A stretch of 64,000 nt of DNA, from assembly GCA_035999765.1 (NCBI GenBank), contig CP108521.1, positions 5,084,001-5,148,000 of the forward strand. Reading direction: 5' to 3'. The DNA comes from Streptomyces sp. NBC_01231. Lineage in GTDB: Bacteria; Actinomycetota; Actinomycetes; Streptomycetales; Streptomycetaceae. The position numbers were made by a program, and so were the translations under genes. The first letter of the stretch is position 1. Each line of letters opens with the position of its first letter. Positions 1 through 64,000 of this stretch are shown piece after piece. The notes below the pieces were generated by a model, which saw only the letters and a program-made list of their open reading frames with translations, was not told the origin of the DNA and made no database searches.

Positions 1-753
1 GGCCTGATCGGCCAGGCCTTCGGCTGGCGGGTGGTGTTCGTGGGCGCGGCCGTCCTGACCGCCGTCCTCGGACTCGTGACCGCCCACGCCCTGCCCACCG
101 AGCACCGTCCCCGCACCGGCTCCCTCCTCTCCGGCCTCACCGCCCTGCCGTCCGTCGTCCGCCGCTCACCGGATCTGTGGCGCGCGTGCGTACGCCAGGC
201 CGGTATGTACGGTGCCTGGAGCGCCCTGTGGACCTCGCTCGCGCTGCTGCTGACGGAGGACGGCCCGATCGGCTACGGCCTGTCCACTGCGACCGCCGGC
301 CTGTTCGGCCTCTTCGGACTGGCCGCGAGCGTCGTGGCCCCCTTGGCGGGCGGCCTCGTGGACCGCTTCGGAGCCGCCAAGGTCGTACGGTCCGCGTATC
401 TCCTCGCGGCCGTGTCCGTACCGCTGTTCTGGCTGGGCGGGCACATCCTGTGGGCCCTGTTCGTAGCCGCGATCGCCATCCACGCGGCCCTGGTGGCGTC
501 CCACGTGGCCAACCAGACCCTGGCCCTGACCACCACCTCCACCCCGGCCACCGCCAACACGGCGTACGTGGTGGCCGGCTTCGCGGGCGGCGCCCTCGCC
601 TCCGCCCTGGCCGGCACGGCCTTCAGCCACTTCGGCTGGGGCGGGGTGTCCGCGGTGGCGGGCGCGTGGCTGACGCTGGGGTGGGTGAGCACGTCGGTAC
701 GGCGGTCGGGCCGCGCTCGTACGAGGGGGGCCGCTACCTCCGTACGGCAGTGA
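1..753 (+). CDS. MFS transporter, C-terminal part (5' end outside window)
   Basis: Integral membrane protein of the major facilitator superfamily, probably a drug or metabolite exporter; the substrate cannot be told. The frame is open from the first base of the window, so the gene starts upstream and about 250 C-terminal residues are seen. They hold roughly six hydrophobic helices, and the loop GGLVDRFGAAKVVRSAYLL is a typical MFS cytoplasmic loop between helices of the second half. The C-terminus is short and basic. It converges on the acyl-CoA ligase gene across a region with a terminator-like inverted repeat. Confidence 0.85.
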   Translation, partial: GLIGQAFGWRVVFVGAAVLTAVLGLVTAHALPTEHRPRTGSLLSGLTALPSVVRRSPDLWRACVRQAGMYGAWSALWTSLALLLTEDGPIGYGLSTATAGLFGLFGLAASVVAPLAGGLVDRFGAAKVVRSAYLLAAVSVPLFWLGGHILWALFVAAIAIHAALVASHVANQTLALTTTSTPATANTAYVVAGFAGGALASALAGTAFSHFGWGGVSAVAGAWLTLGWVSTSVRRSGRARTRGAATSVRQ

Positions 754-776
754 CGTGCGTACGGCGATGGCGTGGG

Positions 777-808
777 CACGGCAGTGGCGTGGGCACGGCA
801 CTGCCGTG
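777..808. terminator. Inverted repeat between convergent genes
   Basis: The arms CACGGCAGTG (777-786) and CACTGCCGTG (799-808) are a perfect 10-bp inverted repeat with a 12-base loop. The sequence around it repeats the GCACGGCAGTG word. There is no T-tract. The position between two convergent genes suggests a bidirectional terminator. Confidence 0.45.
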
Positions 809-1019
809 TGTGCCCGCTTCGCCTTCCTCCGCACGGCAGTGATGTGCGCGCCCGGGCCGAGCAGGGACCGTGAGGACCCGCTCGGCACGGGCGTTGACGC
901 GTGGGGGTCGGCGCGGCCGTTGGCGCGCGGGTCGTCCCTGCTCCGGATCGGGTCGACCGGTGAGTCGGTGGGCTGGTCGACCCGGGGGCTGCGCGCGGGT
1001 TCGTCAGAGCTCCAGAGCT

Positions 1020-2675
<1,656 letters not shown>

Positions 2676-2734
2676 GGCGTCCTCCCGAGGCGACATTGCC
2701 TACGCGGTAGTAAGGGATGCGCAGATTCTGCGCG

Positions 2735-2750
2735 CATACCGCTCGGTATG
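2735..2750. promoter_or_regulatory. TetR-type palindromic operator upstream of the acyl-CoA ligase
   Basis: CATACCGCTCGGTATG is a perfect 7-2-7 palindrome about 60 bases upstream of the ligase start. ATACCGNNCGGTAT palindromes are typical of operators of TetR-family repressors of lipid genes. That assignment is inference; no tetR gene lies next to it in the window. Confidence 0.55.
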
Positions 2751-3067
2751 TCACTAGGGCAGGATGATCGATCACATCACGTTGCGCTCATCGAGTGATG
2801 ACAGTACCGGGTCAGAGGCGCGGAGGGGCGGAGGGACGTCGGGCCCTGGGGCGCCGGGGGGCAGGCGTCGGGGGGCGGGCGTCGGGCCTGGATTGGGGTT
2901 GTCGGGCCGGGGTTGGTCGTCTGGCGGGCTCGGTTCGTCGGGCGGGCTCGGTGTCGGGGTCGGCACAGCGGCTACGGGGGCGCTGCCGGGGGTGGGGGCA
3001 CTGGAGCGTGACGTGGGGGCACTGGAGCGCGTGGCGCGGAGGCCCGGAGGGGCTGTCGGGACCCGCG
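2751..3067. other. Gene-poor G-rich stretch
   Basis: No convincing gene. The plus strand is strongly G-rich with many short GTCGGG-type repeats, and the 15-mer GGGGGCACTGGAGCG occurs twice near 2995 and 3017. It lies downstream of the sigma-factor gene and upstream of the ligase promoter. Confidence 0.4.
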
Positions 3068-3637
3068 TTAACGGGCGAGCACCAGCTCGGGGTCCTCGCG
3101 GAGCTTGCCCAGCGCCCGGGACACCGCCGACTTCACCGTGCCGACGGACACCCCGAGCACCTCTGCCGTCTGCACCTCACTGAGGTCCTCGTAGTACCTG
3201 AGGACGACCATCGCCCGCTGCCGGGCGGGCAGCTTCATGATCGCCCGCCACATCGCGTCGTGCAGTGCCTGCTGCTCAGCCGGGTCGTCACCGGCGGGCA
3301 CCGGCTCCGGCTCGGGCAACTCGTCGCACGCGAATTCGTCGACCTTGCGCTTGCGCCACTGTGAGGTGCGCGTATTGAGCAGCGCGCGGCGTACATAACC
3401 GTCGAGCGCACGGTGGTCCTCGATACGCTCCCAGGCCACGTACGTCTTGGTGAGCGCGGTCTGCAGCAGGTCTTCCGCGTCGCTCGGGTTCGCGGTCAGC
3501 GACCGGGCGGTACGCAGCAGCACCGGCTGGCGGGCCTTCACGTACGACGCGAACGTGGGGTACGAAGTGGAGTACGAACGGGTCTGCGTCGCCGGTGCGG
3601 CGGCCTTCGAAGCGCTGGTGCAGACGGGTGTGGTCAT
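3068..3637 (-). CDS. RNA polymerase sigma factor, SigE family (ECF, sigma-70 regions 2 and 4)
   Basis: Extracytoplasmic-function sigma factor that redirects RNA polymerase. After a short Ser/Thr/Ala-rich leader, region 2 runs from about residue 32 to 100 (ASYVKARQPVLLRTARSL, then DAEDLLQTALTKTYVAWERI). Region 4 runs from about residue 135 to the end, with the helix-turn-helix LSEVQTAEVLGVSVGTVKSA. DAEDLLQTALTKTY is the hallmark of the SigE-like group in Streptomyces. No anti-sigma gene is adjacent. The ATG at 3637 has a GGAG only two bases away, so a start slightly downstream is possible. Confidence 0.88.
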   Translation of the reverse strand: MTTPVCTSASKAAAPATQTRSYSTSYPTFASYVKARQPVLLRTARSLTANPSDAEDLLQTALTKTYVAWERIEDHRALDGYVRRALLNTRTSQWRKRKVDEFACDELPEPEPVPAGDDPAEQQALHDAMWRAIMKLPARQRAMVVLRYYEDLSEVQTAEVLGVSVGTVKSAVSRALGKLREDPELVLAR

Positions 3638-3807
3638 GGCTCCACGCTATGAGCGAGGGCGGCTCCCGCTCATCGGCCGTAGGTCCCGAAGACGAGTCCC
3701 CCTCAGGTTGTAGGGGTGTAGCCGGCTGCACCTCCTGAAGGTGGACGAGCGGACCGGGGGTACTGCGGGATTACCCCTGGGGGTCATCCCTCCGTCATCC
3801 CGGCGGT

Positions 3808-4974
3808 TCACTCGTCCGAGCTCAGGACCAGGCCCGATGTCGGAACCCCCGTCCCCGCGGTCACCAGGACCCGACTCGCCCCTGGTATGTGGTTCACAGC
3901 CGTGCCCCGAATCTGTCGTACCCCTTCCGCGATGCCGTTCATGCCGTGCAGATACGCCTCCCCGAGCTGTCCCCCGTGGGTGTTCAACGGCAACTCGCCG
4001 CGGCGAACAAAGTCCGCCGCCTCCCCCTTCTCACAGAAGCCGAACTCCTCCAGCTGCATCAGCACGAACGGCGTGAAGTGGTCGTACAGGATCCCCACGT
4101 CGATGTCGGCGGGGGCGAGACCCGAGGTCCGCCACAGTTGCCGGGCCACCACGCCCATCTCCGGCAGGCCGGTCAGGTCGTCACGGTAGAAGCTCGTCAT
4201 CTGCTCCTGTCCCCGGCCCGCGCCCTGGGCGGCCGCCGAGACGACGGTGGGCGGGTGAGGCAGGTCGCGGGCCCGCTCCACAGAGGTGACGACGAGTGCC
4301 TGACCCCCGTCGGTCTCCTGGCAGCAGTCCAGCAGCCGCAGCGGCTCCACTATCCAGCGGGAGGCCGCGTGGTCGGCGAGGGTGATCGGGCGGTCGTGGA
4401 AGTAGGCCGCCGGATTGGTCGCCGCGTATCGGCGGTCCGTCACCGCCACCTGCCCGAAGGCCTCCGGGGTCAGGCCGTACGTGTGCAGATACCGCTGGGC
4501 CGCCATCGCCACCCAGGACGCCGGAGTGAGCAGCCCGAAGGGCAGGGACCATCCCAGCGCGACCCCTTCGGCCGACGGCTCCCGGTGCTGCACGCCCGAG
4601 CCGAACCTCCGCCCCGAGCGCTCGTTGAAGGCGCGATAGCAGACGACCACCTCGGCCACGCCCGTGGCCACGGCGAGCGCGGCCTGCTGGACCGTGGCAC
4701 AGGCCGCCCCGCCGCCGTAGTGGACACGGGAGAAGAAGGACAGCTCCCCCATCCCGCAGGCCTGGGCGACGGTGATCTCCGGGCTGGTGTCCATCGTGAA
4801 GGTCACCATGCCGTCCACGTCGGCCGACCGTAGTCCGGCGTCGTCCAGCGCGGCCCGCACCGCCTCCGCCGCCAGCCGCAGCTCGCTGCGCCCCGAGTCC
4901 TTGGAGAACTCCGTGGCCCCGATCCCGACGATCGCCGCCCGCCCACCGAGGGCGTCCCGCGCGCGGGCGCTCAC
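3808..4974 (-). CDS. Thiolase-like protein / Ltp2-type lipid-transfer aldolase
   Basis: Thiolase-fold protein of 388 residues, last gene of a three-gene operon. It opens with the thiolase pattern RAAIVGIGATEFSKDSGR and has GGGAACATVQQAALAV near residue 85 and NTHGGQLGEAYLHGMNG in the C-terminal part. The family includes actinobacterial Ltp2-like proteins, which act as retro-aldolases on side-chain acyl-CoA when partnered with DUF35 proteins. The two upstream genes encode MaoC and MaoC-DUF35 proteins, matching that partnership. The GTG start overlaps the MaoC stop codon (GTGA), which implies translational coupling. The substrate, sterol side chain or another branched acyl-CoA, is not shown. 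Confidence 0.82.
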   Translation of the reverse strand: MSARARDALGGRAAIVGIGATEFSKDSGRSELRLAAEAVRAALDDAGLRSADVDGMVTFTMDTSPEITVAQACGMGELSFFSRVHYGGGAACATVQQAALAVATGVAEVVVCYRAFNERSGRRFGSGVQHREPSAEGVALGWSLPFGLLTPASWVAMAAQRYLHTYGLTPEAFGQVAVTDRRYAATNPAAYFHDRPITLADHAASRWIVEPLRLLDCCQETDGGQALVVTSVERARDLPHPPTVVSAAAQGAGRGQEQMTSFYRDDLTGLPEMGVVARQLWRTSGLAPADIDVGILYDHFTPFVLMQLEEFGFCEKGEAADFVRRGELPLNTHGGQLGEAYLHGMNGIAEGVRQIRGTAVNHIPGASRVLVTAGTGVPTSGLVLSSDE

Positions 4975-5660
4975 AGCGCTCTCCTGGGTTCCCCGGGCTG
5001 GAACCTGGGTTCGCCCGGCGGTTGCCCGGGTTCCCCGGGACGGTGCCTGCGTTCGCCCGGCGGTTGCCTGTCTTCCCGTAGTTCCTTGGCTTCCTCCGAC
5101 AGTTCCTTGGCTTCCTCCGGTTCCCTCGGCGGCTGCCGGGCTCCCGACACCTCGCCTTCCACCGGCTCCCCCGGCCCTCCCCGCACCGCCGCGTTCGCCT
5201 CCTCGGGGTCCAGTGGCTCCTTTCCCGGCAGGGTGATCGTCACGGTGCCGGTCACGTGTCTGCCTATCGCGTTGGCTCCGACCACGCGGACGGTGACGGT
5301 GTATCCGTGCACTTCATCGATCACGTCCTCGATCACGTCCTCGGCCACGTCCTCGATCGTGCCCGTCAACACCATCGAGTCGCCCGGGTAGTTGGGCGTG
5401 CCCAGCCTGATGGCCACCTTGCGGAGCACCGCCCGAGGGCCGAAGTGGTCGGTGATGTACCGGCCGACCAGGCCGTTCGTCGTCAGGATGTTCATGAAGA
5501 CATCGGGGGAGCCCTTCTGCCGGGCCAGCTCGGCGTCGTGGTGCACGTCCTGGTAGTCGCGGGAGGCGATGGCACCGGCGACGACGAGAGTGCGCGTAAT
5601 CGGTATCTCCAGCGGCGGGAGTTGGTCACCGGCCTTCATGCGATGTCCGACGGCCCTCAT
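4971..5660 (-). CDS. MaoC-like hydratase with low-complexity C-terminal tail
   Basis: Hotdog-fold enoyl-CoA hydratase-like protein. The first 150 residues or so carry the MaoC pattern, including ASRDYQDVHHDAELARQKG, the Asp/His hydratase region, and FGPRAVLRKVAIRLGTPNYPG. About 75 further residues are almost entirely Pro, Glu, Gly and Arg (repeats of PGEPR and EEAKEL) and look disordered; the DNA there is a run of short imperfect repeats on the minus strand at 4980-5160. It sits between the MaoC-DUF35 gene (4-base overlap) and the thiolase gene (4-base overlap). It is probably the catalytic-subunit partner (ChsH1-like) of the upstream product; that is inference from the trio. Confidence 0.82.
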   Translation of the reverse strand: MRAVGHRMKAGDQLPPLEIPITRTLVVAGAIASRDYQDVHHDAELARQKGSPDVFMNILTTNGLVGRYITDHFGPRAVLRKVAIRLGTPNYPGDSMVLTGTIEDVAEDVIEDVIDEVHGYTVTVRVVGANAIGRHVTGTVTITLPGKEPLDPEEANAAVRGGPGEPVEGEVSGARQPPREPEEAKELSEEAKELREDRQPPGERRHRPGEPGQPPGEPRFQPGEPRRAL

Positions 5661-6769
5661 CCGGCCTCCCCTCCGGCGCGGAAGACCGGCAGCACCAACT
5701 CGTCCTCATACACCTGGAACTCGAGTCGCACCGACTGACCGATCCGCACCTTGTCGTACGGCACACCGACCACGTTGCTGATCATCCTGACGCCCTCCGC
5801 GAGTTCGATCAGGGCCACCGCGTAGGGCGGTTCGAAAGCCGGGAAGGGTGGATGGTGCAGGACGACGTACGAGAAGACCGCGCCCTCGCCGCACGCCTCG
5901 ACCGTGTCCCAGTTCGGGGAGCCACACGCGTTGCAGCCCGGCAGCCAGGGGAGACGGAGAGTCGCGCAGGCCGTACACCGCTGGATGAGCAGTCGCTGCT
6001 GTCGTACGCCGTCCCAGAAGCCGGCGTTGTCGCGGTTGACGACAGGACGGGGACGTGCGGCGGCGCGGGGAGGTGGGGGCTTCTCCTTCTCCGCCGGTCT
6101 ACGTGCCGGGGCGTACTTGAGAATGCGGAAGCGGTGGGTGCCCACCAGGTCATCGCCCGCCCGGACGTCCATGCGGGTCGTGACGAAGTACCCGGTACCG
6201 AGCTTGGTCGTCTTTCGCTCTGACACCGACTCGATGACCGAATCGAAGGTGACCTCGTCGCCGGGACGCAGGGCTCTGCCGTACTCCTGCTCGCAGTCGG
6301 TGGCAACCACCGAGGTGCAGCCCGCCTCGTCGAGGAGGGTGAGCAGTTCGTCGTACGCCGTTGTCCGCCCGGTGTGACCGGAGAGGCCGCCCATGGTCCA
6401 CACCTGGAGCATGGTGGGTGGGGCGATGGCCTCCGGGCCGGTGTACGCCGGATGGGAGTCGCCCATCGCCTCGCACCAGTGCCGGATCATGGGCGCGTTG
6501 ACGGGGTCCTTGCCGATGCCCGCCACGGCTGCTGGCCGCCCCTCGAAGGCCTTCAACCGCATGTCCAAGGTGGGCGGGGAGTCACCGGCGGCCTGCTCAC
6601 CGCCAACGCCCGGATCATCACTTACTCCCGGATCATCACTTACGCCCAGACCGTTGCTGACGCCCGGATCGTTGCTGATGCCCGGATCGTCCGTGACGCA
6701 CGCTTCACCGCCGCCCATCAGCTCATCGCTGCCTCCGAGCCGTCCGCGCACCTCCGACTTCTCGCCCAT
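5657..6769 (-). CDS. MaoC dehydratase / DUF35 OB-fold fusion protein
   Basis: Two-domain protein, first gene of the trio. The N-terminal half is a MaoC-type hotdog (GKDPVNAPMIRHWCEAMGDS, then APPTMLQVWTMGG). The C-terminal half is a DUF35 zinc-ribbon/OB-fold: the cysteine pairs CTAC and CNAC bind zinc, followed by FSYVVLHHPPFPAFEPPYAV. ChsH2 and related proteins share this layout and partner a MaoC and an Ltp2-type aldolase. I chose the ATG at 6769, preceded by GAGGGG; the frame is open to a GTG at 6856. Between this start and the hotdog lies an unusual six-residue repeat (DDPGVS-like, five copies). A TetR-type palindrome lies upstream. Confidence 0.82.
   Translation of the reverse strand: MGEKSEVRGRLGGSDELMGGGEACVTDDPGISNDPGVSNGLGVSDDPGVSDDPGVGGEQAAGDSPPTLDMRLKAFEGRPAAVAGIGKDPVNAPMIRHWCEAMGDSHPAYTGPEAIAPPTMLQVWTMGGLSGHTGRTTAYDELLTLLDEAGCTSVVATDCEQEYGRALRPGDEVTFDSVIESVSERKTTKLGTGYFVTTRMDVRAGDDLVGTHRFRILKYAPARRPAEKEKPPPPRAAARPRPVVNRDNAGFWDGVRQQRLLIQRCTACATLRLPWLPGCNACGSPNWDTVEACGEGAVFSYVVLHHPPFPAFEPPYAVALIELAEGVRMISNVVGVPYDKVRIGQSVRLEFQVYEDELVLPVFRAGGEAG
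6609..6698. repeat. Five 18-bp tandem repeats inside the MaoC-DUF35 gene
   Basis: CCCGGATCATCACTTACT and four variants follow with an exact 18-base period (units start at 6609, 6627, 6645, 6663 and 6681). On the minus strand they encode (V/I)S-D/N-D-P-G repeats, so they vary the length of a linker without breaking the frame. Confidence 0.8.
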
Positions 6770-6907
6770 CTCCGCCCCCTCACCGTCCTCGCCGACCTCC
6801 GCCGTTCCTTGCCGTCCCACGCGGTGCCTCTGGCACCTGCCGCATCGCGTAGACACTTCTGGTACACCGCAGCCGCCGGACCGGTTCCCACCATCCTCGC
6901 GAAGATT

Positions 6908-6924
6908 TCTGACTGTCCGTCAGA
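6908..6924. promoter_or_regulatory. TetR-type palindrome upstream of the MaoC/thiolase operon
   Basis: TCTGAC-TGTCC-GTCAGA is a 6-5-6 inverted repeat, 139 bases before the chosen start of the MaoC-DUF35 gene and also upstream of the divergent Prim-Pol gene. CTGAC/GTCAG arms are common in operators of TetR-family regulators. No regulator gene is adjacent. Confidence 0.45.
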
Positions 6925-7064
6925 TAGCGGAAGCTGTCAAGGCGTCGGTCCGCAGGCCGGGTCGCCCCGCCCCACTCGCCCGACCCGCACCCGAAAATGC
7001 CCGGCCCGGCGAGTCATGGTCAGCACCTCTTCCTTTTTTCGAACGCGTGTACGAAAATGGAGTC

Positions 7065-7931
7065 ATGGCCACCACCGACCGGCAGGCCACGACGCTGGCC
7101 CTCGCACACGCCCTGTCAGCCGCCGAACGCGGACTGGCCGTCATCCCCCTGTCCCGGACGAAGCTCCCGGCCCTGCGCTCCCCCCACCGCGACGACCCCG
7201 CGGCCACGCCCTGCCACGGCGAGTGCGGGCGTTTCGGGCACGGGATCTACGACGCCGCCACCGACCCGACGCGCATCCGCGAACTATTCGCCGCCGCGCC
7301 CTGGGCCACGGGGTACGGCATCGCGTGCGGCCTCCCGCCACACCACCTGGTCGGCGTCGACCTCGACACGAAGTCCGGTACGAACTCCTCGGCCGCCCTG
7401 CGCGAACTCGCCCTGCGTCACCTGTTCACGATCCCCGACACAGTCGTCGTACTGACCCCGAGCGGCGGACGTCACCTCTGGCTGAGCGGTCCTCCGGACG
7501 TCGTCGTCCCCAACTCGGCCGGCCGGCTCGCCCCCGGCATCGACATCCGGGGAGCCGGTGGCTACCTCGTCGGCCCCGGCTCGCGCACGGACCACGGCGA
7601 GTACGCCACCGCCCCCGGCACCGCCCACCTCGCCCCCGCGGCCTGTCCACCCGCGCTTCTCCGGCTCCTGCTGACCCCGCCCCGTGCCCACCACCCCACG
7701 CCCCAGTCGACCGGCGGCCACGGCCAGGGCCTGGTCCAGTTCGTCCTCGGCGCGCACGAGGGCCAGCGCAACACCCGCCTGTTCTGGGCCGCCTGCCGTG
7801 CCTACGAGGACGGCATCGGTCCCGCCCTCGTCGCCCCGCTCGTCGACGCAGCCGTGAACACGGGGCTCAGCGAACGCGAGGCACGGGCGACGGTCGCGTC
7901 GGCGGCACGGATGTCGGGGCACCGGGCGTGA
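7065..7931 (+). CDS. Bifunctional DNA primase/polymerase (Prim-Pol domain protein)
   Basis: 288-residue protein with an archaeo-eukaryotic-primase-like Prim-Pol domain. It has the metal-binding pair in HHLVGVDLDTKSG (about residue 95), followed by VVVLTPSGGRHLWL and the glycine-rich GIDIRGAGGYLVGPGS. The C-terminal third (EGQRNTRLFWAACRAYEDG) is a helical domain usual in these proteins. The ATG at 7065 follows AATGGAGTC; the frame is open far upstream, but that part is antisense to the MaoC-DUF35 gene and not protein-like. It lies outside the integrated element and has no helicase partner, so its role is unclear. Confidence 0.8.
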   Translation: MATTDRQATTLALAHALSAAERGLAVIPLSRTKLPALRSPHRDDPAATPCHGECGRFGHGIYDAATDPTRIRELFAAAPWATGYGIACGLPPHHLVGVDLDTKSGTNSSAALRELALRHLFTIPDTVVVLTPSGGRHLWLSGPPDVVVPNSAGRLAPGIDIRGAGGYLVGPGSRTDHGEYATAPGTAHLAPAACPPALLRLLLTPPRAHHPTPQSTGGHGQGLVQFVLGAHEGQRNTRLFWAACRAYEDGIGPALVAPLVDAAVNTGLSEREARATVASAARMSGHRA

Positions 7932-8025
7932 GGGCCCATAAAGCGTTACGGGGCTGATGAACACTCGGGATGTCTGAAGGCCGGTTGATCGTGGGGGACT
8001 TGAGCGTGAAGATCACAGGAGCACC

Positions 8026-8487
8026 ATGCACCGCCGTCGCCCCAGAGCGCCGACCATGTCCCTCAGCCGTGTCGTCCTCACGTCCGGCCGTTCGCTCGAT
8101 CTTGCCGAACTGCGGCTCTCCTCGACGTACGGCGGGATGCTGGAGAGCTACCCCTGCAAGCCGGTGAACGACCTGAGGATCAAGGAGCTCGTGCGGTCGG
8201 CCGAGCGGGAGTTCCCGGCCGCGCCGACGCATCTGGTGCCGCCGCCGCGAGAGCATCCCGACCAGTACACCGGCGCGTTCGGCCCCGTGGAGGTGCTGCC
8301 GTCGGTGGCGTGCGTCGGAGTGTTCCACTCCACGGCGCTGGCCCCGGACCGCGACCCGATCCTGTTCCGCTCGGCCCTCACCGTCATCTGGTTCCAGCCC
8401 ACCCCCCGGGTGCCGTACGACTGCGACGCCGAACCCACGCTGCTGGACCTCGCATGGGAGGAACTGGCCGGGGACTACGAGGCCTAG
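8026..8487 (+). CDS. Hypothetical protein
   Basis: A protein of 153 residues, soluble by composition, with no motif I recognise. It is rich in aromatic and proline residues and contains VEVLPSVACVGVFHST and SALTVIWFQPTPRVPYD, which look like beta strands. AGGAG stands four bases before the ATG at 8026; an internal ATG at 8056 opening MSLSRVVLTSGRSLDL is an alternative that looks more protein-like. It lies between the Prim-Pol and DinB genes, without overlap with either. Confidence 0.6.
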   Translation: MHRRRPRAPTMSLSRVVLTSGRSLDLAELRLSSTYGGMLESYPCKPVNDLRIKELVRSAEREFPAAPTHLVPPPREHPDQYTGAFGPVEVLPSVACVGVFHSTALAPDRDPILFRSALTVIWFQPTPRVPYDCDAEPTLLDLAWEELAGDYEA

Positions 8488-8556
8488 CCCCTTCCCGGAT
8501 CGCTGCCCTCAGAAATCCCTTTCCCGGGCAACGGACCGGTGTGCCAAGGTCGGTCG

Positions 8557-9096
8557 GTGACCGTTTCCCGATCCGATCTGCTGCGCCGACAGTTCGACCT
8601 CACATGGTCCCTGTTCGAATACCACCTGGACCGGCTGGAGCCCGAGGACTTCCTGTGGGAACCGGTGCCCTACTGCTGGACGGTCCACCGAACCGCCGAG
8701 GGCACCTGGGTACCGGACTGGGCGGAGACAGAGCCCGACCCCGTGCCCGTACCCACCGTCGGCTGGCTGAGCTGGCACATCGGCTGGTGGTGGAGCGTGA
8801 CCCTCGACCACCTGGAGGGCCGCCCGCCCCGGGACCGCACCGACGTCACCTGGCCAGGACCCGGAAAGCCGACCGTGGACTGGCTACGCGACCTGCGCAC
8901 GGCTTGGCTGACATCCCTGGCCGGTCTCACCGACCCCGACCTGGACACCACAGCCCCCTTCCCCTGGCCGGACGACCCGGAACACACCCTCGCCGACATG
9001 CTCGCCTGGGCCAACGCCGAGCTGATGAAGAACGCGGCGGAGATCGGCCAACTGCGGCTGCTGCGGTCGGCGGCGTCGGCACCAACTACCGCGTGA
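8557..9096 (+). CDS. DinB-family protein
   Basis: Predicted four-helix-bundle protein of the DinB/YfiT superfamily, 179 residues. These are metal-binding proteins that include thiol-dependent transferases. It opens with RRQFDLTWSLFEYHLDRL, and the central PTVGWLSWHIGWWWSVTLDH carries the conserved histidine and the Trp cluster. ADMLAWANAELMKNAAEIGQ near the end matches the last helix. The GTG at 8557 gives the usual N-terminus; a GTG 18 bases upstream adds six residues. Confidence 0.75.
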   Translation: MTVSRSDLLRRQFDLTWSLFEYHLDRLEPEDFLWEPVPYCWTVHRTAEGTWVPDWAETEPDPVPVPTVGWLSWHIGWWWSVTLDHLEGRPPRDRTDVTWPGPGKPTVDWLRDLRTAWLTSLAGLTDPDLDTTAPFPWPDDPEHTLADMLAWANAELMKNAAEIGQLRLLRSAASAPTTA

Positions 9097-9200
9097 CCAG
9101 CCGTCGAGTGCCGGCCGCCGATGCACCGCCTTCCGGGGGAGTCCGCGACCCCGCCGGCGCTCGGCGCTGCCACTGACGCCGACGCTGTCCTGGCCCTCGG

Positions 9201-9350
9201 GTCTTCCTGTGGCTGGCCGAGAACGTCGCGACCTACCTGGATGCCTGGAGATACCCGCACCAGTTCCACGACTGGGAGCCGGTCGCCGGGTCCGGGCGGG
9301 CCTCCTCGGCCCTGCTGGCCAGCTTCACCTTCGTCATCGGCCGTGGACAC
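9201..9350 (+). pseudogene. Remnant of a DUF817-family membrane protein gene (C-terminal fragment)
   Basis: One frame reads VFLWLAENVATYLDAWRYPH, then QFHDWEPV, then ASSALLASFTFVIGRG. This matches my memory of the conserved C-terminus of DUF817 integral membrane proteins (a WxAENxxT...W.YP..W pattern, then a final helix). The frame has no start, the rest of the gene is absent and the last helix runs out of register. It lies just beyond the 3' end of tRNA-Ser, outside the element. Confidence 0.55.
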
Positions 9351-9420
9351 ACCCAGTACACCCGGAAGGGGTGCCCCGTGACAGGAGCACCCCTTCTGAC
9401 CTGCAAAGCGTCTGACTGCG

Positions 9421-9507
9421 CGGTGGGTGTGGGATTTGAACCCACGGTGACATCGCTGCCACGACGGTTTTCAAGACCGTTCCCTTAGGCCGCTCGGGCA
9501 ACCCACC
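9421..9507 (-). tRNA. tRNA-Ser (anticodon UGA)
   Basis: Class II tRNA of 87 bases on the minus strand. The acceptor stem GGTGGGT pairs with ACCCACC, followed by discriminator G and no encoded CCA. The D arm has CCCGAGCGGCC. The anticodon loop CTTGAAA reads UGA, and a long variable arm is followed by a T arm with GGTTCAAATCC. Its 5' half (9468-9507) is the integration target of the element and is duplicated at 35709-35748. Confidence 0.95.
9468..9507. repeat. Left attachment repeat (inside tRNA-Ser)
   Basis: The 40 bases from the anticodon loop to the 5' end of tRNA-Ser are identical to 35709-35748. Homology stops at 9467 and 9508. This copy completes the functional tRNA. Confidence 0.93.
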
Positions 9508-9969
9508 TGCGCCCCTGCCACCTGGGGTGGGGCGGGTACAGCGTACCGGCCTCGGGCCTCACACGCGGTCTGTGGTCCACACGGGGTCCACTGCCCCTGT
9601 TTCCACTCCCGGACCTGCGACCTTCTGGTGCGAGCCTCGAAGATCACGGACCCAACGTCGTGCTTTAGCAGGCACATCCACAGACTGCCCGACGCGCCGG
9701 AAGCTTACGGGGCCATGAACGCTCGCGCCAAAGCAGTGTCACCCCAAAAGCTACACCGACCTTGTGACAAGCACCTCCAGCGCCTACAGGAAGTGCGAGG
9801 GGACCACTGAGTACATCCTTGCTGGAACTGAGTGGTCGGCATGCACCTCCCTCATTCGGCCTATGTAGAACCGCGCAGAACAACGCGAAACGCTAGCGTG
9901 ACACCTAGGAATAATCGATCAGCGGCCAGACACAGCGAAGGTATCTAAGGTAGAACAAGAGGCACTTAA
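9508..9969. other. Left end of the element, no gene seen
   Basis: 462 bases with no convincing reading frame. The first 200 bases are GC-rich and must contain the present promoter of tRNA-Ser (the minus strand has TACGCT about 33 bases before the tRNA). From about 9700 the composition becomes AT-rich and continues so into the next operon, whose promoter should lie around 9900-9960. AAGAGG stands before the first ATG. Confidence 0.5.
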
Positions 9970-10503
9970 ATGCGTGGACTTATCCTGACGGGCCCTTTGG
10001 GCGTTGGAAAGACCACAGCTCAGCGAATCCTGATAGAGCAATATGACTTCTGGAGCCCAAGTGAAGCAACAACACGAAAAGCAGAAGAAAGAGAAAGCCA
10101 TTTGACTACCCATTCACTAGATACCTTCACCGCCCTCGTGAAGGCTCGCAAGCTTGCCTTCCCCATGGAATTTGCAGGCAACTGGTATGCGTGGCACTCG
10201 GAAGACCTTACTCGAATGATGAACGAACCCGGCAAAGCTGTCGTAAACGTCAGACCTTACACTGCGCTAGCAATGTCCGCGATACTCCCAGACATGCTGC
10301 CGGTTTGGCTCTGGTTGCCCGATGAAGAACTGATGCGACGTCGTTTGAGTCGCACGGATCAACGCGACAGAGACGAAAGTATGAGGATGCGGCGCGAAGT
10401 AAGAGACGCAGAGGATGCCGGGTACGAGCGGATGTTTGACCGCCGATACCAAGCCCAACCCGATCTCATCAAGAACCTTCTCGATTTGGCGAATAGCGAG
10501 TAA
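9970..10503 (+). CDS. Guanylate-kinase-like P-loop nucleotide kinase
   Basis: 177-residue P-loop protein. Walker A GPLGVGKTT is at residues 8-16. ATTRKAEERESH, then AFPMEFAGNWYAW, follow the order of the NMP-binding part of guanylate kinases (ATTRxxR...E...G.YY). VWLWLPDEELMRRRLSRT resembles the lid region with its arginines. It is therefore probably a (d)NMP or modified-nucleotide kinase rather than housekeeping Gmk, which is better conserved. First gene of a tight AT-richer operon; the next ATG comes three bases after its stop. Confidence 0.7.
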   Translation: MRGLILTGPLGVGKTTAQRILIEQYDFWSPSEATTRKAEERESHLTTHSLDTFTALVKARKLAFPMEFAGNWYAWHSEDLTRMMNEPGKAVVNVRPYTALAMSAILPDMLPVWLWLPDEELMRRRLSRTDQRDRDESMRMRREVRDAEDAGYERMFDRRYQAQPDLIKNLLDLANSE

Positions 10504-10506
10504 GCG

Positions 10507-11862
10507 ATGAAAGCCAGTGGGACATGTAAGCAAGCATGGGATTCCGCAGTAGACGAGCAAGATCTAGACATCTGGATCGAGCATCTTGATCGCGTAGATG
10601 TAAGCGATCACTTCTCATTTTTGCTGGCACGCGATGCCCTTCGAATAGGCTTCAATGAAGCCGATTTCCCGACCTGGATCCAACACGTAAACTCGCTTGA
10701 TGATCTGTCCCTATTCGAAGCTCTGCGAGATCCCACTACGGACGTTCAGTCTCGCTTGGCAGTGGTCACATATGACCGCTGGATCAATTCCATCCGACGC
10801 ATATTGACAGATCCTCCCGTAAATGGACTTCCACAACAAGGAGTAGTTCAATATTTTTCGGATGGCCTGGAATTCAACGTCCTTCTTGGCTTTCGTCGTA
10901 CGGGAACGACGGTGGAAATTCGAGGGCTTCTCGCGATACCGAATCCCACAGCTTACGCTGACCCAATTCTCGCTCTTCGCTATGCGCGGAACACCGGGCA
11001 GCTTGAACTCTTGCGTAGATCCTTGTACAGCAGACACAAGGTACTGATACAGAGGAATACGCTACTCCACGTGGACCGAGAAGCTTCGGGTGATGTGTTC
11101 GGTCCTACCATAGACACGCTGCTGTTGAATGACTGGATGTTCGACGAGCGATATCTTCCACAAAGAACACAGGCAAATAGCTACTTGTTCGAAGAAACGC
11201 TAACAGCTGCCGCAACAACCGAAAGTCTAAAGCATGGCACTTCACTTCTTGAGATAGGTTGCGGTAATGGTCTATTGACCGCCACTTTTGCTCGAAACGA
11301 AGCGCGGATCAGTCGGATTGCAGCAATTGATATTTCCATGGCAGCTGTGGGCACTACGTACAGAAACGCCGCTCTTCAACGTCACTTGCATCGCGGGGTA
11401 ATTGGGGACCGGGGCAGGTTCATAGCAGCTCAATACGATATTAGCGCCGTTCCCCACACCAACGATGTGGTTCTTTGTAACCCACCTTATGTTCCGCTCC
11501 CCGAGGATAAGAAGATCGTTTCGCAACTCCATCCTATGGCCAAAGCTACATTGGGCACAGATCTTCTTTGCCAGGTGGTGAGGGATGCACCCACGCTAGT
11601 TGACTCACACGGCCACCTCGCCATCGTTATGAGTGAATTGGCTTTGCCTGAACTCGAGCATTCTATTCCCACCGGCTGGAGTGTGGAGAAACAGAGAAGC
11701 ATGCGAGTTCCCTTCCGACTAGAGACCGCAAGTGAGACATACGCCCCAGAGTACGTTGATTGGCTGGTAAAGAATCGCGGACTGACGCTCTCAGGCACCT
11801 CCCAAAGTCCAGCGTATGAGCACGATATTTCCATCCTTCTGATCAAGCCGCTCAGCGATTAG
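10507..11862 (+). CDS. SAM-dependent methyltransferase with NPPY motif
   Basis: 451-residue protein with an unassigned N-terminal 200 residues and a Rossmann methyltransferase domain. Motif I is LLEIGCGNGLLT (about 247-258) and motif IV is CNPPYVPLP (about 324-332). NPPY is the catalytic motif of enzymes that methylate amino nitrogens (adenine N6, glutamine, as in PrmC/HemK). The spacing of motif I before motif IV is as in PrmC-type and gamma-class enzymes. No DNA-recognition domain is recognisable, so a small-molecule, nucleotide or protein target is possible. Second gene of the operon; its stop overlaps an AGGAGG that serves the next gene. Confidence 0.75.
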   Translation: MKASGTCKQAWDSAVDEQDLDIWIEHLDRVDVSDHFSFLLARDALRIGFNEADFPTWIQHVNSLDDLSLFEALRDPTTDVQSRLAVVTYDRWINSIRRILTDPPVNGLPQQGVVQYFSDGLEFNVLLGFRRTGTTVEIRGLLAIPNPTAYADPILALRYARNTGQLELLRRSLYSRHKVLIQRNTLLHVDREASGDVFGPTIDTLLLNDWMFDERYLPQRTQANSYLFEETLTAAATTESLKHGTSLLEIGCGNGLLTATFARNEARISRIAAIDISMAAVGTTYRNAALQRHLHRGVIGDRGRFIAAQYDISAVPHTNDVVLCNPPYVPLPEDKKIVSQLHPMAKATLGTDLLCQVVRDAPTLVDSHGHLAIVMSELALPELEHSIPTGWSVEKQRSMRVPFRLETASETYAPEYVDWLVKNRGLTLSGTSQSPAYEHDISILLIKPLSD

Positions 11863-11872
11863 GAGGCTGCTC

Positions 11873-12364
11873 ATGTCTTCCCATGACCCTATGCTCGTCT
11901 TGCGGTTTCGCGACATTGGAGTGGCCCCTGGCGGGACCATAAAAAAGCATAGAAGAGTAATCTCTGAACACGAATATTGTTGGTGGGGCTGGCTCTACAG
12001 GGAGTATGAGAAAAACCCCCACGTGCGCCTAGGCCAGTTGATCGCTCACCCCATGACCATAGGCCTGTATGACACCGGGCAGGGGAAGGTTTATAGGGCC
12101 AACTGCATTGAACTCTATGCGGCCGCTCGACCTATCAGTTCGCCCGAGCTGGATTTGACACCGGGCTACTACACGGGTCAGCTTGCGCCGGCTTGGTTTA
12201 AGTTGTCCTCTATCGAGGATGCCGATGAAGATCTAGTTGTTGGTCGTGTCTGTACCGAACTGCCTTCGGCCTCCGCTGGCTGCTTTACGGATCTGGAAGG
12301 AAAACGCGTATCGGCGCTCCCGGACTTGCGACGCCAAGACGTCACCTTGTGGGTACTCTCATGA
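11873..12364 (+). CDS. Unknown protein with conserved-looking aromatic motifs (CWWGW, LTPGYY, PAWF)
   Basis: 163-residue protein that I cannot assign. It begins MLVLRFRDIGVAPGGTI, then EHEYCWWGWLYREY, and ends RRQDVTLWVLS. In between it has LDLTPGYYTG and QLAPAWFKLSSIED. The clustered Trp/Tyr motifs and beta-rich pattern suggest a compact ligand-binding or sensor domain. No signal peptide or membrane segment is seen. AGGAGG overlapping the previous stop is its ribosome site, and its own TGA overlaps the next ATG (ATGA), so it is translated together with the methyltransferase and the HAD hydrolase. Confidence 0.7.
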   Translation: MSSHDPMLVLRFRDIGVAPGGTIKKHRRVISEHEYCWWGWLYREYEKNPHVRLGQLIAHPMTIGLYDTGQGKVYRANCIELYAAARPISSPELDLTPGYYTGQLAPAWFKLSSIEDADEDLVVGRVCTELPSASAGCFTDLEGKRVSALPDLRRQDVTLWVLS

Positions 12365-13281
12365 CTACGGAATGCCTCTTCTTGGATCTTGATAACACTC
12401 TCTATGATTGGCTCGACTATTTCGCTCCCGCCTTTAGAGGGCTGTGTCTCCGAATAAGCGAAATGTCGGGAGTGAAAGTTAATAGTTTGTACGAGGACTT
12501 TCGCGAAGTATTCGCCGAGCATGGCACTGTCGAATATAGCTTCGCCGTTCAGGAAGTCGCCAGTCTTCGAATTTTGCATCCCGGCTGGCGTGGATCTGAC
12601 ATTGTCAACTACTACCGACCAGCATTGGATGTATTTCAACACCGGCGGCGAAATCTCCTAAGACTGTACGGCGGCGTAAGGGAAGGTATCCAATCCCTTC
12701 GCGGACTTGGGATCCGGTGCGTGGCAGTCACCGATGCCCATAGATTCCAGGCAGCGAACAGGCTCAGACAGTTGAAGCTAGATAACTTGCTGTCCGGCTT
12801 GGCATGTCGGCCGGACCATAGGAATGTGTCAGAGGCAGAGATCGCGCGCATTAGAAGATTTCCGGCCGACCGGTATTCGTCGCGAATTTCAGAGTTTGTT
12901 TTCCCATCGCATCTTCGTAAGCCAGACCCTCGCATTCTGCTGTGGCTGATGGAACAACTGTCTTTGCGACCGAATCAATGTGCCTACGTAGGGGATAGTT
13001 TAAGGAACGATATTAAAATGGCTCAGTCCGCAGGCGTCCGAGACTGTTGGGCGGCATACGGGGCGCGATATGCTCCGATGAATATGGCGACACTTACACG
13101 TATCACCCACTGGGACAGTGTCAGCGTTCAAGCTGCACTTCAGCCTGCGCATTTGGGAATCACGCCAACATGTGTGGCTAGATCATTTCAAGATGTAGTG
13201 AGATTCGCTGCCCTCCGAGTCAACTCCCCTTCAAGCACTTCCGTCTCGCGGGTTTCGACTCTGCTTGAGCAAGGACTGTGA
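12361..13281 (+). CDS. HAD-superfamily hydrolase
   Basis: 306-residue phosphatase-type protein with all four HAD motifs: I FLDLDNTLYDW (Asp nucleophile at residue 9 and Asp11), II VAVTDAH, III HLRKPDPRILL (Lys) and IV YVGDSLRNDIKMA. It has a helical cap between motifs I and II, and about 65 extra C-terminal residues. The ATG at 12361 overlaps the upstream stop (ATGA); a GTG at 12349 is possible. A TTA leucine codon (13000-13002) sits inside motif IV, so in Streptomyces translation would need the bldA tRNA. The substrate is unknown; the kinase and methyltransferase partners suggest a nucleotide-like phosphate. Confidence 0.8.
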   Translation: MTTECLFLDLDNTLYDWLDYFAPAFRGLCLRISEMSGVKVNSLYEDFREVFAEHGTVEYSFAVQEVASLRILHPGWRGSDIVNYYRPALDVFQHRRRNLLRLYGGVREGIQSLRGLGIRCVAVTDAHRFQAANRLRQLKLDNLLSGLACRPDHRNVSEAEIARIRRFPADRYSSRISEFVFPSHLRKPDPRILLWLMEQLSLRPNQCAYVGDSLRNDIKMAQSAGVRDCWAAYGARYAPMNMATLTRITHWDSVSVQAALQPAHLGITPTCVARSFQDVVRFAALRVNSPSSTSVSRVSTLLEQGL

Positions 13282-13652
13282 GCACCCGCAAGAGCCGGTC
13301 GCGCTGGCAGAGGAGACCGAGCCAGAGCAGACGAGCTTCCCAAGCTGAGGTCTCGCGCAAGGTCGAGACGAGTCGGCCGCGGCTTCCTCTGGTCAACAAC
13401 ACAAGCCGGTACCGTGGCTGATGCTGGCGGGGTGCAGCGAGGCATACGCGTGAGTGGTCCGCTGACTCACCCACCGTCGTGGCTGACTGTCGTCAGTTGA
13501 GGTTCGTGCCACATGCTGGGGCCAGCCACAGTCAACAGGCTTATCTCGCCGTCTAGTTCTCGACAGCCTGACCAGGTATCGAAGCCTCAGCTCATCGGCA
13601 CGATCCCCCCGCCTCTCTCCTAAAGCAAGGGCCGCAAGATCTAAGAATCCAC
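13282..13652. other. Intergenic between convergent operons
   Basis: 371 bases between the HAD gene and the end of hsdR. No credible gene or clear hairpin was found. Base composition returns toward the genome average here. Confidence 0.4.
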
Positions 13653-16600
13653 CTACTGATCGACCGCTGCTTCGTAGAAGGCATCCGCGAGGGCGACGAT
13701 GATCGAGTTGATAGCCGGCCCGTCGGTGAAGAAGTAGTCAGCCATCGTGTTGTGGGCGTCCTGGTTGTCCGCGACGGCCTCCGTAACGGCTGCTTGGAAG
13801 TCTTGCGACTCCACGAACTGCTTCCTTGAGTTCACCTTGGCCTGCTTGATCAGGTTCGGGTCGGCGAGCAACCGTAGGACGAGTCCCTGCACGAACTCCC
13901 GGACCTGGGACTCGGCGAACGATTCGGCGCCGAAAAGGTCGTTCATCTTGTCTATGACGACCTGGAGCGCGACGTACTTCGGATCCTTCTTCACTCCCGT
14001 GCCAGCTGCGCTGATGCCCTTCAGTTGCCCGTCACCCACGAGTGAGATGTCGACCGGGATTGCCTTGTTGTGCTTGACCCCAACCAGCACCACGTCTGAG
14101 AGGTCCACGTCGGCCGCCCAAGCGGACTCGGCGATGACCTTCTCCAGCAGGCGCAGGAAGATCGAGAGCATCTCCATGTAAGGGTCGCCGTAGTCGACGA
14201 TCTGGGACATAAAGTCATAGAGACGTACGTAGGTGGAGACATCCTTGCGGAATAGGTCGAGCGCGTTGAGAGCGACCGTGTCCTCTTCCTCGATCGCCCG
14301 CGCGTAGCGGCGCCGGAAGTCGTGCTGTGCCGGGCTGATCGCCGCCGAGAGTGCGTTGTTGCCCTTCCGGGTCACCCACAGCTCGGCGACCTTGCGAACG
14401 TCGTCCTCGGTGTAGATTCCGGCGTGGGCAAGCTTGTTAGCCAGGTGGACGACGACGTACGGATCGGTCTCGGTTTCCAGGGTCGCGTTCTTGAAGTACG
14501 GCTCGAAGGCTGCCTTGATGTCCTCGGGCTTGTTGGCGAAGTCGATGACGAACGTCTTGCGTTTCTGCTCCCCACCAGCGGTGCGATGGGTGCGGTTGAG
14601 CCGCGAGAGCGTCTGCACCGCGGTGACCCCTGACAGCTTCTTGTCTATGTACATCGCCGAGAGTAAGGGCTGGTCGAAGCCGGTCTGGAACTTGTTGGCG
14701 ACCAGCATGATCTTGTACGTCTCGCCCTTGAATGCGGCTGCCAGGTCAGCCCCGGCGCCGGGGTTCATGTTGGCCTCGGTGAACTCGTCGTCCTTCGACG
14801 GCTGCGGGCCCCAGTCGCTGTGCCAGGTCTCGTCCTCGGCCATCGTCACCCCGGCGGAGAAGGCGACCAGGGTGCGGTAGTTGTACGAGGCGTCCTCGGT
14901 GCGGCGCCTGGCGATGTAGGCGTCGATGGCCACCTTGTACTTCACCGCGGACTTGCGCGAGTCGGTCACCACCATCGCCTTCGCCTTGCCTTCAAGGAGG
15001 TAGGCAACGTTGGCGTGGAAGTGCTCGACGATGATCCGCACCTTCTGGCTGATATTCGTCGGGTGGAGCTGCACCCACCGCATCAGGCCCTTGCGGGCGG
15101 CGGCCTCCTCAACCTCTCCACCGTCACCGCTCTCGGCCCTGCCGGCGATCTTCAACGCGGTGTCGTAGGACTGATAGCCCTTGAGCACGTCGAGGATGTA
15201 GCCCTCCTCGATCGCCTGCTTCATCGAGTACAGGTGAAACTCGCGCGGCTTCCCATCGGCATCCTTGCGGCCGAACAGTTCGAGGGTCTTGTTCTTCGGC
15301 GTCGCGGTGAAGGCGAAGTAGGAGATGTTCTCCGACTCGGCCCGCTCGGTCATCTCCGAGGCCAGTACCGACTCCACATCGAGCTCGCCGCCCTCCTCTA
15401 TCTCCTTGACCTCCTCCGCCGTCAGCACCTGCTTCAGCTTCGAGGAGATCTGACCCGACTGGGAGGAGTGCGCCTCATCGGCGATGACGGCGAACCGCTT
15501 GCCTTTCAGGCCGGCATCGGTCCGGATCTCGTCCAGCGCATGCGGGAAGGTCTGCACCGTCACCGCGATGATGAGCTCACCGTTCTTCAATGCCTGTGCC
15601 AGCAGACCCGACTTCGACTTCGCGCCGGCCTTGCGGACGTCCTCGGGGCTGATAGTTGCGACGATCTTGCCCGTGCCGTCGATCTGCCGGATCGCATCCT
15701 GCAGCTGAGAGTCGAGCACGGTACGGTCCACGACCACGATGACCGAGTCGAAGACCTTCCGATCATCGACATGCAGCCGCGCCAGCCTGTGGGCCGTCCA
15801 GGCGATGGTGTTCGTCTTCCCCGACCCGGCCGAGTGCTCAATCAGGTACCGCTGCCCAACACCCTCCTCCTTCACCGCCTCAACGATGCTCGTGACGGCC
15901 TCCCACTGGTGGAACCGCGGGAAGAGCATGCTCGTACGCCGCACCGGCGTGCCGGTAGTGACGTCCCACTCTTCCTTGGTCTGCACGATCATCAGCCGCC
16001 CGATGATGTTCAGCCAGGCGTGTTTCTCCCAGACGCGTTCCCACAGGTACGCCGTCGACGACCGTCCGTCCGCGCCGGGCGGGTTGCCAGCACCGCTGTC
16101 AAAGCCGATGTTGAACGGCAGGAAGTGGGTCTTCTCCCCCTCCAGCCTGGTGGTCATCGCCGCGCGGTCGTTCGAGACCGCAAAGTGGACCAGAGCACGG
16201 TGTCCGAAGGACAGCAGCGGCTCGCGCCGCCCCTTAGTCAGTGGGTTGCGGTCCTGCTTGTACTGGTTGATCGCCTCATCCAGCGACTGGGTGAAATCGG
16301 TCTTCAACTCCACCGTGGCCACCGGAAGACCGTTGACGAAGAACACCAGATCGAGGATGCGCTGGTCGGCGGTCGAGAAGTGCACCTGCCGCACCACCCG
16401 CAACCGCATCGCCTCGTAGTGCGCCGTCGTGGTCTCGTTAAGCGACGTCTCCGGACGGAACTGCGCCATCTTCAACCGACCACCGCCGATGTACTGCACC
16501 CCGTTACGCAGGATGTTCAGCGTCCCACCGCCATGTTCCTGCGGCCGGTCGAGCGCCGAGGTCAGCACGTCGAGGAACTTCGCCTGCGACCCTGCCGCCT

Positions 16601-16784
16601 TCAACGCCTTCTCGTACGCCGGCCTCTGCGTCTTCTCCAGCCACGCGAACAGATCAGCGGGGAACAGCGCCCGCTCCTGATCGTACTCACCACCGTCACG
16701 GTCGTTCTTCGAGTACAGCCAGCCGTGATCCCGCAGGTATTCGCAGATCTCCGTCTCGAATACCACCTCGTTGTGGTCAGCCAT
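13653..16784 (-). CDS. hsdR: Type I restriction enzyme, R (motor/nuclease) subunit HsdR
   Basis: 1043-residue subunit that cuts DNA after ATP-driven translocation. The nuclease PD-(D/E)XK-type motif is LDLVFFVNGLPVATVELK (about residues 145-162, D..ELK). Walker A EHSAGSGKTN is at about 318-327, and DEAH in FAVIADEAHSSQSG at about 437-440. Later helicase motifs include FAFTATPK and QTGFDQPLLSAMYIDKKL. Last gene of the hsdM-hsdS-hsdR operon. The ATG at 16784 overlaps the hsdS stop (TGATG); a GTG three bases upstream is also possible. Length and motifs look intact, so it is likely functional. Confidence 0.95.
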   Translation of the reverse strand: MADHNEVVFETEICEYLRDHGWLYSKNDRDGGEYDQERALFPADLFAWLEKTQRPAYEKALKAAGSQAKFLDVLTSALDRPQEHGGGTLNILRNGVQYIGGGRLKMAQFRPETSLNETTTAHYEAMRLRVVRQVHFSTADQRILDLVFFVNGLPVATVELKTDFTQSLDEAINQYKQDRNPLTKGRREPLLSFGHRALVHFAVSNDRAAMTTRLEGEKTHFLPFNIGFDSGAGNPPGADGRSSTAYLWERVWEKHAWLNIIGRLMIVQTKEEWDVTTGTPVRRTSMLFPRFHQWEAVTSIVEAVKEEGVGQRYLIEHSAGSGKTNTIAWTAHRLARLHVDDRKVFDSVIVVVDRTVLDSQLQDAIRQIDGTGKIVATISPEDVRKAGAKSKSGLLAQALKNGELIIAVTVQTFPHALDEIRTDAGLKGKRFAVIADEAHSSQSGQISSKLKQVLTAEEVKEIEEGGELDVESVLASEMTERAESENISYFAFTATPKNKTLELFGRKDADGKPREFHLYSMKQAIEEGYILDVLKGYQSYDTALKIAGRAESGDGGEVEEAAARKGLMRWVQLHPTNISQKVRIIVEHFHANVAYLLEGKAKAMVVTDSRKSAVKYKVAIDAYIARRRTEDASYNYRTLVAFSAGVTMAEDETWHSDWGPQPSKDDEFTEANMNPGAGADLAAAFKGETYKIMLVANKFQTGFDQPLLSAMYIDKKLSGVTAVQTLSRLNRTHRTAGGEQKRKTFVIDFANKPEDIKAAFEPYFKNATLETETDPYVVVHLANKLAHAGIYTEDDVRKVAELWVTRKGNNALSAAISPAQHDFRRRYARAIEEEDTVALNALDLFRKDVSTYVRLYDFMSQIVDYGDPYMEMLSIFLRLLEKVIAESAWAADVDLSDVVLVGVKHNKAIPVDISLVGDGQLKGISAAGTGVKKDPKYVALQVVIDKMNDLFGAESFAESQVREFVQGLVLRLLADPNLIKQAKVNSRKQFVESQDFQAAVTEAVADNQDAHNTMADYFFTDGPAINSIIVALADAFYEAAVDQ

Positions 16785-17998
16785 CACGCCACCTCGCGTA
16801 CGTCGATCTGCCCCGTCACCGCCGCCGTGATCAGCGCCGACCGCCGCTCCCTGGAGAGCTCGATGAACCGCTCGGCCTCGGCGATGAGCGTGTCGATCTT
16901 TGCGGTCTGCTCATCCAAATACGCAGCGATCCGCCGCTGTTCATGGATCGCCGGGAGCGGGATGGGTGTCCGGGCCAAGGTGCCGAGGTTCAGCCGGCGG
17001 AACGTCGCGCCCATGATCTGGTAGTCCCAATACTCAGCCGTCTGCCGTGACAGTAGCGCCCACACGATAAATCTCGTGTCGACCAGATCCGGCCGCAGTG
17101 CAACTCGCACCGTATCTTGCGTCAGATTCGCACCAGCCAAGTCGTCCGACACGACGGCCACCTTCCCGTACGCCGGACCGATCGAAACGACCACGTCGCC
17201 ACCCTCGAGAACTGACCGCTTGTACGCGCCCGCGATCTCAGGTGCTGTCGTTCGCAGGGCACCCCTATTCGGGGATACGCCTTCGCCAAGGATGTCCGAC
17301 GGTCCGATGTAAACAACCCCACCGTCGACCGGCTCACCACACTGCAGAATGCCGTAGGTCATCGGCCGATCATGATCGACCAGTCGGCGCAACTGGGTCT
17401 GCTCGTAGCCGTCCAATGCCTCAGCGACTGTCGCCACGCGACGATCGCGGAGCATCTCGATCAGCCGCTGCTGCTCCCCGATGAGCGTGTCGATGTGTGC
17501 CGTCTCGCGGTCCAGGTAGTTCGCGATGACGCGCTGTTCTTCGGGCGGCGGCAATGCGACGGGGAGCGCGCGGATCGCCGACACGTTGATGCGACGGAAC
17601 GTGGAGCCGATCATCGCTGACTCGACAGCGTAGTTCGCTTCTGCCCCCACCAGTGCGTACCGCAGGAACGTCGGATCGACCTCCGAAGTCCTTCGAAGAA
17701 GGACCGTTTCCTGGCCAACAGCGAACTCGGGGGTACCTGGGGCCACAGCTGATACCAGGCCCACTGACACGTTACGGATGAACAACAAGTCACCGGTACG
17801 CGGCGCGCGGTCGGACGCGCGCAGGTGATCAAAGAATTCCTGGGTCGTGTATTTGCAATGAGACAGGTCGACATACGCGCCCTGGCACTCTCGGATACTC
17901 GCGACCGGAAATCGGCGGTCATCGTCAACGAACGGGGCAGTGACATGGGCACAATCAATGACATCAACGAGCCGCCTGAGCGGAACAGTCGTCGTCAT
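16784..17998 (-). CDS. hsdS: Type I restriction-modification specificity subunit HsdS
   Basis: 404-residue protein that chooses the target sequence for both methylation and cutting. It has two target-recognition domains, each followed by a conserved helical spacer: EEQRVIANYLDRETAHIDTL at about 150-170 and HEQRRIAAYLDEQTAKIDTL near the C-terminus. The two spacers are clearly repeats of each other, as expected for HsdS. Its ATG overlaps the hsdM stop by four bases. The recognition sequence cannot be read from the protein. Confidence 0.93.
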   Translation of the reverse strand: MTTTVPLRRLVDVIDCAHVTAPFVDDDRRFPVASIRECQGAYVDLSHCKYTTQEFFDHLRASDRAPRTGDLLFIRNVSVGLVSAVAPGTPEFAVGQETVLLRRTSEVDPTFLRYALVGAEANYAVESAMIGSTFRRINVSAIRALPVALPPPEEQRVIANYLDRETAHIDTLIGEQQRLIEMLRDRRVATVAEALDGYEQTQLRRLVDHDRPMTYGILQCGEPVDGGVVYIGPSDILGEGVSPNRGALRTTAPEIAGAYKRSVLEGGDVVVSIGPAYGKVAVVSDDLAGANLTQDTVRVALRPDLVDTRFIVWALLSRQTAEYWDYQIMGATFRRLNLGTLARTPIPLPAIHEQRRIAAYLDEQTAKIDTLIAEAERFIELSRERRSALITAAVTGQIDVREVA

Positions 17999-19752
17999 CC
18001 TTCGACCTCCCGCAACAGGTCGAGGATCTTGGCGACCTGCTTCTCCAGGTCGGCGTCGATCTCGGCGAGCGGACGGGGCGGAACGTACTTGTAGAAGTGG
18101 CGGGTGAAGGGGACCTCGTAGCCGATTTTGGTCTTGGCCCAGTCGATCCAGGCGTCAGGAACGTGCGGCTTCACCTCCGTGTCGAAGTACATCTGGATGA
18201 CTTCGCGCTCCCCTGCCGCGCCGGCGGTTGAGCCGCCGTAGGTGAAGGGCACGTTTTCGGTGTCACGCTTTTTCGAGTCGGGCTTCGGGTTGCTCTTGCG
18301 GTCGACGACAGGGTTCCCGTCCTCATCGAGCAGGGGACGCTCGACGGTGATGGTCCAGTAGCCGAACTCGTCGTTGCGCAGCACCTTGGAGAGGTCGGGG
18401 TCGGCGTCCTCGAAGTCGGCGTACAGCCGCACGACCTCAGCGCGGTCATCGTCGCTGATCTCGCGTCCCTTGGACCCGAGGTTCTTGCGCATCTTGGTCC
18501 AGAACAACGTGCCGTCGATGAGCTGGACCTTGCCCTGGCGGTCGGCGTGCTTGGTGTTGTCGAGGATCCAGATGTAGGTGGCGATGCCGGTGTTGAAGAA
18601 CATGTTGGTCGGCAGCGCGACGATCGCCTCGACGAGGTCGTTCTCCAGCAGCCACCTGCGGATGCTGGAGGGGCCGGATTCGGCGGCGCCGGTGAAGAGC
18701 GGCGAGCCGTTCATGACGATGCCGACGCGGCCGCCGCCGTCCTCGGGTGCGCGCATCTTGTGGGCCAAGTGGAGCAGGAAGAGCATCTGGCCGTCCGAGG
18801 TCGCGGGGAGTCCCGGCGCGAAGCGGCCGTAGGGGCCGGCGGAGTCGCGCTCCTCCTTGACCGCCTTGGCGTACTGCTTCCAGTCCACCCCGTAGGGCGG
18901 GTTGGACATGCAATAGTCGAACTGGCGGCCCCTGAAGGCGTCGTCGGTGAGCGTGTTGCCGAAGGCGATGTTGGTCGCGTCGTGGCCCTTGGCGAGCAGC
19001 TCGGACTTGCAGATGGCGTACGACTGCGGGTTGTACTCCTGGCCGTACAGGCTCAGCTTCGCCTCGGAGTTCTGGGCGAGCAGGTGCTCCTCTGCCAGGG
19101 AGAGCATGCCGCCGGTGCCGGCGGTAGGGTCATACAGCGACCGGATGATGCCGCCCTCAGTGAGGTCGACGTCCTTCTCCGCGAAGAGCAGGTCGACCAG
19201 CAGCCGGATCGCGTCGCGCGGCGTGTAGTGGTCTCCGGAGGTCTCATTCGCGGCCTCATTGAACTTGCGGATGATGTACTCGAAGGCGTCGCCCATGTCG
19301 GAGTTCGACACCACATCGGGGTGGAGATCGACGGCGCCGAAGGACTTGACGATCTCGCGCAGGAGCCCGGCCTTCTCCAGGGCCAGGACCTCCTTCTTGA
19401 AGTCGAAATACTCGAACACGTCCACGTCGGCGGAGAACCGGTCGATGTAGTCAGCGAGGTTGTCCGCCAGCCCGTCCGCATCGGCCAGCAGGTTCGCGAA
19501 CTCGTAGTTGGAGGTGTTGTAGAACGTCCGCCCCGTGGCCTTCTTGACCTCGACCTTGAGCCGGTTCGGGTTCTCGTGCTTCGCAGCCAGCTCCCGTACC
19601 GCCGCACGGTCCGGCTCGAGTACGCAGTCGAGCCGTCTCAGGATCGTGAACGGGAGGATCACTGACCCGTACTGGTTGGGGCGATAGGGACCCCGAAGCT
19701 GGTCAGCGATTGACCAGATGAAGCTACCGAGCGTGCTCACAAGGTTCCTCAC
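17995..19752 (-). CDS. hsdM: Type I DNA methyltransferase subunit HsdM
   Basis: 585-residue adenine-N6 methyltransferase subunit. The N-terminal helical domain includes YGSVILPFTILRRLDCVL. SAM-binding motif I is DPTAGTGGML (about 208-217) and the catalytic motif is SNPPYGVDW (about 283-291). Length and order match HsdM. First gene of the hsd operon, downstream on the same strand of the ESCO-like acetyltransferase gene after a 146-base gap, so the two could share a transcript or hsdM may have its own promoter in that gap. Confidence 0.95.
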   Translation of the reverse strand: MRNLVSTLGSFIWSIADQLRGPYRPNQYGSVILPFTILRRLDCVLEPDRAAVRELAAKHENPNRLKVEVKKATGRTFYNTSNYEFANLLADADGLADNLADYIDRFSADVDVFEYFDFKKEVLALEKAGLLREIVKSFGAVDLHPDVVSNSDMGDAFEYIIRKFNEAANETSGDHYTPRDAIRLLVDLLFAEKDVDLTEGGIIRSLYDPTAGTGGMLSLAEEHLLAQNSEAKLSLYGQEYNPQSYAICKSELLAKGHDATNIAFGNTLTDDAFRGRQFDYCMSNPPYGVDWKQYAKAVKEERDSAGPYGRFAPGLPATSDGQMLFLLHLAHKMRAPEDGGGRVGIVMNGSPLFTGAAESGPSSIRRWLLENDLVEAIVALPTNMFFNTGIATYIWILDNTKHADRQGKVQLIDGTLFWTKMRKNLGSKGREISDDDRAEVVRLYADFEDADPDLSKVLRNDEFGYWTITVERPLLDEDGNPVVDRKSNPKPDSKKRDTENVPFTYGGSTAGAAGEREVIQMYFDTEVKPHVPDAWIDWAKTKIGYEVPFTRHFYKYVPPRPLAEIDADLEKQVAKILDLLREVEG

Positions 19753-19898
19753 GAGAATCGTCTAGCAGTGCCGATCACTTTGCCAGAGGCAGCAGCCAGC
19801 GTCCTAGGTTCAGCTAGGGACCCCGTCCAAGGGGAAGAGCGCCGGCCGCGGTCAGATGGCCCGCATGTTGGATGTTCCGGTTGGCTCTGCAAGCCCGT

Positions 19899-21206
19899 TC
19901 AGCTGACCCAGATGCCGTCGGGTGAGACTCGGCGAGCAAGGCTCCGGCCCGCAGCGCTCACGGGAGTCGACCAGGACACATCCGCAACCTTGCATCCAAA
20001 GTCGGTGGCGAGTGCCTGCACGAGCGTAGCGCCGATGCCGCGGTGCCGGTAAGCCTCTGCTACCCAAATGAGGATAATTCGGGGGCGCAGGGTGGCATCC
20101 TGTGCCTCGTACTCGGAACCGTCGGTCAAGTCCCAACGATGGTGCTCGTTAGTATCGTGAGCTGCCACGTAGCCGACGATGCGCGCGTCCACTTTCAGTA
20201 GATACGCTCGATAGTTGTCCGAAGTCGCCTCGGGCTCACCTATGTGGGACCACGACGGAAAGTCGTAGTTGTCCTCCCTCTGTGGCATGCGCGCCACCTG
20301 ATAGGCCAACTTCCGCCACGAAATAGGTGACTGTGTGGTGACCACTACCAGTTCACCCCACCAGTCAAGGCTTTTCGGTACGCGAACGCCTAGTGCCCAA
20401 TTCACATGATGGACGCGGTGGACGTTGTCGTCATCTTCCGTATCTTGAAGACGCATACCGCACGGGCACTTGCCGCCATTGCCACTCTCTGTTTCCAACT
20501 CTTGGAATTGGACTGGGACCGCACCGCGGCTCAGATCCTCGTCACTGCCTCCCACCCAAGGTCGGAAGGGTGCATCCTCCGATTCGATGTAACCGGTCCA
20601 GCGGTCCACCCACCCCGGATACTGTTCGGGGAACATCTCCCGGATCTGCTTCTGAGCCGCGGGCAGTGTGGGGCGAACCCACACACTGCCAGCCGTCGCC
20701 CGACCATTGAGGCGCAAACCGCAATTAGTGGCCTTGGCGCGCAGAAAATTCAGGAACACCCCGGGGGGTGAGTCGAAGTCCACTCCACGGATCAGCTCTC
20801 GCTCACCGGGGTCCAGCCACTCATCAATGGGTAACGCGAGCCGATCGGCGAGTACGTGCAGTCCGCTGTAGTCGTGTTCGATCTCAGCTGCGCGCAACGC
20901 TTCGACTGTAGCCTCGACGTCTCGAAAACGAGCGCACAAATCGATCCAGCGAGGACCGCGCCCAAAGTAGAAGGAGCCCCGGTAGCCGTCATACCGAATG
21001 CAGTCCATTGCCGCATCGCGCGCCTTGTCGACTGCCTCTAGGTAGTCCGCGGGTAGATCTGGTTCATCGCCCCGCGCGGACTCGGCGTCGACGTAACTAT
21101 CTCGGTCGAGCTGGATGGTGGCGAACCAGCGCGAGGCCCGGACTCGGACCTTCCTGGTGTCTCGGCTGCTCGGATCAGGGACAAGGTGGATAGTCCGCTC
21201 GGTCAT
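19899..21206 (-). CDS. GNAT acetyltransferase with C2H2-like finger, resembling ESCO/Eco1 cohesin acetyltransferases
   Basis: 435-residue protein. The first 220 residues are unassigned. A finger-like segment KCPCGMRLQDTEDD plus NVHRVHH (Cys247, Cys249, His263, His266/267) recalls the CGMxY...H..HH finger of ESCO1/2. A GNAT domain follows: RAYLLKVDARIVGYVAA, then IWVAEAYRHRGIGATLVQAL with the acetyl-CoA loop at about 388-397, and an end ADVSWSTPVSAAGRSLARR that parallels the IAFSDPTPDGKxFA end of ESCO enzymes. The order of all these segments matches ESCO proteins. The Cys spacing is CxC rather than CxxC, so the finger may be altered. The gene precedes the hsd operon on the same strand. The protein target is unknown. 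Confidence 0.7.
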   Translation of the reverse strand: MTERTIHLVPDPSSRDTRKVRVRASRWFATIQLDRDSYVDAESARGDEPDLPADYLEAVDKARDAAMDCIRYDGYRGSFYFGRGPRWIDLCARFRDVEATVEALRAAEIEHDYSGLHVLADRLALPIDEWLDPGERELIRGVDFDSPPGVFLNFLRAKATNCGLRLNGRATAGSVWVRPTLPAAQKQIREMFPEQYPGWVDRWTGYIESEDAPFRPWVGGSDEDLSRGAVPVQFQELETESGNGGKCPCGMRLQDTEDDDNVHRVHHVNWALGVRVPKSLDWWGELVVVTTQSPISWRKLAYQVARMPQREDNYDFPSWSHIGEPEATSDNYRAYLLKVDARIVGYVAAHDTNEHHRWDLTDGSEYEAQDATLRPRIILIWVAEAYRHRGIGATLVQALATDFGCKVADVSWSTPVSAAGRSLARRVSPDGIWVS

Positions 21207-21500
21207 CCGCTCTGCTCCATGGTTCTAGCTGGATCGTTCAGACTGATCATTCCTGTCACCGCAGGCCTCGGGAAGAGCGAGAGGTAAGGCAGTCAAGGCT
21301 GAGGCGTGAACGGCTCTTGAGGGCGTCAGTGCTGACGGTTACCGAGCCCGCCGCGGTCATGGGACGAGTGCCAGCGGGGAGTCACGATGCTTTGGCCCCG
21401 CCTGCGGACATCTCGTCAAGGTGACGCGAAAAAGGCTGAACGTGTGCCCGCCTCCGGACCGGTCTGAGATCCTGGAGACCGATCGAGAGGGGTCGCAGGT

Positions 21501-22034
21501 ATGGAGTGGAAGACGCACGGTGAGCGACAGATCTACACGAACAAGTGGGTGAATCTGTGTCTGGTGGACGTCCAGCAGCCTGACGGGCGCAGGTGGGAGT
21601 ACCACGTCGTTCGCCTGCGGCACCTGGCCGTGGCCGCCGTGGTCAACGACCGCCAAGAGGTCCTGATGATGTGGCGGCACCGCTTCATCACAGACTCGTG
21701 GGCCTGGGAGTTGCCCATGGGCCTAGTCGAGGAGGGCGAGACTCCGGAGGAGGCGGCGGCCCGCGAGGTCCTGGAGGAGACCGGTTGGCGCCCCGGCCCC
21801 ATCAAGCCTCTGATCTACGCCGAGCCGGCCAACGGCATCACCGACTCGCAGCACCACCTCTTCCGGATCGACGGCGCCACATACGCCGGGCCTCCCACGG
21901 AGAAAAACGAGTCCGACCGCATCGAGTGGATTCCCCTCTCAGAGGTGCGGGGCATGATCGACCGGCGGGAGGTAGTGAGCAGCGGCTCGCTCGTCGGCCT
22001 GCTCTACCTGCTCATGGACGAAGCGATCCGCTGA
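21501..22034 (+). CDS. NUDIX hydrolase
   Basis: 177-residue nucleoside-diphosphate-linked pyrophosphatase. The Nudix box is GLVEEGETPEEAAAREVL followed by EETGW, complete with the REVLEE metal-binding core. The start MEWKTHGERQIYTNKWVNLC resembles ADP-ribose pyrophosphatase-type enzymes. Some pSAM2-type elements carry a NUDIX gene; in pSAM2 a Nudix-domain protein takes part in pock/immunity functions, so a role in the element's own biology is possible. Its 3' end overlaps the convergent XRE regulator gene by 23 bases. Confidence 0.85.
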   Translation: MEWKTHGERQIYTNKWVNLCLVDVQQPDGRRWEYHVVRLRHLAVAAVVNDRQEVLMMWRHRFITDSWAWELPMGLVEEGETPEEAAAREVLEETGWRPGPIKPLIYAEPANGITDSQHHLFRIDGATYAGPPTEKNESDRIEWIPLSEVRGMIDRREVVSSGSLVGLLYLLMDEAIR

Positions 22035-23358
22035 CCGGTGGGAGGAGTGCCCGTAGCCGAGCCTCGAAGGCCAGGGCTACGGGCTCCTGCCTGTGCGGGG
22101 CCAACTGGTCGTAGAACTCCCTGAGATGGCCGGACACCCGCTCGGACGCTACTGCCGACGCAGGTTCCAGTGCTTGCGTAGCGGTGTCGCACGCCTGGTC
22201 GAGCTTGCCCTGATCCAGCTGCGTACGAGCAAGCCAGAACGAATGGAACGCCCGACCGCGCTGGTTGCTGTGGGCCTCGCGCCGCAAAGCGTCGGCGATC
22301 AAGGGTTCGGCGGTCGCTGCTTCGCCCAGCCGACCGTGAGCGATTCCCGTGTCCACGATCAGCTTCGTCTCGTCGAAGTACGTCACCCAGGACGGGTCCG
22401 GGTCGCTCACCCGAATCCGCTCGAAATGGCGGTGCGCCTCCCCGATCGCCTGGTGAGTGGAGTCCCGGTTGCCGAACGTGGCGTGAGCGAAGGCTTCGCG
22501 CATCGACAGCATGGACAGAACCCGAGGGGTGGTGTCGACAGCCGAGCGGGCCTGGTCCTGGGCAGCAGTCACGAAGGCCAGAGAGTCAGCGGGCTTGTCC
22601 TGATAGGTGCCCTGCAAGCTCATGCAGGCAAGGACGTTGGCCATGAACTGGCGGTCGTCGATCTCCTTGGCCAGTTGCAGGGCCTCCGTGAAGTACGCGC
22701 GGGCCTGGTTGTACTGGCGGGCGTCGAAGTAGGTCCAACCGGTGAGGCGTGCCAGCTCGGCCGCGATCCCGTACAGCCCGTTCTGGATGGACGGCGGTCG
22801 GTTCTCCTTCAAGAGACCGACGACATGGCGGAGCTGGCCGACGATGGCCGGCCGCAGCGCCTCGCCTCCGTGCTGGTCGTCCCGTCGCCAGTAGTCCTCG
22901 ATGGAGGAGCGGAAAGCTGCAAGCGTCGCCGCGTTCAGGCTCGTTCGCGTGGCCAGGGCCAGGATGCTGTCCACATCCGGGCCAGGCAGAGCCGCGGGAG
23001 TCTGCGGCTCGGGCTCCGGCTCCTGGAGTACCTCTCGCTCCGTGACCACAAGGGCTTGAGGTGTCTCCCACACCCGACGGGCGAGCCCCAGCATGTGTCC
23101 TGGGATGCGCAGACCATCCGCGATGCGCTCGATGACGTCCATGTGCTGTAACTGACGTTGTCCGGCGATGACTTCACCGACGCGGCTGGGAGTCAGCTCA
23201 CAGCGTCTGGCGATCATGGATGGGTAGATGCCCGCCTTGATCTTCACCAGTCGGAAGACTCTGGCGAAGTCTCGCACTCGACACGCGTCGATCATCTCGG
23301 GATCGGTGAGCAGCCTGGCTGGCAGTTCCTGCGGCCGGTCTGCGTCGGGCATCGGCAA
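22012..23358 (-). CDS. XRE-type regulator with TPR-like C-terminal domain
   Basis: 448-residue protein. A helix-turn-helix (about residues 40-90: ARRCELTPSRVGEVIAGQRQ, then MDVIERIADGLRIP) is followed by a long helical repeat region from about 150 onward, with TPR-like segments such as RQYNQARAYFTEALQLAKE and QGKLDQACDTATQALEP. This layout is common in Streptomyces regulators that respond to a peptide or small ligand. A perfect 17-base palindrome lies in its divergent promoter, so autoregulation is likely. Confidence 0.82.
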   Translation of the reverse strand: MPMPDADRPQELPARLLTDPEMIDACRVRDFARVFRLVKIKAGIYPSMIARRCELTPSRVGEVIAGQRQLQHMDVIERIADGLRIPGHMLGLARRVWETPQALVVTEREVLQEPEPEPQTPAALPGPDVDSILALATRTSLNAATLAAFRSSIEDYWRRDDQHGGEALRPAIVGQLRHVVGLLKENRPPSIQNGLYGIAAELARLTGWTYFDARQYNQARAYFTEALQLAKEIDDRQFMANVLACMSLQGTYQDKPADSLAFVTAAQDQARSAVDTTPRVLSMLSMREAFAHATFGNRDSTHQAIGEAHRHFERIRVSDPDPSWVTYFDETKLIVDTGIAHGRLGEAATAEPLIADALRREAHSNQRGRAFHSFWLARTQLDQGKLDQACDTATQALEPASAVASERVSGHLREFYDQLAPHRQEPVALAFEARLRALLPPVSGSLRP

Positions 23359-23412
23359 GCTCCCACACTGCGAGGGCTACGCAACGTCGCTGGTTCTCTA
23401 CTTGCCGCGATG

Positions 23413-23429
23413 TTACCCAAGTTGGGTAA
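23413..23429. promoter_or_regulatory. Palindromic operator in the divergent XRE promoter
   Basis: TTACCCAA-G-TTGGGTAA is a perfect 8-1-8 palindrome between the XRE regulator and the small gene at 23478. It is followed at 23439-23450 by CCTTTTGGCAAG, a 12-mer that recurs at 42671-42682 upstream of the SpoIIE phosphatase gene next to another CTTAC/GTAAG palindrome. Confidence 0.65.
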
Positions 23430-23477
23430 TCAGCCTGACCTTTTGGCAAGGGTCCCCGGATCGCGATGCTCCTTTCC

Positions 23478-23708
23478 ATGGCGAGCAACCAGCAGACCAG
23501 ACCAGGCATCGGTGAACTGGCGAAGGACAGTGCCCGAAACCGGATCGGCGTCGTCATGGGTGAGGTCGGCGGTCGGGTACAGATACGGCCGATCGGCGGC
23601 GGCACGGAATGGGATGTCATGCCGGACAACGTGGTGGCGCCGACTGCGCGGGAGGAACTCAGCGCCCGCCTGGCCATCAAGAACGGCAACAGTCGGGGTG
23701 GGCTGTGA
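23478..23708 (+). CDS. Small hypothetical protein, 76 residues
   Basis: Small soluble protein beginning MASNQQTRPGIGELAKDSA, with RIGVVMGEVGGRVQIRPIGG and WDVMPDNVVAPT, which look like a small beta-barrel. I do not recognise the family. It is divergent from the XRE regulator across the palindrome, and its stop overlaps the next ATG (TGATG). An ATG four codons upstream (23466) is also available. Confidence 0.6.
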   Translation: MASNQQTRPGIGELAKDSARNRIGVVMGEVGGRVQIRPIGGGTEWDVMPDNVVAPTAREELSARLAIKNGNSRGGL

Positions 23709-23806
23709 TGCGCGCCATCGGCCGGTACGCAGGAGTCCTGTTCATCATCATGATCAGCGGCTCGTGCGGCTTGGTGATCGGTATGGCTCTCGCCATGGGC
23801 CAGTAG
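23708..23806 (+). CDS. Small membrane peptide, 32 residues
   Basis: MRAIGRYAGVLFIIMISGSC continues with a hydrophobic stretch and ends in MGQ. A single membrane helix follows a basic start. The ATG overlaps the stop of the previous gene (TGATG), which argues that it is translated. The function is unknown. Confidence 0.45.
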   Translation: MRAIGRYAGVLFIIMISGSCGLVIGMALAMGQ

Positions 23807-23904
23807 ACGGGCCGCCCCGGATGGGTGCCAACTCCCCGGCTCCCCCTTCCCCGTTCGGGGCCGGCCATCCAACCCACGCACCGCCACACACAAGGAGTAG
23901 TCGC

Positions 23905-24357
23905 ATGACGGCAACGGTGAAGGATCTGAAGACCGGTCGCGCGGTGGCTGGTGAGGAGCTGTTCGAGAGCCTCGCCCACTTCGTGGTCGTCCACAACGGG
24001 CAGTCACCTGAGCGGGCCGAGCGGATCGCGGACCAGGCGGTCGCCTTCCTGGTCACCGCGGCCACGGCCAACGTCCCCATGGTCCCGTCCGATGACGTGG
24101 ACCTCGGCCTGCACGCGCTGATCCTGCACACGCGGGAGTACGCGAGGCTGTGCGACCGGTACGCGGGCCGCTTCCTGCACCACAACCCGAAGCCGGGCGG
24201 CGGACCCCGCGACCTGCTGAAGGTCATCACCGCGGCACGTGCCATGAAGGCGGCCGGGTTCATGGTCTTCGACGACCTGTGGACCGCGGACGGCACGAAC
24301 CTCGCGCAGTGCGACTCGGACTGCGGCCGTCCGTACGGTCAGGAATACCAGGACTAA
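23905..24357 (+). CDS. Hypothetical protein with GRDP-like (glycine-rich-domain) pattern
   Basis: 150-residue soluble protein. DLGLHALILHTREYARLCDR and GRFLHHNPKPGGG follow the pattern D.xxHxxxLxTxxY..xC....G.xxHHxP seen in proteins annotated as glycine-rich domain-containing. AAGGAG stands seven bases before the ATG. The C-terminal CDSDCGRPY is Cys-containing. It precedes the kinase-like gene by about 70 bases and may be co-transcribed with it. I cannot assign a biochemical role. Confidence 0.65.
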   Translation: MTATVKDLKTGRAVAGEELFESLAHFVVVHNGQSPERAERIADQAVAFLVTAATANVPMVPSDDVDLGLHALILHTREYARLCDRYAGRFLHHNPKPGGGPRDLLKVITAARAMKAAGFMVFDDLWTADGTNLAQCDSDCGRPYGQEYQD

Positions 24358-24427
24358 CACACGACAGCAGCGACGCGGCCGGCCTCGACTCGTGGTCGGC
24401 CGCGTTCGCCTGGAAGGAGAACAGACG

Positions 24428-25264
24428 TTGTCCGGGTCACCCCCTGAACTGCCGATCGTGGTACTCGACGCGCTCATGCCCACGTCCCAGCGCCTGGTCC
24501 TCGACCGCCGGGGCTCCATGGTCTGGGAGGTGGAAAGCCATCGCGGCCACTACGCCGTGAAAGTCGGCTACCCGATCGAAGCCACGAGCGAATGGTCCGC
24601 CCAGCCCTGGACCGCCCTCGCCCCCGCACGTGAAGGGGCCGTTCTGCTGCGCCTCGGCCTGGTCGACCTCGCGTACGGCGAATGGGAGCGCGGTACCTGG
24701 AACTTCCAGCCGTGGCACGAAGGGCCGGACCTTTACCAGCTCTGGGAGCCCTGCCGTAGGCCGGACTCGTCCATCGCACCGCACACCAGCGTGGCGTTGG
24801 GCTGCGTAGAAGCCCTGGCCGAACTCCATGTCAAGGGCTGGGCCCACGGTGACGTACAGCCCGCCCACTTCATCATCGGCCCGGAACGAACGCACCTCAT
24901 CGACCTCGCCCTAGCCCGAGGCGGCCACGTGCCCGAGGGATACGACTTCCAGTTCCGCGGCTGCCTCGTCCACTACGAGGCACCGGAGATCGCCCGTAGC
25001 GTGCTCGACACTGGAGAAGCCGAGCCGACGCAGGAAGCCGACGTGTACGCGCTCGGCGCCTCCTTGCTGATCTCCTCCACCGGTTGGCGAGCGATGGAGT
25101 ACCCGGACGACGCTCCCCGCTCGGTGCAGAGAGAGGCCGTGGCGGACGGTCGACGCCGGCCCGTGAAGGCGCCCGGTCAGCTGGGCGAGTTGATCGACGC
25201 GATGCTCAGCCCCGCGCCAGGGGACCGGCCCACCATCTACGAGGTGGGCAAGGCTCTGAACTGA
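24428..25264 (+). CDS. Protein-kinase-like protein with atypical catalytic loop
   Basis: 278-residue kinase-fold protein. HYAVKVGYP has the N-lobe lysine. The catalytic loop is HGDVQPAHFII, where a canonical kinase has HRDxxxxN: the Asp is kept, Arg is Gly, and the metal-binding Asn is His. LIDLALARGG stands where DFG is expected. EADVYALGASLLI and PGDRPTIYEVGKAL match the F and later C-lobe helices. It may be a weak kinase, a phosphotransferase on a small molecule, or a pseudokinase. The TTG at 24428 with AAGGAG eight bases upstream is preferred; an ATG at 24476 is the alternative. Confidence 0.68.
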   Translation: MSGSPPELPIVVLDALMPTSQRLVLDRRGSMVWEVESHRGHYAVKVGYPIEATSEWSAQPWTALAPAREGAVLLRLGLVDLAYGEWERGTWNFQPWHEGPDLYQLWEPCRRPDSSIAPHTSVALGCVEALAELHVKGWAHGDVQPAHFIIGPERTHLIDLALARGGHVPEGYDFQFRGCLVHYEAPEIARSVLDTGEAEPTQEADVYALGASLLISSTGWRAMEYPDDAPRSVQREAVADGRRRPVKAPGQLGELIDAMLSPAPGDRPTIYEVGKALN

Positions 25265-25319
25265 TTCCGAAGCGCCGGTTCGTCGACGCCGCTCGCACGG
25301 CTACGGCCGACAACTCAAA

Positions 25320-25365
25320 GACCGGACCACCCCTCAGCCTGGACAGCATTCCGGGTGGTCCGGTC
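25320..25365 (+). terminator. Hairpin terminator after the kinase-like gene
   Basis: GACCGGACCACCC (25320-25332) and GGGTGGTCCGGTC (25353-25365) form a perfect 13-bp stem with a 20-base loop, 56 bases after the stop codon. There is no T-tract, as is usual in Streptomyces. Confidence 0.7.
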
Positions 25366-26702
25366 GCGGAAGCCCTGATCAGGACCCCGGTGCCGATGGT
25401 ACCGGGGCGGTTGGCGTGCTCGAACGTGGGTGCGGCTGCAACCCCGGCTTCACGATGTCGAGTTGGAGAGGGTTCTGAGCTGAGCCAGCGAAAGTCAGCC
25501 ACGACGGTGGGTGCGCCGACTGAGCACCCGTCACGTGTGTTTCCAGCAACCCCGTGCCGTCCTCAGCCACGCTTCTTCCATCGTCACGGGCCTCACCTCG
25601 ATCCGACCTGGACGTTGCCGACGTGGCTTGTCCTCTGGGCTCAGGCTGCGGCTCTGTGGGCCATGCGGCGTCGAGTGGTGTGCGGTTGGGTGGCCTGGTC
25701 ACGCTTGGTGGGCGTCGGCCTGGTCCTGGTGCTCGGAGTGGTCGGGTTGCTTCCTGGTCTGGTCGTCCGCCTTGGCAGGGCTGCGCGCTGAGCGGGTGGG
25801 GGCCGCCGGAGCGGTGGCGGAGACAAGGAGCGGCGGCGGCCCATGGCCGCCAGCGCGCGCGGCACGCCGTAGGCGGGCCGCCTTGATCCAGTAAAGAAAC
25901 TCTGCACAGCTCTGCTGCCCTGGGCCCCTGGCCGGTCGCGCGGCCATGCACTGACCTCGACTTCCCGACGGCTCGCCGGTTTCTGCGCCGCTTTTGGTCC
26001 GATAGGCACGCATCTATCCCCATTCGTTCCGGCGGTCGCCGGAATTTATCCACAGGCGGGGGATTGCAAGATGCCATTGCGCGGTTGGTCGGGGCTCACC
26101 GGGCCACCCCGTGACCATTTCGTGACCTTGGTCGGGTGCTGGTGGTCGGCTTCGTGGTCGGTAGCGAGTGGTGCGCTGATTTTTGTCCGGCGACTGTCAC
26201 ACCGACTGGTTCTCCGGCACCTGTAGCAAGCGAGTACGGGCGTCCGACTGGAGATGGAGAAGTGGCGTGGATCACAGAAAAAAGGGTCACACCGATGCGT
26301 ATTTCGGCACCCCTGTAAGCGATCCCCGATGGATTGAGCGGCGCAACATAGCACCGAGGTGCCGGTTACCCAAACCGGCGATTCTCCGGACTATTCATGC
26401 TCCTGGCCGACGACTGGGAGGACGAGTGATGTGGGCGCAGGGAGGCACCAATTCCCGTCCAGTGGAATGCAGAGGAATCCAAAGGACGGTTTCTGCCCGC
26501 CCTGCGGGAGTGCAGCGCCGCACACCTCTTACATGTCCGGCCTGGCAGGTAGACCTAGCTCAACAGCCGCGATGACGGCTTGCCGGGCGGTAAGGGCAAG
26601 CCCCGATCCGGCCGTGGACGGCCGCTGGACAAGCCTTCGGGCAAGCCCCCGGCGATTGCCTGAACGCAGTACGAACAACGGCACAGCAACGAACGGGTGG
26701 AC
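25366..26702. other. Long region between cargo and conjugative core, no firm gene
   Basis: About 1.3 kb with only overlapping, compositionally poor frames. A plus-strand frame ending at 25791 has a hydrophobic segment (LVGVGLVLVLGVVGLLPGL) but no start or ribosome site. GCCGGTT-ACCCA-AACCGGC (26361-26379) is a small hairpin, and GGGCAAGCCCC occurs at 26594-26604 and 26639-26649. In AICEs the cis-acting transfer locus lies near tra, so this is a candidate place for it; that is inference. Confidence 0.4.
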
Positions 26703-26828
26703 ATGAATGAGCACGAGGCAGCACGCATCGCGGCGCGACTCAAGGAGGTGGAGGAGAAGGTGACGCGACTGGAAGAGCTAGTGCGTCAGGTCGTTAAAAA
26801 GGGTGCCGCTACTTGTTCGGCCCGGTAG
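26703..26828 (+). CDS. Small coiled-coil peptide, 41 residues
   Basis: The frame reads MNEHEAARIAARLKEVEEKV, then TRLEELVRQVVKK, a heptad pattern typical of a coiled coil. GGTGG stands before the ATG. It overlaps the 3' end of the convergent GntR gene by 20 bases. It is short, so it may be chance, but the pattern is unusually regular. Confidence 0.4.
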   Translation: MNEHEAARIAARLKEVEEKVTRLEELVRQVVKKGAATCSAR

Positions 26829-27213
26829 CGCCGCCGAGTTGCTGGAAAACCTGCAACAGGTTGTCAAGTCTGGCGTTTATGGCATCCAGCCGTTCGGACA
26901 GCTCGATGTATTCCGGTGTGGGCATTCGCCCGCCGTTTTCCGCCTCGGGAGTGCCGGCCTTCGGGTCGGCCTCTGAGGGCACGGGATCGGCGACGAAGTT
27001 GCCCCGCCCCGGCATGGAGTAGATCAGCCCTTCATCGCGCAGCATGCGCAGCGCAGACCGTGCGGTCATGTTCGCGATTTCGTAGGTCGCTTCGAGGTCG
27101 CGCGACGAAGGGACCCGTTCGCCCGGCTTGAGGCGCCCGGAACGGATCTGCCGCCGCAGCTCCTCGGCGACCAGACGGTACGGCGGAGTGTCGGAATCCT
27201 TGGGCAGCTTCAT
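26809..27213 (-). CDS. GntR-family repressor (KorSA-like) of the transfer region
   Basis: 134-residue regulator. An N-terminal winged helix (YRLVAEELRRQIRSGRLKPG, then ERVPSSRDLEATYEIANMT and GLIYSMPGRGNFV) is followed by a short tail, SERLDAINARLDNLLQVFQQL, that looks like a coiled coil for dimerisation. There is no large effector-binding domain. AICEs and Streptomyces plasmids use such small GntR repressors (KorSA, TraR types) to hold tra expression down. The gene is divergent from the tra operon, with repeats in the shared promoter. Confidence 0.88.
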   Translation of the reverse strand: MKLPKDSDTPPYRLVAEELRRQIRSGRLKPGERVPSSRDLEATYEIANMTARSALRMLRDEGLIYSMPGRGNFVADPVPSEADPKAGTPEAENGGRMPTPEYIELSERLDAINARLDNLLQVFQQLGGATGPNK

Positions 27214-27280
27214 ATCCGGAGGGTAGCGGGCCTAGCCCACCTCGCGCAGTAAGACCCTGATGCACACCCCTGCCAACGCT

Positions 27281-27323
27281 GCGCTAGCTCGCGCTATGTC
27301 AGATGTGCGCTAGGCGCTTGACG
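27281..27323. promoter_or_regulatory. GCGCTA repeats and -35-like box before the transfer operon
   Basis: GCGCTA occurs at 27281-27286, 27291-27296 and 27307-27312, followed by TTGACG at 27318-27323 as a possible -35 box. The repeats lie between the GntR repressor and the operon it would control, so they are candidate operators. Confidence 0.5.
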
Positions 27324-27398
27324 CACCCATTGGACGTAGTGCACTGTTGATCACGCCCCGCCACCCGGCGGAGCACCTACCGAAAGGACGTAACACCC

Positions 27399-27755
27399 AT
27401 GGCCCGTATCCGTGTTGGCCTGCTCCCCACCGCGTCGTTCATGGTCGGCACCCTGCCAGTGCCGAAGTACGCGGACGCCGAGAAGACCCAGTTCGCCACC
27501 GACCGTGAAACCGGCGCGAAGCTCTACACGATCACCCTCTTCTTCATGGAGGAGGACCGCGCGGAGGCGCTGAAGATCACCGTTCCGGAGACCGGTCTCC
27601 CCAACGGCCTCAAGCCGGGTCTGCCGGTCATGCCGGTGGAGCTGTTCGCCACCCCGTGGGCCCGGATCTTCAACGGCTCGCTCTCGGACGGCATCGCCTA
27701 CCGCGCCAGCCGCCTGGACCTGGCGACCCCGGCCCCGGCCGCTGACGCGGCGTGA
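27399..27755 (+). CDS. SCO3933-like AICE regulatory/transfer protein
   Basis: 118-residue protein of a family regularly found at this place in Streptomyces AICEs (between the GntR repressor and traB). Features are IRVGLLPTASFMVGTLPVP, ITLFFMEEDRAEALKITVPE and MPVELFATPWARI. It is likely soluble and beta-rich. Its molecular role has not been settled to my knowledge. The next gene starts with GTGA overlapping its stop, so the operon is translationally coupled. Confidence 0.75.
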   Translation: MARIRVGLLPTASFMVGTLPVPKYADAEKTQFATDRETGAKLYTITLFFMEEDRAEALKITVPETGLPNGLKPGLPVMPVELFATPWARIFNGSLSDGIAYRASRLDLATPAPAADAA

Positions 27756-27958
27756 GCGGCACCGCTTTCCGGTTCGGCGCTGAGCGCAGCTACCCGCTGG
27801 CTCACGCCGGGCCGGACCCCCGGTTCACCGAGTCGCTCGTGAACTCGGTGGCGGCGGTGCTCGTCGGCTACGGATACCCCCGCCTGGCGGCTGTCGATGA
27901 CTGGGCGGCCCTCGAATCGGCCCTCGCGGCCTTCCTCTACAAACCCAGGGAGCAATGA
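27752..27958 (+). CDS. Small AICE operon protein, 68 residues
   Basis: Small protein with MSGTAFRFGAERSYPLAHAG and VNSVAAVLVGYGYPRLAAVD. The GTG start overlaps the previous stop and its own TGA is followed at once by the traB ATG, so translation is continuous through the operon. The function is unknown. Confidence 0.65.
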   Translation: MSGTAFRFGAERSYPLAHAGPDPRFTESLVNSVAAVLVGYGYPRLAAVDDWAALESALAAFLYKPREQ

Positions 27959-29365
27959 ATGTCTGTGCAGGAGGTGTTCGGCCTGGCCCCGCTCGTCGCG
28001 CTGCTCGGCGTCGCCGTGTTCGCCGTGTGGGCGGTGGTGTGGGTGGTCCGCTACGTGCGCGCCGATGCCATGACCCGGCAGTCCATCCGGCAGGCCGTGC
28101 GCGTGCGGCGGGGCTGGAAGCGGCTCGCGCCGATGCTGAAGCTGTCGGCCACGGACAAGACGCCCACCCCGATGGCGTCGCTGGCGAACACGGACGGCAA
28201 GCCCGTCAGGCCCCGCGTCCTGATCCCGGCCCTGAAGGTCACGCATGACGCGTACGGGGTGATCGCGCGGGCGACCTGCCTGCCCGGCGTGGGACTGGAG
28301 CAGTTCCAGAAGGCGGCCCTGCACCTGGCCGACGCCTGGCGGTGCACGCGGGTCGCGGTCACCCAGGACAAGCCCGGAGAGGTGGTCATCCGTGGTGTCC
28401 GGCTCGATCCGCTGAAGTTCACCACCGAGCACCATCCCACGGGTGAGGTGCCGGGGGAGACCGCCCGGTGGGACCTGGGCTTGGACGAGTACGCCCAGCC
28501 GGTGTCCGTCGACCTTACGCAGGTGCCCGGCGTGACTGTGGCCGGCCTTCCCGGCTTCGGCAAGACCTCGCTCATCAACCGGCTGATCTGCGACTGGGCG
28601 CCCTCGCCCGCGATTCAGTTCGTGTGCGCCGACGGCAAGGTGTCCACCGCCAGGGAGGGCGACTATGCCCATCTCGTGAAGCGGATGTTCGCCTTCGTCG
28701 GGGACGACCTCGAAGAGGCCAACGCCCTGTTCCGGCGGCTGGTGGAGCTGCGCCGCGCCCGTGTCTCGGCCGCGGAACGCATCCTCGGGGTGCAGAGCAT
28801 GTGGGAGGCCGGGCCGTCCGCAGTGTGGCCGCTCGTCGTCGTGATCATCGACGAGGCGCACACCTACTTCCGGGACCACAAGGGCAGCGACCCGAAGACG
28901 AAGAAGCTCGCCGCACTCGCCGCCGAGAACGCCCGGCTGGTTGAGGATCTGGTGAAGAAGGGCCGCAGCATGGGCATCCTCGTCATCCTCGCCACCCAGA
29001 AGTCCACCGGTGACGCCATCCCGACGTTCATCCGCGACGTGTGCCCCATCGGCCTGTCCTTCGCGCAGAAGACCGCCGAAGCTGCCGTCGCCGCGCTGGG
29101 GGAGGACATCCGGGAGTGGCCGGACGCCAACCCCATCAACCTCCAGGACCGTGCCTACGTCGGCGTCGCCTCCATGAACCACCAGTCACAGCCCGGATTC
29201 ACCCGCATCCGCACGCCCTTCGTGTCCGGCAGGGACTCCGCCCACATCGCCGCCCGTACCGCCCACCTCACCGCCGACCCGGCCGACCTGCTCACCGCCG
29301 AACTCCCCGGCGTCGAACTCAGGAAGTCCAGCCCGGACAACACCACCCCGCCTATGGCGGCCTGA
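27959..29365 (+). CDS. FtsK/SpoIIIE-type conjugative DNA translocase (TraB/TraSA-like)
   Basis: 468-residue ATPase that moves double-stranded DNA between mycelial cells, the only protein strictly needed for transfer of these elements. A membrane helix spans residues 9-31. Walker A is GLPGFGKTS (about 196-204) and Walker B is LVVVIIDEAH (about 292-301). DLVKKGRSMGILVILATQK follows the FtsK pattern. The ATG follows the previous stop directly. No broken motif is seen. Confidence 0.9.
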   Translation: MSVQEVFGLAPLVALLGVAVFAVWAVVWVVRYVRADAMTRQSIRQAVRVRRGWKRLAPMLKLSATDKTPTPMASLANTDGKPVRPRVLIPALKVTHDAYGVIARATCLPGVGLEQFQKAALHLADAWRCTRVAVTQDKPGEVVIRGVRLDPLKFTTEHHPTGEVPGETARWDLGLDEYAQPVSVDLTQVPGVTVAGLPGFGKTSLINRLICDWAPSPAIQFVCADGKVSTAREGDYAHLVKRMFAFVGDDLEEANALFRRLVELRRARVSAAERILGVQSMWEAGPSAVWPLVVVIIDEAHTYFRDHKGSDPKTKKLAALAAENARLVEDLVKKGRSMGILVILATQKSTGDAIPTFIRDVCPIGLSFAQKTAEAAVAALGEDIREWPDANPINLQDRAYVGVASMNHQSQPGFTRIRTPFVSGRDSAHIAARTAHLTADPADLLTAELPGVELRKSSPDNTTPPMAA

Positions 29366-29418
29366 CCACCTGTCGGGCTTCCCCCTCGTGGCTTCACCCG
29401 GAAAGGAGGTGAACACTC

Positions 29419-30147
29419 ATGACTGAGGACCGGATCACTCAGCGCACCATCACCGCCGTGATGATCGTCATCGCCGCGTTGGCGTTCGTCTTCTCCTTCG
29501 GCAACGTCTGGGCCCTGGCCCTGCGCCTGGGCGTCCCCGCCCCGATCGCACCGCTCATCGCCCCCATGGTGGACCTGTCCGTGGTCGGCCTCCTGGTGGC
29601 CCTGCGCTACCTCTCCCTGCGCGGCGTCCCGGCCGAGCAGATGAAGGCGGCCACCCGGCTGATGCACTTCTCCGGGCTGCTGACCCTGGCCCTCAACATC
29701 GCCGAACCCGTGGTCGCCGGGCACTACGGTCGCGCTGCCGTCGACGCCGTGGCACCGCTGCTCCTCCTCGGCTGGGGAGCCGTCGGGCCGCAGCTCCTGC
29801 GCGCCTTCCACACGGTCACCTCCGACGCCACCGCCCCCACAGCTGCCAAGACGAAACCGGCCGAAGACCCCGCCCCGGCCTCCGGCGAGTCGGAACCCGC
29901 CTCAACGCCCGTACCCCCGGCCCCCGTTCCGGCGCCTGCCCCCTCACAGCCCCGCCCTACCGCACCCGCTACGGCTCCCGCCCCTGCCGTGCCTGCGGTC
30001 AAGGTGCCTGAGCCGCTACTGACCGAAGCGCGCTCGATCGCCGCATCCCACCATGCCGAGCACGGAGAAACGATTACTCCGGCTCAGCTCAAGATGCGGC
30101 TCGGCATCGGCCTGCCCATGGCCACCGCCCTCCACGCCGCCCTGTAG
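29419..30147 (+). CDS. Spread protein (SpdB-like, DUF2637) membrane protein
   Basis: 242-residue membrane protein. Four helices lie within the first 125 residues (for example AVMIVIAALAFVFSFGNVWAL and LTLALNIAEPVVAGHY), followed by a Pro/Ala-rich linker (about 140-195) and a C-terminal helical segment ITPAQLKMRLGIGLPMATAL that resembles a DNA-binding turn. Proteins of this type help spread the element within the recipient mycelium. GGAGG stands before the ATG. Confidence 0.82.
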   Translation: MTEDRITQRTITAVMIVIAALAFVFSFGNVWALALRLGVPAPIAPLIAPMVDLSVVGLLVALRYLSLRGVPAEQMKAATRLMHFSGLLTLALNIAEPVVAGHYGRAAVDAVAPLLLLGWGAVGPQLLRAFHTVTSDATAPTAAKTKPAEDPAPASGESEPASTPVPPAPVPAPAPSQPRPTAPATAPAPAVPAVKVPEPLLTEARSIAASHHAEHGETITPAQLKMRLGIGLPMATALHAAL

Positions 30148-30215
30148 AGCCGCGCTCCCCCGCCGGCCTTACCGGCACTCCCCACCCTCGCCCGCCCCTG
30201 GGCCCGATCCGTCAT

Positions 30216-30263
30216 GCCTGCGGGCAGCAGCCCGAGCGCACTGAATCGCTGCTGCCCGCAGGC
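30216..30263. promoter_or_regulatory. 15-bp perfect hairpin just upstream of rep
   Basis: GCCTGCGGGCAGCAG (30216-30230) pairs perfectly with CTGCTGCCCGCAGGC (30249-30263) around an 18-base loop, 37 bases before the rep start. It could terminate the tra-spd transcript, attenuate rep, or be the nicking hairpin of the rolling-circle origin. Confidence 0.55.
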
Positions 30264-30299
30264 CCCCACCATCGCGCCAGAAGGGAGACGCCGCCACCC

Positions 30300-31784
30300 A
30301 TGCGCCACCCCCTCGATCTGCGCCACGTCATCAGCCCCGGCCTGCGGGACCTGATCGAACTGGCCAACACCCACGACTTCGACCGCGTCACCGAACAGGT
30401 CCGCGATCTGCGCGGCTGCACCAACCCCGTCAACCTGCACGGCTGGACGGTCACCACTGACCAGAACACCAAGGAAGTGGTCCGCTCCTACCGCTCCGAA
30501 GACGAGCCCTCCGGACGCCTGCTGACCGCCTGCGGCAACCGCCGCTCCTCCCGATGCCCAGCCTGCTCCCGCGTATACGCCGCCGACACCTACCACCTCA
30601 TCAAGGCCGGACTGTCCGGCGGCAAGGACGTCGCCGAAACCGTCCGCGACCACCCCCGCGCCTTTGTCACCCTCACCGCCCCCTCCTTCGGCCCCGTCCA
30701 TAACCGCCCCACCACCGACGCGGGCAAGCCCCAGCCCTGTGCCTGCCGTCAGACCCACGCCGAAGATGCGCCGGAACTCAGCACCCCGCTGAACCCGGCC
30801 ACGTACGACTACACGGGCGCCGTGCTGTGGAACGCGCACGCCGGTCAGCTGTGGGCACGCTTCACCACCTACCTTCGCCGCGCCCTGGCCGAACACCTCG
30901 GCATGACGCAGAAGGCGCTGAACGCCGCTCTGCGTGTCTCCTTCGCGAAGGTCGCCGAGTACCAAAAGCGCGGCCTGGTCCACTTCCACGCCGTAATCCG
31001 CTTCGACGGACCCGAGGGCCACACCACCGAGCCCCCGCCCTGGGCCACCTTCGACGCCCTGAGCGCCGCCGTGGGCCTGGCGGTCGAGCGTGCCCAACTC
31101 ACCATCGCCTCCGACGCCATCGGCGAACGCGTCATCGCCTGGGGCCGCCGGTTCAGGGTCGACCCCATCACCGCCCTGGGCAACGGCGAACTCACCGACG
31201 CCCGCGTTGCCGAGTACACAGACGCCAAGGTCGCCGGATACATCGCCAAGTACGCCACCAAGAACGCCGAAGGCACCGGCACCGTGGACCGCACCTTGAT
31301 GTGTCGCCCCTGCGCCGGACGCGGCTACGTGCGCGATCCCGCCCGCCTCCCCGCCCGGTGCACCGACTGCCACGGCACCGGACAGACCGAACCCATCAGG
31401 GCCCTGCCCATTCAGCAGCACGTCCGCCAGATGATCCGTACGGCCTGGGCCCTCGGCCATCTCCCAGAGTTCGCCGAACTCAAGCTCTGGAAGTGGGCCC
31501 ACATGCTCGGCTTCCGCGGCCACTTCTCCACCAAGTCCCGCGCCTACTCCACAACCCTCGGCGCACTCCGCGACGTACGCCGTGCCTGGCGCCTCGCCCA
31601 GGCCGAAGCCACCCGCGCCCGCGCCGGCCTCCCCACCACCGACGCGACCACCCTCGTCACCGCCTCCTCGTGGACCTACCTCAGCACCGGCTACCGCCCC
31701 GGCGAAGAACTGCTCGCCGCCCAGGTCCGCCACGACATCGCCCACACCCAACGCCTCAAGTCCGAAGGAGACCCCTGGCTGTGA
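30300..31784 (+). CDS. Rolling-circle replication initiator (RepSA-like, HUH type)
   Basis: 494-residue initiator that nicks the element's origin. The HUH motif is in GLVHFHAVIR (about 225-234). The catalytic tyrosine region is VAGYIAKYATK (about 311-321). A Cys pair RCPAC lies near residue 87, and a DnaJ-like zinc segment (CRPCAGRG ... CTDCHGTG) near 334-360. These match Rep of pSAM2-class elements. Its stop overlaps the GTG of xis. Confidence 0.88.
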   Translation: MRHPLDLRHVISPGLRDLIELANTHDFDRVTEQVRDLRGCTNPVNLHGWTVTTDQNTKEVVRSYRSEDEPSGRLLTACGNRRSSRCPACSRVYAADTYHLIKAGLSGGKDVAETVRDHPRAFVTLTAPSFGPVHNRPTTDAGKPQPCACRQTHAEDAPELSTPLNPATYDYTGAVLWNAHAGQLWARFTTYLRRALAEHLGMTQKALNAALRVSFAKVAEYQKRGLVHFHAVIRFDGPEGHTTEPPPWATFDALSAAVGLAVERAQLTIASDAIGERVIAWGRRFRVDPITALGNGELTDARVAEYTDAKVAGYIAKYATKNAEGTGTVDRTLMCRPCAGRGYVRDPARLPARCTDCHGTGQTEPIRALPIQQHVRQMIRTAWALGHLPEFAELKLWKWAHMLGFRGHFSTKSRAYSTTLGALRDVRRAWRLAQAEATRARAGLPTTDATTLVTASSWTYLSTGYRPGEELLAAQVRHDIAHTQRLKSEGDPWL

Positions 31785-31987
31785 CCACTGCGACCAAGGC
31801 CAACAGGCAGACGCTGAAGCTGGAGGAGGCTCTCGCCGAGATCGGGGTGTCCCGTGCAGCCTTCTACCGCATGCGCGCTCGGGGCCAGGCCCCCAGGCAC
31901 CTGAAGCTCCCCAACGGTCAGATCCGCATACGCCGGGCCGACCTCGACGCCTGGTTCGACTCCTGCGAGGTGCAGGAAGCGTGCTGA
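31781..31987 (+). CDS. xis: Excisionase (Xis), helix-turn-helix
   Basis: 68-residue DNA-binding protein of the MerR/excisionase type: LEEALAEIGVSRAAFYRMRA then PNGQIRIRRADLDAWFD. It directs the integrase toward excision. The GTG overlaps the rep stop (GTGA) with GAAGGAGA upstream, and its end overlaps the integrase start by seven bases. This rep-xis-int order is typical of AICEs. Confidence 0.85.
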   Translation: MTTATKANRQTLKLEEALAEIGVSRAAFYRMRARGQAPRHLKLPNGQIRIRRADLDAWFDSCEVQEAC

Positions 31988-33375
31988 CCTACGACGTACA
32001 GATCTGGGGCATCCGCAAGCGGCCCAACCGTGTGGCGGCCTATCAGCTCCGCTGGCGGGTCGGTCCCCGGCCCTTCTCCAAGAGCTACAAGATCAAGGCC
32101 CAGGCCGACGGTCGGCGCTCGGAGTTGCTCGCCGCTCTGCGTAACCGCGAGCAGTTCGACACGGAAACCGGCCTGCCTGCCTCGGAAGTGCAAGCGCTCA
32201 ACTCCACCACCTGGTACGCCCACACGCGCGCCTATGCGGAGATGAAGTGGCCCGGCGCTTCGGCCAAGCACCGCGCGAGCATCGCTGACACGCTGGCCAC
32301 CATCACGCCGAAGCTGGTCAAGGACAACCGTGGGGCTCCGGCTCCGAAGGTCCTCCGCATCGCCCTCTACTCGTGGGTCTACCGCTTCGTCCTCGGCGAC
32401 GACAGGACACTGAAGCCCCGTATCGACGTGGAGGAGCCGCCCGCCGACATCGTGTCGGCGCTGGACTGGATCAGCCGGAAGTCCGTCGACATCACCGCAC
32501 TCAACACGCCCTCGATGGTGCGTACGGCACTCGACGCCCTGAAGCTGAAGCAAGACGGCACGGCCGCTGCCGAGAACACGGTGAATCGCAAGCGGACAGT
32601 CTTCAGCAACTGCCTCCGATACGCGGTGGAACGGGAGTTGCTGGCGACCCTGCCCCTCGACAAGGTCGACTGGACCCAGCCCGAAACTGACGACGAGATC
32701 GACTTCCGGTTCGTACCCGGCCCGAAGCTGGCGAAGGCGCTGATCGACGCTGTAGGCGAGCAGGGGGAACGCGGACGGCACCTCATGGCGTTCTTCGGCT
32801 GCCTCTACTACGCGGCCAACCGCCCTGGGGAGGCGGCCAATCTCCGGGAAGACGACTTCACCTTGCCTGAAGAGGGCTGGGGGGAAGTACTGCTGTCGAC
32901 TAGCACACCCCGCGTCGGCTCCGGGTGGACCGACTCGGGCGAGTCGTTCGATACGCGCGGCCTGAAGAAGCGTGCCCGCAAGGCGACCCGGCCTGTACCG
33001 ATTCCCCCCGTCCTCGTGCGCCTGGTCCGCGAGCACATCAAGGAATTCGGCACCGCTGAAGACGGCCGGCTGTTCCGTGCGGCCCAGGGCGGCGGCCTGC
33101 TGTCCAAGGAGTACGGGGAGGCTTGGAAGGCGGCTCGACACGTGGTGCTGACCGATTCCGAGGCTGCCTCACCGTTGGCTGACGTGCCGTACTCCCTGCG
33201 CCACGCGGGCGTATCGCTCTGGCTTGAGTCCGGCGTCTCCCCGGCAGAAGTCGCCCGTCGCGCAGGCCACAGCATCGCGGTGCTGTTCCGCTTCTACGCC
33301 AAGGCGATTCACCGCAACCAGCAGCGCTCGAACGAACAAATCGAGCGAGCCTTGGAGGCCGCTGAGGAGGACTAG
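31981..33375 (+). CDS. int: Tyrosine site-specific recombinase (integrase)
   Basis: 464-residue integrase that recombines the element with the tRNA-Ser site. The N-terminal arm-binding part has YQLRWRVGPRPFSKSYK. The catalytic domain has the first Arg in CLYYAANRPGEAANLREDD, the second box in DVPYSLRHAGVSLWLESG, then RAGHSIAVLFRFYAK with the His and the tyrosine nucleophile. The GTG start inside the xis stop region has the usual coupling. It ends 2.3 kb from the right attachment repeat; integrases usually sit closer, and the intervening part looks decayed or acquired. Confidence 0.92.
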   Translation: MLTYDVQIWGIRKRPNRVAAYQLRWRVGPRPFSKSYKIKAQADGRRSELLAALRNREQFDTETGLPASEVQALNSTTWYAHTRAYAEMKWPGASAKHRASIADTLATITPKLVKDNRGAPAPKVLRIALYSWVYRFVLGDDRTLKPRIDVEEPPADIVSALDWISRKSVDITALNTPSMVRTALDALKLKQDGTAAAENTVNRKRTVFSNCLRYAVERELLATLPLDKVDWTQPETDDEIDFRFVPGPKLAKALIDAVGEQGERGRHLMAFFGCLYYAANRPGEAANLREDDFTLPEEGWGEVLLSTSTPRVGSGWTDSGESFDTRGLKKRARKATRPVPIPPVLVRLVREHIKEFGTAEDGRLFRAAQGGGLLSKEYGEAWKAARHVVLTDSEAASPLADVPYSLRHAGVSLWLESGVSPAEVARRAGHSIAVLFRFYAKAIHRNQQRSNEQIERALEAAEED

Positions 33376-33615
33376 ATCGCCCCCGCACGGTCGAAACCGG
33401 CTCGCCCACCACTACGAGCGGCGCGCCACCGTCATTGCCACTTTCTTCGACCTCGCCTATGCGATCACCACCTGGCGTAACCTGATCCGGCAGGCTTGGA
33501 CGACTCACCGTTGAAACCTGCGCCCGAACTGCCGATCATGGCTGCACGCCTATCCGCGTGACCTCTTAAGCAGATATATTTCCGTCATCGACGTAGTTAT
33601 GAATCTGAGGGCTCC

Positions 33616-33849
33616 ATGAGTGAAGTTGAGAATTTCCTGAATGCGTCAACTGATGAGGAATGCCAGCTGAGCAAGGTGATGATGGCGGCCGCATATAGCT
33701 TGCCTGTAGCAGAGCTTCCCATAGAGAACATCGTGCGCGACGGCAAGATCCTTGCTCGGAGGCGATGGATCACTACCGTGGTCGTCCTGACTTCTGTCGG
33801 CTTCGTTTGGCTGATTGCGCGCGCCAGGCGGCAGCAGCCACAGCTTTGA
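33616..33849 (+). CDS. Small hypothetical protein with one membrane helix
   Basis: 77-residue protein, MSEVENFLNASTDEECQLSK, with a C-terminal helix WITTVVVLTSVGFVWLIARA flanked by arginines. GAGG stands before the ATG and an AT-rich promoter-like stretch (33570-33600) lies upstream. Codon use is less GC-rich than in its neighbours. The function is unknown. Confidence 0.55.
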   Translation: MSEVENFLNASTDEECQLSKVMMAAAYSLPVAELPIENIVRDGKILARRRWITTVVVLTSVGFVWLIARARRQQPQL

Positions 33850-34175
33850 AGGTCGACACCCTCATTCCATATTCCAGATCAAGACTGGTGAGGCCATCGG
33901 GCTCACGGTGGCATGAGGGGGCAGAGGTGGAGGGGGCGATCAACGCGGCCTGGAACAGGCTCGCGATCTTGTAGGGACGGAGGCCGTGCCCGGTCTTTCG
34001 GGACCTCGGACACTCCGCCACCGGAATGGCCACCCGGCAATCGCCCGAATCCATCAGCGGGAACCCGCACCGAAATTAAGCAGAAACACTCATCAGGATC
34101 CGCCTGGTGTATTTAGGTTGAAGCGCCGGGGACTGGAACCGGAGCATGAGCCACCGCGCCAGCCCCCGACCTTAC
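33850..34175. other. Intergenic, nothing recognised
   Basis: 326 bases between the small membrane protein and the SapA-like gene. No gene, RNA or clear repeat was seen. Confidence 0.35.
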
Positions 34176-34595
34176 TCAGCCGCAGTGCTCCCAGCCGCTC
34201 GTCCAGGATGAACCATTGGCTGAGCCACCCCATTTGATACAGGTGTCGGGCGCAGACACATACACGGGCCCTGCGTACGTGTTATAAGTGCCAGAGTCGC
34301 TGATCGGACTACCGCCTTGCTTCTGTATGGAAGCTGACACGCGCTGTGGCCCGTAATAGTGCAGTTGCGTGGCGACGCAGTTTTTACCGTTACTGCTGTT
34401 ATACATCAGCCAAACAATACTGCCATCACCTGCCAATGCGTGGCTGTCGATGACTCTGTAGCCAGACCCGCACACGTCGGTGCCGAAGTCGGCCGGGCTT
34501 GCCGGGGCTGCGCTTGCCGGAGCAGCCGTGCCGAGCAGTCCTGCGGCGGCGACGGCGCCTAACACTGCAGCCGTTTTGATCTTGGAGTGGAACAC
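34176..34595 (-). CDS. Secreted protein, spore-associated protein A (SapA) family
   Basis: 139 residues from the GTG at 34595. Signal peptide: basic start FHSKIKTAAVLGAVAAAG, then ending TAAPASAAPA. The mature part has DVCGSGYRVIDSHAL, VWLMYNSSNGKNCVATQL and a C-terminal KWGGSANGSSWTSGWEHCG. This matches my memory of Streptomyces spore-associated protein A, a small secreted protein found with aerial spores. It carries four cysteines, probably two disulfides. It is cargo at the right end of the element; the DNA is less GC-rich than the backbone. Confidence 0.72.
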   Translation of the reverse strand: MFHSKIKTAAVLGAVAAAGLLGTAAPASAAPASPADFGTDVCGSGYRVIDSHALAGDGSIVWLMYNSSNGKNCVATQLHYYGPQRVSASIQKQGGSPISDSGTYNTYAGPVYVSAPDTCIKWGGSANGSSWTSGWEHCG

Positions 34596-35152
34596 GGAAC
34601 CTACTTCCTCATCTACGGGTGACGTTGCCGTGAAGATTCTTTGCCAGCAAGGTCGAATCGTCAACTGGGCACCTCGCTACGGGAGTTGCGCGAATGGGGG
34701 CGGGCGCATATCGGGTGCGCCCGGCGGGGCGGGGGTAGTGGTGGTGTCAGCTACTCGCCGGGGTCTCGACGGCGCGCAGGCTGGCGACTGCCAGGGCGGC
34801 GCCCGCTCCGTCGCGCCGGGCGACGGCGGCCGGGTTGTCCCAGCGGGTGGCACACCCCTCGGGGACGGGCACGCCGCGCCAGGTACACAGGGCGGGAATG
34901 CCGGGCTCCACGGCCTCGCGTGGCCCCCTTCTGCCTCCGGCCAGATGTGTGGGCGCCTGGCGGCTGACGCTGGTCGTGAACGACCGCGGCCCCTCCACCG
35001 TGCTTGGGGTTGGTGGAGGGGCCGCGTCGGGCGCTGTCGCACGGAGCTGTGCGGTTCAGCAGTTGGGCAGTTGAGAGCTTAGCAACGTGTGACGTTCTGC
35101 CTGCGGAGCGCGAGGGGCGGTCAGGGGCACGTGGGGCGGTCGGTTTAAAGGT
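34596..35152. other. Decayed right-end region, no firm gene
   Basis: The frames here overlap one another without ribosome sites. A minus-strand frame 34747-34998 (83 codons) is the best candidate but matches nothing I know. It contains a strong hairpin at 34985-35026. Confidence 0.4.
34985..35026. terminator. Strong hairpin, 15-bp stem
   Basis: CGCGGCCCCTCCACC (34985-34999) and GGTGGAGGGGCCGCG (35012-35026) pair perfectly around a 12-base loop. It resembles a factor-independent terminator, yet no intact gene ends at it. Confidence 0.6.
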
Positions 35153-35430
35153 GTCTTCATCAGCTTGGCGGTCCTCGATCCACTGATTGCCGTCTTGGTG
35201 GGACTCGCGCGGAGGGAAAGGCATCTGGCTGGCCGACGGCACGATGGTGCTGGACGTCTGCGCGAACTGGATCGGCAACTGGCAGTGGGAACAGGATGAT
35301 CCGACAAGGCTTCTGCGCCCTGTCGGGCTGCTGCCCACACCATCTTCGGCCTGTTCGTCGTCGCGTTTGTTGTGCCCCTGCATCGCACGGTTGGCAGGGC
35401 GATAGGCAAGTCCGGGGCGCGATGTCGTCC
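35153..35430 (+). pseudogene. Frameshifted remnant of a membrane protein gene
   Basis: Three consecutive segments in shifting frames read like one membrane protein: VFISLAVLDPLIAVLVGLAR (from 35153), then GTMVLDVCANWIGNW and TRLLRPVGLLP (frame from 35220), then TIFGLFVVAFVVPLHRTVGR (from 35339). One frame change falls near 35211-35220 and a second near 35337. No start is seen upstream. The DVxANW...RLLRPxGLLP pattern recalls small Streptomyces membrane proteins whose family I cannot name. Confidence 0.55.
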
Positions 35431-35708
35431 GAGCGACGATTCGCGGGTCCCGGCGTCTCAGCGACGGTCCACGCCTCGGATCAGAGGGGGCCGCTGACCA
35501 GCAGGTTCGCGGATCCATTTCGGCGAACTCTGGTCCACGCCTGGTCCACACGCACTGATCCACAACGCGACTGGGCCGGATCAAGGTGAGACAGGCCCCG
35601 CGCAGAAGTGGCGCCCCTCACCGAGGGACACCCCATCTGACCAGCACGTCTTTGACCTGCGGAGGCGGTGCGATCCGCACCCACAGGAACGCTGTCACGC
35701 TCTCGCGT

Positions 35709-35748
35709 TTTTCAAGACCGTTCCCTTAGGCCGCTCGGGCAACCCACC
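35709..35748. repeat. Right attachment repeat
   Basis: The 40 bases are identical to 9468-9507. They hold only the 5' half of tRNA-Ser, so no complete tRNA is present here. The last two bases are also the first two of the HtrA-gene terminator hairpin. Confidence 0.93.
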
Positions 35749-35778
35749 CCGCGTCGCCGACTGATCGGCGACGCGGGG
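35747..35778 (-). terminator. Terminator of the HtrA-type protease gene
   Basis: CCCCGCGTCGCCGA and TCGGCGACGCGGGG form a perfect 14-bp stem with a CTGA loop, 34 bases past the protease stop. It adjoins the attachment repeat exactly. Confidence 0.8.
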
Positions 35779-35812
35779 ACAAGAGTAACGGGTTGGTGCG
35801 GCACCGTGGGTG

Positions 35813-37360
35813 TCAGCTGTCGCCCTGGCGGGAGCCCAGGGTGAGTTCCACGGTGTGGTTCTTGCCGCCGCGCTCGTAGGTGACCGTGACCTTGTCGCCG
35901 GGCTTGTGGGTCCAGATCTCGCCGATCAGGGTGGGGCCGGAGTCGATCACGTGGTCGTCGAGCTTGGTGATGACGTCGCCGGGCTTGAGGCCGGCCTTGG
36001 CAGCGGGCCCCCCCGCCTCGACCGCGGCGGCACCGCCTGCGCCCTTCTCGGTGATCTGGGCGCCGCCCGTGCCGTCCTCCAGGGAGACCGAAGCGCCGAT
36101 CTTCGCGTAGACCGGCTTGCCGGTCTGGATCAGCTGCTGGGCGACGTACTTGGCCTGGTTGATCGGGATGGCGAAGCCGAGGCCGATCGAGCCGGACTGG
36201 CTGGTGCCGCCGAGGCCGCCGCCGCTGCTGGACTGGATCGCGGAGTTGATGCCGATGACATTGCCCTGCGCGTCGAGCAGCGGGCCGCCCGAGTTGCCCG
36301 GGTTGATCGAGGCGTCCGTCTGGAGGGCGCTCATGTAGGAGGCGTTGGAGCCGCTTCCGTCGCTCGAGGCCACGGGGCGGTTCTTGGCGCTGATGATGCC
36401 CGTCGTGACCGTGTTGGACAGTCCGAAGGGAGCGCCGATCGCGATCGTCGAGTCGCCGACCGCGACCCTGTCGGAGTTGCCGAGCGTCAGGGGCTTGAGG
36501 TCCGACGGGGCGTTCTTGAGCTTGATGACCGCCACGTCGTAGCCCTGGGCGTGGCCGACGACCTCCGCGTCGAACTTCTTGCCGGTCGGGAAGGTCGCCG
36601 TGACCTTCCCGCCGTCCACGGCGTCCGCCACCACGTGGTTGTTGGTGACGATGTGGCCCTCGGTGTCGAAGACGAAGCCGGTGCCGGTGCCCCCCTCGCC
36701 GCTGCTGCTCTCGGCCTCGATGGTGACGGTGCTGGGCAGTGCCCTGGCGGCCACGCCGGCGACCGTGCCGGGGTCGCGCTTGACGGAGCCGCCGCTGTCG
36801 GAGGCGGAGACGGTCGTCGAGGAACTGGTGTCGTTGTCTTTGGCCAGGGTGTAGCCGAGGCCGCCGCCCAGGCCGCCCGCGACCAGCGCGGCCACCAGGA
36901 TCCCGGCAATCAGTCCGCCCCTGCCGCTGCGGGGCTTCGGGGCGGGCTGCTGGTAGGCGGCGCCCCAGCCGGATCCCGCGCCACCGGAGCCGCCGTCGGC
37001 GTACGACGGGACAGCCGGCGGCGCCGGCGGCGGCCAGTCACCCTCCGGGGCGGAACCTTGGGGATGCTGCCCCTGGGGCTGGCCGTACTGCGGTCCCTGC
37101 CCCTGATGCGGGCCTTGGGGAGCGCCGCCGGCACTCGCCGCGGCGTACGCGGGGGCGGGCGCGGGTGTCTGGCCGGTGTGCACCGGTTGCTGCTCCTGGC
37201 CGCCGGGGTTTCCCGAGGGCACGGGTGGGATCGGAGTCGTCGGGGCGCCTCCGGTGGGAGCCGGGTGCTCCTGGGGCGCCGACGCAGCGGGAGCAGCCAC
37301 CGGCACGGGGGGTGCGGACGGGGCCTGGGGTACCGCGGTGCCCTCGTTCTCGGTGCTCAC
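35813..37360 (-). CDS. Membrane-anchored HtrA/DegP-type serine protease with PDZ domain
   Basis: 515-residue envelope protease. The cytoplasmic first 160 residues are Pro/Gly/Gln-rich and disordered. One membrane helix, GGLIAGILVAALVAGGLGGG, is followed by the trypsin-like domain: His in HIVTNNHVVADA, Asp in YDVAVIKLKN, Ser in INPGNSGGPLLD. A PDZ domain (AAKAGLKPGDVITKLDDHVI) ends the protein. It probably degrades or senses misfolded extracytoplasmic proteins. The divergent promoter region upstream (37361-37616) is AT-rich (TATATA at two places). Confidence 0.92.
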   Translation of the reverse strand: MSTENEGTAVPQAPSAPPVPVAAPAASAPQEHPAPTGGAPTTPIPPVPSGNPGGQEQQPVHTGQTPAPAPAYAAASAGGAPQGPHQGQGPQYGQPQGQHPQGSAPEGDWPPPAPPAVPSYADGGSGGAGSGWGAAYQQPAPKPRSGRGGLIAGILVAALVAGGLGGGLGYTLAKDNDTSSSTTVSASDSGGSVKRDPGTVAGVAARALPSTVTIEAESSSGEGGTGTGFVFDTEGHIVTNNHVVADAVDGGKVTATFPTGKKFDAEVVGHAQGYDVAVIKLKNAPSDLKPLTLGNSDRVAVGDSTIAIGAPFGLSNTVTTGIISAKNRPVASSDGSGSNASYMSALQTDASINPGNSGGPLLDAQGNVIGINSAIQSSSGGGLGGTSQSGSIGLGFAIPINQAKYVAQQLIQTGKPVYAKIGASVSLEDGTGGAQITEKGAGGAAAVEAGGPAAKAGLKPGDVITKLDDHVIDSGPTLIGEIWTHKPGDKVTVTYERGGKNHTVELTLGSRQGDS

Positions 37361-37616
37361 AGCTTGTCTCCTAGGTCCACGGCTGTTGTTGTCGGTCGCA
37401 CTCGCTCACGCTCGTCACGTGGCTCAACGGTCCGGCGCGATGCAGCTGTGCATGTGTTTTTGTATGCCGTCAGCTTTTCCCACAGGCCGTCAGAGCACCA
37501 TAAGCGGTGCCTGTGCGTCCGCGACGACTCTTTATATAAGCCATTTCGGATATATAGGACGCAATTCCGAGGCCTCCGTTCGCACGCGTACCCGCGCGCG
37601 GTGACACCATGACGCG

Positions 37617-38444
37617 GTGACCCATGTACGACAGCACCGCACTCAGGTCGTCGCCCACCGCGGAGCCTCCGAAGAGGCCCCTGAACACACCCTGGCCGCG
37701 TACAGGAAGGCGATCGAGGACGGTGCCGACGCCCTCGAATGCGATGTACGCCTGACGGCGGACGGCCATCTCGTCTGCGTCCACGACCGTCGCGTCAACC
37801 GTACGTCCAACGGCCGCGGAGCGGTCTCCGCACTGGAGCTCGCCGACCTGGCCGCCCTGGACTTCGGCTCGCGCAGGACGCGGGACTTCTGGCGCACGCG
37901 CGACGAGGAGCCCGACTGGGAGTTCCGTCCCGAGGACCGCGAGGACACGTCCGTGCTGACCCTGGAACGGCTTCTGGAGCTGGTCGCGGACTCCGGGCGG
38001 CGGGTGGAGCTGGCCATCGAGACCAAACACCCCACACGGTGGGCGGGGCAGGTCGAGGAGCGGCTGATGCTTCTGCTGAAGCGCTTCGGGCTCGACGCCC
38101 CGGACTCCGCAGGGGAATCGCCGGTCCGGGTCATGAGCTTCTCGGCACGCTCCCTGCACCGGGTGCGGGCCGCCTCGTCGACGCTGCCGACGGTCTACCT
38201 GATGCAGTTCGTCTCGCCCCGGCTGCGCGACGGGCGGCTGCCCGCCGGTGTCCGGATCGCGGGCCCGTCGATCCGGATCGCGCGCAACCATCCCGCGTAC
38301 ATCGAGCGCCTGAAGCGGGTCGGCCACCAGGTGCACGTGTGGACCGTGAACGAGCCGGAGGACATCGATCTCTGCCTCGACCTGGGCGTCGACGCCATCA
38401 TCACCAACCGTCCGGCAGCGGTCCTGCACCGCCTCGGTCGCTGA
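37617..38444 (+). CDS. Glycerophosphodiester phosphodiesterase
   Basis: 275-residue GDPD-family TIM barrel that hydrolyses glycerophosphodiesters to glycerol-3-phosphate and an alcohol. Catalytic pattern: VVAHRGASEEAPEHTLAAY (His-Arg and the Glu), ALECDVRLTADGHLVCVHD (Glu, Asp, His), and the late VHVWTVNEPEDIDLCLDLGV then IITNRP. There is no signal peptide, so it is cytoplasmic. GTG start. Confidence 0.9.
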   Translation: MTHVRQHRTQVVAHRGASEEAPEHTLAAYRKAIEDGADALECDVRLTADGHLVCVHDRRVNRTSNGRGAVSALELADLAALDFGSRRTRDFWRTRDEEPDWEFRPEDREDTSVLTLERLLELVADSGRRVELAIETKHPTRWAGQVEERLMLLLKRFGLDAPDSAGESPVRVMSFSARSLHRVRAASSTLPTVYLMQFVSPRLRDGRLPAGVRIAGPSIRIARNHPAYIERLKRVGHQVHVWTVNEPEDIDLCLDLGVDAIITNRPAAVLHRLGR

Positions 38445-38671
38445 CTGGTGGAGACCTGTGGAAGAACCCCTTGACCCGCCCGACCCCCTGACGCCATCCT
38501 CCAGCCTCGGCCATACCGATGAAATCCGGCCACACCACTACAGGGAGTGCTCCGGCGCGTTCGGTCCGTGTTCGATCGTTGCGAATGCGTCATCGGACCT
38601 GGATTGGCCGGTTTCCGGTTCAGGCCAATGGGGCATCCACATCGTGGCGTGGGGCAAAGGAGGTCTCGGGG

Positions 38672-39259
38672 GTGGCGTTGGTGGTGGCACAGGAGGTGCC
38701 CACGTCGTCGAGCATGGCCGTGCCCCATGGCCCTGCGGGCGTGGGCGAGGCAAGGCACCGCATGCGGGCCCAGCTACGCAGAGGCGGGGTGTCGGAATCG
38801 GTCATCGACGACGCCGTACTGATCCTCTCCGAACTGTTGAGCAACGCGTGCAGGCACGGCCGGCCGCTCGGTGACGCCCTTGCCGGGGACGGCGATGTCC
38901 GCGCCGCCTGGCAGGTGGACCCGGTCGGCAGACTCACGGTCGAGGTCACGGACGGTGGCGGCCCCACGCGCCCCGCTCCGGCCACGCCCTCGGTCACCGC
39001 GCACGGCGGCCGCGGGCTGAACATCATCACGTCGCTGGCCGACGACTGGGGCGTGCGCGACGACACCCGGGGCGAGGTCACGGTGTGGGTCGTGGTCCAC
39101 GTCGACGTTCACGATCCGGACGCCGGGCATCGCCGCGACGACTTCGCCACGCGCTCCCAGGCTCGCGACTTCGCCCGAGCGGGCGGCGCCTCCATGGGGT
39201 CCTCGGTGTCTTCCGTTCCCGGTCTGGACTTCGCGGACGCGTTCGACGACTTGGGCTGA
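38672..39259 (+). CDS. HATPase_c regulatory protein (anti-sigma/SpoIIAB-like)
   Basis: 195-residue histidine-kinase-type ATPase protein without a kinase core, the kind that in Streptomyces acts as anti-sigma factor or switch protein. The N box is VLILSELLSNACRHGRP, the G1 box VEVTDGG, and the G2 area HGGRGLNIITSLADDWG. A poorly conserved 50-residue tail follows. I chose the GTG at 38672 because AGGAGG stands eight bases before it; the frame is open further upstream but is not protein-like. Confidence 0.82.
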   Translation: MALVVAQEVPTSSSMAVPHGPAGVGEARHRMRAQLRRGGVSESVIDDAVLILSELLSNACRHGRPLGDALAGDGDVRAAWQVDPVGRLTVEVTDGGGPTRPAPATPSVTAHGGRGLNIITSLADDWGVRDDTRGEVTVWVVVHVDVHDPDAGHRRDDFATRSQARDFARAGGASMGSSVSSVPGLDFADAFDDLG

Positions 39260-39641
39260 CCACGAGCCGGGACGACCTGGGCAGGCCTCCCTAAATCCGG
39301 AACACCGACCACCTGGACCGACCCGGGACCGGGACGACCCGGCACGTTGTCCACAGACCGGAACGGCGAAGGCTCGACTGGCCCCCGCCCTGGGATCGAG
39401 ACGGTGGGGCCTCCACCCATCGCAACGGCGAAGGCTCGACCGATCGAGGCCCAGCGACCAGACGATGATCGAGGGACGGCGGAGCCTCCACCGATCCAGA
39501 CGGCCAAGGCTTGCCCCATCAACACGGCGGACCCGCGACGGAGGCACGTCGGTCCCGTTGTCCACAGGCTCCCGTCGGTCACGTCGTGAACGGCTAGGCT
39601 CGCGCCAGTACGAGACGAGCCGTAACCGGGAGACACCCACC
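39260..39641. other. Intergenic with imperfect repeats, no gene
   Basis: 382 bases between the HATPase gene and the DUF5926 gene. The word GGCGAAGGCTCGAC and variants recur (see the repeat entry). Frames across it on both strands are repeat-driven and lack ribosome sites. Confidence 0.45.
39359..39512. repeat. Imperfect direct repeats, about 60-74 bp apart
   Basis: GGAACGGCGAAGGCTCGAC (39360), GCAACGGCGAAGGCTCGAC (39420) and CAGACGGCCAAGGCTTGCC (39494) are three related copies, each followed by a GATCGAG/GATCCAG-type word. Intergenic, of unknown role. Confidence 0.5.
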
Positions 39642-40631
39642 ATGGCCAAGAAGCGCCCCCACACGAAGGCCAAGCGGCCACAACTCACGGACGGGGCCCG
39701 CGCCGCAGGCGCTGACGGGCCCGTTCCGGTCGTCGGTGCCCGCGAACCCTGCCCCTGCGGCAGTGGCCGCCGCTACAAGGCCTGCCACGGCCGGGCGGCC
39801 GCGCACGCCGCGACCGAGTTGGTGCACCGGCCCTTCGAAGGACTGCCGGGCGAGTGCGATTGGGTGGCGCTGCGCGAGCTGGTGCCGGCCTCGACGGTCG
39901 GGCTGACGCTGAAGGACGGCCTCCCCGAGGGCGTCCCGTCGGTCACGCTGGCAACGGTCCTGCCGATGGCCTGGCCCGCCCTGCGCCGCGACGACGGCTC
40001 GGTGCTGCTCGGCCTGCAGAACGACACGGCGTCGGGCGACATCAGCCGCGACCTCGCCGACACCCTGCAGCGCGCCCTCGCGGCGGACCCGGGCACTCCG
40101 GTGGAGGGCCGCCGCGCCCCGGCCGACGGTCCGCGGCTGCAGGATCTGCTCGACCCCGAAGGCGCGTTCGAGCCAGTTGTGCATCCGGGCTTCGAGTTCT
40201 GGGTCCCGGACGCGGAGAACGCCACGCCGGAGGTGACCGCCTCCCTGGAGCGGGCCAACGCCGCGGCCGTCCCGACCGTGCGGCTGACCGGCGTGGACGC
40301 GGCGTACTGGTGCGAGACCCCGGAGAAGAACCACCTGCGCTGGGTCATGCCGCACCCCGAGGAGCAGCTTCTGGACGCTCTCGCACGGCTGCACGCCGCG
40401 GGCCGGTCGAGCCTCGGCGAGGGCACCCGTCTCGTGGGTTCCTTCCGTGCTCACGGGCTCATCGTGCCGGTCTGGGACCTGCCGAGCGACGTCACGGCGG
40501 AGGACATCGAGAAGCCGACCGCCGAGTTCGCCGAGCGCCTCTCCGGTGCCCTGGCCACGGACTCGCCGCTGACCGCCGACGAACGCCGCGCGCGCGGCGG
40601 GCTGACCAACCGGCAGGTCACGCTGAGTTGA
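39642..40631 (+). CDS. SEC-C motif protein, DUF5926-type
   Basis: 329-residue soluble protein. A SEC-C zinc-binding motif, PCPCGSGRRYKACHG, lies near residue 37 after a Lys-rich start (MAKKRPHTKAKRP). The rest is a conserved actinobacterial domain without known activity, with WVPDAENATPEVTASLERAN and WCETPEKNHLRWVMPHPEE. The ATG at 39642 has GGGAGA upstream. Two hairpins follow the stop codon. Confidence 0.8.
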   Translation: MAKKRPHTKAKRPQLTDGARAAGADGPVPVVGAREPCPCGSGRRYKACHGRAAAHAATELVHRPFEGLPGECDWVALRELVPASTVGLTLKDGLPEGVPSVTLATVLPMAWPALRRDDGSVLLGLQNDTASGDISRDLADTLQRALAADPGTPVEGRRAPADGPRLQDLLDPEGAFEPVVHPGFEFWVPDAENATPEVTASLERANAAAVPTVRLTGVDAAYWCETPEKNHLRWVMPHPEEQLLDALARLHAAGRSSLGEGTRLVGSFRAHGLIVPVWDLPSDVTAEDIEKPTAEFAERLSGALATDSPLTADERRARGGLTNRQVTLS

Positions 40632-40639
40632 CGAAGTCC

Positions 40640-40667
40640 GTGCGGCTGACTGACCGGTCAGCCGCAC
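40640..40667 (+). terminator. Hairpin after the DUF5926 gene
   Basis: GTGCGGCTGAC (40640-40650) and GTCAGCCGCAC (40657-40667), an 11-bp perfect stem with a 6-base loop, nine bases after the stop. Confidence 0.65.
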
Positions 40668-40795
40668 GCGATCGCGCCCGATTCGGCGACTCGGCTCACA
40701 ACTCCCGCTCAGGACAAGCCAGTCGGTGTCCGAATAGCCGAGGAAAAGACGAGATCGAATTTGCGAACTGCCGATCTCTTGTTACCGTTCGAGGA

Positions 40796-40843
40796 GTCCG
40801 GTTGCTGGTGCATCCCCCGTCGCCAGCAACCGGACCTTTCTTT
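40796..40843 (+). terminator. Intrinsic terminator with T-rich tail
   Basis: GTCCGGTTGCTGG (40796-40808) and CCAGCAACCGGAC (40823-40835) form a 13-bp perfect stem followed by CTTTCTTT. It lies between convergent genes. Confidence 0.75.
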
Positions 40844-40876
40844 GCGCGGACGCCCTTTACGGAATGGAATCGCCCG

Positions 40877-41512
40877 TCAACTGCCCGTAGACGTACCGGA
40901 GTTGCTCCCGGAACGCAGCAGCAGGGGTCCGTCCCCGCCCTTCGCCGCGAACTCCGCGACAGCCGTGTAGCCGTCCAGGTCTCCCCGGGTGCGCTCCCGA
41001 GGCGTCTCGCACATTCCGGGGTCGTCCTCGGCTGCCACGGCGCAGCGCATCTGTACGGTCCGGCCGCCGGGCCCCATGACACTCAGCACGGCGTGCAGCG
41101 CCTCGCCGGTCACGTTGCGGTAGTAGGTGCGCGCCCAGTTCTCCTCACCCTGCGTCAGCACACAGGTCTGTGCCTCGACGCCGTCGGGAGAGGTGAGTTC
41201 GGGACCGCAGCGGGCCGCGGTGACCAGTCCCAGGCCGAGCAGCCGCGGGGAACCGGTGGGCTCGGCGGAGGGAATCGCGGCACCGGCGCGCCCGGAAGGA
41301 CGTGCGGGGCGTACAGGGCTCAGGGCATCGCGCGCATCAGCGGGTGCGGAAGGGTGTACGGCGCCGCGCGCATCGGCGGGCACGGAAGGACGTACTGCAC
41401 CGCGAGCGGGCCGGCCCCCCTCGTCGCCCACCTGTCCCGCGGACGCCACGGCCAACGGCAGCGCGACCGCGCACACCGCGACGCCCACGAGGGCGAGCAG
41501 ACGACTGTTCAT
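40877..41512 (-). CDS. Secreted or membrane-anchored hypothetical protein
   Basis: 211 residues from the ATG at 41512. A signal-like start MNSRLLALVGVAVCAVALPL is followed by an Ala/Pro/Arg-rich linker with a repeated PSVPADARGAV-type unit, then a compact domain with three or four cysteines (ARCGPELTSPDGVEAQTC and TVQMRCAVAAEDDPGMCE). An ATG 18 codons upstream exists but would bury the signal. I do not recognise the family. It is downstream of the degenerate Prim-Pol gene, 56 bases away. Confidence 0.65.
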   Translation of the reverse strand: MNSRLLALVGVAVCAVALPLAVASAGQVGDEGGRPARGAVRPSVPADARGAVHPSAPADARDALSPVRPARPSGRAGAAIPSAEPTGSPRLLGLGLVTAARCGPELTSPDGVEAQTCVLTQGEENWARTYYRNVTGEALHAVLSVMGPGGRTVQMRCAVAAEDDPGMCETPRERTRGDLDGYTAVAEFAAKGGDGPLLLRSGSNSGTSTGS

Positions 41513-41568
41513 GTACCGGAAGATAACGAGCGGCGGCGGTCGGTCGGTTCCGTCCGCGCCCGACACCC

Positions 41569-42234
41569 TTACAAGTCGGGCGCGCTCACACCCGTACGAG
41601 TGAGGGCCTCGACCACCGCGTCCACCACGGCCTCCACGTCGGGCAACCAGGGGGAGGACGAGCCGGGCAGCGGGGCGCGTTCCCAGCGGATCTCGCCCTG
41701 GCCGGTCTCGGACGGGGGCAGGGCGAGGTAGCCGCCCTCACCGTGGAAGCGGAGGGAGCCGGGAACGTGGTCCTGGGCGTACAGCAGTTCGCCCAACTGC
41801 TCCAAGGAGTAAGGCTTCACGAGGATCGCCCAGCGGGTGGGCGCGGCGACGACCGGGCCCAGACGTATGCCCTTGCGGTCGAGCACGCCGAGCGCGAGGG
41901 CGGCCGGGAGCGCCGGCAGGCTGACCGCGCAGGGCGCCTTGTCGCCGGTGGCCAGGACGATGGGGGCGGCGGGCCGGTTGGCCCACCACCAGCGCACCAT
42001 GCGCTCGTCGGTGGTGGCCGCGAGGAGGCCGGGGTCGAAGGGGTGGGCACCGGGCACCGTGCACTCGGGGTCGGGGCAGCCGCAGCGGGCCCGACCCTGC
42101 GGGTCCGGCGCCACACCGGGGAGTACGGGCCACTGCCATTCCGTGGCGAAGGTCAGGGCCGCGCTGATCAACTCAGGCTTCCCGTCGCTCCGCTGGGACA
42201 GGAGCCTGCGTCGCTTTCCGAGGATCTCGCGCAT
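41569..42234 (-). CDS. Prim-Pol-like protein lacking the catalytic acid pair
   Basis: 221-residue protein with the usual start of Streptomyces bifunctional DNA primase/polymerase N-terminal domains: ALTFATEWQWPVLPGVA, then RCGCPDPECTVPGAHPFD and RMVRWWWANRPAAPIVLATG. Where the family has an Asp-x-Asp metal pair it reads APCAVSLPALPAALALG, so polymerase activity is doubtful. FHGEGGYLALPPSETGQGEI ends the domain. It may be a regulatory or nucleotide-binding relic. Confidence 0.68.
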   Translation of the reverse strand: MREILGKRRRLLSQRSDGKPELISAALTFATEWQWPVLPGVAPDPQGRARCGCPDPECTVPGAHPFDPGLLAATTDERMVRWWWANRPAAPIVLATGDKAPCAVSLPALPAALALGVLDRKGIRLGPVVAAPTRWAILVKPYSLEQLGELLYAQDHVPGSLRFHGEGGYLALPPSETGQGEIRWERAPLPGSSSPWLPDVEAVVDAVVEALTRTGVSAPDL

Positions 42235-42726
42235 GAGCGCTCGTTCCTTTCCGTTGCACCGCTGGCAACACTGTGGACCACATCACACCATGTGTCGATC
42301 ACTTCACTGTGCGTACCTGTTGGCGCATCACACCCCTGTCGGAAACCAGGGGAACCCCTATGGGCCGTACGTCGGCTGCGTCCGCGGCAGCCTCGCCCAT
42401 ACTGCGGTCTACCAAAAGCATGGGCTGGCGTGGGGGTGGCGAAGTCTGGCGTTTGCCGTCACGCGTGTATCTCTTCGCCTCCGCCACGGGAGGATGGGGC
42501 TCGATCGTCGATGACTAAGACGCCCGGGTCCGTCGCCAGGTTCCGGGTGAATCCCAACCACCCCTGGCCTTCTCCGAGTACGTACCCAACACGACCGGTG
42601 TGACGCTCTGTGGAGCAAGCCCAGTCGACCGCAATAAGCCCTTACCTGGGTAAGTTTTAGGCCAACTTTGCCTTTTGGCAAGTGGTGCACTGGTGGCCCA
42701 CGGACACCAGTAATCCCGGCAGGACA
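42235..42726. other. Divergent promoter region
   Basis: 492 bases between the Prim-Pol-like gene and the SpoIIE-type phosphatase gene. No gene was seen. The last 90 bases hold two inverted repeats listed separately. Confidence 0.4.
42641..42682 (+). promoter_or_regulatory. Inverted repeats upstream of the SpoIIE-type phosphatase
   Basis: CTTAC-CTGG-GTAAG (42641-42654) is followed by GCCAA-CTTTGCCTT-TTGGC (42661-42679). The second overlaps CCTTTTGGCAAG, a 12-mer also present beside the XRE operator at 23439-23450. Confidence 0.5.
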
Positions 42727-44340
42727 ATGCTGGACATCCCCTCACGAGTGCGTGTACATGTGGAGAGACTGCTAGCGGCGCAGAATGACATGGGGGTTTG
42801 CGATGCTTTTGAGCAATACGCACCGGTCGAAAGGCCGGACGCCATGAACGCTCCGCACCCTTCGAAAGTGGCTGGAATCGATTCAACGGTTCCCTCGCCC
42901 GCACACACTGTCGCGCCCGCGCCTGCCGCCTCGGCCGCCTCGGGCGTCTCTGCGGTGCTCTCGCCCCACGCGCTGGGCGCCCTGCTCCAGGACCGTCTCG
43001 CCGGCTGGGTCTCGGACCTCACCACGCTGCACGAACTCACCGAACGTCTTGCACGCACGGACGTGCTCGCCGACGCGCTTGAGGAACTCCTGCGCGCCGG
43101 AGCCGCCTTGGTGGGCGCCCGCCGCGGACTGGTCGTCCTGGAGCCGGGCGACGGACTCGGCCCCGACACCACCATCGGCCTGGGCCTCGGTCGCGCCGAC
43201 CTCGGTCACATCGAGACCGTGCCGCGCAGCTCCCTGTCGTACGGCCGCATCCTCGACGGACTGCCGGGCGGCGACGGCGAGATCGCCGAGCCGGACCTGC
43301 TCGCCGGGGACGGGCTCGACCCCCGGCACCGCGAAGTGGCCGCCCGCCTCGGATACGCGGCCAGCTACGCGCTTCCCCTGACCACCGAAGGCCCCATCGA
43401 AAGCACCGACCGCACCACCGAAGGCATCAACTTCGGCACCCTGGGCGGCAGCACCCGAGGCGCGCCCGGACACTCCACCCACGGTCCCGGACGCCTCGGC
43501 GCCGCCGTGTGGCTCTACGACGAGCCCGCCGAACCGACAGGGCGCCAGCGTCACCTCGTCGGCCTGTACGCCCGTTACGCGGGCGAACACCTGGCCCGGC
43601 TGGTCGAGGTCGAGCGCACCCGAGCGTGCCTGGCGACGATCGCCGAGGAACTGCTGCCGTCCCGGCTCCCCCGCGTCGCCGGGGTGCGGCTCGCCGTCCG
43701 GCACCGCAGCGGCCCGCGGGGCGGCGGCGACTGGTACGACGCGCTACCGCTGCCGGACGCCGCGCTCGGGCTCGCCGTCGGGTCGGTGACGGGTTCCGGG
43801 CCCAGTGCGATCGCCGCGATGGGCCGGCTGCGGGCGTCCCTGCGGGCGTACGCCGTCATGGAGGGCGAGGACCCGGTCGCGGTGCTGTCCGATCTTGAGC
43901 TGCTGCTGCGGCTCACGGAGCCCGCCCGCTCCGCCACCGCCCTGTTCGCCTACTGCGAACCCGCGCTGCGCAAGATCACCCTTGCCGGTGCCGGGCACAG
44001 CCCGCCGCTGTTGATCGGCGAGCGGCGCACGGAGTTCGCGGAGACGTCGGTGTCGGCACCTCTGGGCATGCTCGCCTGCTGGGAGGCACCGAGCGTGGAG
44101 ATCCAGGCGGAGGCCGGAGAGACGGTTCTGCTGTACACCGACGGCCTGCTGCACCGCACCGGCGACCCCACCGACCGTGCCTTCGCGCGGCTGCACGCGG
44201 CGGCGGCCGGAGTTCCCAAGGCGCTGCGGCACGACCCGGACAGCGTCGTCGACCACGTCCTGCGGGCCGTGCTGCCGGACGGGCTGGACGAGGCGGACAG
44301 CGCGGAGGACGTGGTTCTGCTCGCCGCTCACTTCGAGTAG
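42727..44340 (+). CDS. SpoIIE-type PP2C phosphatase with GAF-like domain
   Basis: 537-residue signalling protein. The Ala/Pro-rich start is followed by a GAF-like sensor domain (about 90-310: DLTTLHELTERLARTDVLAD ... QRHLVGLYARYAGEHLARLV) and a PP2C/SpoIIE domain (about 320-537: RGGGDWYDALPLP, VLLYTDGLLHRTGD, EDVVLLAAHF). The usual GDVxGxG metal motif reads GSVTGSGPSAIAAM, with Ser for Asp, so activity may be reduced. The start at ATG 42727 has AGGAC five bases upstream; a GTG at 42682 also opens the frame. Such proteins dephosphorylate anti-anti-sigma factors. Confidence 0.82.
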   Translation: MLDIPSRVRVHVERLLAAQNDMGVCDAFEQYAPVERPDAMNAPHPSKVAGIDSTVPSPAHTVAPAPAASAASGVSAVLSPHALGALLQDRLAGWVSDLTTLHELTERLARTDVLADALEELLRAGAALVGARRGLVVLEPGDGLGPDTTIGLGLGRADLGHIETVPRSSLSYGRILDGLPGGDGEIAEPDLLAGDGLDPRHREVAARLGYAASYALPLTTEGPIESTDRTTEGINFGTLGGSTRGAPGHSTHGPGRLGAAVWLYDEPAEPTGRQRHLVGLYARYAGEHLARLVEVERTRACLATIAEELLPSRLPRVAGVRLAVRHRSGPRGGGDWYDALPLPDAALGLAVGSVTGSGPSAIAAMGRLRASLRAYAVMEGEDPVAVLSDLELLLRLTEPARSATALFAYCEPALRKITLAGAGHSPPLLIGERRTEFAETSVSAPLGMLACWEAPSVEIQAEAGETVLLYTDGLLHRTGDPTDRAFARLHAAAAGVPKALRHDPDSVVDHVLRAVLPDGLDEADSAEDVVLLAAHFE

Positions 44341-44367
44341 TCGCCCGCCGCACAACCGGTGACGTAA

Positions 44368-44393
44368 CCGAAGGCCGGTAACAGGCCCTTCGG
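44368..44393 (+). terminator. Possible terminator after the phosphatase gene
   Basis: CCGAAGG (44368-44374) and CCTTCGG (44387-44393) form a 7-bp stem with a 12-base loop, 27 bases after the stop. Confidence 0.45.
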
Positions 44394-44459
44394 CCCTGGG
44401 CCCCCTTCCGTACGACCGTACGATGGAGGGGGTCCAGTGCCGTATCTAGGAGGATGACC

Positions 44460-45965
44460 GTGGCCGACGAGCTCACCCCGGCAGCATCAGATGTCGCTGC
44501 TACCGCAGCGGGCCCGGAAGAGTCGGAAGAGGCGCAGGAGTCGGAAAAGCCGATCAGGCAGCGGAAGAACGGACTGTACCCGGGCGTGTCCGACGAGCTG
44601 GCCGAGAACATGCAGTCCGGCTGGGCCGACACGGAGCTGCGTGACCTGAAGCCGATCGCCCACGCCGCGGAGACCGCCGCCCGCCGGGCCGCGCTCTCCG
44701 CGCGCTTCCCCGGCGAGCGCCTGGTCATCCCCGCGGGCAACCTGAAGACCCGCTCGAACGACACGGGGTACCCGTTCCGGGCCTCGGTCGAGTACGCGTA
44801 CCTCACCGGCAATCAGACCGAGGACGGCGTCCTCGTCCTGGAGCCCACCGCCGACGGCCACAAGGCGACGATCTACCTCCTGCCGCGCTCCGACCGCGAG
44901 AACGGCGAGTTCTGGCTGTCGGGCCAGGGCGAGTTGTGGGTCGGCCGCCGCCACTCCCTCACCGAGGCCGGGAAGCTGTACGGCATCCCCGCCTCCGACG
45001 TCCGAGAACTGGCGGACCGGCTGCGCGAGGCGACCGGCCCGGTCCGGGTCGTGCGCGGCCCCGACGCCGGGATCGAGGCCGCGCTGACCGACAAGGTCAC
45101 CGCCGAGCGCGACGAGGAACTGCGGGTCTTCCTGTCCGAGGCGCGCCTGGTCAAGGACGACTTCGAGATCGGTGAGCTGCAGAAGGCGGTCGACTCGACG
45201 GTCCGCGGCTTCGAGGACGTGGTGAAGGTCCTCGACAAGGCCGAGGCCACCTCCGAGCGGTACATCGAGGGCACGTTCTTCCTCCGCGCGCGCGTGGAGG
45301 GCAACGACGTCGGCTACGGCTCCATCTGCGCCGCCGGTCCGCACGCCTGCACACTGCACTGGGTGCGCAACGACGGGCCCGTGCGCTCCGGTGACCTGCT
45401 GCTGCTGGACGCGGGCGTCGAGACGCACACGTACTACACCGCGGACGTCACACGGACGCTGCCGGTCAACTGCCGGTACAGCGAGATCCAGAAGAAGATC
45501 TACGACGCCGTGTACGAGGCCCAGGAGGCCGGTATCGCGGCCGTGCAGCCTGGTGGGAAGTACCGGGACTTCCATGACGCGGCCCAGCGGGTGCTGACCG
45601 AGCGCCTCGTGGAGTGGGGGCTCGTCGAAGGGCCGGTCGAGCGGGTGCTGGAGCTGGGGTTGCAGCGCCGGTGGACCCTGCACGGCACCGGGCACATGCT
45701 CGGCATGGACGTCCACGACTGCGCCGCCGCGCGCGTGGAGTCGTATGTGGACGGAACGCTGGAGCCGGGGATGGTGCTGACGGTCGAGCCCGGCCTCTAC
45801 TTCCAGGCCGACGATCTGACCGTGCCCGAGGAGTACCGGGGGATCGGTGTGCGGATCGAGGACGACATTCTGGTGACGGAGGACGGGAACCGGAATCTGT
45901 CGGCCGGGTTGCCTCGCCGGTCCGACGAGGTCGAGGCATGGATGGCGGCCCTGAAGAAGAGCTGA
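44460..45965 (+). CDS. pepP: Xaa-Pro aminopeptidase (aminopeptidase P)
   Basis: 501-residue metallopeptidase that removes an N-terminal residue preceding proline. A creatinase-like N-terminal domain (about 40-230) is followed by a pita-bread catalytic domain. Metal ligands: LLLLDAGVET (Asp), YYTADVTRTLP (Asp), HGTGHMLGMDVHD (His), TVEPGLYF (Glu) and VRIEDDILVT (Glu). AGGAGG at 44448-44453 touches an ATG at 44454 but is six bases from the GTG at 44460, so the GTG is the better start. Its end overlaps the MocR gene by 28 bases. Confidence 0.93.
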   Translation: MADELTPAASDVAATAAGPEESEEAQESEKPIRQRKNGLYPGVSDELAENMQSGWADTELRDLKPIAHAAETAARRAALSARFPGERLVIPAGNLKTRSNDTGYPFRASVEYAYLTGNQTEDGVLVLEPTADGHKATIYLLPRSDRENGEFWLSGQGELWVGRRHSLTEAGKLYGIPASDVRELADRLREATGPVRVVRGPDAGIEAALTDKVTAERDEELRVFLSEARLVKDDFEIGELQKAVDSTVRGFEDVVKVLDKAEATSERYIEGTFFLRARVEGNDVGYGSICAAGPHACTLHWVRNDGPVRSGDLLLLDAGVETHTYYTADVTRTLPVNCRYSEIQKKIYDAVYEAQEAGIAAVQPGGKYRDFHDAAQRVLTERLVEWGLVEGPVERVLELGLQRRWTLHGTGHMLGMDVHDCAAARVESYVDGTLEPGMVLTVEPGLYFQADDLTVPEEYRGIGVRIEDDILVTEDGNRNLSAGLPRRSDEVEAWMAALKKS

Positions 45966-47374
45966 CCCAGCCCGCCTCCCGGGGTGCTGGTGTGGACCTG
46001 CATGTAGAGGCCGACCCCGGCGAAGGGCGTCGTGCGGGGCTTGAGCGTGCCCTGCGCGACGCCATTCGCGACGGGCGGCTGGCACCCGGGGCGCGACTGC
46101 CGGCCACCCGGCGGCTCGCGGAGGAGCTGGGGGTCTCGCGGGGGACCGTCAAGGCGGCCTACGACCAGCTCGTCGCCGAGGGGTATCTGACCGCTCGGCA
46201 GGGGGCCGGTACGGAGGTCGCACCACTGCCCTCCGTCGGCGCCGAGCCCCTGGAGGCAGCCGCACGCGCGCGTGTGCCTCGATTCGATCTGCGGCCCGGT
46301 AGCCCGGATGTGGGGGCGTTCCCGGCGGCCGCCTGGTCACGGGCCTTGCGACGGGCCATCGCGACCGTGCCCTCGTCGGCGTACGACTACGGGGACCCGC
46401 GGGGCCGGATCGAGCTGCGGACGGCGTTGTCGGAGTACCTGGGGCGGGCACGCGGGGTGGTCGCGTCACCGGAGCGGATCGTGGTCACCTCCGGCGCTGT
46501 GCAGGGGCTCTCGCTGCTCACACGCCTCCTGGAGGGGGCCCGGATCGCCATGGAGGACCCGGGTCTGCCCTTCCACCGGGAGGTGGTGCGGCGGGGCGGG
46601 GGGCGCGTGGTGCCGGTCCGGGTGGACGAACGGGGCTGCGTGGTGGAGGACTTGGGGCGGGTGGCGGCCGTTGTCGTCACGCCCGCGCACCAGTACCCGA
46701 CCGGCGTGACCCTGCACCCGGAACGCCGGCGGGCGCTCACCGACTGGGCACGCGCGCGGAAAGCGTTGATCGTCGAGGACGACTACGACGGGGAGTTCCG
46801 TTACGACCGGCAGCCCGTCGGCGCACTCCAGGGGATGGCGCCGGGGCACGTGGCCTACCTGGGTACGGCTTCCAAGACGCTGGGGCCCGCGCTGCGGCTC
46901 GGCTGGATGGTGCTGCCGCCGCACCTGGTGGACGCGGTGGCCGACGCCAAGCTGCACAGCGACCACCACACCGAGTCCATCGGCCAGTTGGCGCTGGCCG
47001 AGCTGATCGACAGCCATGCCTACGACCGGCATGTGCGGGCCTGCCGACTGCGGTACCGGCGGCGCCGGGACCAACTCATCGACCGACTGGGCGAGTTGGA
47101 TCCGCCGGACCGACTGGCTTCCCCGGGGGCGCTTCGGCGCGTACGCGGGATCGCGGCCGGGCTGCACGCGCTCGTGGCCATCGACGACGAGGCGGCGGTG
47201 CTTGAGCGTGCGGAGGCGGCGGGGCTCAAGGTGGGGCACCTCGGGGATCACTGGCACACGCCGGGCACCGAAGGACGGCCGCAGGGGCTGGTCGTGGGCT
47301 ACGGGACGCCCCGGGAGCGGGTGTATCCGGAGGCACTGGAGGCGCTCGGGAAGGTCCTGGAATTGGGCCAGTGA
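45938..47374 (+). CDS. MocR-type regulator (GntR helix-turn-helix fused to aminotransferase)
   Basis: 478-residue regulator. The winged helix (about 25-90: ALRDAIRDGRLAPGARLPAT, then ELGVSRGTVKAAYDQLVAEG) is joined to a fold-type-I aminotransferase domain. The PLP lysine is in YLGTASKTLGPALRLGWM, with VVVTPAHQYPTGVTLHPERR and VEDDYDGEFRYD. MocR proteins control PLP, GABA or transport genes. The downstream MFS gene is the likely target. I chose the ATG at 45938 (GAGG upstream). Confidence 0.85.
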   Translation: MDGGPEEELTQPASRGAGVDLHVEADPGEGRRAGLERALRDAIRDGRLAPGARLPATRRLAEELGVSRGTVKAAYDQLVAEGYLTARQGAGTEVAPLPSVGAEPLEAAARARVPRFDLRPGSPDVGAFPAAAWSRALRRAIATVPSSAYDYGDPRGRIELRTALSEYLGRARGVVASPERIVVTSGAVQGLSLLTRLLEGARIAMEDPGLPFHREVVRRGGGRVVPVRVDERGCVVEDLGRVAAVVVTPAHQYPTGVTLHPERRRALTDWARARKALIVEDDYDGEFRYDRQPVGALQGMAPGHVAYLGTASKTLGPALRLGWMVLPPHLVDAVADAKLHSDHHTESIGQLALAELIDSHAYDRHVRACRLRYRRRRDQLIDRLGELDPPDRLASPGALRRVRGIAAGLHALVAIDDEAAVLERAEAAGLKVGHLGDHWHTPGTEGRPQGLVVGYGTPRERVYPEALEALGKVLELGQ

Positions 47375-47429
47375 AAGGTGCTCGGATTGGGCCTGCCAAG
47401 GGGTCCACCGGGCTCCTAGGGTCGCCGGT

Positions 47430-48863
47430 ATGACGAACTCGCTCGTCCCGCCTTCAGGCCCGCAACGGGTTCTGTCCCTCGCCCAGTTGACCAACTCCGT
47501 CGGTGACGGCGCCTTCTATGTGACGTCGGCGCTCTACTTCACCCACGTGGTCGGGCTCGCCCCCGCGCGCGTGGGGCTCGGTCTGACCCTCGCGTGGGCG
47601 GTCGGCTCCCTGGTGGGGGTGCCGCTGGGACGGCTCGCGGACCGGCGCGGGCCACGCGGTACGGCGGTGCTGCTGGCACTGGCCACGGCACTCGCGGTGG
47701 GGTGCTTCCTCGTCGTACGCGGGTTCGCGCCCTTCGTCGCGGCCGCGTGCGGGTACGCCGCCGCCCAGTCGGGGCTGGCCGCGGCCCGGCAGGCGCTGCT
47801 GGCGGGACTGGTGTCCGCAGGGGAGCGGACCGGGCTGCTCGCCCACCTCCAGTCGACGCTCAACGCCGGGCTGGCGGTGGGCGCGGGACTGGGCGGGCTC
47901 GCGCTGCACGCCGGGACGAGGACGGCGTATCTCGGGGTGTTCGCGCTGGACGCGGTGAGTTTCGCGGTGTGCGCGGGGTTGCTGGCACGGCTGCCGGCGG
48001 TGGCGCCCACGGCGAGGCCTGCCGTGGCAGCCGGCGCCGAGTCGGGCAGGGCACGTGCCTCGGAATCCGGCACGGCGCCTCCCGCCGAGTCCGGCACGAC
48101 GCCTCCCGCCGCCTCCGGCATGGCACCTGCCGGAGGGCCCCCAGCGGCACCTGCCGCAGAGTCCGGCACGGCTCCAGCTTCGACGCCTGTCGGGGCGGCC
48201 GCGTCCCGCGTCGGGCGCCGTGTCCCACACCTCAGGCGCCGTGACCTCGGTGTGCTGCGGGATCGCCCCTACGTTCTCGTCACGCTGCTGAACGCCGTGC
48301 TGCTGCTGCGCATGCCGCTGCTCAGCCTCGGGCTGCCGCTGTGGATCGCGGAGCGCACGGTCGCGCCCACCTGGCTGGTCTCCGCGCTGTTCGTGCTCAA
48401 CACCGGGGCGGTGATGGCGTTCCAGGTGCGGATGGCGCGCGGGGTCGTCGGACTCGCGTCGGCCACCCGCGCGGTGCGCCGGTCAGGGTGGATCATGCTG
48501 GCGGCGTGCGCGGTGTTCGCGCTGTCCGCGGGCGCCTCGCCGTGGGTGGCCGTCGGTGCGCTGGTCGCCGGTGCGGCGCTGCAGGTGGTCGCGGAGATGG
48601 GCCAGTCGGCGGGTTCCTGGCAGCTCTCCTTCGATCTGGCCCCGGCCGACCGGGTGGGCGAGTACCAGGGCTTCTTCGGCACCGGCGTGACCGTCGCCCG
48701 CACCCTCGGCCCGCTGGTCCTCACCTCGCTGCTGGTGGGTTGGGGGACGCCGGGGTGGCTGCTGCTGGGCGGGGCGACGCTGGCGGCGTCGTACGCGATG
48801 GGCCCGGCGACCCGCCGGGCCCACCACCGGGCGAAGCTCGGACGGCCCGTCCTGGCGAGCTGA
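47430..48863 (+). CDS. MFS transporter with repeat-rich central loop
   Basis: 477-residue, about twelve-helix major facilitator transporter. It starts MTNSLVPPSGPQRVLSLAQL, and the first-half signature loop is GVPLGRLADRRGPRGTAVLL. Between helices 6 and 7 lies a 75-residue loop full of ESGTAPP-type repeats (48030-48190 in the DNA), unusual in length. The C-terminal half has LPLWIAERTVAPTWLVSALF. Export of a small molecule is likely; the substrate is unknown. It follows the MocR gene by 55 bases. Confidence 0.82.
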   Translation: MTNSLVPPSGPQRVLSLAQLTNSVGDGAFYVTSALYFTHVVGLAPARVGLGLTLAWAVGSLVGVPLGRLADRRGPRGTAVLLALATALAVGCFLVVRGFAPFVAAACGYAAAQSGLAAARQALLAGLVSAGERTGLLAHLQSTLNAGLAVGAGLGGLALHAGTRTAYLGVFALDAVSFAVCAGLLARLPAVAPTARPAVAAGAESGRARASESGTAPPAESGTTPPAASGMAPAGGPPAAPAAESGTAPASTPVGAAASRVGRRVPHLRRRDLGVLRDRPYVLVTLLNAVLLLRMPLLSLGLPLWIAERTVAPTWLVSALFVLNTGAVMAFQVRMARGVVGLASATRAVRRSGWIMLAACAVFALSAGASPWVAVGALVAGAALQVVAEMGQSAGSWQLSFDLAPADRVGEYQGFFGTGVTVARTLGPLVLTSLLVGWGTPGWLLLGGATLAASYAMGPATRRAHHRAKLGRPVLAS

Positions 48864-48941
48864 CGGCCGTCGGTCCTCGCGAGTCAACGGCCAACGGTCC
48901 TCGCGAACAGGCCCGTGAGGACCGCTCGTTGGCGATCTTCC

Positions 48942-49790
48942 TCACGAACCCACGGCCACCCGCCCCCGCACACTGACCGTCACCGCAAGCGCGTCCACGA
49001 ACAGCGCCCCCGCCAGCAGTCCCGCGCTGCCACGGGGGCTCCACGCGCGCGCGTGGAGGTCCGCGTCGAGGCCGTGCAGGGCGGCGCGGCCCGGTTCGGT
49101 CGCCGTACCGCCCGCCTCCAGGACCGCACGGGCGCCCGCCTGGACGTGACGCAGGCCGAGGGGGCCCGCGGTGTGGAGGAGTTCGGTGTCCTGAAGTGTG
49201 GACATCACGGTCAGGAGGGCGTCCAGGCGGGCCTGGTCCTCGGTGGCGCCGGCGGTGCGTGCGGCCGCGAGGGCGTCCAACGCCCGCCGTACGTGCGGGA
49301 ATCCGGCCCGTGCCTCACCACGCGCGCCGGCCGCCCCGTACTTCGCCGAGATCGACGAGCCGCGCGAGGGCCGCCGCGGTGCCCGTCGGTCGGGGTGCGC
49401 GGCGATCCGCTTGGCGGCCGCGGTCACCTCCCGCGCCCCGGCACCGGGGTCGAGGGCGGCCGCGGCGACCAGCAGGCCGAGCGTCCACAGGGCGCCCCGG
49501 TGGCCGCCGCCGGCGAGGCCCACCGTGTGCTCGGTGCACCTGCCGATCGCACCCAGTTCGGTACGGAGCCGCGGTGTGGGTTCGCCGGTGCGGCGGGCGG
49601 CGGCGGCCATCGCCGCGAGGCCGGGCTCGAGCGCCTTGGCCGACCAGCGCAGGGAGTTGTGGTCCTGGTGTCCGGCCCGGGCGGCGAGGTCACGGGGATC
49701 GGGCAGGCCCGGCTTGGGAGCCAGGGCCAGCTGCACGGTCAGCGCGTCCACGGCGGCCTGGGCCAACGCGTCGTCCTCGCGGCTGCGCAT
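48942..49790 (-). CDS. Triphosphoribosyl-dephospho-CoA synthase-like protein (CitG/MdcB family)
   Basis: 282-residue protein with CitG motifs: LALAPKPGLPDPRDLAARAG, LAGGGHRGALWTLGLLVAA, and SAKYGAAGARGEARAGFP near residue 150. CitG/MdcB make the prosthetic-group precursor of citrate lyase or malonate decarboxylase acyl-carrier proteins, but no such genes are nearby. The ATG lies three bases after the stop of the dioxygenase gene, so the two are coupled. Either a stand-alone CitG or a recruited relative. Confidence 0.8.
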   Translation of the reverse strand: MRSREDDALAQAAVDALTVQLALAPKPGLPDPRDLAARAGHQDHNSLRWSAKALEPGLAAMAAAARRTGEPTPRLRTELGAIGRCTEHTVGLAGGGHRGALWTLGLLVAAAALDPGAGAREVTAAAKRIAAHPDRRAPRRPSRGSSISAKYGAAGARGEARAGFPHVRRALDALAAARTAGATEDQARLDALLTVMSTLQDTELLHTAGPLGLRHVQAGARAVLEAGGTATEPGRAALHGLDADLHARAWSPRGSAGLLAGALFVDALAVTVSVRGRVAVGS

Positions 49791-49793
49791 GCG

Positions 49794-50756
49794 CTACGAG
49801 GACGCCGAGGCCGACGGGGAGGCGTCGCCGCTGGGCGGGGCGCCCGTGGGAGCGTCGCTCGGGGCGCCGCTCGGGGCACCGCTCGGAGGCGTGCCGCCAC
49901 CGCCGCCACCCGCGCCGGTGTTCTCCGCGTCCGGGTCCACGCCCAGGGTCAGGGAACCCTTGTAGCCCTTGGAGGGGTCGCTCTTGTGCACGGCCTTGAG
50001 GGTCAGCAGTCCGCTGGAGGCGCCGCCGTCGTCGTACACCATGTCGTTGTCGAGGGTGGTGTAGCTGCCGGAGTGCTTCGAGTACGGCTCCCACGTGAAG
50101 ATCTCCTCGGCGATGTCGTCGGCGAAGAACAGCTGGCCCGTGTAGTTGACCTTGCCGCCCTCGTAGGTGCCGTCCTCCTTCTGCCCGCCGGTGTGCACCT
50201 TGAGGTGGATGTGGCAGGTACGGGGCGTGTACCAGCCGGGGAAGATCGTCTCGAACTTGACGACCCCGTTGGCGTTGGCGACCTGGTAACCACGCAGGTA
50301 GGTGGTGTCGTTCGCGGTGGAGCCGTCCTCGCTCTCCGCGGGCGCGGAGCCGCCGGGGTTGGCGGTGGTGTAGCCGGAGTAGTAGCCCCAGGCGTCGCAG
50401 TGCCAGATCTCGACGGCCGCGCCGGGGACCGGGGTGCAGCCGTCGGTGGCGTCCACGACGGTGAGGCGCAGGGTCAGCGGAACACCGCTCTTGCCCTCGG
50501 TGATGTTCTTGCGCACCAGGGCGCCGTCCAGGTAGTACGGCCCCTCGGTGACACTCGACATCAGCGTCATGCACTCACTGCCGGCGGAGGTCGCCGAGGC
50601 GGTGGAAGCCGACGCGGCGGTGGTCGTCACATCGTCGGCGGAGGCCGACTGGTACCCGGCCGCGGCAAGGCCACCGGCCGCGACCGTGCCGCCGGTCACC
50701 ACGAGAGCGCGGCGCCGGGTGATCGAGGTGTCTTTGTGGTTTCCCGTCATGTCCAT
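49794..50756 (-). CDS. Tat-exported intradiol ring-cleavage dioxygenase-like protein
   Basis: 320-residue predicted exported protein. The twin-arginine-like signal ITRRRALVVTGGTVAAGGLA lies near the start. The dioxygenase core has GPYYLDG (Tyr), CDAWGYYSGYTT, and GWYTPRTCHIHLKVHTGG (Tyr, two His), the usual Fe(III) ligands of intradiol enzymes. A Gly/Pro/Ala-rich tail ends the protein (GAPSGAPSDAPTGAPPSG). Exported homologues may act on aromatic material outside the cell. The ATG at 50756 is chosen; 50750 and 50780 are possible. Confidence 0.83.
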   Translation of the reverse strand: MDMTGNHKDTSITRRRALVVTGGTVAAGGLAAAGYQSASADDVTTTAASASTASATSAGSECMTLMSSVTEGPYYLDGALVRKNITEGKSGVPLTLRLTVVDATDGCTPVPGAAVEIWHCDAWGYYSGYTTANPGGSAPAESEDGSTANDTTYLRGYQVANANGVVKFETIFPGWYTPRTCHIHLKVHTGGQKEDGTYEGGKVNYTGQLFFADDIAEEIFTWEPYSKHSGSYTTLDNDMVYDDGGASSGLLTLKAVHKSDPSKGYKGSLTLGVDPDAENTGAGGGGGGTPPSGAPSGAPSDAPTGAPPSGDASPSASASS

Positions 50757-50896
50757 GAACGTAGGGACAGCGTCCGTCAAGAACCTGAGCCGTCCCTGTG
50801 CGCGGGCTGAGAATGCGCACCGCGAACTTCAAGGAGCCCGCAGGGACGGCACGTTGGCGCTGAACGGCGCGGTTGTCGCCGGACGGCGCGTTGTCG

Positions 50897-51343
50897 CTAG
50901 ACGGCCATCAGCGGCGCGTCCTTCTTCCACTTGAGGATCTTGTCGAAGCTGACGACCGCACCGCGCCGGCCGGGCTTGTTGCCGATGTGGACGTGGTCGG
51001 CGAGTTCCTGGATGAGGCACAGACCGCGGCCGTTCTCGGCCCCGCTGGGGGCGAGGCGGACGGGCTGGGTGCGGGTGAAGCCGGGGCCCGAGTCGGCGAC
51101 CTCGATACGACACTTCTCGCCGTCGATGTAGGCGGTGACCCGGAACGCCTCCGAGGGGTCGCCGTAACCGGTGTTCCCGCCGTGCTCGACGGCGTTGGCA
51201 CAGGCCTCGCTGAGGGCGACGGACAGGTCGTACGAGACATCCGGATCGACGCCCGCGGTCTCCATGGTGCCGAGCAGCAGGCGACGGGCGAGCGGAACGC
51301 TCGCAGCCTCGCGCCGCAAATGGAGTGACCACCAGATGCTCAT
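50897..51343 (-). CDS. HATPase_c anti-sigma-type regulator (RsbW-like)
   Basis: 148-residue ATP-binding domain protein: SVALSEACANAVEHGGNTG (N box), IEVADSGPGFTRTQ (G1) and GAENGRGLCLIQELADHVHI (G2). Such single-domain proteins in Streptomyces bind sigma or anti-anti-sigma factors. GGCTGGAG stands before the ATG. No sigma gene is adjacent. Confidence 0.85.
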   Translation of the reverse strand: MSIWWSLHLRREAASVPLARRLLLGTMETAGVDPDVSYDLSVALSEACANAVEHGGNTGYGDPSEAFRVTAYIDGEKCRIEVADSGPGFTRTQPVRLAPSGAENGRGLCLIQELADHVHIGNKPGRRGAVVSFDKILKWKKDAPLMAV

Positions 51344-51574
51344 GCTCCAGCCTCCTGGCTGCGGCTCGACATACCGTTACGTATTGCCGCGAGTGCCCGG
51401 GTGTAAGCACATCGTTGACGTGATGCCGCCCATATGGGGGGTGTACCGGGAGTGGCGGGCGGTGTTATGTGGGGCAGCCTGCGACACAAGAGACCTTCCG
51501 GTCGTACCGCCCGTACGTCATCTTGTGGACCTGCCGTATGGCGTCCGTAAGGCCAGTGCGATGATGAGCCCGCC

Positions 51575-52471
51575 ATGACTGCCCCCCACCCGCGCGCGTC
51601 GCGCTCTGGAGGAGACCTCCGGGTCCTGCGGGCCGCGGTGTTCGCCGCGGTCTGCGTCCTGCTGGCCGCCGCGGGTCATGCTCTCGTGTCCTGCGCCACG
51701 GTTCCGCTGTGGACACTGGGCGCGGGATTCCTGGGGGTCTCCCTGGTCGTGGTGCCGCTCGCCGGACGTGAGCGGTCGCTGCCCGGGATCGCGACGCTGC
51801 TCGCCGTCGGACAGGCCGTGCTGCACGTGCTGTTCGGACTGGGCCAGCACGGCGCGGCCGCCGCTGCGGCAACGGCGTCGGCGGCGTCGCCGTCCGCCTC
51901 CTCCATGCGTTCGATGACGTCCATGGGATCGATGGCGTCGATGTCCGACGCCTCGCTGGTCGAGCGGGCCACTCGGCTCGTGTGCGGGAGCGCCGCCGCG
52001 GCGCTCAGCCCGGCCCAGGCCCATCGGATCCTCGCCGACGCGCGGATCCACCCGGGCACGGCCGCCGCCACCGGCACGGGCGCCGCGAGCCACCCCACGG
52101 ACGCCATGTCCACGGCCGCGGGCTCCTCGATGTCGCTGCTGCCGTCCCTGCCGATGCTGCTGGGCCACGTCCTCACCGCGCTCGCCGCCGGATGGCTGCT
52201 GCGCCGCGGGGACCTGGCGCTGCTGCGGCTCGCCGAACTGTCGGCGGTGTCGGCGCACTCGGTCGCCGACGGGGCGCTCGTACGGTCTCTGCGCGGGGCG
52301 CTCGCGCTGGTGCGCGCCCTTCGTGCCGGACTGCCGGGCACCCCCGACGCCGGCCCGCGACCGCCGCACACCGCCCCCCACCCGCCGCCGGGGCCACGGA
52401 CCGCCGCGCTCCAGCACACGGTGATCAGACGGGGCCCGCCGGCCGCCGCAGCACTCTCCCTCGCCGCCTGA
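51575..52471 (+). CDS. Membrane protein with Met-rich segment, probable copper-cluster member
   Basis: 298-residue membrane protein. Helices: LRVLRAAVFAAVCVLLAAAG, VPLWTLGAGFLGVSLVVVPL, LPGIATLLAVGQAVLHVLFG and one near LPMLLGHVLTALAAGWLL. Between them is a Met/Ser run (SSMRSMTSMGSMASMSDAS) near residue 110 and further Met and His, a pattern often linked to Cu(I) binding. It is the first of a series of copper genes on the same strand. The C-terminal 80 residues are basic and Pro-rich. No named family. Confidence 0.68.
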   Translation: MTAPHPRASRSGGDLRVLRAAVFAAVCVLLAAAGHALVSCATVPLWTLGAGFLGVSLVVVPLAGRERSLPGIATLLAVGQAVLHVLFGLGQHGAAAAAATASAASPSASSMRSMTSMGSMASMSDASLVERATRLVCGSAAAALSPAQAHRILADARIHPGTAAATGTGAASHPTDAMSTAAGSSMSLLPSLPMLLGHVLTALAAGWLLRRGDLALLRLAELSAVSAHSVADGALVRSLRGALALVRALRAGLPGTPDAGPRPPHTAPHPPPGPRTAALQHTVIRRGPPAAAALSLAA

Positions 52472-52624
52472 CGCGACGCGACCCGCACGCCCCGCACCGG
52501 TACTTCCGTACATCCGTGGGGAGGGCCGCCGTCGTGCGGCACGCGCGTGTGCCCGCGCTCTCCAGTGATCGCTCACGCACGCGCACCCCTCCTCATCACC
52601 GGAACCTCACCGAAGTGGAGTGCC

Positions 52625-53362
52625 ATGAAGGCCTCTCGTCTCACCGCCGCCGGCGCCCTCGCCGCCACCGCCGTCGTCGTCCTGTCCTCGCCCGCGTTCG
52701 CGCACGTCAGCGTGCAGCCCGAGGGGACCGCCGCCAAGGGCGGTTACGCGGTCATCGACTTCAAGGTCCCCAACGAGCGCGACAACGCCTCCACCACCAA
52801 GCTGGAGGTCACCTTCCCGACCGACCACCCGCTGGCCTCCGTCATGCCGGAGCCGATGCCGGGCTGGGACATCAAGGTCACCAAGTCGAAGCTCGACAAG
52901 CCCGTCGACGTACACGGCAAGCAGATCACGGAGGCCGTCAGCAAGGTCACCTGGACCGCCACCGGCGCGGGGGTCAAGGCCGGCTACTTCGAGAAGTTCC
53001 CCCTCTCCGTCGGCGCGCTGCCCGAGGACGCGGACGAACTGGTCTTCAAGGCCGTCCAGACGTACTCCAACAAGGAGGTCGTGCGCTGGATCGAGGAGCA
53101 GAAGGAGGGCGACGAGGAGCCCGAGACGCCGGCTCCCGTGCTCACGCTGTCCGCCGCGTCGGAAGACGGCCACCACGGCTCGGCGGCGGCCGAGGAGGCC
53201 TCCGACGACACCAAGTCCACCGACAACGCCGCCGCCGAGACTGCCGCCCCGGCCGACAGCAGTGACACCACCGCCCGCGTCCTCGGCGTCGTCGGCATCG
53301 TCGTCGGCGCGCTGGGCGTGGCCTACGGCGTACTCGCCGGACGTCGGCGCACCAACGCCTGA
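52625..53362 (+). CDS. YcnI-family copper-associated protein (DUF1775)
   Basis: 245-residue exported, membrane-anchored protein. A signal peptide ends SSPAFA before HVSVQPEGTA, leaving His as the first mature residue, which in YcnI-type proteins ligates copper. VTFPTDHPLASVMPEPMPGW and WTATGAG lie in the DUF1775 domain. After an acidic linker a C-terminal helix, VLGVVGIVVGALGVAYGVLA, plus RRR anchors it. The ATG at 52625 follows GTGGAGTGCC. Confidence 0.88.
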   Translation: MKASRLTAAGALAATAVVVLSSPAFAHVSVQPEGTAAKGGYAVIDFKVPNERDNASTTKLEVTFPTDHPLASVMPEPMPGWDIKVTKSKLDKPVDVHGKQITEAVSKVTWTATGAGVKAGYFEKFPLSVGALPEDADELVFKAVQTYSNKEVVRWIEEQKEGDEEPETPAPVLTLSAASEDGHHGSAAAEEASDDTKSTDNAAAETAAPADSSDTTARVLGVVGIVVGALGVAYGVLAGRRRTNA

Positions 53363-53489
53363 GGATCGCTCGCCGGCCGGCACACCGGGGTCGTACACAT
53401 GCTCGTAGGACCTACTCGTGGAACTGCACGTAGAACCGCGTGTACGACCCCGGTGGACGTCGACACCATCACATCTGGGACATTTTTCT

Positions 53490-54143
53490 ATGCGCAAGAA
53501 GACGCTCGCCGCGGCCTCGCTGCTCGCCGCGGCCACCCTGACCCTCTCCGCCTGCGGCAGCGGTGACGACAGCGGCTCGCCCGTTTCCGTGGTCTCCGAG
53601 GAGGCCGGCTCGGAGAAGGCGGTCACCGTTCTCGACCAGCCGTTCAAGAAGCCGGACCTGGTGCTCACCGACGCCCAGGGAAAGAAGTACGACCTCCGCA
53701 AGGAGACCGCGGGCAAACCGACCCTGGTCTACTTCGGCTACACCCACTGCCCCGACGTCTGCCCGCTGACGATGAACAACATCGCCGTCGCCAAGAAGCA
53801 GCTGCCCAAGTCCGAACAGGACGAGCTGCGCGTGGTGTTCGTGACCACCGACCCCGCTCGTGACACCCCGGCCGAGCTCGGCAAGTGGCTCAAGGGCGTC
53901 GATTCCGAGTTCGTCGGCCTGACCGGCGATTTCGCCACCATCCAGGCGAGCGCCCGCACCCTCGGCATCTCCATCGAGCCGACGCACAAGGACAAGAACG
54001 GCAAGCTCGTCTCCGTGCACGGCACTCAGGTCGTCGCGTTCTCCCCGAAGACCGACGCGGGGTATCTGCTGTACGGCGAGGACGCCACCGTCGACGACTA
54101 CACCAAGGACCTCCCCAAGATCGTCAAGGGTGAGAAGCCATGA
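53490..54143 (+). CDS. SCO1/SenC-type copper chaperone lipoprotein
   Basis: 217-residue thioredoxin-fold lipoprotein that delivers copper, typically to cytochrome c oxidase. Lipobox LSAC at residues 19-22. The CxxxC copper site is GYTHCPDVCPLT (Cys87, Cys91) and the distal His is in VHGTQVVAF. Its stop overlaps the ATG of the PCuAC gene (ATGA). Confidence 0.92.
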   Translation: MRKKTLAAASLLAAATLTLSACGSGDDSGSPVSVVSEEAGSEKAVTVLDQPFKKPDLVLTDAQGKKYDLRKETAGKPTLVYFGYTHCPDVCPLTMNNIAVAKKQLPKSEQDELRVVFVTTDPARDTPAELGKWLKGVDSEFVGLTGDFATIQASARTLGISIEPTHKDKNGKLVSVHGTQVVAFSPKTDAGYLLYGEDATVDDYTKDLPKIVKGEKP

Positions 54144-54601
54144 GGCGTCCCTCTCTGACCGCCGCCGCGGGCGGGACCCTGGCCCTGTCGCTCGTCCTCG
54201 CCGGGTGCGGCACGGACTCCGACAGCGGGGCCGGCCTGGCCGTCTCCGACGCCTACATCCCGCAGCCGGTCTCCGACGACATGGCGGCCGGCTTCCTGAC
54301 GATAGTCAACGACAGCGGTACGAAGGACGAGCTCACCTCGGTCACCAGTGACGAGGCCGGCGAGGTCACCGTGCACGAGACGGTCGGCGGCTCGATGCGG
54401 GAGGTCCAGGACCTCCCCGTCCCCGCACATGGTCAACTCGTGTTCAAAAGCGGTGGCAACCATCTGATGTTCGAGAAGCTGAAGCGCAAGCCGAAACAGG
54501 GCCAGGCCCTCTCGGTCGAACTGCACTTCACCAAGTCCGCCCCGGTCGTCGTCGAGATGCCGGTGAAGTCGGCGACCTACACCCCGACTACCGGACACTG
54601 A
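54140..54601 (+). CDS. PCuAC-type copper chaperone lipoprotein
   Basis: 153-residue lipoprotein (lipobox LAGC). The Cu(I) motif H..M..H.M is seen in TVHETVGGSMREV and GGNHLMFEKL. These chaperones work with Sco1 to assemble the CuA site. Translationally coupled to the Sco1 gene; the next gene starts 14 bases after its stop. Confidence 0.92.
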   Translation: MRRPSLTAAAGGTLALSLVLAGCGTDSDSGAGLAVSDAYIPQPVSDDMAAGFLTIVNDSGTKDELTSVTSDEAGEVTVHETVGGSMREVQDLPVPAHGQLVFKSGGNHLMFEKLKRKPKQGQALSVELHFTKSAPVVVEMPVKSATYTPTTGH

Positions 54602-54615
54602 GGGAGGGACCCCCC

Positions 54616-56583
54616 TTGACGCAGACCATCGCCCCCCGCGTCCGGACCCTGGTGCTGCTGCTCCTGGCCGCCGCCGGACTGCTCCTCACCACGGCCGCAC
54701 CGGCCTCCGCGCACGCCGCGCTGACCGGCAGCGACCCCCAGCAGGGGGTGGTGGTCGACAAGGCACCCACCCAGGTCTCGCTGACCTTCTCCGAGCAGGT
54801 CTCGCTGTCCGCCGACTCGCTGCGCGTGCTGGACCCCAAGGGCAAGCCCGTGCAGAACGGCAAGCCGTCCAACGTGAGCGGCACGACCTACGCCGTGCAA
54901 CTGCACGGCGGCCTGCCCGACGGCACGTACACGGTCACCTACCAGGTCGTGTCCGCGGACAGCCATCCCGTCTCCGGCGCCTACACCTTCTCGGTCGGCG
55001 CGCCCTCCTCCACGTCGGTCGCGGTGTCCGGCGGCGCGGCGGGCGGCGGAGTGGTCGGCTGGCTGTACGGGTTCGGCCGGTACATGTCGTACGCCGGTTT
55101 CATCGTGCTGGCCGGCGGCGCCGCCTTCGTGCTCGGCTGCTGGCAGCGCGGCTCCGGCGTACGGGCCATGCAGCGGCTCGTCGTCTCCGGATGGCTCGCG
55201 CTCACCTCCGCCACCCTCTTCCTGCTGCTCCTGCGCGGCTCCTACACCGGCTCGGGGAAGATCGGCGACATCTTCGACCTCGACCTGCTCGGACAGGTGC
55301 TGCAGACCAAGACGGGCGCCGCGCTGGTCTCCCGGCTGCTGCTGCTCGCCGCGGCGGCGCTGTTCATCGCGGTGCTCTTCGGGGCGTACGAGAAGCGGGA
55401 GAACGAGGAGAAGCGGGATCTGACCTTCGGGCTGGCGATCGGAGGGACCGTCGTGGCCGCCGGAATCGCCGCGAGCTGGGCGATGTCCGAACACGCCTCC
55501 GTCGGGCTCCAGGCGGGCATCGCGATGCCCGTCGACGTCGTCCACCTGCTGGCCGTGGCGTCCTGGCTCGGCGGGCTCACCGCGCTGCTCGTCGGGCTGT
55601 ACTGGGCGCCCTCGGACCGGCCCGTGGACACGGTCGCCGTACGCCGGTTCTCGCAGGTCGCCTTCGGTAGCGTGGTCGCGCTCGTCGTGACCGGCGTCTA
55701 TCAGTCGTGGCGCCAGCTCGGCTCCTGGTCGGCGTTCACCGGCACCCGGTACGGGCAGCTGCTGCTCGTCAAGATCGGGCTCGTGGCGCTCCTCGTCGGC
55801 ATCGCCTACCTCTCACGACGGTGGACGGCACAGCTGGCGGACACGGTGGTCCAGCGGACCAAGCCGCAGAAGCAGCGGGTCACGGCCAACGCCGCTGCCG
55901 GTGACACCAAGACCGCCGGTGCCAAGGGCGGCGGTGCCTCCAAGGGGGACGGTTCGAAGGGCGGCGGTGCCTCGAAGGGCGGCGGTTCCAACGGCGGTGG
56001 CTCCAAGCGGGCCGCGCAACTCGCCCGGCAGCGTGCCGCGGTGGACACGGCGCGGCAGAAGCGGGCACGGGACGCCGACCCGAACCGGTTCGGGCTGCGC
56101 CGCTCGGTGCTCGCCGAGGCCGGGGTCGCCGTGGTCCTGCTCGCCGTCACCACCGTGCTGACGCAGACCGAGCCCGGGCGCACGGAGGAGGATGCCAAGG
56201 CGTCCGCCACGTCCTCGTCCTCCTCCTCGGACTCGGCGTCCGGCGCGCTGACCCTCGACATGTCGTTCGACACCGGAGGCGAGGACGGCAAGGGCGTCGT
56301 GACGGTCGACCTCGACCCCGCGCGCGTGGGCGGCAACGAGATGCACGTCTATGTCCAGCGACCCAACGGACGGGCCTTCGACATCCCCGAGGTCAAAGTC
56401 GCCTTCACCCTGGAGTCCAAGGACATCGGGCCGCTGCCCGTCGTCCCCGACCACATCACCACCGGTCACTGGTCGGCGAACGGAGTGCAGATCCCCGTGG
56501 CCGGCGAGTGGAAGATCGCGGTGACCGTGCGGACCTCCGACATCGACCAGACGACCGTCTCCAAGAACGCGCAGATCGGCTGA
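54616..56583 (+). CDS. CopC-CopD fusion with extra C-terminal domain
   Basis: 655-residue copper import/resistance protein. Signal, then CopC (SAHAALTGSDPQQGV, and DSHPVSGAYTFSVG with copper-binding His). CopD follows: about eight helices with LYGFGRYMSYAGFIVLAGG and HLLAVASWLGGLTALL. A Lys-Gly linker with KGGGASKG-type repeats lies near 425-465. The last 130 residues have another helix and an extracellular domain (LDPARVGGNEMHVYVQRPNG) like YtkA/FixH. TTG start with AGGGAGG eight bases upstream. Confidence 0.9.
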   Translation: MTQTIAPRVRTLVLLLLAAAGLLLTTAAPASAHAALTGSDPQQGVVVDKAPTQVSLTFSEQVSLSADSLRVLDPKGKPVQNGKPSNVSGTTYAVQLHGGLPDGTYTVTYQVVSADSHPVSGAYTFSVGAPSSTSVAVSGGAAGGGVVGWLYGFGRYMSYAGFIVLAGGAAFVLGCWQRGSGVRAMQRLVVSGWLALTSATLFLLLLRGSYTGSGKIGDIFDLDLLGQVLQTKTGAALVSRLLLLAAAALFIAVLFGAYEKRENEEKRDLTFGLAIGGTVVAAGIAASWAMSEHASVGLQAGIAMPVDVVHLLAVASWLGGLTALLVGLYWAPSDRPVDTVAVRRFSQVAFGSVVALVVTGVYQSWRQLGSWSAFTGTRYGQLLLVKIGLVALLVGIAYLSRRWTAQLADTVVQRTKPQKQRVTANAAAGDTKTAGAKGGGASKGDGSKGGGASKGGGSNGGGSKRAAQLARQRAAVDTARQKRARDADPNRFGLRRSVLAEAGVAVVLLAVTTVLTQTEPGRTEEDAKASATSSSSSSDSASGALTLDMSFDTGGEDGKGVVTVDLDPARVGGNEMHVYVQRPNGRAFDIPEVKVAFTLESKDIGPLPVVPDHITTGHWSANGVQIPVAGEWKIAVTVRTSDIDQTTVSKNAQIG

Positions 56584-56591
56584 CCCGCGAC

Positions 56592-57941
56592 ATGCCTGAC
56601 CAGTCCATTCCGGAGGCCCGTGACCAGGCCCGTATCCAAGCCGGTACTCAGGCCGGTACTGAGGCCCGTGCTCAGGCCGGTACCCCTGCGCCGGAGGAGG
56701 CGGCCTCCGACCAGACCGGCCCCGCGGCGCAGGGCCTCACACGGCGGAAGCTGCTCGGGACCGCCGGTGCCACCGGGCTCGTCCTCGGTGCGGCCGGCGG
56801 GGCCGTCGGGTACACCGCCAGGCCCACCGGGGCCACGCCGCTGACCTCCCTGGGCAGCGGTCAGGCAATGTTTCACGGGAAACATCAGCCCGGAATCACG
56901 CAGGGCCTGCAGGCCTGTGGTCACCTCGTCTCCTTCGACCTGGCGGCGGGTGCGGGCCGCAAGGAGGCCGCCGCGCTGCTGCGCCGCTGGTCACGGACGG
57001 CCGAGCGCCTGATGGAGGGCGAGCCGGCACTCCAGGACGACACGGACGTGGCCCGGGACGCCGGTCCGTCCTCCCTGACGATCACCTTCGGGTTCGGCCA
57101 CAGTTTCTTCGGCCGGACGGGGCTGGAGAAGCAGCGCCCGGTCTCCCTGGACCCGCTGCCCGACTTCTCCTCGGACCACCTCGACAAGAAGCGCAGCGAC
57201 GGCGACCTGTGGGTGCAGATCGGCGCCGACGACGCCCTGGTCGCGTTCCACGCCTTGCGCGCCCTCCAGAAGGACGCCGGCAGCGCTGCCCGGATCCGCT
57301 GGCAGATGAACGGCTTCAACCGTTCGCCCGGCGCCACCTCGCATCCCATGACGGCCCGCAACCTGATGGGTCAGATGGACGGCACCCGCAATCCGAAGCC
57401 GACCGAGCCCGACTTCGACCAGCGGATCTTCGTACCCGAGTCCGGCACGCCCGCATGGATGGCGAACGGCTCCTACGCCGTCGTACGCCGGATCCGCATG
57501 CTCCTGGACGACTGGGAGAAGCTCTCGGTCAAGGCCCAGGAGCACGTGATCGGGCGCCGCAAGTCCGATGGGTCGGCGCTCTCCGGAGGCACCGAGACGA
57601 CCGCGATGGACCTGGAGAAGACCGACGCCCAGGGCAACCTGGTCGTCCCGATCAACGCCCACGCACGCATCACGCGCCCCGACCAGAACGGGGGCGCGGC
57701 GATGCTGCGCCGCCCGTTCTCGTACCACGACGGCTTCGACGCGGACGGGGTCCCCGACGCGGGCCTCCTCTTCGTCTGCTGGCAGGCCGACCCGGTGCGC
57801 GGCTTCGTCCCGGTCCAACGCAAGCTCGACCGCGGCGACGCCCTGTCGCAGTACATCCGCCACGAGGCCAGCGGCCTGTTCGCGGTGCCGGGCGGGGCGG
57901 CGCGGGGCGAGTACGTGGGGCAGCGGCTGCTGGAGGGGTGA
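56592..57941 (+). CDS. Dyp-type heme peroxidase, Tat-exported
   Basis: 449-residue deferrochelatase/peroxidase-family enzyme. The Tat signal is LTRRKLLGTAGATGLVLGAA. The Dyp motif GxxDG is in MGQMDGTRNPK (distal Asp, then Arg), and the proximal heme His is probably in FSYHDGFDADG. The N-terminus before the signal (about 45 residues) has QAGT-type repeats, reflecting short DNA repeats at 56620-56690. It follows CopCD by eight bases; secreted Dyp enzymes sharing a cluster with Sco1/PCuAC genes have been linked to copper-dependent morphology in Streptomyces. Confidence 0.9.
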   Translation: MPDQSIPEARDQARIQAGTQAGTEARAQAGTPAPEEAASDQTGPAAQGLTRRKLLGTAGATGLVLGAAGGAVGYTARPTGATPLTSLGSGQAMFHGKHQPGITQGLQACGHLVSFDLAAGAGRKEAAALLRRWSRTAERLMEGEPALQDDTDVARDAGPSSLTITFGFGHSFFGRTGLEKQRPVSLDPLPDFSSDHLDKKRSDGDLWVQIGADDALVAFHALRALQKDAGSAARIRWQMNGFNRSPGATSHPMTARNLMGQMDGTRNPKPTEPDFDQRIFVPESGTPAWMANGSYAVVRRIRMLLDDWEKLSVKAQEHVIGRRKSDGSALSGGTETTAMDLEKTDAQGNLVVPINAHARITRPDQNGGAAMLRRPFSYHDGFDADGVPDAGLLFVCWQADPVRGFVPVQRKLDRGDALSQYIRHEASGLFAVPGGAARGEYVGQRLLEG

Positions 57942-58010
57942 GGTCACCCCTGAGAGGGGCGGGGCCAGGAAGGTTACGCCGGGTTTCACAAGGCCCATTA
58001 GGGTGAGGTC

Positions 58011-58943
58011 ATGCCAGCGAGTTATGCGTATCTCGGTCCCGAGGGCACCTTCACCGAAGTCGCCCTGCGCACCCTTCCGGAAGCGGCGACCCGGGAGCTG
58101 ATTCCGTACGTGTCCGTGCAGTCGGCGCTCGACGCGGTCCGCGGCGGCGAGGCCGAGGCGGCCTTCGTGCCGATCGAGAACTCCGTCGAGGGCGGAATCA
58201 CCACGACACTCGACGAACTGGTCGCGGGCGCGCCGCTGATGATCTACCGCGAGGTACTGCTGTCGATCACCTTCGCGCTACTGGTCCGGCCCGGCACCGA
58301 GCTGACGGACATCAAGACGGTCTCCGCCCACCCGGCCGCCCAGCCCCAGGTACGCAACTGGCTCAAGAAGAACCTCCCGGACGCCCACTGGGAGTCGGCC
58401 GCGTCGAACGCGGACGCCGCCCGCCTCGTCCAGGAGGGCCAGTACGACGCCGCCTTCGCGGGCGAGTTCGCGGCCGCCCGGTACGGCCTGACGGCCCTGG
58501 AGACCGGGATCCACGACGCGGAGAACGCCCAGACACGGTTCGTGCTGGTCGGCCGCCCGGCCCGGCCCGCCGCGCCGACCGGCGCCGACAAGACGTCCGT
58601 CGTCCTGTGGCAGCGCGACGACCACCCCGGCGGCCTGCGCGACCTGCTGGGCGAGTTCGCGACGCGAGGCATAAACCTGATGCTGCTGCAGTCCCGGCCC
58701 ACCGGCGCCGGCATCGGCAACTACTGCTTCTGCGTCGACGCCGAGGGCCACATCTACGACCGCCGGGTGGCCGAGGCCCTGAAAGGACTCAAGCGGATCT
58801 GCCTCCAGGTGCGCTTCCTCGGTTCGTACCCGCGTGCGGACGCCGACGTGGCGGACGTACGGCAGCCGTACATCGGCACCTCCGACGAGGAGTTCGTCGC
58901 GGCGGCGGACTGGGTGGCGCGCTGTCAGGACGGACGTTTCTAG
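58011..58943 (+). CDS. pheA: Prephenate dehydratase
   Basis: 310-residue enzyme converting prephenate to phenylpyruvate for phenylalanine. The dehydratase domain (1-185) has YLGPEGTFTEVALRTLP, VPIENSVEGGITTTLDEL and the catalytic AQTRFVLVG (Thr-Arg-Phe). The ACT regulatory domain follows (GGLRDLLGEFATRGINLMLL, then QSRPTGAGIGNYCF), so feedback by phenylalanine is likely. GGTGAGG stands before the ATG. Confidence 0.95.
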   Translation: MPASYAYLGPEGTFTEVALRTLPEAATRELIPYVSVQSALDAVRGGEAEAAFVPIENSVEGGITTTLDELVAGAPLMIYREVLLSITFALLVRPGTELTDIKTVSAHPAAQPQVRNWLKKNLPDAHWESAASNADAARLVQEGQYDAAFAGEFAAARYGLTALETGIHDAENAQTRFVLVGRPARPAAPTGADKTSVVLWQRDDHPGGLRDLLGEFATRGINLMLLQSRPTGAGIGNYCFCVDAEGHIYDRRVAEALKGLKRICLQVRFLGSYPRADADVADVRQPYIGTSDEEFVAAADWVARCQDGRF

Positions 58944-58977
58944 GACGTTTCCAATCGCTCCTACCTGCATATTTTAG

Positions 58978-59289
58978 TTATCCACAGGAGTTATCCACAG
59001 GCTGGCTTCTCGACCTGGGGACAAGTCGACAACGAAGCGCCGCCTAGTCGACAAATCGCCCTACAGCGCTCAAGTTCGTCCACAGTCCCGTAGGTCACCC
59101 TTCGTCCACCCGTTTCCTTTACTCCATCCCTTGGAGCGACTCATTTCCACTCGAAAGTGGGCGGGAAGGTGGTTTGACTCGGACCCCCTTCGCCCTGAGA
59201 GCCCGTTCCGGAATGATCGCTTCCGGCATCCACAGATCTTTCGCACACCCTGTGGATAACTTTTCGGGGCTGTGGATCCCTGTGGATGA
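58978..59289. promoter_or_regulatory. Cluster of DnaA boxes between pheA and serS
   Basis: TTATCCACA at 58978-58986 and 58991-58999, TCGTCCACA at 59076-59084, and on the other strand TTATCCACA at 59251-59259 and TCATCCACA at 59281-59289. Near matches stand at 59226-59234 and 59271-59279. Five consensus boxes in 312 bases far exceed chance. This is not oriC (no dnaA/dnaN). DnaA-box clusters outside oriC that limit replication have been described in S. coelicolor. Confidence 0.75.
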
Positions 59290-59378
59290 ACGGGTCTCCA
59301 AGTCCCGCTCCCCGCAAGGGAATCGAGTCAACCCCACACCTCTCACCTCCCCCGTCCCAGGGAGTGAGACGCCTTATA

Positions 59379-59407
59379 TTGACACGCTCGGCAATTCGCT
59401 CATAACG
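59379..59407 (+). promoter_or_regulatory. Candidate serS promoter
   Basis: TTGACA (59379-59384), a 17-base spacer and ATAACG (59402-59407). The -35 is perfect and the -10 weak. It leaves a leader of about 70 bases to the serS start. Confidence 0.45.
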
Positions 59408-59483
59408 GAACGTAAGCTGCGATTCGGTACGCCTCGGAATAGTGAGTCGTGAGCCGTCACCCCGCACCGGTAGCCTTGAGCGC

Positions 59484-60761
59484 GTGATTGACCTTCGCCT
59501 GCTCCGTGAGGACCCCGACCGTGTGCGCGCGTCCCAGCGCGCCCGTGGAGAGGACGTCGCGCTCGTCGACTCCCTCCTCTCCGCCGACGAACGGCGCAGG
59601 TCGTCCGGCGTCCGCTTCGACGAGCTGCGTGCCGAGCAGAAGGCCCTCGGCAAGCTCGTTCCCAAGGCCTCCGGAGACGAGAAGGCCGAGCTGTTGAAGA
59701 AGGCGAGCCAGCTCGCCGCCGACGTCAAGGCCGCCGACGCCGAGCGCGACACGGCCGACGCCGAGACCCAGGAGCTCCTCCTCCGGCTCAGCAACCTCGT
59801 GCACCCCGACGTGCCCGTGGGCGGCGAGGAGGACTTCGTCACGCTGGAGACACACGGCACCATCCGTGACTTCGGCGCCGAGGGCTTCGAGCCCAAGGAC
59901 CACCTGGAGCTCGGCACGACCCTCGGCGCGATCGACGTCGAGCGCGGCGCCAAGGTCTCCGGCTCGCGCTTCTACTTCCTCACCGGTGTCGGCGCGCTGC
60001 TGGAGCTCGCCCTGGTGAACGCGGCGATCGCCCAGGCCACGGCGGCCGGCTTCACGCCGATGCTGACGCCCGCGCTGGTCCGTCCGCAGTCCATGGCCGG
60101 CACCGGCTTCCTCGGCCAGGCGGCCCAGGACGTCTACCACCTCGACAAGGACGACCTCTACCTCGTCGGCACCTCCGAGGTCGCGCTCGCGGCGTACCAC
60201 ATGGACGAGATCATCGACGCCGACCGCCTCCCGCTGCGCTACGCGGGCTTCTCGCCCTGCTTCCGCCGCGAGGCCGGCTCGCACGGCAAGGACACCCGCG
60301 GCATCTTCCGCGTCCACCAGTTCGACAAGGTCGAGATGTTCTCGTACGTCGACCCGGCGGACTCGCAGGCCGAGCACCAGCGCCTGCTGGAGTGGGAGAA
60401 GCAGTGGCTGACGTCCCTGGAGCTGCCGTTCCGGGTCATCGACGTCGCCTCCGCCGACCTCGGCTCCTCGGCCGCCCGCAAGTTCGACTGCGAGGCGTGG
60501 ATCCCGACGCAGGGCAAGTACCGCGAGCTGACCTCGACCTCGGACTGCACCGAGTACCAGTCCCGCCGGCTGTCGATCCGCGTCCGCGACGGCAAGCGGG
60601 TCAAGCCGCTGGCGACGCTGAACGGCACGCTGTGCGCCGTACCGCGCACGATCGTGGCGATCCTGGAGAACCACCAGCAGGCCGACGGCTCCGTCCGGGT
60701 CCCCGAGGTGCTCCGCCCGTACCTGGGCGGCCGGGAGATCCTGGAGCCGGTCGCCAAGTGA
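59484..60761 (+). CDS. serS: Seryl-tRNA synthetase
   Basis: 425-residue class II synthetase. The N-terminal coiled-coil arm (about 30-105) has [19 protein letters not shown]. The catalytic core carries motif 2 [20 protein letters not shown] and motif 3 [19 protein letters not shown], with [20 protein letters not shown] start giving [10 protein letters not shown]; the longer frame from 59442 is unlike the family. The HAD gene overlaps its stop (GTGA). Confidence 0.96.
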
Positions 60762-61576
60762 GCACGTCCGCCGTACCGGGTTTTCCCTACCGTCTGATCG
60801 CGACCGACCTCGACGGAACGCTCCTGCGTTCCGACGAGTCGGTCTCGCAGCGCACGCGTGAGGCGCTCGCCGCGGCCACCGCGGCGGGTGCCGCCCACAT
60901 CGTCGTGACGGGTCGCTCGGCCCCGTGGACGCGGCACATCCTCGACGACCTCGGCTACGACGGCCTCGCCGTCTGCGCCCAGGGTGCGCAGGTGTACCAC
61001 GCCGGTGAGCACCGCCTGCTGACGTCGGTGACCCTCGACCGGCAGCTGGCCGGAGTGGCGCTGGCCAAGATCGAGGCGGAGGTCGGCCCGCTGTATCTCG
61101 CGGCGAGCCGAGACGGCCTGGAGGGCGAGGTGCTGGTCGGCCCCGGTTACGCGGTCACCGGCAAGCTCCCCGCGACCCCCTTCACGGACGCGTCCGACCT
61201 GTGGACCGCCCCGCTGAACAAGATCTACATACAGCATCCGTCGCTCACGGACGACCAGCTCGCGGAGGCCTCCCGTCAGGCGGCAGGCGGCTTCGTCACG
61301 GTCGCGATGGCCGGTGAGGGCATCGTCGAGCTTCTCCCCCTCGGCCTCTCAAAGGCGACGGGACTGTCCCTGGCTGCCCGCCGCCTGGGCATGAAGGCGG
61401 CGGACACGATCGCCTTCGGCGACATGCCCAACGACCTCCCGATGTTCGCCTGGTCCTCGTACGGCGTGGCCATGGCCAACGCCCACGAGGAACTCAGGGC
61501 GGTCGCGAACGAGGTGACGTCGTCCAACGAAGAGGACGGGATCGCGGTGGTGCTGGAGCGGTTGCTGGGTCTGTGA
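60758..61576 (+). CDS. Cof-type HAD phosphatase
   Basis: 272-residue HAD hydrolase of the Cof/type-IIB group. Motif I is [15 protein letters not shown], motif II VVTGRS, Lys in LGLSKATGL and motif [15 protein letters not shown]2 cap lies between motifs II and III. Probable sugar-phosphate or nucleotide phosphatase. It is translationally coupled to serS, a conserved arrangement in Streptomyces as far as I recall. Confidence 0.9.
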
Positions 61577-61644
61577 CCCGCAGGACTTCTCCGGGAACTG
61601 AACCGGGGGCTCCTTGCAGTCCCCGTCTCAGTGACAACGTCTCG

Positions 61645-61750
<106 letters not shown>

Positions 61751-62019
61751 GGGTGGGCGGCCTCACGCGGAGTGGGATCCGCGTGCTCGAAGCGGCCGCC
61801 CCGGGCAGCTCCCCGTACGGGGCGGACTCGACGGAGGAGTAACTACTCCGGAGTCCGCCACGGGCTGCCCTGGTGGGAGCTGGACTTACTGTCGTGCATG
61901 GACACCATCCAGCTCCTCCCCAGTGTGTGGCGCCGGCTCGATCCCGGCGACGTGGACATCACCACTGTGCCGGTACGCCGAGTTCGGCGCCACTGATTAA
62001 CGGGTGGCCCCCAACTCCC

Positions 62020-62259
62020 TCACCGGCGGCGCCACCTGCGCCGACGTCTGCTGAAGAACCACCCCGCGGGCGGCTCGTCGGAACGCCAGGGCTGGGGCTC
62101 GGGCTTCTCGGTGCGCCAGCGCGCGGCGAGCATCCGGGCCCGCGCGGACGGTTCGGCCGTCTCGGCGGACCGTATGAAGTCCTCGTCCAGGACGAGGTCG
62201 TCCCAGACCTCGTCCTCGGCCCGCCCGCGGCCGTCGTGCTCCGGCGTCTCACCTGCCAT
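62020..62259 (-). CDS. Small conserved Streptomyces protein, 79 residues
   Basis: Acidic first half (EDEVWDDLVLDEDFIRSAET) followed by PSARARMLAARWR, PQPWRSDEPPAGWFF and a C-terminal arginine run. AGGAGG is seven bases before the ATG. Soluble, probably nucleic-acid- or protein-binding through its basic tail. I recall close relatives in other Streptomyces but no function. Confidence 0.7.
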   Translation of the reverse strand: MAGETPEHDGRGRAEDEVWDDLVLDEDFIRSAETAEPSARARMLAARWRTEKPEPQPWRSDEPPAGWFFSRRRRRWRRR

Positions 62260-62369
62260 GCCCGACCTCCTAGCCGTACGCCGCCGTTTCCCCTGTTCGC
62301 CCCCCGTCGGGCCCCGTTCGCCCAGTGTGCCCGGGCAGAGGTGAAGCCGATGTCAACGCATCGGGACGC

Positions 62370-63089
62370 CTACTCCTCGCCCGCGAGCGTCAGCGACCGG
62401 AGCTTCTGCCCCGCGTACCAGGTGGCGAGCGCGGTGACGGCGACCAGCAGGACCGTGGCCGTCGTCAGTCCCACGTCCGAGGTCACCAGGTCTCCGCCGG
62501 CAACCTTCCGGGCCACCGCGAGCGACCACTGCTGGACACTGAGCGTGCGCGCCCCGGGCACCAGGGACCCGAACAGGGCCTCCCAGACCAGCGCGTAGAC
62601 GAGCCCGAACACCACCGCGTGCCGCGACACCGTGCCGAGCAGCAGGAAGAGCGCCGCGTAGGCGATGGAGGCGACCAGGGCGGCCACCGTGTAGGCGACG
62701 GCGACCTGTTGGCCGTTGCCGTTGAGGATGAAGCCCGCGATCAGGGTCGGCACCGCCGAGAACACCATCGTCACGGCGATCGCGACGGTGAGTTTGGTGA
62801 GGATGATCGTCGGCCGTTTGATCGGCTTCGACAGCAGGTAGACCACGGAGCCGTCGTCGATCTCGGGTCCGATCGCTCCGGTGCCCGCGATCACTCCGAT
62901 GATCGGCACCATGGTGGCGAGCGCGAGCCCGCCGAGCAGGTCGGACGCCGTCTGGTCGTCGGCGCCGGCCAGGCCGCGCACCACGATCGCAAGGACGATG
63001 AGCAGCAGCGGCAGGGCGCCCAGGATGAGGGCCCGGCGCCGGCCGAGCAGGGCCCGATAGGTGAGTCGGGCGACTGTGGGGTCGTACAT
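62370..63089 (-). CDS. ABC-2 type transporter permease
   Basis: 239-residue membrane protein with six predicted helices (for example LGALPLLLIVLAIVVRGLAG and LATMVPIIGVIAGTGAIGPE). VVYLLSKPIKRPTIILTKL is the coupling-type loop of ABC-2 permeases. It starts 11 bases after the ATPase gene and forms an exporter with it. The substrate is unknown. Confidence 0.88.
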   Translation of the reverse strand: MYDPTVARLTYRALLGRRRALILGALPLLLIVLAIVVRGLAGADDQTASDLLGGLALATMVPIIGVIAGTGAIGPEIDDGSVVYLLSKPIKRPTIILTKLTVAIAVTMVFSAVPTLIAGFILNGNGQQVAVAYTVAALVASIAYAALFLLLGTVSRHAVVFGLVYALVWEALFGSLVPGARTLSVQQWSLAVARKVAGGDLVTSDVGLTTATVLLVAVTALATWYAGQKLRSLTLAGEE

Positions 63090-63100
63090 CTTGGGGCCTC

Positions 63101-64000
63101 CTACGCCGCGACGAGATACGAGAAGACGGACTCGAGGGACTCGTCGGACGGCGAGACCGTGAGCAGCCTGATGCCGTGGTCCCTCGCGACCCTCGGCAGC
63201 AGGGCCGTGAAACGGCCGAAGTCGACGGCCTGGATACGCAACGCGCCCTCGGCGAGGTCGACCTCGATGCCGGACGTGGACGGGTCCGAGATCAACGCGG
63301 CCGCGAGGGCGCGGTCGTCGCTGGAGCGGACCAGGTAGCGGTGCGGGCGGTCGGTCATCAGGCGGCGGATCTTGCGGAAGTCACCGCTGGCCGCGTGCCG
63401 GCCGGCGACCACGACCTCGATGTGCCAGGCGAGTTGCTCGACCTCTTCGAGGATGTGGGACGAGAACAGCACCGTGCGGCCCTCGTCGCCCATGCGCCGC
63501 AGCAGGTCCATGAGCTGCATGCGCTGGCGCGGGTCCATGCCGTTGAAGGGCTCGTCCAGCAGGAGCAGCGACGGGTCGTGGACGAGGGCGCTCGCCATCT
63601 TCACGCGCTGCCGCATGCCCTTGGAGTACGTCGAGATCTTGCGGTCCTGCGCGTACTCCATCTCGACCGTGGCCAGCGCCTTCTGGGCGGCCTTGGCGCC
63701 CAAGCCGTGCAACTCGGCGTTGGCGACGACGAACTCGCGCCCGGTGAGGAAGTCGTACATGGCCTCGCGCTCGGGGACGATGCCGATGTGCTTGTAGATC
63801 GCCTCGTTGCGCCACACCTGCTGTCCGTCGAGGGTGACGGTGCCGGTGGAAGGGGCCAGGAAGCCGCCCATCATGTTGATGAGGGTGGACTTTCCGGCGC
63901 CGTTGGGGCCGAGGAGGCCGGTGACGCCGGGCCCGACGGTCATGGTGATGTCGTTGACGGCGACCACGTTGCCGAACCAGCGCGAGACGTGGTCGATGGT
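63101..64000 (-). CDS. ABC transporter ATP-binding protein (5' end outside window)
   Basis: The frame continues to the last base of the window (TIDHVSRWFGNVVAVND), so the start is missing; 300 codons are seen. Walker A is GPNGAGKSTL, the signature is YSKGMRQRVKMA (variant of LSGGQ), Walker B LLLLDEPFNGMD and the H-loop LFSSHILEEV. Partner of the permease downstream in an ABC-2 exporter. Confidence 0.92.
   Translation of the reverse strand, partial: TIDHVSRWFGNVVAVNDITMTVGPGVTGLLGPNGAGKSTLINMMGGFLAPSTGTVTLDGQQVWRNEAIYKHIGIVPEREAMYDFLTGREFVVANAELHGLGAKAAQKALATVEMEYAQDRKISTYSKGMRQRVKMASALVHDPSLLLLDEPFNGMDPRQRMQLMDLLRRMGDEGRTVLFSSHILEEVEQLAWHIEVVVAGRHAASGDFRKIRRLMTDRPHRYLVRSSDDRALAAALISDPSTSGIEVDLAEGALRIQAVDFGRFTALLPRVARDHGIRLLTVSPSDESLESVFSYLVAA

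What the first reader, a model, noticed from the sequence alone, without database searches (positions are those of the whole stretch)
9970..13281. AT-richer four-gene operon of unknown function: kinase, NPPY methyltransferase, CWWGW protein, HAD hydrolase
Four coupled genes (gap of 3, gap of 10 with shared ribosome site, ATGA overlap) with about half G+C where I counted, against a much richer surrounding. All predicted activities handle phosphate or methyl groups on nucleotide-like substrates. The set sits as cargo beside a restriction system in a mobile element. I know no described system with this combination; it could be a defence module using a modified nucleotide or a small biosynthetic set.
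Basis: partly seen in the sequence, partly recalled or inferred. Interest (0 to 1): 0.78.

Follow-up and report, generated by a model that had tools for sequence, protein, structure and literature searches.

The report
DS-9-related four-gene candidate immune operon
A mobile element in an actinomycete-like bacterium carries four tightly packed genes, seen in the same order in a distant bacterium, two of which belong to the protein families of a proven anti-phage system, so this is probably an undescribed relative of that system that acts on nucleotides.

Summary
Four coupled genes (kinase, NPPY methyltransferase, CWWGW protein, HAD phosphatase) at 9970-13281 have 52.4% G+C against 67.9% for the window. 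They are the first cargo of a pSAM2-type integrative element in tRNA-Ser, bounded by a 40-bp direct repeat, next to a convergent type I restriction system. They are no chance neighbours: a Pirellulaceae genome has the same four genes in the same order, 42-50% identical, and 23 metagenome contig lengths recur between the methyltransferase and CWWGW lists (about 0.2 expected).

Half of the set has known kin. The CWWGW protein is the Pua-like N-terminal domain of DS-9A, and the HAD is of the DS-9B / "Hydrolase-TM" family; DS-9 is a two-gene anti-phage system proven in E. coli. The metallophosphatase that DS-9 needs is absent; instead a guanylate-kinase-fold enzyme with altered base-reading residues and an N6AMT1/HemK2-like methyltransferase stand beside the same core. 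Two kinase relatives are fused to dCTP-pyrophosphatase-like domains, pointing to nucleotide substrates.

Best reading: a rare, undescribed DS-9-related immune operon acting on nucleotides, the HAD as likely effector. Defence is inferred from kinship and location; no function was tested, and structure prediction could not be run.

The parts
9970..10503 (+). gene 1: guanylate-kinase-fold P-loop kinase with altered base-reading positions (F64, W75, N93, R95)
10507..11862 (+). gene 2: NPPY methyltransferase, C-terminal half near N6AMT1/HemK2, N-terminal ~220 aa without Pfam match
11873..12364 (+). gene 3: CWWGW protein, Pua-like PF24405, related to the N-terminal domain of DS-9A
12361..13281 (+). 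gene 4: HAD phosphatase of the PDLC03008 family (DS-9B, Hydrolase-TM)
9468..9507 (.). left 40-bp att repeat, inside tRNA-Ser(tga) 9420-9507 (minus strand)
35709..35748 (.). right 40-bp att repeat, in a copy that ARAGORN does not call a tRNA
13653..19752 (-). type I restriction system hsdR, hsdS, hsdM, convergent with the quartet
30300..31784 (+). RepSA replication initiator of pSAM2 type
   Evidence: 4.3e-147
27959..29365 (+). FtsK/SpoIIIE-like transfer protein
   Evidence: 9.1e-7
31582..33375 (+). ORF whose C-terminal part looks like a tyrosine recombinase by eye; the start is probably further downstream
   Evidence: sequence, by eye; no Pfam match at 1e-4

Best explanation
The four genes form one anti-phage immune operon, a DS-9-related variant that handles nucleotides. 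Shown here: the four-gene order in two distant genomes, a Pua-like plus HAD core of the families found in DS-9, conserved catalytic motifs, and carriage on an integrative element. Inferred: (1) defence as the function; (2) the Pua-like protein binds a nucleotide or base through polar and aromatic residues that it shares with DS-9A, as reader or scaffold; (3) the kinase and the HAD act in opposite directions on the same nucleotide, and the methyltransferase N-methylates it or a protein or nucleic-acid partner; (4) in infection the HAD, released or fed by the other three, drains a nucleotide that the phage needs, and phage growth stops. In DS-9 a metallophosphatase fused to the Pua-like domain takes the place held here by kinase and methyltransferase. 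My estimates: the operon is a defence system 0.75; it acts on nucleotides 0.65; HAD as effector rather than brake or detoxifier 0.4. The confidence given is for the DS-9-related, nucleotide-handling defence operon, not for step 4.
For: Pua-like family and DS-9A: 8.3e-30 to PF24405, 3.4e-35 to NF053862, profile comparison 99.7%. HAD family: PDLC03008 2.2e-37, 28% over 286 columns to the HAD behind DS-9A in L008. DS-9 defends E. coli and needs its metallophosphatase (PMC13092281, passages). DS-9-type pairs sit beside Hachiman on plasmids and beside integrases in viral contigs. Same four genes in L003, next to a recombinase-like gene; contig co-occurrence. Nucleotide theme: guanylate-kinase fold, dCTP-pyrophosphatase-like domain fused to two kinase relatives, DS-9A-type metallophosphatase nearest Lmo2642 and Rv0805; another immune HAD dephosphorylates dATP, ATP and IMP (PMC12715507, abstract). 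Element and restriction system.
Against: No phage or growth test. DS-9's essential enzyme is missing here, so function by kinship is indirect. HAD and Pua-like proteins of the quartet are distant from DS-9's (28% for the HAD; separate branches). Only two quartet loci could be read as DNA, so HAD adjacency is 2 of 2 and no more. Of 34 Pua-like contigs of 4 kb or more, 14 have no listed methyltransferase, and a Pua-like subgroup (P0101, P0105, P0111, P0112, P0114) shares no contig length with methyltransferase or kinase. Very rare: own genome alone in samples of 391, 394 and 396. Section headings of PMC12715507 say that conserved HAD residues are not essential for toxicity of one immune HAD.
Confidence: 0.6

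Rival explanations
1. Antiviral nucleotide maker: methyltransferase and kinase make an N-methylated nucleotide that poisons phage replication, the Pua-like protein carries or senses it, and the HAD removes it to protect the host (logic like prokaryotic viperins; comparison recalled).
For: Kinase fold with changed base-reading positions suits an unusual nucleotide; dCTP-pyrophosphatase-like fusions; kinase, methyltransferase and phosphatase in one operon.
Against: DS-9 and Hydrolase-TM have the same HAD family without such a kinase or methyltransferase, which fits an effector better than a detoxifier. N6AMT1/HemK2, the nearest solved enzymes, are described as protein methyltransferases in listings.
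Confidence: 0.2
2. Modification-reading restriction: the methyltransferase marks host DNA or RNA (or a release factor) and the Pua-like protein reads the mark, so that unmarked phage nucleic acid or translation is attacked.
For: Pua-like genes stand next to methyltransferase-type genes in three settings: NPPY here, DPPW-type in L005, L010, L011, L012, and hsdM/hsdS in L006.
Against: No nuclease in the quartet; kinase and HAD are small-molecule types; the NPPY and DPPW enzymes are not detectably related (probability 0.5%); DS-9 pairs in L008 and in the viral loci read lack such a neighbour directly upstream.
Confidence: 0.15
3. Small metabolic or biosynthetic cargo of the element without a defence role.
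For: Single enzymes of each kind are common in metabolism (general knowledge).
Against: Pua-like and HAD families lie in a proven defence system and in plasmids, satellites and prophages; sporadic occurrence; restriction system next door.
Confidence: 0.08

Closest known systems
DS-9 (DefensePredictor, PMC13092281; NCBIfam NF053862 DS9_1_antiphage)
   Same: Pua-like domain and a HAD of the same family directly behind; mobile, defence-rich settings
   Different: No metallophosphatase here: gene 3 covers positions 1-161 of 486 only, 121.8 bits against a cut-off of 420; kinase and methyltransferase instead
PADLOC 'Hydrolase-TM' (PDLC03008 + PDLC03009)
   Same: HAD of the same family, 2.2e-37
   Different: No membrane partner: no PDLC03009 match and no strongly hydrophobic stretch in the four proteins
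Guanylate kinase
   Same: P-loop, TTR arginine, colinear NMP region, 8.7e-11
   Different: Positions of yeast Glu69, Ser80 and Asp100 (guanine readers, recalled) are F64, W75, R95; invariant NVRPYTAL-type motif
N6AMT1 / HemK2 methyltransferase
   Same: C-terminal Rossmann domain with NPPY, 8.2e-9
   Different: Extra conserved N-terminal ~220 aa without Pfam match; far below the NCBIfam cut-offs of the HemK-type families listed
Chp, CARF-HAD effectors of type III CRISPR (PMC12715507, abstract)
   Same: HAD phosphatase in phage immunity, acts on nucleotides
   Different: No CARF domain or transmembrane helices reported by the searches made here

Membership tests
DS-9 | metallophosphatase domain in the first gene, needed for defence | tested here: not met
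   gene 3 ends with the Pua-like domain; 121.8 bits against cut-off 420; no match of another of the four proteins to NF053862
DS-9 | N-terminal Pua-like domain of DS-9A (seen in the NCBIfam model, not named in the passages read) | tested here: met
DS-9 | HAD phosphatase directly behind | tested here: met
   ATGA overlap; 28% over 286 columns to the HAD of L008
DS-9 | protection against phage | not testable with these tools
   needs cloning and plaque assays
Hydrolase-TM | HAD of PDLC03008 type | tested here: met
   2.2e-37
Hydrolase-TM | membrane partner of PDLC03009 type, next door or fused | tested here: not met
   no match in the four proteins; present in 6 of 6 plasmid loci tested of the other kind
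Guanylate kinase | score over the family cut-off and guanine-reading residues | tested here: not met
   24.2 bits against 25.2 in Pfam, 37.8 against 160.45 in NCBIfam; substitutions
MADS | mad2 methyltransferase with the other mad genes | tested here: not met
   gene 2 matches mad2 only over 233-331 (1.4e-8); genes 1, 3 and 4 match no mad model
pSAM2-type actinomycete integrative element | RepSA, FtsK-like transfer protein, tRNA att repeat | tested here: met
pSAM2-type actinomycete integrative element | site-specific integrase | tested here: inconclusive
   tyrosine-recombinase-like C-terminus by eye; no Pfam match at 1e-4 for the ORF as taken

The most novel reading that the evidence does not exclude
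An undescribed immune system in which a specialised NMP kinase and a HemK2-like methyltransferase make an N-methylated nucleotide signal or poison that a Pua-like reader recognises and a HAD phosphatase executes or ends. It would be one branch of a modular family (Pua-like reader with exchangeable metallophosphatase, kinase-methyltransferase and HAD parts) that also holds DS-9 and the pairs with a DPPW methyltransferase-like gene.
Probability: 0.25. Interest if true: 0.85.

Novelty: new variant of a known kind. Interest (0 to 1): 0.62.

Why it matters
DS-9 protects E. coli, yet the targets of both of its enzymes are unknown (PMC13092281, passages). The quartet keeps DS-9's Pua-like and HAD families and has a kinase and a methyltransferase in place of the essential metallophosphatase. 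That marks the constant core, and the kinase with its dCTP-pyrophosphatase-like fusions gives a short list of nucleotides to test, so an open question about DS-9 and about HAD enzymes in immunity becomes testable.

Tried and rejected
Rejected: plain DS-9 membership (no metallophosphatase); Hydrolase-TM membership (no membrane partner); plain GMP kinase (changed base-reading positions, under the cut-offs); MADS (only the generic methyltransferase part); RNA end-healing by kinase and phosphatase (the kinase aligns with guanylate kinase through the NMP region; no ligase among the four genes); common ancestry of the NPPY and DPPW proteins (probability 0.5%).

Led nowhere: viral contigs with the Pua alignment, the kinase alignment and the DPPW alignment gave no relative; with the methyltransferase alignment 4 loci matched only over about 43-62 residues of the SAM-binding part and were dropped. 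Methyltransferase in plasmids: no match. HAD of L003 in phages: no match. Pua-like in 392 genomes of the phylum of L003: that genome and one weak match under the cut-off. L007 is under the cut-off and was not used. Literature: searches returned no paper; some searches listed papers, none of whose titles or abstract starts names the quartet. Structure prediction answered 'the machine is busy' in all 24 attempts, so no fold was predicted and no fold search made; one search was only a wait.

Limits: contig matching uses the longest contig of each cluster; own genome and 3 Pua-like rows without contig data (P0066, P0099, P0116) were left out; the methyltransferase search scored only the 7999 candidates sharing most words. 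The Pua tree rows quartet, of which only window and L003 were read as DNA; support there is moderate (quartet 93/93, DS-9 80/81, DPPW rows not together, long branches). In the HAD tree the window row has an odd letter make-up. The viral loci (12; 13) share 11 contigs, 14 different ones in all, several near copies. Of the 18 plasmid records six were opened; of the 20, six others. Two Klebsiella records with the Pua match (CP128707, CP128712) have no HAD match: an IS5-type transposase gene follows the match. The DPPW genes are weakly typed: PF10237 over the cut-off in L012, under it in L011, no match in L005, L010 not searched.
Full report
OBSERVATION. Their G+C is 0.524 against 0.679 for the window; 5 of 1214 windows of equal length are as low or lower.

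SETTING. The operon begins 462 bases inside an integrative element. A 40-bp perfect direct repeat joins tRNA-Ser(tga) (9468-9507, within the gene at 9420-9507) with 35709-35748. A RepSA of pSAM2 type (4.3e-147), an FtsK-like protein and a GntR regulator lie between. The two flanks joined match straight through in five of the 28 other genomes of the genus searched (G137 83% over query 16-279; G370 and G1502 85-86% from 69 on; G1501 and G1508 75-76%), while the rest match in part, often in the tRNA alone. ARAGORN finds the tRNA in the G137 and G370 loci and none at the window's right end. Between quartet and core lie a convergent type I restriction system, a GNAT protein and a NUDIX protein.

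CONSERVATION. In the collection of one genome for each of 84,980 species the Pua-like alignment found one locus, L003 of a Pirellulaceae MAG (records of the own genome may be left out there). It has kinase, methyltransferase, Pua-like and HAD genes in the same order and tightly packed, 42%, 45%, 50% and 49% identical. The protein database gave 41 methyltransferases, 75 Pua-like proteins and 20 kinases, own included. With the own genome out, 23 contig lengths are shared by methyltransferase (40) and Pua-like (71), 6 by methyltransferase and kinase (19), 6 by Pua-like and kinase, 4 by all three; jittered controls average 0.20, 0.06 and 0.16. Of 34 Pua-like contigs of 4 kb or more, 20 have a listed methyltransferase; L003 is among the 14 misses though it carries one, so this is a lower bound. 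In sampled genomes the set is very rare: methyltransferase in 1 of 391 (order) and 1 of 394 (class), kinase in 1 of 396 (phylum), each time the own genome.

GENES 3 AND 4 AND DS-9. Gene 3 matches PF24405 Pua-like (8.3e-30) and positions 1-161 of 486 of NCBIfam DS9_1_antiphage (3.4e-35; 121.8 bits, cut-off 420). DS-9 is a two-gene anti-phage system of E. coli, metallophosphatase then HAD; mutating the metallophosphatase abolished defence and the targets of both enzymes are unknown (PMC13092281, passages; 'PUA' does not occur in its main text). A Klebsiella plasmid copy (L008, 571.6 bits to the DS-9A model) has a HAD directly behind and Hachiman HamA next. Gene 4 aligns with that HAD over 286 columns at 28%, down to a C-terminal ITHW motif, and both match PADLOC PDLC03008. 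The same HAD family stands before or is fused to PDLC03009 membrane-type partners in 6 of 6 other plasmid loci tested. In viral contigs 11 of 12 Pua-metallophosphatase genes have the HAD directly behind and the 12th lies at the contig end; of 13 HAD loci 12 have the Pua-metallophosphatase in front and one (L038) a protein with a strongly hydrophobic stretch. Several lie beside integrases, in what look like P4-type satellites (by eye). In a tree of 14 HADs quartet, DS-9 and Hydrolase-TM rows are each one side of a branch (100/100, 100/99, 95/95). Against a fixed pair: in two Klebsiella records the HAD is missing and a transposase gene follows the Pua match. So the quartet has DS-9's Pua-like and HAD families but is not DS-9.

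GENES 1 AND 2. The kinase's nearest solved relatives are guanylate kinases (8.7e-11). In the alignment the P-loop, the TTR arginine and a tyrosine are kept, but three positions that read guanine in the yeast enzyme (Glu69, Ser80, Asp100; recalled) fall on F64, W75 and R95 (numbers checked). Two relatives, P0131 and P0132, carry a C-terminal MazG-like domain; that of P0132 is nearest a pyrophosphatase (9.4e-17) and dCTP pyrophosphatase 1 (6e-13). The methyltransferase's C-terminal half is nearest N6AMT1/HemK2 (8.2e-9), which listings describe as protein methyltransferases with disputed DNA activity. Its N-terminal part has no Pfam match but conserved residues.

A WIDER PATTERN. In four other loci (Rhizobium L011, Loktanella L010, an unverified fecal phage record L012, an unnamed relative of the class L005/L052) the Pua-metallophosphatase is preceded directly by a gene with DPPW, and no HAD, NPPY methyltransferase or kinase of these families was found in the stretches read. 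L052 also holds a SIR2-type protein like ThsA (7.1e-24) and a DNA methyltransferase (9.2e-63). In G508 a short Pua-like gene lies between hsdM-like and hsdS-like genes. R, D, T, H, the WGW core, E, PxYY and W recur in both Pua-like families, in keeping with one kind of ligand; this is inference.

MECHANISM. Best supported: a nucleotide-handling immune operon related to DS-9. The Pua-like protein is reader or scaffold, kinase and HAD act in opposite directions on one nucleotide, and the methyltransferase marks it or a partner. I take the HAD as effector because its family is the one enzyme common to DS-9, Hydrolase-TM and the quartet, and because another immune HAD removes phosphate from dATP, ATP and IMP (PMC12715507, abstract); a section heading of that paper warns that HAD residues are not essential for toxicity there. 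Rivals are listed with their tests.

VERDICT. Real, conserved, not found in print as a quartet in the searches made, and partly explained: a new variant around the core families of a known anti-phage system. Function, substrate and fold are untested.

Noticed in passing
L005/L052, L010, L011, L012: Pua-metallophosphatase (DS-9A-like) preceded directly by a DPPW methyltransferase-like gene, without the HAD: a possible second DS-9-related system.
   Followed up: partly
L006:1486-1920 and L053:6526-6960: A short Pua-like gene between hsdM-like and hsdS-like genes of a type I restriction system.
   Followed up: partly
P0131, P0132: Kinase of the quartet family fused to a MazG-like, dCTP-pyrophosphatase-like domain; context not readable here.
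   Followed up: partly
L038:4209-5870: HAD of the PDLC03008 family behind a 259-aa protein with a strongly hydrophobic N-terminal part, in a stretch that looks like phage late genes; no PADLOC match for the partner.
   Followed up: partly
L003:9886-10941 and L011:2642-4270: Adenylosuccinate-synthetase-like genes near the quartet in L003 and near the Pua-metallophosphatase in L011 (there fused to a P-loop kinase-like part).
   Followed up: no
window 35580-35765: Right end of the element holds a diverged tRNA-Ser-like copy beyond the 40-bp repeat (86% to the joined flank query), not called as a tRNA.
   Followed up: partly
window 19899-21206: 435-aa protein with a C-terminal GNAT domain behind the restriction genes; no PADLOC match.
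   Followed up: no
L057, L058: Pua-metallophosphatase match on two Klebsiella plasmids followed by an IS5-type transposase gene, HAD absent.
   Followed up: partly
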